A stretch of DNA of 38,235 nt from contig JAGOVS010000011.1 in NCBI GenBank assembly GCA_018060625.1, positions 1 through 38,235 on the forward strand. Reading direction: 5' to 3'. A program made the position numbers and the translations under genes. Position 1 is the first letter of the stretch. Every line of letters begins with the position of its first letter. The DNA comes from Bacteriovorax sp. GTDB lineage: Bacteria > Bdellovibrionota > Bacteriovoracia > Bacteriovoracales > Bacteriovoracaceae. The notes under the pieces are model-generated. The model saw only the letters and a list, made by a program, of their open reading frames with translations. It was not told where the DNA came from and made no database searches. Below are positions 1-38,235 of this stretch, in pieces.

Positions 1-261
1 TTCACTGAAATCAATTCCTATGATGAGTTCTGAATTCTGAAGACACGCCAAACTGAGGCGTCCAGTTCCCATCTTTTCTTTTTTCGCCTCCATTGGATGC
101 ATAAGAATGACAAAACGAGCTTTAGTATTGAAAGGTTTTATATGTGAACAGAGGCAATTCTCTTGAACGCGAAAACATTTAAAACAGAATTTTTCTCGTT
201 TGAACTTAGCCACATTCTCACTTAACTCTTGTTTTTTTCGAAGATATGTTACTTTATCCAT
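1..261 (-). CDS. DTW-domain protein, probable tRNA-uridine aminocarboxypropyltransferase (3' end outside window)
   Basis: Reading from an ATG at 261 on the minus strand gives 87 residues that run off the window. The N-terminal half has a zinc-binding cysteine cluster (FCFKCFRVQENCLC, four cysteines). It is followed by FVILMHPMEAKKEKMGTGRL and a conserved NSELIIGIDF segment. This is the usual start of the DTW family (YfiP/TapT), which adds the acp3 group to uridine in tRNA using S-adenosylmethionine; that function is family knowledge. The DTW motif itself lies beyond position 1. The start is 1 bp after the stop of the ArsC-like gene, so it is probably the third gene of a minus-strand operon. 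Confidence 0.82.
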   Translation of the reverse strand, partial: MDKVTYLRKKQELSENVAKFKREKFCFKCFRVQENCLCSHIKPFNTKARFVILMHPMEAKKEKMGTGRLSLACLQNSELIIGIDFSE

Positions 262-262
262 A

Positions 263-607
263 TTAGATTTTTAGTGCCCCATAGATTTCTTCATCAAACC
301 CAATTGCAAGGGTTTGATCATTTTTTTCCAAAATAGGTCTTTTAACCATGGAATTATTTTTAATTATAAAATCAATCTTGCCTTTAGAGGATAGTGCTTC
401 AAACTCATCTTTGTATTTTTTGTAAGTTATCCCTTTTTTGTTAACCGGGATATCACCAAAAAATTCCTGCCAACGTTTTAGTAAATCAGTAGTCGGAGGT
501 GTTTTCTTAAAATCAATAAATTCATACTCTATTTTTCTTTTTTCGAGAGAAGCTCTCGCTTTTTTCACTGTGTCGCAATTAGCAATCGCATACATCTTAA
601 TAGTCAT
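263..607 (-). CDS. ArsC/Spx-family thioredoxin-fold protein (YffB-like)
   Basis: The 114-residue product matches the short ArsC/Spx/YffB family in length and motifs. It begins IKMYAIANCDTVKKA, with a single active-site-type cysteine, and has the KRPIL segment near residue 90 followed by a glycine-phenylalanine. There is no second cysteine, so it resembles YffB/Spx-type proteins (glutathione-dependent reductase or regulator) rather than a CXXC arsenate reductase. True arsenate reduction is not shown. AGGAAA precedes the ATG. It starts 1 bp after the methyltransferase stop and ends 1 bp before the DTW gene, indicating one transcript. Confidence 0.85.
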   Translation of the reverse strand: MTIKMYAIANCDTVKKARASLEKRKIEYEFIDFKKTPPTTDLLKRWQEFFGDIPVNKKGITYKKYKDEFEALSSKGKIDFIIKNNSMVKRPILEKNDQTLAIGFDEEIYGALKI

Positions 608-608
608 T

Positions 609-1229
609 CTATTTTTTCCTAAAAATGACGACCGCTTTTTGATCGTTGTAAATCTCTTCTAAATTATACTTGGTAGCCAAATAATCAAATGTTTTTACGT
701 TGTAAAAAGTAACGTGTGTTGGATCATTTTTATACCACCACGATTGATAATCTATTTCATCAGTAAGGAATTGAGTCATGATACCTAAAACGCCACCTGG
801 TTTGACTAAACTGATAAGTTCTTCCCAGTTTTGTTTTGGATTTTTAAAATGCTCAACGACTTCAGTAGAAGTAACGACATCGTATGTAATTTCTAATAAT
901 TTATTATCTGGGTAAAATAAAAGATCGTAATCCGAGACGATTCCGCCTTTTATCTTTAACAGATAGGATAATGTAGGCCCGGGGCCACACCCATAATCCA
1001 GCGAAGTAAACTTTTCAGGCAAGAAGGGAGTCAAAGGATTCAGCAGTCTTTCTAGAAATTGAATATAACCTGGGTCTTGATTATTATTTTGATGGGAAGA
1101 ATAACGTTTAAAATCTTCTTCTAAGGTCAAAAAAAGGGATGGATTTTTAAAGACCAGTCCACAGCTAGAACAGCTAAAGACATCTTGTCTCTCAATTAAT
1201 GATACTGAATGGCAAAGTAAACAATTCAT
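609..1229 (-). CDS. class I SAM-dependent methyltransferase with N-terminal zinc ribbon
   Basis: The protein has 206 residues. The first 25 hold two CXXC knuckles (CLLC and CSSC), a small zinc ribbon. Around residue 78 LDYGCGPGP is the SAM-binding glycine loop, and DVVTSTEVVEHFKNP near residue 120 is the post-motif typical of the Methyltransf_23/UbiG-like group. The substrate is unknown. It may be the first gene of a minus-strand operon with the ArsC-like and DTW genes. No ribosome binding site precedes the ATG. A TATAGT at 1241-1246 (minus) lies 11 bp before the ATG, so the mRNA may have a leader of only a few bases, but I see no good -35 box. Confidence 0.85.
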   Translation of the reverse strand: MNCLLCHSVSLIERQDVFSCSSCGLVFKNPSLFLTLEEDFKRYSSHQNNNQDPGYIQFLERLLNPLTPFLPEKFTSLDYGCGPGPTLSYLLKIKGGIVSDYDLLFYPDNKLLEITYDVVTSTEVVEHFKNPKQNWEELISLVKPGGVLGIMTQFLTDEIDYQSWWYKNDPTHVTFYNVKTFDYLATKYNLEEIYNDQKAVVIFRKK

Positions 1230-1300
1230 TTTTTGTGGATACTATAGATCCATGTCATTGCAAATGGATTTCTTCTTTTTTTGGGTTTTTAGGGAATTAA

Positions 1301-1329
1301 TTGCCGTATCCCCCATTACTCATTATAAT
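1301..1329 (+). promoter_or_regulatory. sigma-70-type promoter placed directly at the uup start codon
   Basis: TTGCCG at 1301-1306, a 17-bp spacer and a perfect TATAAT at 1324-1329. The expected transcription start coincides with the ATG at 1336, and no ribosome binding site lies between. This predicts a leaderless mRNA and decides the start codon of the gene. Confidence 0.7.
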
Positions 1330-1335
1330 CCACTA

Positions 1336-3240
1336 ATGAGTTTATTATGCACCCTAAAGAACATTCGCCTAAGTTTTGGCCCTAAAGTCATCTTTAATAA
1401 TGCCCAAATTTCTGTTTCCGTTTCTGATCGCATTGGTCTTTTGGGACTCAATGGTAAGGGGAAATCAACTCTCTTTAAAATCTTAACAGGGGATCTTGTT
1501 CCCGATCACTCATCTCCTCCTTTTGAGTTTAACAAGGCACGAGGGGATGGAGATGAAAATAAACGCTTTTCTCTTTTTTATGTTCCTCAAGAATTACCCC
1601 TTGATGGAAATAGAAATCTTACTCTCAAAGAATATTTTTTTGTTTTTTACCCTGAACTCAAAAGTGTCTATGAGAATTCCCTCCATCAATTTGAGGAAAT
1701 GCACGGTTGGGATCTTATTCAAAATTATGAATCCTACCTCAAGCATTTTGGGCTCCCTGATTTAAATAAATTGGTGGCCGATTTAAGTGGTGGAGAACAA
1801 AAAAAAATTCTTTTAAGTCTGGGACTTTCATGTCGAGCGAATCTCATTCTATGGGATGAGCCCACAAATCATCTTGATATAGAAACAATAAAACTTTTTG
1901 AAGATGAACTTAATTCTACATCAAAAGCTTTTATGCTTATCACCCATGATCGCTTTCTTCTTTCGAAATTGACTCGAAAGATTTTTCATATCCAACACGG
2001 ACGAATTGAAAGTTTCAATGGTTCTTATACTGATTACTTGGCCTTTTTAGAAAGAGAAGAATCTTCCAAACTCCACTTACTCGATAAGCTTAAAAACAAC
2101 CTTGAGCGAGAACAAGCATGGATGCGCCAAGGAATAAAGGCACGAGGAACTCGCAGCAAAAAGCGAGTAGAAAATTTTCTTGATTTAAAAAGCCGTGTCT
2201 CTACAATTAAAAGTGAAGCTAAAAAAAATTTAGATCTCACTCTACAAAAATCTGGAAGACAAACAAAGGTACTCGTCTCTTTTGCGAATCTTACTTTTTC
2301 CTACCCTGGCTATTCTCCACTATTTGAAAATATTACAGGAGAAATTCATAAAGGTAATAAGATTGGCCTCCTTGGGAAAAATGGAGTGGGAAAAACGACT
2401 CTGCTTAAATTAATTCGCAATGAAATGACCCCAGTCTCTGGCGCGATGAAAACTGCTGATAATTTACAAATTCAATATTTCTCTCAAAAACGAGATGAAT
2501 TAGAAATCGATACAACCCCTCACCAGCTTTTGGGTGATGGATCTGATTTTGTTTCCTTACCCGATGGAACTAAGAAACATGTCGCTTCATATTTTGAAAG
2601 CTTTCTTTTTCATCGTGATGACATTCATCGCCCCCTTAAAACTTTTTCAGGTGGTGAAAAAAGTCGCCTTCAACTTGCCCTAAATCTTACAAGATCAGGA
2701 GATATACTTATCTTTGATGAGCCAACCAATGATTTGGATCTTGAGACAATTGGAATTCTAGAGGAAAAACTCACTGAATTTCAGGGCGCTGTAATCCTCA
2801 TTAGCCACGACCGTGCCTTTTTAAGTACCGTCACCAATAAAGTCTGGCTTCTCGAAGACCAAAAACTGCAAAATTTTGAAGGTGGCTATGAACAAGTGGC
2901 CCCTTATCTGGAAGTCTTAGAATTAGAAAAGGAAATGAGTAACGATTTAACCGAACCAGACGACTCAACTCTTAAGGGCCTCCCTACTTTACCAAACAAA
3001 GAAGTGAGCAAACTTACAAATAAAGAGAAAAAAAGGCTAGTTGGTATTTACGAAGAAATCGAATCTACTGAAAACAAAATAAAATTCATCGAAGAAAAAA
3101 TGGCAAGTTTAGATTTTTCCAAACTTGCTGACCCCAAAAACCAAGAGCTCAAAATTCTTACAGACGCACAAGGAGTTTTGGAAGAGCGCCTATTGGCCCT
3201 TTACGAGGAACTCGAAGACTTGGAAACCCGCAATACCTGA
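1336..3240 (+). CDS. uup: ABC-F family ATPase, Uup type
   Basis: Soluble protein with two ABC ATPase domains and no membrane segment. Domain 1 has Walker A GLNGKGKST, signature LSGGEQKK and Walker B LILWDEPTNHLD. Domain 2 has Walker A GKNGVGKTT, signature FSGGEKSRL and Walker B ILIFDEPTNDLD. The linker between them (about residues 240-290 from this start) is the charged helical P-site-tRNA interaction motif region. The C-terminal 90 residues are a lysine/glutamate-rich coiled coil, the hallmark of Uup among ABC-F proteins. These act on ribosomes or branched DNA intermediates. An in-frame ATG at 1252 would add 28 phenylalanine-rich residues not seen in the family. The promoter ends just before 1336, so I choose 1336 (634 residues). 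Confidence 0.9.
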   Translation: MSLLCTLKNIRLSFGPKVIFNNAQISVSVSDRIGLLGLNGKGKSTLFKILTGDLVPDHSSPPFEFNKARGDGDENKRFSLFYVPQELPLDGNRNLTLKEYFFVFYPELKSVYENSLHQFEEMHGWDLIQNYESYLKHFGLPDLNKLVADLSGGEQKKILLSLGLSCRANLILWDEPTNHLDIETIKLFEDELNSTSKAFMLITHDRFLLSKLTRKIFHIQHGRIESFNGSYTDYLAFLEREESSKLHLLDKLKNNLEREQAWMRQGIKARGTRSKKRVENFLDLKSRVSTIKSEAKKNLDLTLQKSGRQTKVLVSFANLTFSYPGYSPLFENITGEIHKGNKIGLLGKNGVGKTTLLKLIRNEMTPVSGAMKTADNLQIQYFSQKRDELEIDTTPHQLLGDGSDFVSLPDGTKKHVASYFESFLFHRDDIHRPLKTFSGGEKSRLQLALNLTRSGDILIFDEPTNDLDLETIGILEEKLTEFQGAVILISHDRAFLSTVTNKVWLLEDQKLQNFEGGYEQVAPYLEVLELEKEMSNDLTEPDDSTLKGLPTLPNKEVSKLTNKEKKRLVGIYEEIESTENKIKFIEEKMASLDFSKLADPKNQELKILTDAQGVLEERLLALYEELEDLETRNT

Positions 3241-3315
3241 GTTTTTCACTTGGGAACAATTTACTTCTTAATGTATTTGCAAAATTCACGATAAGATTTG
3301 CATGAGGAGTAAAGC

Positions 3316-3762
3316 ATGAAAAAACCGCTTTTAACTGCAATTCACTTTTTTTCACTTATCATTAGCGGATTAAGCATCCATCAAGCTTTTGCCCAGAGAG
3401 ATCCGGCAGTAGGGCCTATGACTGAAATTTCACTTGAAGAGAATCGACCTAAAAGCCTAGAGCATGGATTTGATTTTGGCGAGAATTCACAAAAAATTTT
3501 GGAACCAGCTCGTCTTCCGGCCAATGCTAATATTGTTGCGAAAACGCAAACTAAAGGTACTCCCTATTCATACGCTGGCCCAATGATTTTTCTGCTGGCC
3601 CTTCCATTGGCCCTGTGGATTGTTGTTTCAAAAAAAATGAAAGCTCAGAATTCTGAAAAAATTGATTATTATCCAAGAACCCTTCAGTTTAAGCCTCACA
3701 AAACCAATCCTCGCTCTCCAGATATTGATGAGGAAGATCAAGACTACCCAAAAGCTTCTTAA
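3316..3762 (+). CDS. small exported single-pass membrane protein of unknown function
   Basis: I do not recognise this 148-residue protein. Residues 1-26 form a signal peptide ending SIHQAFA before Q. Residues about 96-112 (PMIFLLALPLALWIVVS) form a membrane segment followed by a basic KKMK, giving a periplasmic N-terminal region of about 65 residues and a short cytoplasmic tail rich in lysine, proline and aspartate. AGGAG lies 7 bp before the ATG. Its TAA overlaps the stop codon of the convergent gene by 4 bp. This signal-peptide plus late-TM layout resembles small regulatory membrane proteins, but nothing identifies a partner. Confidence 0.72.
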   Translation: MKKPLLTAIHFFSLIISGLSIHQAFAQRDPAVGPMTEISLEENRPKSLEHGFDFGENSQKILEPARLPANANIVAKTQTKGTPYSYAGPMIFLLALPLALWIVVSKKMKAQNSEKIDYYPRTLQFKPHKTNPRSPDIDEEDQDYPKAS

Positions 3763-4409
3763 TTTTTAAATGTCTTCCACTTACCACTGCCTTCATAGAC
3801 GTAGACCTGACTTATGGAGCGAAACTTCACAATAAGTTCTTTAATTCCATCATTATTTAGATCAGATAAAGAAACTTGATAGTTTCTTAGATGATAATGC
3901 CCTTTCAAAGACCTATTTTCCTCAAAAACACTTGGTCCCTTAAGAACATTCAAGCTCATCAAATCTCGATTATCAATTGTCGCAACGTAAATCCTTGATG
4001 TCCCTTGCATCTCTGTATATCTACTGAGACCTTCATAATAATACATAACAAGTACCGAGGTAATGTCAGATAACTTTTTAAATTCAATCCTAAAAAGTTC
4101 TGCATTGTACCCTTTTGCCTCAAATCGATAACCAAATATCTTTCGCTTTTCCCCTTTAATATTCTCAAAAATCTCAATCCAATCTTCATTTTCTTTTTTT
4201 ACATAGACGAGATCTTCGGGGTTTTTATCATTATTGAGATCTAGAGCATAATAAGGTGTATGAACATAGTAGGAATATTTCTTCTCTTCTAATGGTTTTG
4301 TTACCGGAGAAAGTTCTCCAGAGAAAATCTGTCGAAAGAAACGCTCATCCTGTGGCATGGCCCTCCACGGCACTAGGAATGTAAATAAGAAAATAAAAAA
4401 TAGTCTCAT
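3759..4409 (-). CDS. secreted protein with two FG-GAP/VCBS-like calcium loops, unknown function
   Basis: The 216-residue product has an N-terminal signal peptide (MRLFFIFLFTFLVPWRA). Two segments, ALDLNNDKNPEDLVY near residue 55 and LSDLNNDGIKELIV near residue 185, carry the D-x-N-x-D-G-x-x-E pattern of calcium-binding FG-GAP/VCBS repeats. The region between is beta-rich (RIYVATID, RIEFKKL). A periplasmic or surface beta-structured protein is likely; no enzymatic motif is visible. The gene is monocistronic and converges on the membrane-protein gene with overlapping stops. Confidence 0.7.
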   Translation of the reverse strand: MRLFFIFLFTFLVPWRAMPQDERFFRQIFSGELSPVTKPLEEKKYSYYVHTPYYALDLNNDKNPEDLVYVKKENEDWIEIFENIKGEKRKIFGYRFEAKGYNAELFRIEFKKLSDITSVLVMYYYEGLSRYTEMQGTSRIYVATIDNRDLMSLNVLKGPSVFEENRSLKGHYHLRNYQVSLSDLNNDGIKELIVKFRSISQVYVYEGSGKWKTFKN

Positions 4410-4546
4410 TACTTTGAGTTTATACGAGCTTTAAAAAAAGGGCGAATTCGCTCATTTTTACCTAGGGAGACATTCCCATAAAAAAATATTTCAGTTAGAC
4501 TATTAACAAACTTAAACTCTCGGCTTTTAATACTTAAAGGGACAAA

Positions 4547-5296
4547 ATGGATTTCACTCTTTTATACACAAAAAATGAACAACAGGGACTTATACGTTCT
4601 TTTAAACTAAACGATACTTCTGCGAGCAAGGTTATCGACCTCCAGGAGGCTAAGCAATCTCCGCTCCAAGGATTCATCTTTTCAGAGGATTTAAAAAATG
4701 ATGATTTTTTAGCGGGACTTGAGCATGAGGTAAAATTTTATCCCATTCGTTCGCACACTGAGTTCGGTCTCAGTTTAGAGGCTTTTGAAAAGTTAACATA
4801 CGAAGAAGCTAAAAAGATTTTCGATAAAATGCGTGAAAATTGGATTATTCAAAATAATATCTCTCTTATTGAAGAAATATTTAAAGTTAGAAACCATCTT
4901 CTCGGACTTTGGCCAAATGATCGTTCTGGATTTTTTGAAGAATTATGGTTTCTTCTAAAATCTAATCTTGGGGCTTCTAATTTACGTTTGATCTATAATG
5001 ACATTGTTAAGTCTAAAAATGAGAACGAAAAAAATAAATTAGTCAAAGTTAAGGTCCAGGGAGAACGTTATCCAGAGCTTGTCTCTTGTGACGAAATGGA
5101 CGAACAAGTTTTAAAAAGTTACGAAAAGGAATTTGGAAATCTTTTTGAAATTACCGACTACAATAAAGAAAAAGGACAACTCGTCATTTGCGCCAATATC
5201 AAAAAGAGCCCCGTGCTTATTATGGCCAATGTCTATCAACTGACTCGTTTACAAAAGTCGCTTTTGTCATCTCTTTTTGAAGGTCTAAATTTATAA
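4547..5296 (+). CDS. conserved-looking cytoplasmic protein of unknown function
   Basis: The 249-residue protein has no signal peptide, membrane segment or motif I recognise. It is charged and helical, with the KLTYEEAKKIFDKMRENW helix near residues 85-102. The C-terminal 70 residues (LFEITDYNKEKGQLVICANI and then an amphipathic helix) have a beta-beta-helix look reminiscent of the end of a GAF/PAS-type domain; this is only an impression. AAAGGGAC lies 5 bp before the ATG. The 137 bp upstream hold a possible TTAACA/TTTAAT promoter (17-bp spacer) and nothing else. It ends 3 bp before the convergent HIT gene. Confidence 0.6.
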   Translation: MDFTLLYTKNEQQGLIRSFKLNDTSASKVIDLQEAKQSPLQGFIFSEDLKNDDFLAGLEHEVKFYPIRSHTEFGLSLEAFEKLTYEEAKKIFDKMRENWIIQNNISLIEEIFKVRNHLLGLWPNDRSGFFEELWFLLKSNLGASNLRLIYNDIVKSKNENEKNKLVKVKVQGERYPELVSCDEMDEQVLKSYEKEFGNLFEITDYNKEKGQLVICANIKKSPVLIMANVYQLTRLQKSLLSSLFEGLNL

Positions 5297-5299
5297 TTT

Positions 5300-5644
5300 T
5301 TAGCGACGGCCAAAATGACCTAGAACCTCTCCACCCACAACATGAAAATGGGTATGAAATACCGTTTGACCGGCGTTCTTTCCTAGATTCGTTACGACTC
5401 GAAATCCCTCTCGACTAAGATCTTTATCTTTGGTGAAGTCAGCAATCGCTGAAAAAACTTCTCCAATCGCATTTGACTCTTTACTCATTTCATTAATATT
5501 CGTTGTGTGATTTTTATGAAGAAACAAGAGATGTGTATCGGCCTGGGGATGAATATCTTCAAAAGCATAAACTTTCTCATTTTCAAAAACTTTTTTGGAT
5601 GGGATTACACCACTAATAATCTTGCAAAATAAACAATCTTCCAT
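5300..5644 (-). CDS. HIT-family nucleotide-binding hydrolase (HinT-like)
   Basis: The 114-residue product begins MEDCLFCKIISG and ends with the histidine-triad motif HTHFHVVGG, matching the HinT/PKCI branch that hydrolyses purine nucleoside phosphoramidates. It keeps the NAGQTVFHTHFH context in which the third histidine is the nucleophile. The CXXC near the start may bind zinc. An in-frame TTG lies one codon earlier at 5647, but the ATG at 5644 has AAGGA at better spacing and fits the family start. It is the last gene of the rho-prfA-murA cluster, 5 bp after murA. Confidence 0.93.
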   Translation of the reverse strand: MEDCLFCKIISGVIPSKKVFENEKVYAFEDIHPQADTHLLFLHKNHTTNINEMSKESNAIGEVFSAIADFTKDKDLSREGFRVVTNLGKNAGQTVFHTHFHVVGGEVLGHFGRR

Positions 5645-5649
5645 CAACT

Positions 5650-6900
5650 CTATCCTTTTACTCTTTTGATCTTAGCACCTAACTGCGAGAATTTTTCTTC
5701 TAATTTTTCGTATCCACGATCCAAATGATAAACACGTTGAAGTTCAGTTTCTCCTTGCGTGGCAAGGGCCGCAATAATCAAAGCGGCAGAAGCTCGAAGA
5801 TCAGTACACATAATCGGGGCCGCTGTAAGGGATATTCCGCCTTCAATAATGGCAATTTTTCCTTTTAAAGTAATGTCTGCTCCTAATCGAACAAGTTCCG
5901 GAACATGCATAAAACGATTTTCAAAAATATTTTCAGTAACAACTGAAATACCGCTTACTTGTGTACAAAGGGCAATCAGTTGCGCCTGAGCGTCAGTGGG
6001 AAATCCAGGAAAAGGAGCTGTATCAACCTGACAGCCTCTCAATTCGCTTTTATAGACCATTATTTTATCTCCACTCGTCTCAATCTTTGCCCCCATTTTT
6101 TTAAGTACATCGATGACATATTGAAGATGAAGTGGATTAACACCCTCAATGGTGATTGAAGATCCTGTTGCCAAGGCGGCCATAAGATAAGTCGAAGCCT
6201 CAATACGATCCCCAATTGCCTCGTAAGTAACTTCGTGGAAACTTTTGACTCCAGTTACTTCAATTTTTTGAGTACCAATCCCCGAGATTTTGGCCCCCAT
6301 CGCATTTAAAAAATGGGCCAAGTCATCAATCTCTGGCTCCAGGGCCGCATTCTCAATAATGGTCACTCCATCGGTAAAGACAGACGCCATCATCAAATTC
6401 TCAGTTGCTCCCACTGAAGGAAAATCCAATCGTAAATTTGTCGGAAGCATTTTTTCCACATGTGCTTCAACATAACCAGCATTCAAGGTAATTTTACAAC
6501 CCAATTTTTCTAAATTACTTAAATGTAAATCAATAGGTCGAGTCCCAATAGCGCAGCCTCCAGGAAGTGAAACCTTTGCTTTACCCAATCGGGCTAGAAG
6601 TGGTCCCAGGACAAAGATAGAAGCACGCATTGTCTTAACGAGATCATAAGTTGCTTCATGTGAATTCAGGGTTGAGGCATTAAAGGTAGTAATATCTCCC
6701 TTCTTTTCAACTTGCACTCCCAAATTTGAGAGAAGTTTAATCATCGTTTTTATATCTTGAAGTTCAGGAATATTTTTTAAATGAATCGGTTTATCTGAAA
6801 GCAATATGGCCGCTAAAATAGGTAAATAAGCATTCTTTGCCCGTGAGATACGAACACTTCCCGAAAGTGTACATGGCCCGCTAATGATTAATTTATCCAT
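5650..6900 (-). CDS. murA: UDP-N-acetylglucosamine 1-carboxyvinyltransferase
   Basis: First committed step of peptidoglycan synthesis: transfers enolpyruvate from PEP to UDP-GlcNAc in the cytoplasm. At 416 residues the length is standard. Lys22-Asn23 (RAKNAYLPILAA) and the catalytic loop PGGCAIGTRPIDLH with Cys116 are present. The active-site cysteine predicts fosfomycin sensitivity, by family knowledge. The usual SGAKNA reads SRAKNA here, a small deviation. AAGGAT precedes the ATG, which lies 1 bp after the prmC stop, so the genes are almost certainly co-transcribed. Confidence 0.97.
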   Translation of the reverse strand: MDKLIISGPCTLSGSVRISRAKNAYLPILAAILLSDKPIHLKNIPELQDIKTMIKLLSNLGVQVEKKGDITTFNASTLNSHEATYDLVKTMRASIFVLGPLLARLGKAKVSLPGGCAIGTRPIDLHLSNLEKLGCKITLNAGYVEAHVEKMLPTNLRLDFPSVGATENLMMASVFTDGVTIIENAALEPEIDDLAHFLNAMGAKISGIGTQKIEVTGVKSFHEVTYEAIGDRIEASTYLMAALATGSSITIEGVNPLHLQYVIDVLKKMGAKIETSGDKIMVYKSELRGCQVDTAPFPGFPTDAQAQLIALCTQVSGISVVTENIFENRFMHVPELVRLGADITLKGKIAIIEGGISLTAAPIMCTDLRASAALIIAALATQGETELQRVYHLDRGYEKLEEKFSQLGAKIKRVKG

Positions 6901-6901
6901 T

Positions 6902-7798
6902 TTACATCCTTTTTTTAATTCTTAAAAATCGATTTCTACTTGTATAGTCTTTTATAATGTCAACTTTTGCAAATCCTACTTTGTGGGCCAAGTCCTTCAA
7001 AGATTCAAGATGATTTTCGTGTCCCTCAATAAGCGAGACGCCAGAGTCATTTAATTTTAGATAAATACTTTGGAAAAAATCCTCAAACCAAAGATCGTAG
7101 ATATCGTCTTCCAAAAAGAGTGCCATACCAGGCTCATGACTAACTACTTGATGATGAACACTCTCGTAGTCTCCAAGACGTTTAATATAGGGCGGATTTG
7201 AAAGAATTATATCAAAGTGCCCCTCTAATTCTTTTAATCGATCTGATTGAATAAAACTAACCTTATGTTTAGTAGAAAAAGCATAATAAAGCCTGAAATA
7301 ATTTTGCCTAGCTATGTCTAGGGCCTTCATCGATAAATCTGAGGCCACTACTTCTAATTCTGAAGTCTCTTCAAATAAGAGGGAAAGGGCTATGGCCCCT
7401 GAGCCTGTTCCAATATCGGCCACTCGGCATTTTTTTAAACGATAATGTTTTTGAATCTCTAAGCTTGCTAGTTCAACTAATATTTCCGTTTCGCTCCTAG
7501 GAATTAATACGTCGCTTGTGACGTGAAAATAGGAACGATAAAAATATGCATAACCTGTAATGTATTCAAGGGGGACTCCCTTCTTCAACTGTTCAAAAAA
7601 AAAAGTGAAGGGATGATTTTTATGGTTAAAAAAAGGGGATTCAAACAGCTCTTCACTGTCAGCTTTTTTTATGGATGCAAACAGTTTCAAATCTCTTTTA
7701 AGACGATAAATTGTAAGCCCAGGGTAACAAGAAAGTAGAGATTTTTTTTCTTCATTAAAGAATCTTAGTAAATAATCCCCTAAGCTTTCCATCACCAT
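6902..7798 (-). CDS. prmC: peptide chain release factor N5-glutamine methyltransferase
   Basis: PrmC methylates the glutamine of the GGQ motif in release factors, and its substrate gene prfA lies directly upstream. The 298-residue product has the N-terminal helical release-factor-binding domain with VPLEYITGYAYF near residue 75. The SAM loop is DIGTGSG at 128-134 and the catalytic NPPY is at 201-204. The start at 7798 (ATG, with another ATG two codons on) lies 10 bp after the prfA stop; the preceding G-rich stretch GTTGGTGG is a weak ribosome binding site. Translational coupling with prfA is likely. Confidence 0.95.
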   Translation of the reverse strand: MVMESLGDYLLRFFNEEKKSLLSCYPGLTIYRLKRDLKLFASIKKADSEELFESPFFNHKNHPFTFFFEQLKKGVPLEYITGYAYFYRSYFHVTSDVLIPRSETEILVELASLEIQKHYRLKKCRVADIGTGSGAIALSLLFEETSELEVVASDLSMKALDIARQNYFRLYYAFSTKHKVSFIQSDRLKELEGHFDIILSNPPYIKRLGDYESVHHQVVSHEPGMALFLEDDIYDLWFEDFFQSIYLKLNDSGVSLIEGHENHLESLKDLAHKVGFAKVDIIKDYTSRNRFLRIKKRM

Positions 7799-7808
7799 GC
7801 ACCACCAA

Positions 7809-8882
7809 CTATTCTTCTTGGCCTTTCATCAACTCGGCTTGATGGTGAGCAATTAATGCATCTGTTATGCCCCCAAGGTCTCCATTCATTACCCCATCGA
7901 GATTATGGACGGTTAAACCAATACGGTGGTCACTAATTCTATTTTGAGGATAATTATACGTTCTTATTTTTTCTGACCGATCGCCATCCCCAATCTGACC
8001 ACGTCTTTCTGAGTCAATCTCGCTCTTCTGAGCCTGAACCATATTATCATAGATTCTAGAGCGTAGAATCTTCATTGCCTTTTCTTTATTTTTTAATTGT
8101 GATTTTTGGTCTTGGTTAGCAACTGACATTCCCGTAGGGATGTGAGTAATTCGAACGGCAGAGTCCGTCGTATTAACCGATTGCCCTCCAGAGCCACCTG
8201 AACGATAAACATCAATGCGAAGATCATTTGGATTTAGTTCAAATTCAACCTCATCGACTTCTGGCATGACGGCAATTGTAATTGTAGAAGTATGAACACG
8301 TCCCATCGTTTCGGTTTTAGGGACACGCTGGACTCGATGAACGCCTGCTTCCCATTTTAACTTTGAATAAACCTTGTCACCTGTAACGGTAAAAATAATC
8401 TCTTTAATACCTTGATCGCCTTCAGACATTGAATCAACTTCAATCTTGTAACCTAAATGGCGAAAATAGTTTTGATAAAGACGAAACATATCAGCAACAA
8501 AGATTGAAGCTTCATCACCTCCGGCACCGGCCCGCATTTCCATGATTACGTTTCTATCATCGAGTGGATCTTTAGGAAGTAAAAGAAGCTTTAAGCGCTC
8601 TTCCAGGGGAGGAATCTGCCCTTCAAGTTCGGAAAGTTCCATCTTGGCCATTTCGCGCATATCTTCGTCTTTTTCGTTTTTTAAAATTTCCTTAGAGCCT
8701 TCAAGGTCATCTTTGAGTTTTTTGTATTCTCGAAAAGCAATAACAACTTCCTCGATATTAGAGCGCTCAGAAGAAATTTCTTTAAATTCTTTCTGACGCT
8801 CGTAAATGGAAGGGTCTGCTAGTTTTTCGGTGAGTTGTTCATAACGAGCAACAACTGCCTCTAATTTATCGAACATTGACAT
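7809..8882 (-). CDS. prfA: peptide chain release factor 1
   Basis: Terminates translation at UAA and UAG. The 357-residue product has the class-I RF layout: N-terminal helical domain, the codon-recognition P-x-T tripeptide as Pro188-Lys189-Thr190 in VQRVPKTETMGRVH, and the peptidyl-hydrolysis GGQ at 232-234 within SGGSGGQSVNTTDSAVR. P-x-T rather than SPF marks RF1 and not RF2. PAT is the commonest form of the tripeptide, so the middle lysine is a mild variant. It starts 5 bp after the DUF1385 stop and is followed by prmC. Confidence 0.97.
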   Translation of the reverse strand: MSMFDKLEAVVARYEQLTEKLADPSIYERQKEFKEISSERSNIEEVVIAFREYKKLKDDLEGSKEILKNEKDEDMREMAKMELSELEGQIPPLEERLKLLLLPKDPLDDRNVIMEMRAGAGGDEASIFVADMFRLYQNYFRHLGYKIEVDSMSEGDQGIKEIIFTVTGDKVYSKLKWEAGVHRVQRVPKTETMGRVHTSTITIAVMPEVDEVEFELNPNDLRIDVYRSGGSGGQSVNTTDSAVRITHIPTGMSVANQDQKSQLKNKEKAMKILRSRIYDNMVQAQKSEIDSERRGQIGDGDRSEKIRTYNYPQNRISDHRIGLTVHNLDGVMNGDLGGITDALIAHHQAELMKGQEE

Positions 8883-8887
8883 GGATA

Positions 8888-10018
8888 TTAGCCTTCTAAA
8901 AAATCTTTAAGTTTAAAGTTACTGTTTTCGATATCGGAGAGCGACATAAAATCAATTTCATCAACCGTGATTTTCTTTTCATTCGCTGTCTTTAAATTAT
9001 ACTTTTCTTCTAAAAAAAGAACTGTCTTTATAGAGGCTAAGGCCACTTCTAGCTGCTCTTCAGTCGGCTCTTTTGTCGTTAATCGCTGCAAGAGTTTTCC
9101 GGGATAACTCATAATCCTTCCCAGTGTTGAATGAGGATCTTTTCCGACAAACTTAATCAATTCATAAGAAATTCCAGCGATAGGAAGGGTTAATGAAACC
9201 TTAAACAGCATGGCATAAAGATGCTTTAAAATAACGGGAGAATTTGTTCCGACAGGAATGATGGCAAAGATAATCGCAAACAATATGATTGAAACAAACA
9301 TTAAGAAAAAAATAAACGTCGTACCACATCGGGGATGAAACGTTGGGTACTTTTTGGCATTTTCAATAGTCAGCTCTTCTCCAGCTTCAAAAGTTGAAAT
9401 CGATTTATGTTCGGCTCCATGATATTGGAAAACTTTTTTAATATCCGGAATAAAGCTGATCAAATAAATATAGCTTAGAAAGATACATGCCTTAATCGTC
9501 CCATCAATGGCATGAAACTGCCAACTCTGAAGATCCCACTTTGCTCCACTAAATTTTTCAATAACAGCAGTAAGGGCATGAGGAAGAAAAACAAAGAGAC
9601 CAATCCCAAAGGCAAATGAAAAGGCAATAGAGAGAAAAGTTTCTATTCCTACTTTCTCTTTAGATTTTTTTTGAGTTTCGTACTCACTCTCACTCAGCCC
9701 TTTTTTAAGCGCTTCTTTTTTATTCTCCTCGTCCATGGCGATGTTCGCTGAATAATTAAGTGAGACAACTCCATTGGCCATTGTTTCAATTAAAACCAAA
9801 ACTCCTCGCAGAAAAGGCTTCTTTAAGAAGGCCAGCTTATTAGAAAGCCCATACCATTGATCCCGCCGTAAGCGAATAGAGCCGTCCGGCTTTCTAACTG
9901 CCACGACAAAGGCATTAGGAGACCTCATCATCACGCCTTCAATGACCGCTTGGCCGCCAATGGATGCGTATTGTTTAGAGACAAGAAGAATTATTTTTTT
10001 CATCATGTTCGTTTTCAT
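8888..10018 (-). CDS. DUF1385 family multi-pass membrane protein
   Basis: The 376-residue protein opens with the family signature IGGQAVIEGVMMRSP near residue 20. The core has YHGAEHKSISTFEAGEEL and the following HPRCGTTFIFF, and a later GRIMSYPGKLLQ. At least four hydrophobic segments are visible (about 125-150, 175-195, 237-262, 272-293). Its biochemical role is unknown to me. In many bacteria this family sits between rho/rpmE and prfA, as here. Its ATG at 10018 overlaps the rho TAA by one base (TAATG), predicting translational coupling to rho. Confidence 0.9.
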   Translation of the reverse strand: MKTNMMKKIILLVSKQYASIGGQAVIEGVMMRSPNAFVVAVRKPDGSIRLRRDQWYGLSNKLAFLKKPFLRGVLVLIETMANGVVSLNYSANIAMDEENKKEALKKGLSESEYETQKKSKEKVGIETFLSIAFSFAFGIGLFVFLPHALTAVIEKFSGAKWDLQSWQFHAIDGTIKACIFLSYIYLISFIPDIKKVFQYHGAEHKSISTFEAGEELTIENAKKYPTFHPRCGTTFIFFLMFVSIILFAIIFAIIPVGTNSPVILKHLYAMLFKVSLTLPIAGISYELIKFVGKDPHSTLGRIMSYPGKLLQRLTTKEPTEEQLEVALASIKTVLFLEEKYNLKTANEKKITVDEIDFMSLSDIENSNFKLKDFLEG

Positions 10019-11265
10019 TAAGAGTTCATTGAATCCAAAAAGTCTGAATTCGTTTTCGTTTTTGTAACCTTTGAAAGCACAAATTCCATTGCATCAATTG
10101 GTGCCATAGAATGCAGAACCTTTCTAAGGAGGTAAGAGCGTTGAAGATCTTGAGGGGCCATAAGGAGATCTTCTTTACGAGTTGAAGACTTATTGATGTC
10201 TAAGGCCGGGAAAATTCTTTTTTCAAGAAGTTTTCTGTCTAGCTGAATTTCAGAGTTACCTGTTCCTTTGAATTCTTCAAAGATAACTTCATCCATTCTT
10301 GATCCTGTATCAATAAGAGCAGTTGCGATAATTGTAAGAGAACCACCACCTTCAATATTACGTGCAGATCCAAAAAATCTTTTCGGCTTATGAAGTGCAT
10401 TTGAATCAACCCCACCCGAGAGAATTTTTCCGGATGGTGGAACAACCGTGTTGTATGCTCTCGCTAAACGAGTGATCGAATCCAGAAGAATAACAACGTC
10501 TTTTCCTGCTTCTGTAAGTCGTTTTGCTTTTTCAATGACCATTTCTGCCACTTGCACGTGGCGAGAAGCTGGTTCATCGAATGTACTCGAAACAACTTCA
10601 GCTCTGACGTTTCTTCTCATATCTGTTACTTCTTCAGGACGCTCATCGATAAGAAGAACAATGAGAATCGACTCAGGATGGTTGGTCGTAATGGCATTTG
10701 CGATGTCTTGAAGAAGAACCGTCTTACCCGCCTTTGGTGGGGCCACAATCAAACAACGCTGTCCAAAACCTTGAGGGACAAAAAGATCAATCAAACGAGT
10801 TGAATAATTCGTTGGGTGATATTCAAGATTAATTTTTTTCTCTGGATAAAGTGGAGTTAAGTTATCAAAGAGAACTGTCTTTTTATGTTTTTCTGGTGAC
10901 TGGGAGTTAATTTCGTTTACTTTAACTAAAGCAAAATATCGCTCTCCTTCTTTAGGTGGACGAATTTCGCCTTCTACTGAATCTCCCTTACGAAGACCAA
11001 ATTTTCTAATTTGTGAAGGTGAAACATAGATATCATCAGCACCTGGAAGATAGTTATAAAGAGGAGATCTTAAAAATCCAAATCCATCAGGAAGAATTTC
11101 GAGAACACCGTTTCCAAAAATAGATTTATCGTCTTTTGCTGTTGCTTTAAGAATAGCAAAAATAAGCTCATGCTTTTTTAAATTGCTCGGGTTTTCTATT
11201 TGGATTTCTTCGGCCATTGTCGTGAGTTCGGCGATGTCTTTTTCTCTAAGATCGTTGAGATGCAT
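10018..11265 (-). CDS. rho: transcription termination factor Rho
   Basis: Hexameric RNA-dependent ATPase/helicase that ends transcription. The 415-residue product has the N-terminal Rho_N helices (1-45), the OSB cold-shock-like RNA-binding fold ([19 protein letters not shown], about 60-120), the Walker A APPKAGKT at about 175-182, and the later [12 protein letters not shown] and arginine-finger regions. No large insertion is present. AGGAG precedes the ATG. It heads the cluster DUF1385-prfA-prmC-murA-HIT. A leader of about 130 nt lies between promoter and start, as expected for an autoregulated rho. Confidence 0.97.
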
Positions 11266-11331
11266 TTTGTGATGACTCCTGTTGCGTGATAAAATATATT
11301 AAGAAATTAATCATTTGATTTGTAGGAAAGT

Positions 11332-11371
11332 ACCGAATATTATTGAAACCTCTTATTGATTATATTTCGGT
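11332..11371 (-). promoter_or_regulatory. imperfect hairpin in the rho leader
   Basis: In the minus-strand leader, ACCGAAATAT (from 11371) can pair with ATATTCGGT (to 11332), with one bulge. The loop contains two direct copies of TCAATAA. Its position between the promoter and the start codon suggests an RNA control element for rho, but a function is only inferred. Confidence 0.35.
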
Positions 11372-11401
11372 GAATGATGGGGAACATTTATAGATAGATC
11401 A

Positions 11402-11429
11402 ATATTAACCGCCCTGCCTTTTCTGTCAA
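11402..11429 (-). promoter_or_regulatory. rho: promoter of the rho cluster
   Basis: On the minus strand a perfect TTGACA (11424-11429) is followed by a 16-bp spacer and TAATAT (11402-11407). Predicted transcription begins near 11395, giving a 5' leader of roughly 130 nt before the rho ATG at 11265. Confidence 0.65.
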
Positions 11430-11452
11430 GAACTAAGACTTTAATTTACGAC

Positions 11453-11481
11453 TTGTGTCGCACTTTTTTATGCGCTATAAA
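11453..11481 (+). promoter_or_regulatory. promoter for yqgF with predicted leaderless start
   Basis: TTGTGT (11453-11458), a 17-bp spacer and TATAAA (11476-11481). The ATG at 11490 lies 8 bp after the -10 box, and the bases between (ACCCCTAT) contain no ribosome binding site, so transcription should start within 2 nt of the ATG. Confidence 0.6.
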
Positions 11482-11489
11482 ACCCCTAT

Positions 11490-11948
11490 ATGCTAGATTT
11501 TTCAACATATAAGCGATTTAAACTCTTTGAATATAAACCCATCATGGCCATTGATTTTGGCCATAAAGTTGTAGGAACTGCTTTTTATTGCCCAGGAACT
11601 GACCCCTTCCCTTATCAAGGGGAAAAAATAATCTATAAGTCCCAATTAGATACTGTTGCCGCATTAAAAGTCATAATTGAAAACGAGGCCATTGAAATTT
11701 TGGTTTTAGGTATCCCTTATTACCTAGATGGCAAAGAAAGTGTGATGACCAGACAAATAAAAGAATTTGGCGAACTTCTAAAGAAACATTTTCCAGCTCT
11801 CACTCTCTTTGAGCAGGATGAAACTCTTACAACCAAAGCAGCGGAGGAAAGAATGATGAATTCCCCTCAATTTAACTTCAAAATTGATCGCACTCAAATT
11901 GACTGTGTTGCTGCAACGATTATCCTTGAAGATTTCATTCGATCTTGA
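11490..11948 (+). CDS. yqgF: YqgF/RuvX family RNase H-fold protein, putative pre-16S rRNA nuclease
   Basis: The 152-residue product has the YqgF core: MAIDFGHKVVGTAFY (first catalytic Asp), LVLGIPYYLDGKE, EQDETLTTKAAEE and the C-terminal IDCVAATIILEDF with the last Asp. These acidic residues form the RNase H-like active site. The family trims the 5' end of 16S rRNA precursor; an older name is Holliday junction resolvase-like. The start used adds 18 residues before the core; an ATG at 11544 would begin exactly at MAIDFG, but the promoter placement favours 11490. It converges on the 1020-residue gene with a 9-bp gap. Confidence 0.87.
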   Translation: MLDFSTYKRFKLFEYKPIMAIDFGHKVVGTAFYCPGTDPFPYQGEKIIYKSQLDTVAALKVIIENEAIEILVLGIPYYLDGKESVMTRQIKEFGELLKKHFPALTLFEQDETLTTKAAEERMMNSPQFNFKIDRTQIDCVAATIILEDFIRS

Positions 11949-11957
11949 AAATAGAAA

Positions 11958-14900
11958 TCAACGACAATTGTTGGCCACTAATCTTTCATAACGATTTACA
12001 TAGTCAGAGACACCATAAGCACTTTTATACAAATCTAACCAATTCTGGCATCTCGTTTTGTGAGCCTCTAGGTTAACTGCCGCCTTGTCAGCTTCACGCT
12101 GGGCCTTAAGAGCTGCTTCTGAATTCGGCCTGGCCGAATTCATGGCTTCCTGAGCATCGGCCAAGCGCTTTTTAGAAGCAGCTATTTGACGACCATCCTC
12201 TGGTATTCGATTTTCAATATCCATGTCGTTTCCTTTACCAAAATACTTTTCCAAAATGCCCTTAGCTTCTTTGGAGGCACGACTTTTTTCTTCTGGTGAC
12301 ATTTCTTCTAGTCTTTTTTTACTAGAAGAGGAGTAATTATGGATCGGGTCGTCTGAAAAATTTCTCCTGGCCTGCCTAGTTGCTTCTGATTCTTTAGGTG
12401 AACCAACGCTCGGCTCTGATTTCTGCGCTAATTTTGGCGCTGTCTTTTGTGCTTCAGGAATAGTTGGCGGCTGAATTTTTTCTTCTGCCTTAGGTTTGTC
12501 TTTTACTTCTGAACGGACGGAAAGCAATTTCTTTCTATCATCTTCTGCTTTCATTATGCTCAAGGCTTGATCCGCCTCTTGCTCTGAAAAACCAGATTTC
12601 ATCAAATGTTGTTTTGGAGTCAAGACTACCGTCTTTTTTCTCCCATCAACTTCAATAACTGCTTCAAAAGGCTTATTTGTTGTTCCGTGAATATCTAAAA
12701 GGGCATTCGTTTGCTCAGGTGTTAAAGCTCTCTTCCCCATGGCCTTAGAAAAATGAGCAGAAATCGCGTCTCGATAAAAATCTTTTGGAGAAGAGCCTGT
12801 TAGACCTGACTCCATCAACAACCTTCTTGTTTTCGGATCTTCAATTCCAGCTTGTGAGAGTAATCGCGCCTTTTTGGCAATCTCTTCAGGAGTATAGGTT
12901 CCAAATCCCCTTCCTTCACTTCGCCCCACTTCATGAGCATCCAAAATGAGCCTTGCCTGTTCTTTTGAAAATGCTTCTCCCTTGTTGGCCAAAGTCTCAA
13001 TTAATTTAATTCGTTCTGCATCTGACAATGTACTCGCCCGGTTAAGCATTCGATCTTTGATTTCTTGAGCTAGAATTGTATTTCCTTCACTGACTGCTTT
13101 TTGATATGCAGAGACATCTGAAATCATCTCCCTGCCAGGAGTAAGAGTTGTAGCCGGGCGGCCTAAGATTTTTCTTCCTGAGGATGCTAGATTTGAGGTA
13201 ACTTTTTTAGATTTTGCAATAATCATTTTTTTCACTGGAGTGCTTAGATCTGTTCCTAAAGCTTTGCCCACTTTTTTCATTAATGCGGCTGAAGGCTTCA
13301 CAAAACGAGAGCTAAGCACAGGTCTTGTGATTTTTCCAACGACTACTCTTGATGCTGTTGCTGCTACTTGAAGTTTTTTATTTTCAGAAGCGGCCTTCGT
13401 TACCATTTGGGCGATTGCCGTTTTCCCTGATTTGCTGATTAGAGCTTCGGCAAATTTCTTAATCATTCCTGGACCTAATAATGTTGCAAGTATCGTTGGG
13501 GCCACACGGCAAATATAGAGTTTGGATTCATAAGGACTCATGCACTCATTTGCTGCATAAGTTTTCGTAGCAACTTGCTCACCAATCATCTGCGCAAGCG
13601 CCCTGCCCGACTCTGGAAGACCCGTTACAAATGAAGCAAGGGCCTTACCCACTTCCATGACATCGGCTAAACTTTCAAGAGCGGCAAGAGTTTCACGTGC
13701 CAATGATCCTATTCCTTCAAATAAGTTCTGTATGCAATCTCCACCGAGTGCTTTTCGATCTTCACTTGGCTCAATTGTCTTACTCAGGCATGATTCAACC
13801 CTGAAACTGGCCGACCTAGATTTAAAATTTTCATCTTCTGAATTAAGCAACTGATAAAGTGCGCCTCCCTTATCGTAGCCTCCTGCGGGTAAGGAGCAAC
13901 AAAAAGTTTGCTGAACACTTGCGCCAAATTTTGCCAAAGAGTTCAGCTCTTCTTTTTTATCTGCATCTTCAATGCAATTTAATTTTATAGATTCTCTTTC
14001 TTGTAAAAAATCCTGTAAGTCGCTTTCAACAGCTTCAATGTGCAGCAGACTTTTGTTCATCTCTTTTAAGGTTGAATCAGAACACTGTGTGTTCGCATTT
14101 TTCAGTATTTCACCATCGATAATACAACCTTCCTCTGTCCCCCTTTGGGCCCAATAATCAGACGCATTCGTTTTAGCTTCTTTGTAAAAATTCATCAGAC
14201 AATTCAGTTGAGTTTCATCACTTTTTTCTTTCTCGCCTGACATTGAGCTTATTGCAGCTATTTCTTGTTTTAAGTCCTTACTGATATTATCTAGATCATA
14301 AAGGGCCGATCCAGCACGCGTCGTATAACTTCCCTTTCGTACATATTTTTTTCCATTACACTCTCTTAACGTCTCTTGGTAGTCTTGTGCAAAAGACTGA
14401 TCAAGGAAAAGAAGGGAGAATGCTTGAGACTTAAAATGATGAGAATGAATATTCTTCATTATTTTTTCAAGACGTTTTCTTATCTCATAAAAGACCGTGC
14501 TTTTCTTACTGTCGAAAAATTGAAAGGACTCTATTCCTTTGAGAATTTCCTTTTGAATCAATGGCGGGGTCCCAAAGGGAAAAAGTGCCGAAGCGAAGGC
14601 CGAAGAGTTAGGTGTTAAAATATAGGAGTTTGACTCGATTAGCTCTAGATCATTTTTTTTGAGTGAAAACTGGATTAATATTTTTACAATTTGAGAGTCT
14701 TTGGTCATTTTAAATGAAACGACCTTCCTGTCTGATCGCCGATTGATTGAATCATAAAGAGCTGCTTTTTCTAGAAACGAATTCTTCAATTCATCGGACG
14801 TAAGGCCTATAGCCTGGCCCCAAAATGATCGTTTTTCAAAAGTCCCTATAAAAAGCTTGATCTCGGAATTAGTCTGCATGGAATACGCCTCAATGACTCC

Positions 14901-15020
14901 TGGGCTAATTGTTTGATCATGTTTAAAAAGTAATTCTGATTGAAATTCGTAATTAGATTCTGCAAATAAAATTGAAGCGTTCAATGTAAGAAGTATTAAA
15001 ACAAAAAATTTTATAAACAT
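11958..15020 (-). CDS. large secreted cysteine-rich, mostly helical protein of unknown function
   Basis: I do not recognise a family for this 1020-residue protein. Residues 1-20 are a signal peptide (cleavage likely after SILFA). Residues about 210-530 carry most of the cysteines, including a CCSLPAGGYDKGG segment near 385, suggesting periplasmic disulfides. Residues about 450-620 are alanine-rich with hydrophobic stretches (VAPTILATLLGPGMIKKFAE). Two related modules follow at about 665-735 and 745-845 (see findings). A proline/lysine-rich low-complexity linker (about 850-890) precedes a C-terminal coiled coil with IAASKKRLADAQEAMNSARP near 955. AAGGGT precedes the ATG. It is divergent from mltG. 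Confidence 0.8.
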   Translation of the reverse strand: MFIKFFVLILLTLNASILFAESNYEFQSELLFKHDQTISPGVIEAYSMQTNSEIKLFIGTFEKRSFWGQAIGLTSDELKNSFLEKAALYDSINRRSDRKVVSFKMTKDSQIVKILIQFSLKKNDLELIESNSYILTPNSSAFASALFPFGTPPLIQKEILKGIESFQFFDSKKSTVFYEIRKRLEKIMKNIHSHHFKSQAFSLLFLDQSFAQDYQETLRECNGKKYVRKGSYTTRAGSALYDLDNISKDLKQEIAAISSMSGEKEKSDETQLNCLMNFYKEAKTNASDYWAQRGTEEGCIIDGEILKNANTQCSDSTLKEMNKSLLHIEAVESDLQDFLQERESIKLNCIEDADKKEELNSLAKFGASVQQTFCCSLPAGGYDKGGALYQLLNSEDENFKSRSASFRVESCLSKTIEPSEDRKALGGDCIQNLFEGIGSLARETLAALESLADVMEVGKALASFVTGLPESGRALAQMIGEQVATKTYAANECMSPYESKLYICRVAPTILATLLGPGMIKKFAEALISKSGKTAIAQMVTKAASENKKLQVAATASRVVVGKITRPVLSSRFVKPSAALMKKVGKALGTDLSTPVKKMIIAKSKKVTSNLASSGRKILGRPATTLTPGREMISDVSAYQKAVSEGNTILAQEIKDRMLNRASTLSDAERIKLIETLANKGEAFSKEQARLILDAHEVGRSEGRGFGTYTPEEIAKKARLLSQAGIEDPKTRRLLMESGLTGSSPKDFYRDAISAHFSKAMGKRALTPEQTNALLDIHGTTNKPFEAVIEVDGRKKTVVLTPKQHLMKSGFSEQEADQALSIMKAEDDRKKLLSVRSEVKDKPKAEEKIQPPTIPEAQKTAPKLAQKSEPSVGSPKESEATRQARRNFSDDPIHNYSSSSKKRLEEMSPEEKSRASKEAKGILEKYFGKGNDMDIENRIPEDGRQIAASKKRLADAQEAMNSARPNSEAALKAQREADKAAVNLEAHKTRCQNWLDLYKSAYGVSDYVNRYERLVANNCR

Positions 15021-15161
15021 GATGAAACCCTTAAATGGAAATTGATTACTTTTTTCCCGACTTTTTTAATCCACCAATAATAATCGTCGATTTTTCTCTC
15101 ATTTATTATAAAATGAATCTCTCTTATATTAACTAGGAATTTCTGACCACCCTCTTTAATA

Positions 15162-15171
15162 GTGTCGACAC
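15162..15171. repeat. perfect 10-bp palindrome upstream of mltG
   Basis: GTGTCGACAC lies 22 bp before the mltG ATG, within the 172-bp divergent region shared with the 1020-residue protein gene. It could be an operator; no regulator is known. The remainder of this region shows no clear promoter to me. Confidence 0.3.
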
Positions 15172-15192
15172 CTCCTTTAACCTAAGATTATT

Positions 15193-16224
15193 ATGAAAAA
15201 AAATTACACTCTCTTTATTATCGCCGCCCCTCTTTTTGCCCTCTTTTTGTTGGCACTCAGGGTTTATTACTCCGCAGTCATCTGGCAATATCAAGGACCA
15301 GACACTGAGTTTTTAATCAATCCAAGTGAAAATTTTTCTTCCATTAATTCACGATTAAAAAAGCAAGAATTCATTTCTTCGGCGAGACTTTTTCATCGTT
15401 ACTCTCAATTCAAAGGCGTTTTGAACAAATTTAAGACTGGACGCTATGTCATTAAACATAACTCTAATCTCCTACAAGTCTTCAATACTTTGATTAACGA
15501 AAAATCTCAAATAGCGCTCTTTACTATTCCTGAAGGAAAAAATATGTTCGAGATTGGCAGAATGCTCGAAGAGAGCTCTATTACTCAGTATGACGAATTC
15601 ATTGCCCTTGCTCGCGACAAAAACTTTCTCAGTGAATTAGGAATTCATGAGAATTCGGTTGAAGGATATCTTTATCCTGAATCTTATGATTTTACCCCTC
15701 ATCTTCCAGCCAAGACCGTCATAAAAACAATGGTGAAACAATACTTTAAAAAAATTGCTCTAGTAAACTTGCAGGCCCATACATTGAGCCCCAAAGAAAT
15801 ACTCATTCTTGCTTCGATGGTTGAAAAGGAAACGGGAGATAAAAGAGAGCGCCCTTTGATTGCAGGAGTCTTTTTTAACCGCCTCAAACTAAAAATGCGT
15901 TTACAGTCAGATCCAACAACTATTTATGGAAAATTTGAAAAATATAATGGCAATTTAACTCGCAATGATCTGCTTACTGCTAGTCCTTACAACACGTATA
16001 CTTTACCGGCCCTTCCCATTGGTCCTATTTGTAACCCTGGAATCGAATCAATTAAAGCAGTCCTCAATCCAGCTCAACATAACTATCTTTATTTCGTCAG
16101 CCAAAATGATGGCACACATATTTTTTCTGAAAGTTATGAAAAACATCAAAATGCAGTTAGTAAGTGGCAAATCAATTCTAAGAATCGCGAAGGTCGAAGC
16201 TGGCGCAACCACGTCGATAAATAA
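15193..16224 (+). CDS. mltG: endolytic murein transglycosylase MltG (YceG-like)
   Basis: Inner-membrane lytic transglycosylase that cuts nascent glycan strands and so sets their length. The 343-residue product has one N-terminal membrane anchor (about 7-30), a LysM-like region, TIPEGKNMFEIGRML near residue 111, and the catalytic Glu211 in LASMVEKETGD. Downstream motifs GVFFNRL, MRLQSDPTTIYG, SPYNTY and LPIGPICNPG are all family hallmarks. No ribosome binding site precedes the ATG (bases before are AAGATTATT). It converges on the small repeat protein gene with an 8-bp gap. Confidence 0.96.
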   Translation: MKKNYTLFIIAAPLFALFLLALRVYYSAVIWQYQGPDTEFLINPSENFSSINSRLKKQEFISSARLFHRYSQFKGVLNKFKTGRYVIKHNSNLLQVFNTLINEKSQIALFTIPEGKNMFEIGRMLEESSITQYDEFIALARDKNFLSELGIHENSVEGYLYPESYDFTPHLPAKTVIKTMVKQYFKKIALVNLQAHTLSPKEILILASMVEKETGDKRERPLIAGVFFNRLKLKMRLQSDPTTIYGKFEKYNGNLTRNDLLTASPYNTYTLPALPIGPICNPGIESIKAVLNPAQHNYLYFVSQNDGTHIFSESYEKHQNAVSKWQINSKNREGRSWRNHVDK

Positions 16225-16232
16225 AAAATATT

Positions 16233-16526
16233 CTAAAGCCCTTGCTCAACAGATTTTAATGTACGTCGAGCATAATCACGAATAAGCATGTCTTTGTCGC
16301 TTGATAAGCGCTTAAGAGTCTCAGGCGAAGTCATGATATTTTTAGCTACTTCATGACGAACAGTAATTGAGGCATGCCGAGTAAGTATGTCGAGTATTCT
16401 GGGAGTCGTATTTTTAGATTTCGCCAACTCTACTGCAACACCTGGTTTGTCTTCTTTTAAAAAGTGAAACATTTTCTCTTCATCTCTACATTCGCGAACA
16501 ACTGCCAAGTATTCTTCTGCGTACAT
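16233..16526 (-). CDS. small LRV/HEAT-like helical repeat protein
   Basis: The 97-residue product is two to three helical repeats. VAKNIMTSPETLKRLSSDKD followed by LIRDYA matches the leucine-rich-repeat-variant pattern (V-A-x-N-x-x-T-P-x-x-L-x-x-L-x-x-D), and the preceding segment VAVELAKSKNTTPRILDILT is a second copy. Such repeats usually mediate protein contacts. There is one cysteine near the start, so the Fe-S cluster of some LRV proteins is not evident. GGGAG lies 6 bp before the ATG. Function unknown. Confidence 0.75.
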   Translation of the reverse strand: MYAEEYLAVVRECRDEEKMFHFLKEDKPGVAVELAKSKNTTPRILDILTRHASITVRHEVAKNIMTSPETLKRLSSDKDMLIRDYARRTLKSVEQGL

Positions 16527-16594
16527 TTTTTCTCCCAGGGCCCTAGATTCTGAACTTTAGCCTATGTTAATCATCACTAGAAATCTTGTAAACT

Positions 16595-16678
16595 TTTTTG
16601 ACACTTTTGATTGCTCTTATGTCTCATTTTCAATCAGCAGATGATAGTTAATGGCAGTTTTTTCCCTTGTGTCAAAAA
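16595..16678. repeat. separated 10-bp inverted repeat upstream of the DksA-like gene
   Basis: TTTTTGACAC (16595-16604) and its exact reverse complement GTGTCAAAAA (16669-16678) lie 64 bp apart. The second arm overlaps the -35 box of the promoter for the downstream gene. The arrangement could be a paired operator. The rest of the 272-bp gap 16527-16798 shows no credible gene. Confidence 0.4.
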
Positions 16679-16696
16679 CAAAATCCAGTGTACAAT
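16667..16696 (+). promoter_or_regulatory. promoter of the DksA-like gene
   Basis: TTGTGT (16667-16672), an 18-bp spacer and TACAAT (16691-16696). Transcription would begin near 16703, leaving a 5' leader of about 95 nt. Confidence 0.5.
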
Positions 16697-16798
16697 TATT
16701 CTGTTGCATACTACGCGTTATTTAATAATTTACGTGAAACAAGTGATGAGTTCTCAAAATAAATAATAGGAAGAGATCTCGAATTCAAGGAGGAATGT

Positions 16799-17170
16799 GT
16801 GGAGAAAGCAAAAATGGAAAAGTTTAAGACACTACTCCTGCAGGCTAAAGTCAGAATTATGAATGGCGGAATTCTTCGCTCCAATGAAGATCTAACTGTT
16901 TCAACAGATGATCTCTCTGATGAAGCAGATCTCGCGACAAGCGTTATTAATCAACAGGTCACATTCAATATGAGACAAAGAGAATTAGGGAAACTTAAGG
17001 CCATCGATGAGGCCCTCTATAGAATTGAGCAAGGTCAATACGGCCATTGTGATGAGTGCGATGACCCTATTGGAGAAAAGCGCTTAGAGAATCAACCTTG
17101 GACCACTCTTTGTATTACTCATGCAGAGGAAATGGAAAGAGAAAATCAAAAGTTTATAAGGGCCGTTTAA
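16799..17170 (+). CDS. DksA/TraR-type zinc-finger protein
   Basis: The 123-residue product has an N-terminal coiled coil, an acidic tip with DLSDEADLA (the D-x-x-D-x-A pattern that reaches the RNA polymerase active site in DksA), and a C-terminal zinc finger. The finger ligands are Cys84, Cys87 and Cys105, but the fourth position is His108 (CITH) rather than cysteine. The length fits DksA-like regulators of rRNA transcription, but true DksA function is not proved. The start is GTG: AAGGAGGA ends 4 bp before it, whereas the in-frame ATG at 16814 is too far from that site. A strong terminator follows. Confidence 0.87.
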   Translation: MEKAKMEKFKTLLLQAKVRIMNGGILRSNEDLTVSTDDLSDEADLATSVINQQVTFNMRQRELGKLKAIDEALYRIEQGQYGHCDECDDPIGEKRLENQPWTTLCITHAEEMERENQKFIRAV

Positions 17171-17202
17171 AAACTCACACAACAACTCGAGTTTAGATAC
17201 CT

Positions 17203-17232
17203 AAAAACCCTCTTTCTAGAGGGTTTTTTTTT
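17203..17232. terminator. bidirectional intrinsic terminator
   Basis: CCCTCT (17208-17213) and AGAGGG (17218-17223) form a stem with loop TTCT. It is flanked by AAAAA on the left and nine T on the right, so it can stop the DksA-like transcript rightward and the small lipoprotein transcript leftward. It is the only clear intrinsic terminator I see in the window. Confidence 0.85.
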
Positions 17233-17233
17233 A

Positions 17234-17398
17234 TTAACACAAATGACTCGATCTCGAATAATGCCGACTCGGCTTCTTTGGCTTCATTTCTTGATCCATG
17301 ACTTTTCTCTCATGCCCCACAACCCTGTTTTCGCAGGAAAAAAGCCCGGTCGAAAATAAAATAAAGAAAAAATAAAATCTAAAAAGTCCATTTTTCAT
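17234..17398 (-). CDS. small putative lipoprotein, 54 residues
   Basis: A short gene on the minus strand. Residues 1-21 form a phenylalanine-rich signal segment (FRFYFFFILFSTG) ending in LFSC, a plausible lipobox with Cys22. The mature 33 residues are basic (KPKKPSRHYSRS), and the final residue is Cys54. GAGG lies 7 bp before the ATG, and the bidirectional terminator starts 1 bp after the TAA. Together the lipobox, ribosome binding site and terminator support a real gene. The -2 phenylalanine in the lipobox is atypical. It is divergent from the COG3650-like gene and shares its palindrome. Function unknown. Confidence 0.6.
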   Translation of the reverse strand: MKNGLFRFYFFFILFSTGLFSCENRVVGHERKVMDQEMKPKKPSRHYSRSSHLC

Positions 17399-17466
17399 CT
17401 TCTACCTCACTTAATCTCAACTTCTTTTGAGACGGTCCACATTTCAGACCTATCCATTCTAAAGCA

Positions 17467-17493
17467 AAGATAAGGCCGAATTTTAGGTGTCAA
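17467..17493 (-). promoter_or_regulatory. possible promoter of the small lipoprotein
   Basis: On the minus strand TTGACA (17488-17493) is followed by a short 15-bp spacer and TATCTT (17467-17472). The leader would contain a 6-bp stem hairpin, TCTCAA/TTGAGA at 17415-17432. The short spacer makes this tentative. Confidence 0.35.
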
Positions 17494-17494
17494 T

Positions 17495-17510
17495 TAAACA
17501 CTAGTGTTTA
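17495..17510. promoter_or_regulatory. 16-bp perfect palindrome, candidate operator
   Basis: TAAACACTAGTGTTTA is a perfect palindrome in the middle of a divergent region. It abuts the TTGACA of the leftward promoter and overlaps a TTTACA (17507-17512) that, with TAGTAT at 17528-17533 or TATGGT at 17531-17536, could drive the rightward gene. A dimeric repressor bound here could control both genes. Confidence 0.5.
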
Positions 17511-17569
17511 CAAGGAAGTTGGGCCTGTAGTATGGTCGCCTCGCCACTCAAACCAAGAGGAGTTCCCCA

Positions 17570-17947
17570 ATGAAAAAGGCAGTCGCTCTCGCACTTTTTA
17601 GTTTATTCTCAACACTCGCAACGGCTTCTGAAATCCCGGCCCTAAGATGTCTGGGAACTGAGCCATTTTGGGGTGTCAAAACTCAAGTAAACGGAACTTT
17701 AACTTATGCTGACCCCATAACAATGGGCGTAACTCGCTACTTAAACGCTGAGCTACTAAATGCGGCCGGAACGTCGGGCGATTTCGCCTTCCAAATAAAG
17801 GCCGTTGACTCTACTAATAAGTCTCTTAAGTTAAATGTGATAAAAACAGTTTGTAATGATGGGATGTCTGATGAGGTTTATACCTACTCCGTTCTCGTTG
17901 AAACTGAAATCGGAATGCTCTTTGGTTGTTGCAATAAGGCCGACTAA
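17570..17947 (+). CDS. periplasmic COG3650-like protein
   Basis: The 125-residue product has a signal peptide (MKKAVALALFSLFSTLATA). The mature part begins with RCLGTEPFWGV and ends with CNDGMSDEVYTYSVLV and GCC. The G-x-E-P-F-W start and the C-x-D-x-M-S-D-x-x-Y plus GC(C) end are hallmarks of the COG3650 family of small exported beta proteins, often found near HslJ-type META domains. The cysteines probably form disulfides. Molecular role unknown. AGAGGAG lies 8 bp before the ATG. It is divergent from the small lipoprotein across the 16-bp palindrome. Confidence 0.75.
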   Translation: MKKAVALALFSLFSTLATASEIPALRCLGTEPFWGVKTQVNGTLTYADPITMGVTRYLNAELLNAAGTSGDFAFQIKAVDSTNKSLKLNVIKTVCNDGMSDEVYTYSVLVETEIGMLFGCCNKAD

Positions 17948-18066
17948 CCTTTGGACGGCCTACCAAAGTTTTTTCGATTGTTTTCTAGACAGTTCTCATA
18001 AGTCGCTAATTTAACTCTTTGCTCTCTTGGCCCAAAGCTTGCTTTTCAGTCAAGAGAACAAGTTAA

Positions 18067-18084
18067 GCGAATAGATTTATTCGC
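18067..18084 (+). promoter_or_regulatory. hairpin in the leader of the subtilase gene
   Basis: GCGAATA (18067-18073), loop GATT, TATTCGC (18078-18084): a perfect 7-bp stem ending 22 bp before the ATG and just ahead of the AAGGGA ribosome binding site. A second inverted repeat, TCTCTTG/CAAGAGA (18023-18029 and 18051-18057), lies upstream. I see no convincing promoter boxes in this 159-bp gap. Confidence 0.4.
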
Positions 18085-18106
18085 GGATCTAATTAAGGGA
18101 TGAATT

Positions 18107-19240
18107 ATGAATAAACTGACATTCAAAAAGATTATCTTAGCCTATGTCATGGCAACAATCTCCTTTGTGGCCATGTCACAATCGACGGGATTGCCTCTTG
18201 CCAAGATGTCTATCTCTAAGGTTGAAGAAAAATCCTATTTTGATCCCAAAGATCTCGTTTCAAATTATGTCAGTTGGGGGGTTAACCCCACGAACCCGGC
18301 CAGTATTAACCTTCTTGAAGCTTGGAAAAAATTTAAAAAGAAAAAAGATATCGTTGTTGCAGTCGTAGATACTGGAATTGATAGAGAGCACCCATTTTTA
18401 GAAAAAAACATCTTTGTTGAAAATGGGAAAGTTGATCCTAATAATTTTGGTGTCGATTTTTCAAAAGATAAAAAGTCTAAAGGCATGCCTACTGATAACC
18501 ACGGGCATGGCACGCACGTTTCAGGAATTATCAAAAGTATTTTTCCAGAAGTTAAGATACTGGCCTTAAAATACTACAATCCCTCAGCTTCAGGAGTTGA
18601 TAATTTAAACTCAACGGTTGAGGCCTTAAGATATGCCGTTGACCACAACGTCGACGTCATCAACTATTCAGGTGGTGGACCAGAAGCGGCCAGTGAAGAA
18701 TTGCGTGTTCTAAAAGAAGCAGAAAGAAAAGGTATAATCGTTGTTGCAGCTGCTGGAAATGAAGAATCAAACATAGATGATAAAAAGAAGGCTTATTTCC
18801 CGGCCAGCTATGGGTTAAAAAACATCATTACGGTTACTGCCCATGATGAAGATTTAAAAATCCTCAATTCTTCTAACTATGGCCGCACAAGTGTTGATAT
18901 CTTTGCTCCAGGATACAGAATAAAATCCTCTCTTCAAAATGGAAGAAGTGGATATCTAACAGGAACAAGTCAAGCTACGGCATTTGTAACTGGGGTAGTG
19001 GCACTCATTAAGGCTGAATACCCTCAACTCTCTACTGAAAAAATAAAAGAGATTATTAAAGCTTCTGCTAAAAAAGAAGTTACGATGGAAGGAAAATGCG
19101 CCACAGGTGGACGCCTAGATGCAGCTTCGGCCCTTTCTTTGGCCTCTCAATATGCGGGTGAAACTGAAGTTAAAAGGCAATTGGCCAATTCGGTTAACAG
19201 TGCCAAAGAAGGAAAAATTATTTACCGAATTGCGAATTAA
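18107..19240 (+). CDS. secreted subtilisin-like serine protease (S8)
   Basis: The 377-residue product has a signal peptide (about 1-25). The catalytic triad is complete: Asp88 in VVAVVDTGID, His134 in HGHGTHVSG and Ser288 in GTSQATAFV. The oxyanion-hole asparagine is in VVAAAGNEES. Residues about 26-60 form only a short pro-region, so this is a compact enzyme, and there is no large C-terminal domain. It is probably exported to the periplasm or medium; substrates are unknown, though secreted proteases would suit a predatory lifestyle. AAGGGA precedes the ATG. Its last 23 bp overlap the convergent zinc-ribbon gene. Confidence 0.95.
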   Translation: MNKLTFKKIILAYVMATISFVAMSQSTGLPLAKMSISKVEEKSYFDPKDLVSNYVSWGVNPTNPASINLLEAWKKFKKKKDIVVAVVDTGIDREHPFLEKNIFVENGKVDPNNFGVDFSKDKKSKGMPTDNHGHGTHVSGIIKSIFPEVKILALKYYNPSASGVDNLNSTVEALRYAVDHNVDVINYSGGGPEAASEELRVLKEAERKGIIVVAAAGNEESNIDDKKKAYFPASYGLKNIITVTAHDEDLKILNSSNYGRTSVDIFAPGYRIKSSLQNGRSGYLTGTSQATAFVTGVVALIKAEYPQLSTEKIKEIIKASAKKEVTMEGKCATGGRLDAASALSLASQYAGETEVKRQLANSVNSAKEGKIIYRIAN

Positions 19241-19877
19241 TTAGATCTTTAAAGGCCATGGCCACTGCAATCATTGTGGACAAAATAATGGCCAATTTAA
19301 AGAAAGACTCTAATCTTAAAATTCCCCATAAACGATAATCGAGCAAAACCCTAACCCAAGACTCATCAGCAGAAACCTCGCTCTTGGCAATTTGAAGATA
19401 ATGGAACAATTCGCGACCTTCAAGAGAGTTATCATTTTCTTCTAAAAGCTTAGACATTAACTCCGCTGATAAGCGATAGCGCAACAATTCGTCGATTATT
19501 TCTATCGCTTCAGCATAAAAAAGCTTGCGCTCTTTATCCTCGATAATACCAATAGTATTAAAGGCTGAGACAAGATCACTAAACCTTTTAGATAAAAAAC
19601 GGACATAGCTTTTTGCACGTGTTGAATGACGTGATTCAAATAATGGAAAAAAACGAATAAAGCTATATTGCCCATCCAAATATCGCTCTTTTATCCCATA
19701 AAAGCTCTTTGGTCCAAACGCGCTTCCAATGGGGTGATAGAGCAGTGAACGGCCACATGCTTCGCACTCTGTATCTGTGATAAAAACAGACTGACAAGAC
19801 GGGCATCGCTTAATCTTCTGATAAGCGGTGGGTGGAATAGAGAGACCTTCTGAATCGTTTCTTAAATCATAATTCAT
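19218..19877 (-). CDS. zinc-ribbon protein with C-terminal membrane anchor, unknown function
   Basis: The 219-residue protein has two CXXC knuckles (CPSCQSVFITDTECEACG) at about 25-42, a helical middle rich in arginine and glutamate, and a single hydrophobic segment near the C-terminus (about 191-208, KLAIILSTMIAVAMAF). This layout suggests a cytoplasmic protein tail-anchored in the inner membrane. I do not recognise the family. No ribosome binding site precedes the ATG. A promoter pair with lnt lies in the 64-bp divergent gap. The 3' end overlaps the subtilase gene by 23 bp. Confidence 0.7.
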   Translation of the reverse strand: MNYDLRNDSEGLSIPPTAYQKIKRCPSCQSVFITDTECEACGRSLLYHPIGSAFGPKSFYGIKERYLDGQYSFIRFFPLFESRHSTRAKSYVRFLSKRFSDLVSAFNTIGIIEDKERKLFYAEAIEIIDELLRYRLSAELMSKLLEENDNSLEGRELFHYLQIAKSEVSADESWVRVLLDYRLWGILRLESFFKLAIILSTMIAVAMAFKDLINSQFGK

Positions 19878-19884
19878 AAGGAAA

Positions 19885-19914
19885 AGTGTAAAGGTAAAAC
19901 TCTCTCATTGGCAA
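19885..19914 (-). promoter_or_regulatory. leftward promoter of the zinc-ribbon gene
   Basis: On the minus strand TTGCCA (19909-19914), an 18-bp spacer and TACACT (19885-19890). The ATG at 19877 begins 7 bp after the -10 box with no ribosome binding site. The -35 box overlaps that of the lnt promoter by five bases. Confidence 0.45.
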
Positions 19915-19936
19915 ATAATCCAAAAAAAATTACTAT
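19908..19936 (+). promoter_or_regulatory. lnt: rightward promoter of lnt with predicted leaderless start
   Basis: TTGGCA (19908-19913), a 17-bp spacer and TACTAT (19931-19936). The ATG at 19942 begins 5 bp later (CTTGT), so transcription should start at or within a base or two of the start codon. Confidence 0.65.
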
Positions 19937-19941
19937 CTTGT

Positions 19942-21501
19942 ATGTTCAGAAAAATAACAACTTCAAAATATTCACCTTTTTTACTCTCACTACTTGGTGG
20001 ACTCTTTTACGCCAGCGGATTCCCACTCTTTAACGGGCATTCTTTTTTTCTTGGGTCTATTATTGGCTTTTTCCTTTTTAATTATGCCCTTTCTCTTGAA
20101 GTGAGTCTTAAAAAGCAAATGCTTGTCGCTCTCATTTTTTCTTTTGGATTTTATATTCTCGGATTTTACTGGATTCCCTATACCCTTAACGAGTTTGGAG
20201 GCTTAACTCCGCCCTTCAATCATTTATTAGGACTTATTTTCTCTTTAGTTATAATCCCTCAAGCTTATCTCTATACTGCCATTCAAAGAAAAATAAGAAA
20301 TCCTATTTTTTTAAGTCTTTCCTACGTTCTTCTTGAAGAATATGTCCCTCAGCAATTTCCTGCCCATATCGGCCATAGCTTTTTATCAATAGCTCCTGAA
20401 TTTCCCTTAAAGTTGGCACCCATCTTTGGAGCTCCAGTTTACAGCTTTCTCACAGCATTCATTGGACTCAGCATCCTCGACCACATTAAAACGAAGCGTG
20501 CTCCTCGATTATCATATGCCCTATTTGCCTTAATGATGCTCTTAAACTTCACTCTTCCCTCTTCCTATCAAGGAAGGCTTTTGCCCTCACTAAATATCAG
20601 AGTTATCCAACCCAATATTGGCAATTTTATTAAAATCACTTCTGAAAGAGGTGAATTAAACTCACTTAAAAATGTTTTTGATAATTATTATGAATTAAGT
20701 ACCGCTCCAACACGCACTCCTTTGGATTTAATTATCTGGCCAGAGACAGCTTTCCCAACTCTCATTGCCAGCGAAGTGATGAAACGTAATAACGACTTAA
20801 AAATCCCAGGAACTCTCTCTCAAATTATTGAAAAAACGCAGGCTGAACTTTTCATCGGGGGCTATGATTTAAAACCTAGTACAGGAAAGCAAGATTACGA
20901 AAGTCAATATAATGCCGCATTTCTCTTTGGCACTGATCAAAAGTTAAAAGACGTCTATCGAAAAATTCGTCTCATTCCCTTTGGAGAAGGACTACCCTTT
21001 GGGCCTTTTAATAAGATTCTCAGTAAAGTCATCACAAATGTATCTTATTTTGCGGAAGGGTCTTCATTTACACTTTTTAAAACAAAAAATGGAACGCCTT
21101 TTACAAGTGTCATTTGTTATGAGGTTTTGTTTTCAAGCTTTGTTAGAGATTTTTTAAATGCCCAAGAAATGCCTGCTCAATTTTTAGTGAATCTCACAAA
21201 TGATTCTTGGTATGGAGATACGGCCGAACCACACCAGCATCTTTTTCTGGCAAAGTGGCGTGCTCTTGAATTTAATATTCCTATTATTCGTTCAACCAAT
21301 ACGGGGATCACGACCCTTATTATGCCCGATGGATCTGAAAGCGATAGACTTACATTTGAAGAGAAAAAAAATCTCGATTTTGAATTACAGTTGCGAGAGA
21401 CAACGAGTACTATTTATCAAAGATTTGGCCTCTGGATGCTTCTTTCGTTATCCGCTTTTTTTTATATTCTCCAACGTACCTATCAAAAACTTAGGATTTA
21501 A
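19942..21501 (+). CDS. lnt: apolipoprotein N-acyltransferase
   Basis: Inner-membrane enzyme that adds the third acyl chain to lipoproteins. The 519-residue product has hydrophobic segments over the first 205 residues and a periplasmic nitrilase-fold domain. The catalytic residues are Glu268 (IIWPETAFP), Lys341 (VYRKIRLIPFGE) and Cys392 (SVICYEVLF), and NLTNDSWYG follows as in the family. A last membrane segment is at about 495-512. It presumably serves the lipoproteins seen here (22544 and 17234). The last 11 bp overlap the convergent kdsD gene. Confidence 0.96.
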   Translation: MFRKITTSKYSPFLLSLLGGLFYASGFPLFNGHSFFLGSIIGFFLFNYALSLEVSLKKQMLVALIFSFGFYILGFYWIPYTLNEFGGLTPPFNHLLGLIFSLVIIPQAYLYTAIQRKIRNPIFLSLSYVLLEEYVPQQFPAHIGHSFLSIAPEFPLKLAPIFGAPVYSFLTAFIGLSILDHIKTKRAPRLSYALFALMMLLNFTLPSSYQGRLLPSLNIRVIQPNIGNFIKITSERGELNSLKNVFDNYYELSTAPTRTPLDLIIWPETAFPTLIASEVMKRNNDLKIPGTLSQIIEKTQAELFIGGYDLKPSTGKQDYESQYNAAFLFGTDQKLKDVYRKIRLIPFGEGLPFGPFNKILSKVITNVSYFAEGSSFTLFKTKNGTPFTSVICYEVLFSSFVRDFLNAQEMPAQFLVNLTNDSWYGDTAEPHQHLFLAKWRALEFNIPIIRSTNTGITTLIMPDGSESDRLTFEEKKNLDFELQLRETTSTIYQRFGLWMLLSLSAFFYILQRTYQKLRI

Positions 21502-22483
21502 GTGAGAAGCCTTCCTTGGTGAGTTCATGTATTCTAATAAAACCCAGAAAGGACTTAGCATCTATAACCGGAAGAACATGAAGATAGCGAGATTCTCCTT
21601 CCATAAGCTCTAAAGCTTCAAAGGCTAAATTTTCAGGTCCTATCGTAATCGGATTTTTATTCATTAATTCACTGACTAGGGTCTTTAAGCCAAAATTTTC
21701 TTTTGTAAAAGTTCGTCTAATATCACCTTCAACTAAAATTCCCATAAATTTACCATCATCAACAACGGCACAACCTCCGACCGGAAATTTCGTCATTAAA
21801 AGAATTACTTCTTGAAGTGTTTGACCAGATGTAACGACAGGACAATTTGATTCTTTAATCATCAAATCTTTTACTTTCATACGCAGGGATTTTCCCAAAA
21901 TTCCACCTGGATGATTGACTGCAAATCCCTCTTTGGATAGGCCCGTCAATGCTTCCAATAAAACGGCCATTGCATCTCCCATCGCCACTGCGACGGTTGA
22001 ACTTGTTGTCGGTGCTTGATTGTTAATACATGCTTCTTTTTCCACTGAACAATCAAGCACGATACCACAATGATCTCCAATGGGAGATGTACAGGCCCCA
22101 ATAAGGCCTATGCGATTTTCCTTCTTAGTTGGGATAAAAGGGAGTAATTTTAAAATTTCTTCCGTCGTTCCTGATTTACTTAAAAAGACAATCGCATCTG
22201 TAGCCCTTACCCGCCCAAGGTCCCCATGCAAGGCCTCTGTCGGATGTAAATAAAACGAGGGCAATCCAAGAGAAGTGAAGGTCGAAGCACATTTTTGAGC
22301 GACAATTCCCGACTTACCCACTCCACAAAAAATAAGTGCTGATTTATTGCTTTGGAGCTCTGTGAAAAGATCCACCAGTTTATCAACTTGCGCTGAACCA
22401 GATTTTTCTAGAAGTTGAGCTGCTCGCTCTAATGCTCTTGCTTCAAGTCTTAAAACATCTGCCATCATTTTCGTGTGGGCCAT
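21491..22483 (-). CDS. kdsD: D-arabinose 5-phosphate isomerase (KpsF/GutQ family)
   Basis: Converts ribulose 5-phosphate to arabinose 5-phosphate, the first step to Kdo of lipopolysaccharide. The 330-residue product has an N-terminal SIS sugar-isomerase domain (GVGKSGIVAQKCASTF, then HPTEALHGDLGRV and LSKSGTTEEI) and two C-terminal CBS domains (about 205-330), the standard layout. AAGGA lies 6 bp before the ATG. It is divergent from the lipoprotein gene at 22544 and converges on lnt. The KdsD, KpsF and GutQ paralogues cannot be told apart from sequence alone. Confidence 0.92.
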   Translation of the reverse strand: MAHTKMMADVLRLEARALERAAQLLEKSGSAQVDKLVDLFTELQSNKSALIFCGVGKSGIVAQKCASTFTSLGLPSFYLHPTEALHGDLGRVRATDAIVFLSKSGTTEEILKLLPFIPTKKENRIGLIGACTSPIGDHCGIVLDCSVEKEACINNQAPTTSSTVAVAMGDAMAVLLEALTGLSKEGFAVNHPGGILGKSLRMKVKDLMIKESNCPVVTSGQTLQEVILLMTKFPVGGCAVVDDGKFMGILVEGDIRRTFTKENFGLKTLVSELMNKNPITIGPENLAFEALELMEGESRYLHVLPVIDAKSFLGFIRIHELTKEGFSLKS

Positions 22484-22543
22484 ACATTCCTTCTGCTCAT
22501 TTAGCTTTCTCTTATTTTTATTCTTCGTTACAATGTATTTAAG

Positions 22544-23086
22544 ATGATAAAAAGTTTTTTACAACTAATAAAGTTTTCTTTCTTCATGTTGACGGCCTGT
22601 TTCTTCTTACAGGGATGTTCTTCCTATGAGAATTTTAAACAAGTTAGTGAGGAATTAGAGATTCCTAGTCAGGTTTATCGCGCGGATTATAATAAAGTTT
22701 GGCAAGAAGTCAAAAAAGTTACAAATAAATACGACCGTGAACTCGACAACCAAGAGGCCGGTGTCATAAAAACCAGATGGATTGACAATACTCTAGAGCT
22801 CAACTTTGCAGACTCGTTTGGTCCAAATGACGGAGTCAAATCAGCTCAATTTAAACTTATCATAAATGTTGTCAAAGGCTATAGAGGTAACAAAGAAGTA
22901 TGCAAAGTCACTATCTTCAAGCGACAAAGAATTGAACAAGACTTTCTTCAGGGCTTTAAGGTCATCCGAAGTGATGGAATTTTAGAGAAGGCCATCCTTT
23001 ACCGTTTAGAAAGGGCCCTTTCTATTGAATCGAAACTGCAAGAAATTGAAGATAAAAAGAGTAAAGAAGCAGAAAAAAGCTTTTAA
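22544..23086 (+). CDS. outer-membrane-type lipoprotein, unknown function (faint BamC resemblance)
   Basis: The 180-residue product has a signal peptide with lipobox FLQGC (Cys25) followed by SS, which favours transport to the outer membrane. The mature protein alternates helix and strand: ADYNKVWQEVKKVTNKYDRE then AGVIKTRW, a pattern like one BamC/NlpB-type helix-grip domain. This is suggestive only. The C-terminus is a lysine/glutamate helix. There is no ribosome binding site; TACAAT (22529-22534) ends 9 bp before the ATG, so the mRNA leader may be only 2-3 nt, although no good -35 box is visible. It converges on the HEAT gene with a 3-bp gap. Confidence 0.75.
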   Translation: MIKSFLQLIKFSFFMLTACFFLQGCSSYENFKQVSEELEIPSQVYRADYNKVWQEVKKVTNKYDRELDNQEAGVIKTRWIDNTLELNFADSFGPNDGVKSAQFKLIINVVKGYRGNKEVCKVTIFKRQRIEQDFLQGFKVIRSDGILEKAILYRLERALSIESKLQEIEDKKSKEAEKSF

Positions 23087-23089
23087 GTA

Positions 23090-23875
23090 TTATTCAATTG
23101 TTGTCTGAAGGGCCATTCTCTGCCAATAAATTCTCTTCGCTTTCATATCTGAATCTGGTGATTTTTTACCGGTAATCTTTGCTAAACTCAGATCCATTTC
23201 ATTAAAAATATCATTATAACGATCTTTTTGAATCATTTTCATTAAGGGTGCTCTCGCTTCTTGAAAACGTAAATCCCCTACTGTTAAAATCACTGACTTT
23301 ATCAAGTTCGAACGCTTTGACTTAAGTTCTTTCCCTTGCAAAGTTGGTTGATAATAATTTTTTTTGTCATAAAGCATTGACCAGACCTGAGGAGCGGCCT
23401 TAGAAATTTTTAGAGACCTGATATTATCTAACGCTTGTGAGCGCACAATGAATGATTCATCTGACAAACACTGCGCATAATGAGATCCATATTCTTTTTG
23501 CTTTAACGCCAGCATGGTCTTCAAACTTGCCATTCTCATAACCCAATTCGGGTGCTTTAAAAACTTTGATAAAAAAGGTGCTGACTTCTCCCCCATAATC
23601 TGGCCCAAGAGAAACGTAGCCACCCAACGATTTTTATCAGGATATTTGCCATTTTTCATAACTTCAATCAAGGCTTCAACTGATTCACCACCGTGCTTAA
23701 TGGTTTCTGACTTAAGAGCTATGATCTGGTTTTTATCAGAGTAATTCACCATGTACTTTTGCAGAAGAGTATTTTTAACTTCACTGGAATTAATAGAAGC
23801 CTGAGCAGATACACTAAGAAAAATGGAAACAAACAGGGTGCCATTTTGGAGAAACTTAAAACTACCATAATTCAT
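23090..23875 (-). CDS. exported HEAT-repeat protein
   Basis: The 261-residue product has an N-terminal signal peptide (about 1-27, ending SVSAQA). The rest is paired helices with HEAT spacing, including GESVEALIEVMKNGKYPDKN, APFLSKFLKHPNWVMRMASL and LSDESFIVRSQALDNIRSL. It is a periplasmic scaffold-like protein with no catalytic motif. GAGAGGATC lies just before the ATG. It follows the coiled-coil membrane protein by 20 bp, so the two may be co-expressed. Confidence 0.78.
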   Translation of the reverse strand: MNYGSFKFLQNGTLFVSIFLSVSAQASINSSEVKNTLLQKYMVNYSDKNQIIALKSETIKHGGESVEALIEVMKNGKYPDKNRWVATFLLGQIMGEKSAPFLSKFLKHPNWVMRMASLKTMLALKQKEYGSHYAQCLSDESFIVRSQALDNIRSLKISKAAPQVWSMLYDKKNYYQPTLQGKELKSKRSNLIKSVILTVGDLRFQEARAPLMKMIQKDRYNDIFNEMDLSLAKITGKKSPDSDMKAKRIYWQRMALQTTIE

Positions 23876-23895
23876 ATAAAGATCCTCTCAAAAAT

Positions 23896-24795
23896 TTAAC
23901 CTAACATCTTCTCAAACTCAGACAGCAATTCTTCGGCTGATTTTTGCTCACCTTCAACAACAGGAATATCGTCTGCTTCAACAACTGCTTCTACTTTTGG
24001 GGCCGGTTTACTATCTTGAATGGCCTTGGCCATCTCGGCTTCTAGATCTAACTCTTCTTCCACTGGCCCTATCACTGGAGCTGCTATCGGCATCTCTGGA
24101 GCTTTCACCTGAGGAGCGCCCTTCTTTAAGGCCGAGACTTCTGCTTTCAATTGATCATTTTCTTGCTGAAGCCGTTTTAAATTGGCTAGATCTTCCTCGA
24201 TGATTTCATATTCTTTTAATCGTTCCCTGAGATCATTTCGCTCATTGGTCACTATTGTCAGATCTTTCTGCAGATTAGCATCTCCCCCACTACTAGCACG
24301 CGCTTCAGTTAACTGAGCCTGCAAGGCCGCTAAATCTTTTTTTAAAATATCAACTTCTGCACTTCCTTTTCCAGAAGATAATTCCATCATTCTTTTTTCA
24401 AGATCTGCAATTTGCTTAGAGCGATCATTGAGTTTTAACGTTAATGAAGCAATCTCAGCATTTTTTTGATTTACTTCCTCTGAAGACGACCCCACGCTAA
24501 TATTCATCGAACTTGGAAGATCCCCTACTGGAACTACAGAGGGGATGCCATTCCCCATATCAAGCCCTCCACCTCTGAATAAAGAAGACTTTAGAGATGT
24601 TGAATTTTGAATAATTGAATCCAAGTAATTTTTAACTACACTGGCGGGAATTTCATGGGTAAGTTGATGAAATTTTTTTCTATTATAAAACCAATACGCA
24701 ATAATAGTTCCTGTTGTGACAAGCAAAAGCGTGCCAAAAACAGTAATAGTTTCATCTGTAAATTTCGTGAGAATTAAACGTAATGTTTCTGACAC
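23896..24795 (-). CDS. membrane-anchored coiled-coil protein of unknown function
   Basis: The 299-residue protein has one N-terminal membrane segment (about 17-36), a serine/glycine-rich linker, a heptad coiled coil at about 110-225 (IASLTLKLNDRSKQIADLEK onward), a proline-rich stretch, an acidic region and a conserved-looking terminal helix EELLSEFEKML. This is the layout of a tether: membrane anchor, rod, disordered arm and a docking peptide. The start is GTG, supported by GGAAGGGA 3 bp upstream. It is the fourth gene of a minus-strand set after the aminotransferase, yacG and monophosphatase genes, with 39 bp to the last of these. Confidence 0.75.
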   Translation of the reverse strand: MSETLRLILTKFTDETITVFGTLLLVTTGTIIAYWFYNRKKFHQLTHEIPASVVKNYLDSIIQNSTSLKSSLFRGGGLDMGNGIPSVVPVGDLPSSMNISVGSSSEEVNQKNAEIASLTLKLNDRSKQIADLEKRMMELSSGKGSAEVDILKKDLAALQAQLTEARASSGGDANLQKDLTIVTNERNDLRERLKEYEIIEEDLANLKRLQQENDQLKAEVSALKKGAPQVKAPEMPIAAPVIGPVEEELDLEAEMAKAIQDSKPAPKVEAVVEADDIPVVEGEQKSAEELLSEFEKMLG

Positions 24796-24834
24796 AGTTC
24801 CCTTCCTAGGATAAACATAGATCGATCTAATAAA

Positions 24835-25716
24835 TTATATGCTTTTAGTGAAATTTGACAAGATCTCACTGTGAAGAGGGGCCCTTGCCGCCACAATTGT
24901 TTCCTGAAAAGGATGAAATGCCTGACCAGTGTAATCAGATACAATAACTCCGGCCTCCAGACAAATCAGACCAGCAGCAGAAACATCCCATGCAGCAAGT
25001 CCTCTTTCCCAAAAACAATCAAAAACTCCTTTAGCTACATAACAAAGATCAAGAGCTGCGCTCCCCATTCTTCTTATTCCACGAGATTTCCCCATCATGT
25101 TTTTAAATAGAGTAAACTCATCTTCGAAAATGGGACCTTTCTCTGTTGTAAAACCAGTTACGAGCAGTGAATCTTTTAACATTTTTTTATTCTGACTTTT
25201 TTTAATCTTTGAAACAGGTGTTTTTCTTGATAAATGGTTGACCATTTTTGTCCCTTTACCTTTTATCGCATAAAAGCACTCTCCACTACTTGGTCTTAAA
25301 ACAACTCCCACAACTGGTTCTCCAAAACGAACAAGCGAGATACAGACACAAAAATAGTCGAGACCATTTAAAAAATTATTCGTCCCATCTAGGGGATCGA
25401 TGATCCAAACCCATTCTTTTTCTTGTAAAAATTTATAACGAGACATCTCACCTTTATATTCATCAAAAGCACTCTCCTCGGCCAAGATAAAATGGTCTGG
25501 GTATTGATTTTTTATTCCCCTTATAATAATTTTTTCTGATTCGGTATCTGCATTGGACGCAATTCCTTGGGCTTCTTTCGTTGTAATTCTTAATGAAGAA
25601 AGCCGGGCTTGCTTTTTCATCAAGTGATCACCTGCTGATTTTGCTAAAGAAAGTGAAAGCTTTAAGGCCACTTCATTCGTGACTTTTTTATTTATAATCG
25701 TCTTCGGAATATTCAT
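24835..25716 (-). CDS. inositol monophosphatase family phosphatase
   Basis: Metal-dependent sugar or inositol phosphatase (SuhB/CysQ/HisN superfamily). From the chosen ATG it has 293 residues. Metal ligands are visible: Glu80-Glu81 (ILAEES), the Asp-rich IDPLDGTNNF at 106-115 and the distal WDVSAAGLICLEAG near 246. The substrate cannot be read from sequence. Upstream ATGs (to 25839) would add a lysine-rich segment that merely reads yacG in another frame, so I prefer 25716, which overlaps yacG by 29 bp. A GTG after the yacG stop is also possible. Confidence 0.88.
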   Translation of the reverse strand: MNIPKTIINKKVTNEVALKLSLSLAKSAGDHLMKKQARLSSLRITTKEAQGIASNADTESEKIIIRGIKNQYPDHFILAEESAFDEYKGEMSRYKFLQEKEWVWIIDPLDGTNNFLNGLDYFCVCISLVRFGEPVVGVVLRPSSGECFYAIKGKGTKMVNHLSRKTPVSKIKKSQNKKMLKDSLLVTGFTTEKGPIFEDEFTLFKNMMGKSRGIRRMGSAALDLCYVAKGVFDCFWERGLAAWDVSAAGLICLEAGVIVSDYTGQAFHPFQETIVAARAPLHSEILSNFTKSI

Positions 25717-25945
25717 CTTCACTGAGCTTGTCTTGTTCAATTTCTGCTTCATTTTCTTTTGCATTTTGGCCATCTTTGATCTCTTGTTGATTCTTTTCCT
25801 TTTCAGGAACCTTGTAAGACTCTTGGAACCAATGTCCAAGATCTATTAGTTTACATCTTTCTGTACAAAAAGGTCTAAATTTTGATTCGTAATATGAAAA
25901 CTCTAATTGGCATTGAGGGCATTTTACGCGCAAATTTTTATTCAT
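25688..25945 (-). CDS. yacG: YacG/DUF329 zinc-binding protein with acidic tail
   Basis: The first 45 residues carry the YacG signature: CPQC (9-12), then RPFCTERCKLIDLGHWF with Cys27 and Cys31. In E. coli this small protein binds zinc and inhibits DNA gyrase. Here the product has 85 residues because of a highly acidic C-terminal tail (about 50-85, rich in Glu, Asp and Lys). The ATG overlaps the aminotransferase stop (ATGA), and its own 3' end overlaps the monophosphatase gene. Tight coupling suggests co-expression, not necessarily shared function. Confidence 0.9.
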   Translation of the reverse strand: MNKNLRVKCPQCQLEFSYYESKFRPFCTERCKLIDLGHWFQESYKVPEKEKNQQEIKDGQNAKENEAEIEQDKLSEDEYSEDDYK

Positions 25946-26715
25946 ACGAGTTCACCATATTTTCCAAAGTGCTCAAGAGTTTTTTCATAAAGTGAATTGA
26001 CTGAGTCGTAATTAACTTGTTCAAATCGGTTAACGAAACGAATTCCTCTCACTGAGCTAGTTAACCAAATTTCACGAGCTTTCAGAAGATCCTCTCGAAC
26101 AATAGTTGATTCAATTATCTTAACATTATTATTCTGAAGGTTATTCATTAATTTTTTTCTCATCACCCCATCTAAAACCATTGACGAAATCGAAGGTGTT
26201 TTCACTAAATAGTCCTCAGTAACAATAAAAACATTCGATGTACTTGCTTCAGTCAGCTGCCCCAAATGATCAAAATAGAGAAAATCATTAAAGCCCATCC
26301 CGAGGGCCCTCTGCATTTCTAAATCGGACTCAAGATAATGTGATACCTTAAGAAATGCTGGATAAAGTCCTGGGGTTTTCATTTTTAAAGCGACTGTTAA
26401 ATTAAGGATTTCGACTGCTAAATGAAGTTGTCGCCTCTCGATATGCAGACAATCATCAAATAACGTTATACGAAAATAAGAATCGGACGTATCTTTATTA
26501 AAAAGATCCAAAACATAATCTTTTAACTCTTGGTCACACTGCTCCCACTTCATTTCAGGAAAAAGAAAATGGGCCCCAAGGAGTAGGCGCTCCAAGTGAC
26601 TTTCCAAAAAAAGAATCTTTCCAGAAATTGAAATAAACGAAGTAAATACGACATGTCCTCTGTTGAGTGAAGCCAATTGGTAGTGTCGTGCCGTTTCTTT
26701 TGATAATATTTTCAT
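25942..26715 (-). CDS. class IV pyridoxal-phosphate aminotransferase family protein (PabC/IlvE/Dat-like)
   Basis: The 257-residue product has the fold-type IV pattern: an early N-R-G followed by ESHLERL near residue 38, a likely PLP lysine at 123 (FLKVSHYL) and Glu156 in LTEASTSNVFIV, which contacts the PLP ring nitrogen in this family. The length is closest to aminodeoxychorismate lyase (PabC), but branched-chain or D-amino-acid aminotransferase cannot be excluded. It is the first gene of the minus-strand set and diverges from the pantothenate operon across 77 bp. The ribosome binding site is weak (AAAGAGC). Confidence 0.82.
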   Translation of the reverse strand: MKILSKETARHYQLASLNRGHVVFTSFISISGKILFLESHLERLLLGAHFLFPEMKWEQCDQELKDYVLDLFNKDTSDSYFRITLFDDCLHIERRQLHLAVEILNLTVALKMKTPGLYPAFLKVSHYLESDLEMQRALGMGFNDFLYFDHLGQLTEASTSNVFIVTEDYLVKTPSISSMVLDGVMRKKLMNNLQNNNVKIIESTIVREDLLKAREIWLTSSVRGIRFVNRFEQVNYDSVNSLYEKTLEHFGKYGELV

Positions 26716-26792
26716 GCTCTTTACGCTGGCCCCTTTCTTGATATAAGTGTAGCTTTAACTTTAAAGAATTGCCAAGTGATTCAAGGATAGTT

Positions 26793-27716
26793 ATGCCAAC
26801 TCAACGTCCCATTGTCATTGTCGGATTTGGCTCTCAAGCATGCGCCTGGGCGCTTAATTTAAGAGACTCCAATGTTGACTTAAGAATAGCTCTGCGTCCG
26901 GGGAGTGAAACAAAAAAAAGAGCAGTTCAGCTGGGCTTTGAATGTATCAGCCTTGAAAGTGATGAGTTAATAAATTATTCGCTCTTTATTATGCTTATCC
27001 CTGATGATAAGCATTTGTCTTTTTTTGAAAAAAACAACATTTTCATTCAGAAAAATTCTCACTTCGTCTATGCCCATGGATTTAGTTTATCAAAAGAGCG
27101 ACTTCACGAAAAATATTCCCAATTCGGCCACTCACTTTTAGCCCCAAAGGCTATCGCTAGCGATGTGCGCTTTCAATACGAGACAAAAGGAAAGATCGGC
27201 GCTGCTTATTATGCAGAAACCGCGGACAATGAAAAAAACCTTAAAAGTTTGGCCATACAAGTTGGCTTTACTGCCCTTTATAAAAGTCACTTTGACGAAG
27301 AATGTTTGGCCGATCTTTTTTCCGAACAATCTCTACTTTGTTCACTCATACCATACGGCGCCTTAAAATCTTACAATCTTTTGCGTTCTAGTGGTGTTTC
27401 AAAAGAAGTGGCCTTTATGGAATGCTACTTAGAATTAAAATCTATTTCACACGCTTTTGTCACTTTGGGACCAGAAGCTTTTTTTAAGCTCATTTCCCCC
27501 AACGCCCTTATAGGTTCTCAAAAAGGAAGAAAACTTCTCCTAAATGAGACATTTGACAATGGACTAAAGCAAATTCTGATTGATATAAAAAATAAACAGT
27601 TTTATAAAGAAGTGGAAATTGATATTGATCAACTACGCAGTAATATTCTACATGAGTGGGGTCAAGAGGAATTGTCCCAAACATTTAAAACCTTAAAAGC
27701 AGAGCTAATAGTATGA
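26793..27716 (+). CDS. ketol-acid reductoisomerase-like protein, candidate ketopantoate reductase
   Basis: The 307-residue product aligns by eye to class I KARI (IlvC) from end to end. It has the nucleotide loop GFGSQACAWALNLRDS (G11-S14) and LRPGSE, the pattern that favours NADPH; AHGFS with His95; APK with Lys119; and metal ligands Asp174/Glu178 (LADLFSEQ) and Glu210/Glu214 (MECYLELKS). So the active site looks intact, though divergence is high. It overlaps panB by 4 bp (ATGA) and coaX follows. IlvC is known to reduce ketopantoate as a side activity in some bacteria, so a PanE role is inferred. An in-frame TTG at 26769 exists, but AAGGATAG directs the ATG at 26793. Confidence 0.82.
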   Translation: MPTQRPIVIVGFGSQACAWALNLRDSNVDLRIALRPGSETKKRAVQLGFECISLESDELINYSLFIMLIPDDKHLSFFEKNNIFIQKNSHFVYAHGFSLSKERLHEKYSQFGHSLLAPKAIASDVRFQYETKGKIGAAYYAETADNEKNLKSLAIQVGFTALYKSHFDEECLADLFSEQSLLCSLIPYGALKSYNLLRSSGVSKEVAFMECYLELKSISHAFVTLGPEAFFKLISPNALIGSQKGRKLLLNETFDNGLKQILIDIKNKQFYKEVEIDIDQLRSNILHEWGQEELSQTFKTLKAELIV

Positions 27717-28498
27717 CTTATTTAAACTCCAAAACTAGCGCAAAACTCAATACGCGCCAAATTCGCAGCTACAAAAAAAAGAGTTCAAAGCGCCCATTGC
27801 AAATGCTGACTTGTTACGATTTTCAAACGGCTGGACTTTTAAATGAGACAAATCTTGACCTCATTCTAGTTGGCGACAGTCTTGGGAATGTTATTCTTGG
27901 TTATGAAAATACTATTGAAGTTAATATTGAAACAATGGTCCTTTTCTCTAAAGCTGTTAAAAAAGGAGCCCCTCAAAAATTCGTCATCGCAGACCTTCCA
28001 TTTGGAAGCTATGCCTCTATGGAACTCGGATTAACAAACGCTATTAAACTTTTTCAACAAAGTGGAGTTGAGGCCCTAAAGCTTGAAGGGGCATTCCCTT
28101 TTGAATTAGAGCTTATAAAACGCCTCAGTCAAATAGGCATTCCTATTATGGGTCATATTGGTCTAACTCCTCAGTCAGTTCATGAGCAAGGTGGTTACTT
28201 TACTCATGGAAAAAATCTGCATGAGCAAGAAAAATTAACTGAAGAAGCAAAGGCCCTTGAAGCAGCGGGCTGTTTTTGTATTGTCCTTGAGTGCGTAGAA
28301 GAAAAACTGGCCCAAGAAATCACCCAAAACTTATCTATCCCTACAATCGGCATTGGATCAGGTACGGAGACAGATGGTCAAGTTTTAGTCATCAATGACC
28401 TTTTACATTTAGGAAAAAATACACCTCCCAAATTTTGTAAACCAATTGCTCATCTTTATGAAACCAAAAAGCAATTAATTGAAGAGTATTTGAAATAA
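27713..28498 (+). CDS. panB: 3-methyl-2-oxobutanoate hydroxymethyltransferase
   Basis: Forms ketopantoate from alpha-ketoisovalerate and methylenetetrahydrofolate, the first step to pantothenate. The 261-residue product has LTCYDFQTAG, the metal ligands in LVGDSLGN and IADLPFGSY, KLEGA, and the catalytic glutamate in VLECVEE, all in family order. It starts inside the stop of the reductoisomerase-like gene and is followed 1 bp later by coaX. panC and panD are not in this window. Confidence 0.96.
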   Translation: MTYLNSKTSAKLNTRQIRSYKKKSSKRPLQMLTCYDFQTAGLLNETNLDLILVGDSLGNVILGYENTIEVNIETMVLFSKAVKKGAPQKFVIADLPFGSYASMELGLTNAIKLFQQSGVEALKLEGAFPFELELIKRLSQIGIPIMGHIGLTPQSVHEQGGYFTHGKNLHEQEKLTEEAKALEAAGCFCIVLECVEEKLAQEITQNLSIPTIGIGSGTETDGQVLVINDLLHLGKNTPPKFCKPIAHLYETKKQLIEEYLK

Positions 28499-28499
28499 A

Positions 28500-29207
28500 A
28501 TGCGTCTCATAACTATTGATAACGGAAATTCAAATCCTCATGTCGGTCTCTTTGAAGATAAAGAGCTCATCAAGGTTATTCCCTTAAAAGATTACATCGA
28601 ACAAAAAGATGACTTCATCATTATGTCTGATGTCGGCCCCCCTCTTCAGATTAAACCAAGCTATTCGTTAAAAAAGCATCGCCATACAAATGAGTTACCC
28701 TCTTTTTTTGAAATGCCCGTTCATTATTCTGAAACGCTCGGAGACGATAGACTCATATGGGGGTATGCTCTCTTTCAAAAAATTCAGAATGATAATGATC
28801 GAATTTTAGCAATTGATGCAGGGACTTTTATGACGATGGACTTAATCACCTCCCAAGGTTTTATGGGAGGCTTTATTTTTCCAGGACTAAAAACTTTTTT
28901 AACAAGCTATGCAAAAGGTTCACTTCTTCCCGATTTATCCGAAAATAAAATTCAACCTTTCCAACTTCCTCAAACTACCAACCAAGCTATTTTAAGTGCT
29001 ACTGACCATTTTTTGGAATCAACCCTTGCAAGTATGATTTGTAAATTGAAGCCGAGCCAAATTTTTGTCACAGGAGGAAGCATGGAAATTGTCTACAACA
29101 AGCTTCTAGAACTTAATTTAGGAGTTCAACTTGAGAGAGATCCTCACTCAATACACTTAGCCTTGGCTTTGATATTTCAGTCTCAGCTTCAGAGAGAAGC
29201 TTTTTAA
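28500..29207 (+). CDS. coaX: type III pantothenate kinase
   Basis: Phosphorylates pantothenate, the first step of CoA synthesis. The 235-residue product has the ASKHA-fold motifs of CoaX: IDNGNSN at the start (phosphate 1 loop), ETLGDDRLIWG (a family E-x-L-G-x-D-R-x hallmark), AIDAGTFMTMDLI and GGFIFPGL. It is about 20 residues shorter than usual, mainly before residue 70. Third gene of the reductoisomerase-panB-coaX operon. The last 95 bp overlap the small minus-strand gene. Confidence 0.92.
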   Translation: MRLITIDNGNSNPHVGLFEDKELIKVIPLKDYIEQKDDFIIMSDVGPPLQIKPSYSLKKHRHTNELPSFFEMPVHYSETLGDDRLIWGYALFQKIQNDNDRILAIDAGTFMTMDLITSQGFMGGFIFPGLKTFLTSYAKGSLLPDLSENKIQPFQLPQTTNQAILSATDHFLESTLASMICKLKPSQIFVTGGSMEIVYNKLLELNLGVQLERDPHSIHLALALIFQSQLQREAF

Positions 29208-29409
29208 ATTTTTCTGGAACTTCTACTGCTCGGTATTTCTTTCCATTAGTTGTACGAATCCAATAGCCTTTTACCAGTTGCTCCTCTACTACCATTCGAA
29301 TGGGTTTCATACTTACAATATGATCAATATTAATTAAAAGTGTTTCAAAAACATTATCTACAGACTGCCCATCTTTAGGTGAAACAATTTTAAATTTTTC
29401 AAGTGCCAT
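29113..29409 (-). CDS. small FlbD/LytTR-like protein of unknown function
   Basis: The 98-residue product has LINIDHIVSMKPIR followed by a beta hairpin WIRTTNGKKYRAVEVPE, a pattern like FlbD and LytTR-type small beta domains (N-x-D-x-I, then L-x-N-G-K-x-Y). The identification is by shape only. GAGGA lies 5 bp before the ATG at 29409. The last 31 residues are encoded antisense to the end of coaX. No operon partner is evident. Confidence 0.6.
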   Translation of the reverse strand: MALEKFKIVSPKDGQSVDNVFETLLINIDHIVSMKPIRMVVEEQLVKGYWIRTTNGKKYRAVEVPEKFKKLLSEAETEISKPRLSVLSEDLSQVELLN

Positions 29410-29550
29410 AAATTCCTCATTTTTTTTAATAACTGGATTATAGCCATCTTAAGAAAACTTAAAAGGAACTTTGTAGAAATTACAGCATTTGAGCTTAAAT
29501 ATGTTTGCGATATAGGCAATGGAGAAGCTCTTTACGAGGAATTTTATTCA

Positions 29551-29616
29551 ATGAATTCAATTTTTATAAAAAAAGAACAGGCCATGTCTATTCGCTTTAA
29601 CTGCTCTTTGGAATAA
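29551..29616 (+). CDS. possible 21-residue small protein
   Basis: Within the 249-bp gap 29410-29658 an ATG at 29551 opens 21 codons, with GAGGA about 11 bp upstream and TTGAGC-16 bp-TATAGG (29489-29516) as a weak promoter. The peptide (MNSIFIKKEQAMSIRFNCSL plus E) has no motif. It could also be a small RNA or nothing. Confidence 0.2.
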   Translation: MNSIFIKKEQAMSIRFNCSLE

Positions 29617-29648
29617 ATATTCATTTACTCCTTCTTAATTACGGCCGT

Positions 29649-29684
29649 GCTCTATTCATCACAGGTTTTTTAATTGAATAGAGC
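29649..29684. repeat. 10-bp inverted repeat across the DUF1275 stop codon
   Basis: GCTCTATTCA (29649-29658) and TGAATAGAGC (29675-29684) can form a hairpin whose loop contains the stop codon of the minus-strand gene. There is no T-run next to it, so it is not a standard intrinsic terminator; it may stabilise the mRNA 3' end. Confidence 0.45.
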
Positions 29685-30384
29685 GCAGCCGAATGGCCGC
29701 AAAAAGACTAATGAAAAGTGGCATAAAAAACCCATAAAATTGAACATTTAAAAATAAAAATGCTGAGATAAGCGAGCCCCCTATAAAAGAGAAATAAATT
29801 CCAACTCGACACCAGGTCGCAAAAAGTTCTTCCTTATGGGGGTTTTTTAACGTTGACCAAATTCTCACAAGACCTATTCCAAAATCTGTAGTTAACCCCG
29901 TTAAGTGTGTTGTCCGAATAACCGCCCCTGAAGCAGAAGAAATAACTGCATTCTGAAGACCACAAGTAAAAGATAAAATAAACAACAAGACGTAATCCCG
30001 GCCTGAATGAAGAGGCTCACCGAAATTCCCGAAATAACCCAAAACTCCAGCGAATGCGACAATGAAAATATTAAAAATAATCACAGAAAAAACAAATGAG
30101 TAACGCGGCGGAAGGTGATTAATTCTTCTTCGCTCCACATTCCAGGCCGAAATAATAACACCTAATAAAAAACAAATGGGAACCATTAGCATACCAAGCA
30201 TCACTTTCCAATCAGACTGGGCCCCTGCAACTCCAGCGAGTGTTGCAAAGCCAGTAACGTGGGAGACAAAACGATGAACGGCAAGATAGCCGGCAGTATT
30301 AAGTGCGCCTCCTTGAAAGGCGAGCAAAAACCAAATAAATAAATTTCGTGGATGATAAAGCTGATCTTCTTTGCCTTTAAACAT
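29659..30384 (-). CDS. DUF1275 (YoaK family) membrane protein
   Basis: The 241-residue protein has about six membrane segments and the family signatures GGALNTAGYLAVHRFVSHVT near residue 25 and GLQNAVISSASGAVIRTTHL near 140, followed by TGLTTDFG. The family is widespread and its transport or other function is not established. It is divergent from tcdA with only 42 bp between the two chosen start codons. No clear ribosome binding site precedes the ATG. Confidence 0.9.
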   Translation of the reverse strand: MFKGKEDQLYHPRNLFIWFLLAFQGGALNTAGYLAVHRFVSHVTGFATLAGVAGAQSDWKVMLGMLMVPICFLLGVIISAWNVERRRINHLPPRYSFVFSVIIFNIFIVAFAGVLGYFGNFGEPLHSGRDYVLLFILSFTCGLQNAVISSASGAVIRTTHLTGLTTDFGIGLVRIWSTLKNPHKEELFATWCRVGIYFSFIGGSLISAFLFLNVQFYGFFMPLFISLFAAIRLRSIQLKNL

Positions 30385-30426
30385 TCACTAATTATTCATC
30401 TGCGGCTTCCAAATGGAAAGGCTAAA

Positions 30427-31263
30427 ATGTATAGTCCACAGATGCAAGAATTTAACTATGAAGATTTCAACCAACGCTTTGGTGGTATCGCAAGGCTTTA
30501 TGGCGTAGAAGGCCTCGAGAGGCTTCTCAAGGCCCGCATCCTCATTGTTGGTCTTGGTGGAGTAGGAACTTGGGCAGCAGAGGCCCTGGCTAGATCTGGA
30601 GTTGGAAGCATCACCCTGGTTGACATGGATGATATATGCATTACTAATACAAATCGCCAAATCCATGCCATGAATGGAATGATTGGGAAAATGAAAGTCA
30701 TCGCCTCTCGCGATCGCATTTTGGCCATTAATCCCCAATGCAAGGTTAATGCTATTGAGGAATTTTTCACCTCTAAAACATGTGAGCAAGTTCTTACGAC
30801 TTCTTATGATTATGTTATCGATGCGATTGATAGCTTGCAAAACAAATGCGTTCTAGCGGCCGCCTGCAAAGAAAAAAACATTCCACTTATTACTATCGGG
30901 GGAGCTGCGGGAAAACGCAATCCTGCAATGATAAAAGTTGATGACCTAGGACTTGCCTGTAATGACTCTCTTCTTTTTTCATTAAGAAAACGATTAAGAC
31001 AAGAATTCTCTTTCCCTTCTGGTGCCGGCCACACGAGGAGTAAAAAGCAAATTTTTCATATTGCTTGTGTGTACTCGCCCGAAGAACCAATGTTCCCTAA
31101 AAGTGATGGCACCGTCTGTGCGGTGGCCGAGGGAAACCTTAATCTTAGACTTGATTGCACCACGGGTATGGGGTCAATCACCCATATCACAGGTATTTTT
31201 GGATTTTTAGCGGCCTCTCACGTCATCAATCAGATAACTTGTAGTGAACAACTGACGAATTAA
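30427..31263 (+). CDS. tcdA: tRNA threonylcarbamoyladenosine dehydratase
   Basis: E1-like enzyme that cyclises t6A37 of tRNA to ct6A using ATP. From the chosen start it has 278 residues. Family landmarks are QRFGGIARLYG, the ATP loop VGLGGVGTWAAEALARSGVG, DMDDICITNTNRQIHA, DAIDSLQNK and SDGTVCAVAEG near the end. An in-frame start at 30352 would overlap the divergent gene and add non-family residues; AAGGC precedes the ATG at 30427. E. coli TcdA is similar in length and order. Confidence 0.94.
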   Translation: MYSPQMQEFNYEDFNQRFGGIARLYGVEGLERLLKARILIVGLGGVGTWAAEALARSGVGSITLVDMDDICITNTNRQIHAMNGMIGKMKVIASRDRILAINPQCKVNAIEEFFTSKTCEQVLTTSYDYVIDAIDSLQNKCVLAAACKEKNIPLITIGGAAGKRNPAMIKVDDLGLACNDSLLFSLRKRLRQEFSFPSGAGHTRSKKQIFHIACVYSPEEPMFPKSDGTVCAVAEGNLNLRLDCTTGMGSITHITGIFGFLAASHVINQITCSEQLTN

Positions 31264-31294
31264 ATCAGTCAAGATTATATAAACAAATCACAAT

Positions 31295-31321
31295 TAAAGT
31301 CAGTAAACAAGAATCCGATAA
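31295..31321 (+). promoter_or_regulatory. sigma-28 (FliA)-type promoter of the MCP gene
   Basis: TAAAGTCA (31295-31302), 11 bp, TCCGATAA (31314-31321). The sigma-28 consensus is TAAAGTTT-N11-GCCGATAA, so spacing is exact and 13 of 16 box positions agree. It lies 34 bp before the MCP ATG, the kind of gene this sigma factor usually controls. Confidence 0.7.
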
Positions 31322-31355
31322 GGAGAACAATTATCAATTTAAAGAGAAAAATTAA

Positions 31356-32918
31356 ATGAAGAATAGAAGTCTTAAATTCAAACTCAGTATCCTTTCCATT
31401 TTTTTACTTTTAGCTTTAACAATATGTGGAGCAAATGGATTGATTACAACTCAAGCAATTGGGAATGATCTTAAAAAAACGGTCACCTACTCACTCCCCA
31501 ACATAAGAAACCTAACTCTCATTGATATGGCCCATGATGGAATTAGAGGTTGTGCCCTTGAAGCTATCTTGGGAGCCTACACAAAGGATCAAGCTAAAAT
31601 TCTGTCTGCTGAAAATGATTTATCTGAACATAATAAAAATGTTATCGAAAATTTTAAAAATATTTTAGCAAGTCAGTTATCTCCTCAAATGAGAGAGTTA
31701 ACCCTGAAAAATGAATCAAAAATGAAAGAGTATGTTTTGTCGGCTCAAAAACTCATTGATTCAAGTAAAAAAATGGAACAAGAAAATGCCTCTAAGGAAT
31801 TTTTGAGTTTCCAAGAAAAATTTAAAGAATTAGAAGAATCTCTTGAGGCCTTCGGTGATTTTTCCCAAAATGAAAACCATTTGGCAGCACAAAAAAGCTT
31901 GTCCATGATTAAAAACTCAACTCGAACGACCACGCTACTCTTCTTATTTTCACTAATTTTTGCCATCTCTCTTGCAACTTACATAACGATGAACCTGACA
32001 AAGAGTATAAATGATATAACCAAAAGAATCATGAGTGGGGCCAATGAAGTTGGAGTATTTGCAAAAGACTTGGCCGATGCTTCGTCCAACTTATCGGATA
32101 CTACATCTGAGCAGGCCTCTGCCATTCAAGAGACTTCTGCATCCGTTACTGAAATTTCGGCAATGGTTAAACACTCTTCTGAAAGTGCAAACGATTCAAC
32201 AAAAACGTCACACGACTCAAGAAGTAAAGCCGAAAGAGGGCAAACAGTTGTTCGAATGGTTGTCGATTCAATGGATAATATCAAAGAAAAGACCTTAGAA
32301 ATTGAAAACGAAATTAATCTTAGTAATCAACAAATTTCTGAAATCGCCAAGATGATTCAAGATATTGGCACTAAAACTAAAGTCATAGACGATATCGTTT
32401 TCCAAACAAAACTTCTCTCGTTTAATGCTTCCGTCGAAGCGGCCAGAGCGGGTGAAAATGGAAAAGGGTTTGCGGTAGTGGCCGAAGAAGTTGGTAATCT
32501 CGCACAAATGTCTGGAAATGCCGCCAAAGAAATATCCACTCTCTTGGATGAAAGCGTTTCCCGCGTGGAAAAAATCATCGCCGAATCCACAAGAAAAATA
32601 AACTCACTTATGTCAGCAGCAAAATTAACCGCTGAAAAAGGAAGTGTGATCGTTGTGGAGTGTGGTGATGTGTTAAATGAAATTGTGGAATCATCCTCTC
32701 AAGTATCGTCCATGGTCGTCAGCATTGCTCATGCGACAACGGAGCAGGCCGTAGGAGTTAATGAAATTGCTAAAGCAGTTCAGCAGTTAGATATCGCCAC
32801 TAATGCCAATGCAGCATCGGCCAATCAAGTCTCGCAAGCAGCAAGCTCTTTATTAAGTGAAGCCGATCAATTAAAAAAAGTATCTGATGTTTTAAATAGC
32901 ATTGTGTATGGTGCTTAG
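31356..32918 (+). CDS. methyl-accepting chemotaxis protein
   Basis: The 520-residue receptor has a first membrane segment (about 10-30), a helical periplasmic sensor of about 160 residues of 4HB type, a second membrane segment (about 193-212), and a long cytoplasmic coiled coil. The signalling tip reads FQTKLLSFNASVEAARAGEN then GKGFAVVAEEVGNLAQMS; the arginine in AARAG is kept, but the usual EVR-x-LA is EVGNLA. No HAMP domain is obvious after TM2 beyond a short linker (TKSINDITKRIM). It should form arrays with CheA/CheW. No CheR-tethering pentapeptide is seen at the end. Driven by a sigma-28-type promoter. Confidence 0.93.
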   Translation: MKNRSLKFKLSILSIFLLLALTICGANGLITTQAIGNDLKKTVTYSLPNIRNLTLIDMAHDGIRGCALEAILGAYTKDQAKILSAENDLSEHNKNVIENFKNILASQLSPQMRELTLKNESKMKEYVLSAQKLIDSSKKMEQENASKEFLSFQEKFKELEESLEAFGDFSQNENHLAAQKSLSMIKNSTRTTTLLFLFSLIFAISLATYITMNLTKSINDITKRIMSGANEVGVFAKDLADASSNLSDTTSEQASAIQETSASVTEISAMVKHSSESANDSTKTSHDSRSKAERGQTVVRMVVDSMDNIKEKTLEIENEINLSNQQISEIAKMIQDIGTKTKVIDDIVFQTKLLSFNASVEAARAGENGKGFAVVAEEVGNLAQMSGNAAKEISTLLDESVSRVEKIIAESTRKINSLMSAAKLTAEKGSVIVVECGDVLNEIVESSSQVSSMVVSIAHATTEQAVGVNEIAKAVQQLDIATNANAASANQVSQAASSLLSEADQLKKVSDVLNSIVYGA

Positions 32919-32923
32919 AAATA

Positions 32924-33499
32924 TTAATTATCGTCTAACCCAATACGATAAGCTTGATACAGTAAGCCCTCACGTTTTTTTTCACTGGCATTCTTCATTG
33001 AACCAAAACTTGTCACGGCCACGGGACTAATCCCACAAAATTCTAAAAGTGCTTTTTTCATCATATTGAGCGCAGGATGAAAATACATAAAGTACAACCA
33101 AAAAACAGGGGCATCACTAGTGATAATAAGGCGAGCGCTGCGACCTAATAATAACTTATCCCAATAAGAAGAATTCTCTCGATACTTAAAAGCAAAACCA
33201 GGAAGAAAAACACGGTCAATAAACCCCTTAAGGAGGGCCGGTGGTGCTGACCACCAAACTGGAAAAATGATAACTATATGATTGGCCCATTTTATCAGTC
33301 GTTGAGCTTCAATTAAATCAGCTTCAAGGTTCTGTTGAGAGCGGTATCCTTTTTTCAAAATAGGATCAAAACGCAAGTCAATTAAATTGATCCTCATCAC
33401 ATCTCCCCCTTTCTCTACGGCCCCTTGTTCATACGAATCGGCAAGACGAGCACAGAATGAGTTTTTGTCTGGATGGCCGAGCAGGATGAGAGTTCTCAT
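32924..33499 (-). CDS. flavodoxin-fold NAD(P)H:quinone oxidoreductase family protein
   Basis: The 191-residue product fits the Flavodoxin_2 family (MdaB, KefF and YwrO relatives): TLILLGHPDKNSFCARLAD at the N-terminus, the FMN-site IIFPVWWSAPPALLKGFIDR near residue 75, and GFAFKY shortly after. It is probably a cytoplasmic FMN enzyme reducing quinones or nitro compounds. Its ATG overlaps the coaD stop (ATGA), so the two are translated together, although I know of no shared pathway. It converges on the MCP gene with a 5-bp gap. Confidence 0.87.
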   Translation of the reverse strand: MRTLILLGHPDKNSFCARLADSYEQGAVEKGGDVMRINLIDLRFDPILKKGYRSQQNLEADLIEAQRLIKWANHIVIIFPVWWSAPPALLKGFIDRVFLPGFAFKYRENSSYWDKLLLGRSARLIITSDAPVFWLYFMYFHPALNMMKKALLEFCGISPVAVTSFGSMKNASEKKREGLLYQAYRIGLDDN

Positions 33500-34002
33500 T
33501 TAATCGCCTTTTCTCCATGAAGTTTGTGCAGAATTCTTTTGGCAATTGAAGGCATCACGTATTGATCAATACGTTCATTAAGGACCGCTAGCTCCCGAAT
33601 GAGGGTCGATGAAATTGTCGCGAAATGGGGTTTAGCAAAAAGACAAATAGTCTCTATTTCTTTATTAATACCTCGATTCCCAACAGAGAGTTCTAGCTCC
33701 ATTTGATAATCAGAAGAATTTCTGAGTCCACGCAGCAAAAACTGCGCTCCTTTTTGTTCTGCAAAGCGAGCAACTGTACCTTCAAACTCACAGATTTCAA
33801 CATTTTTTAATTTATAATAATCAACGTAAGCCTGCATCATCTCCAGTCGTTCGTCCTTAGTGAACATATAAGTCTTTTTAGGATTAGTCGCGGCCACCCA
33901 AATAAGTTTATCAAAATGAGTCGCCGCTCTCATCATGATATCAGCATGTCCCCAAGTTGGAGGATTTGCGCTTATAGGATAAACAATAATTTTTTCACTC
34001 AT
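33496..34002 (-). CDS. coaD: phosphopantetheine adenylyltransferase-like protein (CoaD)
   Basis: Fourth step of CoA synthesis: adenylates phosphopantetheine. From the chosen ATG it has 168 residues, standard for CoaD. TWGH carries the nucleotidyltransferase histidine; FTKDERLEMM, LLRGLRNSSDYQME and ISSTLIRE are CoaD signatures. However, the usual G-[ST]-F-D-P before the histidine reads SANPPTWGH, closer to the F-N-P-P of NadD. In-frame starts to 34095 precede the family N-terminus; ATG 34002 is favoured. On the minus strand a TATAAT (34034-34039) lies 31 bp before this ATG. Divergent from leuS. Confidence 0.85.
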   Translation of the reverse strand: MSEKIIVYPISANPPTWGHADIMMRAATHFDKLIWVAATNPKKTYMFTKDERLEMMQAYVDYYKLKNVEICEFEGTVARFAEQKGAQFLLRGLRNSSDYQMELELSVGNRGINKEIETICLFAKPHFATISSTLIRELAVLNERIDQYVMPSIAKRILHKLHGEKAIK

Positions 34003-34112
34003 AATGACTCTCATCTTTTGTGTTACCAAACCTATTATACACTTTATAAAAAGAATTCCTAGTGTTAGACTTTTGACTTCAAAATAGAGGTTCATTTACC
34101 AAGGATAGACTC

Positions 34113-36530
34113 ATGTCAGAGAATTCAATCGAATACAATTTTAAAGAAATCGAAGCGAAGTGGCAAAAGTACTGGGACGTCAACAAGTCTTTTAAGGCCG
34201 ACAACGTTTCCAATAAACCCAAGTATTATGCACTTGATATGTTCCCTTTTCCATCAGGCGATGGATTGCATGTAGGCCATCCTGAAGGTTATACGGCAAC
34301 AGATATTATGTCCCGTTACAAAAGAATGCTTGGCTTTAATGTTCTTCATCCCATGGGCTGGGATTCTTTTGGTCTTCCTGCTGAAAACTATGCGATGAAA
34401 ACTGGAACCCATCCAGATATTACAACTAAAAAAAATATTGCAACATTTACTCGTCAGTTAAAATCCCTCGGCTTCTCTTATGACTGGGATCGCGAGATTG
34501 CCACTTCGAATGTCGATTATTACAAATGGACTCAGTGGATTTTTGTTCAGCTTTATAATAAGGGACTCGCCTACGAAGCAGAGATGAACGTCAATTGGTG
34601 TCCGGCCCTTGGAACTGTTCTGGCCAATGAAGAAGTTATTGATGGAAAGTCTGAAGTTGGAGGTCACCCAGTCGTTCAATCTAAAATGAAACAATGGGTG
34701 CTAAGAATTACTGATTATGCAGAACGACTGCTTGAAGATATCGAAGATGTGGATTGGCCAGAATCCATTAAAGAAATGCAAAAAAACTGGATAGGCAAAT
34801 CAGTAGGGGCCACAATCCATTTTCAAGTTGAAAACTCACAAGATTCAATTGAAGTTTTTACGACTAGACCAGACACTCTTTTTGGGGCCACCTATATGGT
34901 CATTGCTCCAGAACATGCCCTCGTCGCCAAAATAACGACTGCCGACAAAAAAAATGAAATTGAAAAATACATCAGTGCATGCAAATTAAAAAATGATTTG
35001 GAACGAACAGAACTCAACAAAGATAAATCAGGAGTTTTCACGGGGGCTTATGCTATTAACCCGGCCAACAATCAAAAAATACCTGTTTGGATTGCTGACT
35101 ATGTTTTAGCCACCTATGGAACAGGAGCGATTATGTCTGTTCCTGGGCACGATGAGCGCGACTGGGAGTTTGCTAAAAAATTTAATCTTCCCATTGTGGC
35201 CGTTTTAGAAGGCGGCGATGTTTCTGAAGCTCCTCACACGGCAGATGGAGCCCATATCAACTCGGATTTTTTAAATGGACTCAATAAAGTTGAGGCCACT
35301 GCAAAAATGATTAGTTGGTTAGAGGCAAAAAAAATCGGAACTAAAAAAATTAATTATAAGCTCCGCGATTGGATTTTCTCCCGCCAGAGATACTGGGGAG
35401 AGCCTTTCCCTATTTTAAAATATGAAGACGGAACCATTCGTTGTCTGGACGCCGATGAGCTACCTCTTCCCCTACCTGAACTTGAGGAATTTAAGCCCTC
35501 AGGTAATGGAGAATCTCCTCTTGCTAATGCCACAGATTGGTTATGGATTATTGATCCAAAAACTGGAAAAAAAGCAAAACGCGAAACCAATACCATGCCA
35601 AACTGGGCAGGTTCATGTTGGTATTATTTGCGCTTCTGCGATCCGAAAAATGAAAAAGAACCTTGGAACAAAGAGATTGAAAAATATTGGATGCCGGTTG
35701 ATCTTTATATTGGAGGAGCTGAGCATGCCGTCCTTCACTTACTTTATGCTCGCTTCTGGCATAAAGTTCTTTTTGATCTTGGCTTTGTTTCTACAAAAGA
35801 GCCTTTTAAAAAACTTGTGAATCAAGGATTGATCTTAGCAAGTGATGGCGAAAAAATGAGTAAGTCACGTGGAAACGTTGTAAATCCAGATCACGTCGTC
35901 AAGGAATTTGGAGGCGATGCCCTTCGCCTTTATGAAATGTTTATGGGTCCTCTTGAAAAAGTAAAGCCCTGGAAAGAAGATGGCGTAAAAGGTGTATTCA
36001 ACTTTTTAAATCGCGCATATCGTTTTTTTGCGGACAGCTCTCACATCAAAGCGGGAAGTGAAAGCGAAGAGACTCTAAAAATTCTTCACAAAACCATTAA
36101 AAAAGTCACTGGCGACTATGACAATTTGCGATTCAACACCGCGATTTCTCAACTCATGATTTTTGTCAATCACTGCTATAAAGTTGGTACTGTGACAAAA
36201 GAGACCGCCAATACTTTCTCTCTTCTTCTTGCTCCCATGGCCCCACATCTTGGAGAAGAGCTCTGGGAAATATTAGGGCATAAAAAAACCTTAACCTATG
36301 AAGCTTGGCCAATATTCGATGAGACCCTCGCAAAAGACGATACGATCACCGTGGCCGTTCAAGTAAATGGTAAACTTCGCGCCACCTTAGAAGTTGAACC
36401 AAGCATTACCCAAGAGGAAATTCTTCTCATGGCAAAGGCCGATGAAAATGTGGCAAAAAACTTGGTTGGCACCATCGTCAAAGAAATTTATGTCCCTGGA
36501 AAAATTGTAAACTTTGTAGTGAAAGGATAA
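34113..36530 (+). CDS. leuS: leucyl-tRNA synthetase
   Basis: Class Ia synthetase charging tRNA-Leu. The 805-residue product is the shorter, Bacillus-like size class (E. coli has 860). The HIGH motif is HVGH at 53-56 ([13 protein letters not shown]), the CP1 editing domain has [14 protein letters not shown] and [15 protein letters not shown], and the KMSKS loop is at about 580 ([12 protein letters not shown]). Anticodon-binding and C-terminal domains are present, ending in [22 protein letters not shown] precedes the ATG. metG follows after 5 bp, so the two synthetases form an operon. Confidence 0.98.
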
Positions 36531-36535
36531 TTCAT

Positions 36536-38023
36536 ATGACTAAAAATTTTTATATAACAACGGCCATCGATTACCCTAATGGAAGCCCGCATATGGGCCA
36601 TGCTCTTGAAAAAATCGCCAGTGATGCTTATGCTCGTTGGTATACGTTTTTAGGATTCAATACTTATTTTCTCACAGGAACTGATGAAAATGGGCAAAAG
36701 CTATTAGAATCTGCTAAGGCTGAAGGCCTCTCAACTAAGGACTATGTCGATGCTAATTCTGCAAAGTTTAAAAAGCTCTGCAAAGACCTCAATATTTCAA
36801 ACAATGACTTCATCCGTACGACAGAAGAACGCCATCATCATGTATGCAACGAACTTTGGAAAAAATTAGAAAATAAAGGCGACATTTATTTTGGTGTCTA
36901 TTCAGGACAATATTGTCTAGCCTGTGAATCTTTTTACACCGAAACTCAAGCTCCCGATAATATTTGTCCTGCCCACGGCAAACCTCTCACCCTAAAAGAA
37001 GAAGAAGGTTACTTTTTTAAAATGAGCTCATACCAAGAATGGATCATTGCTCATATCAAAACTCACGAAAATTTCATCGTTCCTCAGTCTTCATTTAATG
37101 AAATGCTCTCTCGAATTGAAGGCGATAAACTTCGCGACCTTCCAATTTCCAGACCCCATGAAGGTTGGGGTATCACTGTTCCAGGAAACCCTAAATTTGT
37201 TATGTATACTTGGTTTGACGCTCTCATTAATTACTACTCTGCCATCGCCCATACGGAACAAGAAAAATTTTGGCCTGCAGATATGCATGTCATCGGTAAA
37301 GACATTGCTTGGTTTCACACCATTATTTGGCCCATTATGCTTCACGCTGCTGAAATCGCTCTTCCTAAACAAATTTATGTTCACGGAATGATTCTGGCTG
37401 AAGATGGAAAAAAGATGAGCAAGTCCTTAGGTAATGTTGTTGATCCCAACGAAATGCTGGCAAAATACCCCTTGGATAGTTTTCGCTATTATCTTTTGCG
37501 CGCTATACCTGCTCACGGAGATGGTCGTTTCTCTGAAAAGGAACTCATCGAAAAACATAATGCTGAATTAGGGAATAGTTACGGCAATCTCATTATGCGA
37601 GTTCTTAAACTTTACCTCAAAGACAATGCTCCAACTCTTGATGGAACAGGTGTCACACAGGAGGTCTTTTTCGATGACTGTTTCAAAAAGATGAAAGAGC
37701 ATATGGAAAAGCGCGAACACAATAAAGCACTCGAAGCGCTGTGGGAAGGTGTGAATAGTATGAATCAGTATGTGAATACTAAAGAGCCTTGGAAACTAAA
37801 AGAAGACAAGGTGGCCTTAAAGCAAGTGGTTTATAATTGTGTGTATTCAATTCATGCCCTATCGGTTTTATTATCACCTTTTCTTCCTGATACTGCAGAA
37901 AAGGCCTTGGGTCCACTTGGAATAAAATTAAGTTCATACGAAGAAATTCAGTTTGGATCAACCATTTACGAGTTAAGTGAGCCAACGCCACTTTTTCCTA
38001 AGATTGAATTACCAAAAGCTTGA
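36536..38023 (+). CDS. metG: methionyl-tRNA synthetase
   Basis: Charges tRNA-Met. The 495-residue product starts with the HIGH-type motif in YPNGSPHMGHALEKIASDAY, has a zinc-knuckle insert with ligands Cys-x-x-Cys (CLACESF) and Cys-x-x-His (CPAHGK), and KMSKS at about 293 (GKKMSKSLGNVVDP). It lacks the C-terminal EMAP-II/Trbp tRNA-binding domain found in longer enzymes. Second gene of the leuS-metG pair. I see no terminator in the 107 bp after it. Confidence 0.97.
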   Translation: MTKNFYITTAIDYPNGSPHMGHALEKIASDAYARWYTFLGFNTYFLTGTDENGQKLLESAKAEGLSTKDYVDANSAKFKKLCKDLNISNNDFIRTTEERHHHVCNELWKKLENKGDIYFGVYSGQYCLACESFYTETQAPDNICPAHGKPLTLKEEEGYFFKMSSYQEWIIAHIKTHENFIVPQSSFNEMLSRIEGDKLRDLPISRPHEGWGITVPGNPKFVMYTWFDALINYYSAIAHTEQEKFWPADMHVIGKDIAWFHTIIWPIMLHAAEIALPKQIYVHGMILAEDGKKMSKSLGNVVDPNEMLAKYPLDSFRYYLLRAIPAHGDGRFSEKELIEKHNAELGNSYGNLIMRVLKLYLKDNAPTLDGTGVTQEVFFDDCFKKMKEHMEKREHNKALEALWEGVNSMNQYVNTKEPWKLKEDKVALKQVVYNCVYSIHALSVLLSPFLPDTAEKALGPLGIKLSSYEEIQFGSTIYELSEPTPLFPKIELPKA

Positions 38024-38130
38024 TACAAAAACCGAGAGAGCTGAGATTAACAGTCCCTATATTTTTTTCAAAATCCTTAATACGCAAAAGATTCGGTGTT
38101 AAGCTCAAAAAAAAAACAAGGAGTCCAATA

Positions 38131-38235
38131 ATGAAATTATTTATCGCTACACTTCTTACTCTCTCAACTTTCTCTTCATTCGCCGGTGATAATGGTGGCG
38201 GTTACATTGAATGTTCTTCTGCTTCAGGTCGTACT
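38131..38235 (+). CDS. start of a secreted protein (3' end outside window)
   Basis: From the ATG at 38131, with AAGGAG 7 bp upstream, 35 residues are readable: a typical signal peptide MKLFIATLLTLSTFSSFAG followed by DNGGGYIECSSASGRT. The early cysteine comes after the predicted Ala-x-Ala-like site and not in a lipobox. The family cannot be named from this much. Confidence 0.7.
   Translation, partial: MKLFIATLLTLSTFSSFAGDNGGGYIECSSASGRT

Follow-up and report, generated by a model that had tools for sequence, protein, structure and literature searches.

The DNA analysed here (38,235 nucleotides, referred to as the window) makes up contig C87 in a Bacteriovorax-like assembly of 3.26 Mb, about 91% complete and distributed over 296 contigs. 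It carries a class I ketol-acid reductoisomerase (KARI)-like gene followed by panB and a coaX-like gene, with a class IV PLP gene in head-to-head orientation (Table 1). The KARI reading frame starts with an ATG and ends with the TGA at 27714-27716, the mechanical ORF start being a TTG 24 bases upstream of the ATG. A first-pass annotation, made from the sequence of the window, had assigned the span 26793-28498 to this gene; its start is indeed the KARI ATG, but its end is that of panB. The stop/start overlap and the adjacent coaX described there were both recovered, the coaX-like protein scoring below the NCBIfam baf cut-off in the profile search. A role as the valine aminotransferase is not supported for the divergent PLP gene: its best score is with PabC, and the genome encodes an unmistakable IlvE type II at another place; a PabC-like product would supply folate, whose methylene form is used by PanB.

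Table 1. Features of the pan locus in the window.
Feature	Position	Strand	Evidence
Class I KARI-like protein of 307 aa, pan-linked, candidate dedicated ketopantoate reductase	26793..27716	+	Pfam KARI_N/KARI_C, kept catalytic residues, AlphaFold, Foldseek
ATGA stop/start overlap of KARI and panB, 4 bp	27713..27716	+	Sequence
panB, ketopantoate hydroxymethyltransferase	27713..28498	+	NCBIfam panB, 268 bits against an equivalog cut-off of 207.6
coaX-like type III pantothenate kinase	28500..29207	+	Pfam Pan_kinase, 55.2 bits, over cut-off
Class IV PLP aminotransferase/lyase, PabC-like, divergent from KARI	25942..26715	-	PabC best score, below cut-off

Both KARI_N (76.7 bits) and KARI_C (66.8 bits) exceed their Pfam cut-offs and occur in order, and the protein was assigned to class I on this basis, taking a length of about 310-340 residues as typical. 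The AlphaFold model (pLDDT 95.9, pTM 0.90), whose best 50 Foldseek matches against the PDB are all KARI-family proteins, one of them a BurG entry, is consistent with the class I fold of the knotted C-terminal domain type. In the alignment, residues H95, K119, D174, E178, E210, E214 and S235 of the protein correspond to H108, K131, D191, E195, E227, E231 and S252 of class I enzymes, where D191, E195, E227 and E231 bind two Mg2+ (PMC5940873). The catalytic His and Lys and the four acidic metal ligands reported in the first-pass annotation are thus confirmed, and the Ser is kept too. Fold, length, domain order, NAD(P)H domain and all these residues are shared with IlvC (EC 1.1.1.86), from which the protein nevertheless differs in showing about 20-31% identity and in scoring below the cut-offs of the NCBIfam ilvC equivalog models (141.5 against 226.2 bits, and 135.4 against 336). 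By fold and family it is a KARI, and by score it is not an IlvC equivalog. Hence, the expectation that automated annotation would call it IlvC applies to Pfam-style annotation, whereas cut-off-based annotation need not mislabel it. It has no Pfam ApbA or ApbA_C match and does not belong to the PanE/ApbA family.

Among 102 family sequences (some species represented twice), H108, K131, E195, E227 and S252 are invariant, and D191 and E231 are kept in 100. The window protein departs from IlvC by H31W, P133I, T190A, G194S, T254N and E256L, the first two being W19 and I121 in its own numbering, and these changes, joined by M247F, occur together clade-wide beside catalytic positions. Most of the distant pan-linked families described below also have W31, I/V133 and S/T194, and unlinked KARIs of genomes lacking branched-chain amino acid (BCAA) synthesis show Q/E/H31 and A/P/S133. 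From these alignments we infer that the changed positions belong to the substrate pocket; Y133 of BurG, a residue in the same region, contacts the substrate tail (PMC9359912).

Genome-wide profile searches recovered one KARI, one panB, panC and an IlvE type II branched-chain aminotransferase over cut-off (L240:721-1809), and no ApbA_C (PanE), IlvD, IlvB or DUF2520 in the about 91% complete genome, so that the lack of a PanE-type reductase and of ilvB and ilvD, first described for the locus, holds for the whole assembly. A search for a second ilvC, which had been suggested as a check, returned none, the weak KARI_N match on contig C4 being judged from its sequence an S-adenosylhomocysteinase. 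Although the assembly is incomplete, the same absences recur in about 28 relatives. With panB and panC present and no PanE, DUF2520 or other KARI, the window KARI is the sole recognised candidate for ketopantoate reduction, and the panB branch of the pantothenate pathway would be complete up to pantothenate synthetase if it carries out this step. Moreover, having neither IlvB nor IlvD, the genome provides this KARI with no acetolactate supply and no downstream dehydratase. The predatory host appears to have lost valine, leucine and isoleucine synthesis, and the KARI its role therein; a broad loss of costly amino acid pathways has been published for the Bdellovibrionota (PMC11988736).

The linkage was followed in two overlapping samples. 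A kinship sample comprised 35 genomes of the family of the window organism, 29 of which contain the pan-type KARI, adjoining panB by coordinates in all except G031. A scan by name, seeded with KARI motifs only and sharing species with the former, gave 78 loci, mostly from Bacteriovoracaceae, Bacteriovorax and Halobacteriovorax; KARI lies directly 5' of panB in 74 of these Bacteriovoracaceae/Halobacteriovoraceae loci, with -4 as the commonest spacing, while coaX is found in 74 of 78 and the divergent class IV PLP gene, head-to-head with KARI, in 61 of 78. All tested genomes of the family lacking panB also lack the pan-linked KARI (Fisher p 0.003, first set). Concerning the branched-chain pathway, IlvD and an over-cut-off IlvB both occur in the kinship sample in G021 only; of the 29 genomes with a pan-type KARI in that first set, 28 lack IlvD, several of them being 99-100% complete, as do 11 additional pan-KARI genomes of the family. 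Some cases count against a dedicated reductase: G014, a 75% complete MAG, has a KARI-type panB and no recognised reductase, G003 harbors an ApbA/PanE-like gene alongside its KARI, and KARI has moved away from panB in L138, L141 and probably L149. It should also be noted that G019 contains a second panB of a different type (L041, G019:C90:2555-3322) besides the KARI-linked one. The clade members at L138:4001-4993 and L141:3986-4939 have as neighbours a gene resembling lysine 2,3-aminomutase and a zinc dehydrogenase that may be a 3,5-diaminohexanoate dehydrogenase.

The position immediately 5' of panB may also be occupied by a DUF2520 Rossmann protein, putatively of the PanG type of ketopantoate reductase. 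This is the case, with overlapping reading frames, in eight of the nine genomes of the family that have panB and lack KARI (G029, G034, G063, G065, G093, G096, G098 and G099), and by BLAST also in G097; DUF2520 is found in none of the 29 KARI-containing genomes (2x2 table, p 2e-7, kinship ignored). It belongs to a different family from KARI, and the two are mutually exclusive in the tested genomes. The DUF2520-panB pair is not confined to this family, being present also elsewhere in the phylum (G039, G040, G053), and the PanB tree separates the PanBs linked to KARI from those linked to DUF2520 (SH-aLRT 92). DUF2520 genes overlapping the panB start where no pan-type KARI is present, as at L076:4755-5495 (G034), L212, L213 and L216-L223, are candidate ketopantoate reductases in their own right; the L076 protein receives no name from NCBIfam.

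Genomes with canonical ilv genes provide a control. G021 carries an ilvB-ilvN-ilvC-ilvE-leu cluster with ilvD nearby (names other than ilvB, ilvC and ilvD assigned from sequence and order), its canonical ilvC scoring 489 bits, over the NCBIfam cut-off, and keeps the pan-linked KARI as well. Contamination was considered and is unlikely: the GC content is the same, the congener G145 has this cluster as well (81-92% identity at the protein level), and G146 shows a match to its ilvD end. G093, in turn, combines ilvD and a canonical-type KARI with DUF2520-panB. Therefore, the enzyme of the pan slot is not displaced where a canonical ilvC is present. The complete ilv-leu-cimA-like cluster (L245 in G021:C92; L247 in G145) is confined to one genus of a family otherwise lacking BCAA synthesis and may represent a regain or a relic.

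Beyond the family, distant KARIs of f8, f12, f24, f25, f26 and f29 show the order KARI-panB-coaX-coaBC, often with a panD-like gene beside it (coaX and coaBC partly identified from sequence), and IlvD was not found in their genomes. The same script recovered no KARI-panB pair in f27 (L270). In the KARI tree, a branch supported at 100/99 separates the pan-linked copies of eight families (the above six plus f1 and f2) from canonical IlvC and the unlinked KARIs of f3, f4, f5 and f9; the pan-linked set would be a clade only if the root falls on the side of the latter. Several members show unusual features. Two pan-linked KARIs of f2 (L014:1429-2550 and L016) bear an N-terminally fused MerR-type DNA-binding domain, possibly yielding a self-regulating enzyme, and that of f26 at L269:2091-2987 has Thr at the position of the catalytic His108. 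The unlinked KARIs of f4 (L010, L011, L249) have lost two of the four metal ligands (D191N with E231K/G) and may act as reductases no longer tied to isomerisation; the two f4 genomes checked (G037, G045) show no ApbA_C, IlvD or IlvB.

Taken together, the genomic context, the pattern of co-occurrence, the tree and the mutual exclusion with a second family of reductases lend strong support to the pan-linked KARI being a dedicated ketopantoate reductase, as the first-pass annotation had proposed for the window gene; this is very probable, and the enzyme would constitute a specialised KARI subfamily. In the proposed route, prey-derived valine would be transaminated by IlvE to 2-ketoisovalerate, onto which PanB puts a hydroxymethyl group to give ketopantoate (2-dehydropantoate); KARI would use NAD(P)H to reduce it to D-pantoate, its retained metal site probably holding Mg2+, PanC would couple pantoate to beta-alanine, and CoaX would then phosphorylate pantothenate. 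Substrate, cofactor and metal use are those we infer for the pan-linked enzyme. Ketopantoate equals the substrate of the reductase half with CH2OH replacing OH, and on chemical grounds only the second half-reaction of an ordinary KARI, the 2-keto reduction, would be needed, on a substrate one CH2 longer. Ordinary KARIs perform an Mg2+-dependent alkyl shift followed by 2-keto reduction, and their reductase half takes several 2-keto acids (PMC5940873). There is, moreover, precedent, which the earlier annotation rightly pointed out: Corynebacterium glutamicum has no ketopantoate reductase other than IlvC, which also serves Buchnera (PMC4306246), while in Bacillus subtilis it is one of three (PMC11487621). 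Ketopantoate reduction by a KARI is thus precedented, and what we propose concerns the substrate of the pan-linked subfamily.

An ordinary IlvC of BCAA synthesis, with its partner genes lost in gaps of the assembly, would explain the intact Pfam domains and catalytic residues, and the assembly is 91% complete; this is nonetheless extremely improbable, as IlvD is missing from the same 28 of 29 genomes and 11 more, ilv operons where present have their own canonical ilvC, and the pocket residues are unlike those of every canonical IlvC compared. The combination of a PanE elsewhere and an ilv pathway with no other ilvC, which the annotation had named as contrary to its proposal, was looked for and not found. 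Also very improbable, though less so, is a bifunctional enzyme retaining, besides ketopantoate reduction, a physiologically useful isomeroreduction of acetohydroxy acids or other 2-keto acids. With all four metal ligands present, isomerase activity may persist; KARIs are promiscuous (PMC4353338), and sub-branch members adjoin the lysine-aminomutase-like genes; against this, these genomes have no acetolactate source or IlvD, and the clade-fixed substitutions lie beside the catalytic Lys, the metal ligands and Ser252.

Alternatively, KARI could act on another metabolite, with an unrecognised dehydrogenase reducing ketopantoate. The KARI fold has been repurposed before, in the cyclopropanol synthase BurG (PMC9359912), likewise with an altered pocket although with a different substrate, NAD+ and gene context, and D-2-hydroxyacid dehydrogenases can show ketopantoate reductase activity according to literature cited in PMC4353338. 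The exchange with DUF2520 in the same slot, and the joint absence of KARI and panB, make this very improbable. Going further than a dedicated reductase, an ancient Bdellovibrionota subfamily can be envisaged that is a monofunctional ketopantoate reductase, has lost acetohydroxy-acid isomerisation, resides in the pan operon and has repeatedly been exchanged with the DUF2520 reductase in a translationally overlapped slot 5' of panB; we favour this fuller scenario only slightly.

One element of the initial proposal has to be withdrawn, namely that KARI is a non-homologous replacement of PanE. PanE/ApbA (EC 1.1.1.169), which catalyses the reaction proposed here, differs in lacking the KARI metal site, but KARI and PanE are families of a single superfamily, that of 6-phosphogluconate dehydrogenase (PMC4353338); in this lineage, moreover, the alternative enzyme in the slot is DUF2520, not PanE. 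Regarding the known systems, the IlvCs of C. glutamicum, Buchnera and B. subtilis likewise place a KARI at the PanE step, but these are ordinary double-role enzymes, whereas here a separate, operon-borne subfamily sits in a pan rather than an ilv operon, the other pathway being absent or served by a canonical ilvC. Ketopantoate reduction as a side job of IlvC is therefore known, and what is new is a specialised subfamily carried in the operon; the collection of papers searched contained nothing on KARI in pan operons or on Bacteriovorax pantothenate synthesis.

The proposed function would illustrate how a promiscuous side activity becomes a dedicated enzyme lineage, and would explain why organisms unable to make valine or isoleucine keep an apparently orphan ilvC. 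If such genes were labelled IlvC, predatory bacteria would wrongly seem to possess part of BCAA synthesis and to lack a step towards pantothenate, and metabolic models would be distorted. Two-metal KARIs no longer needing the isomerase step, together with their pocket signature, would offer a direct system for studying the loss of one step in a two-step enzyme.
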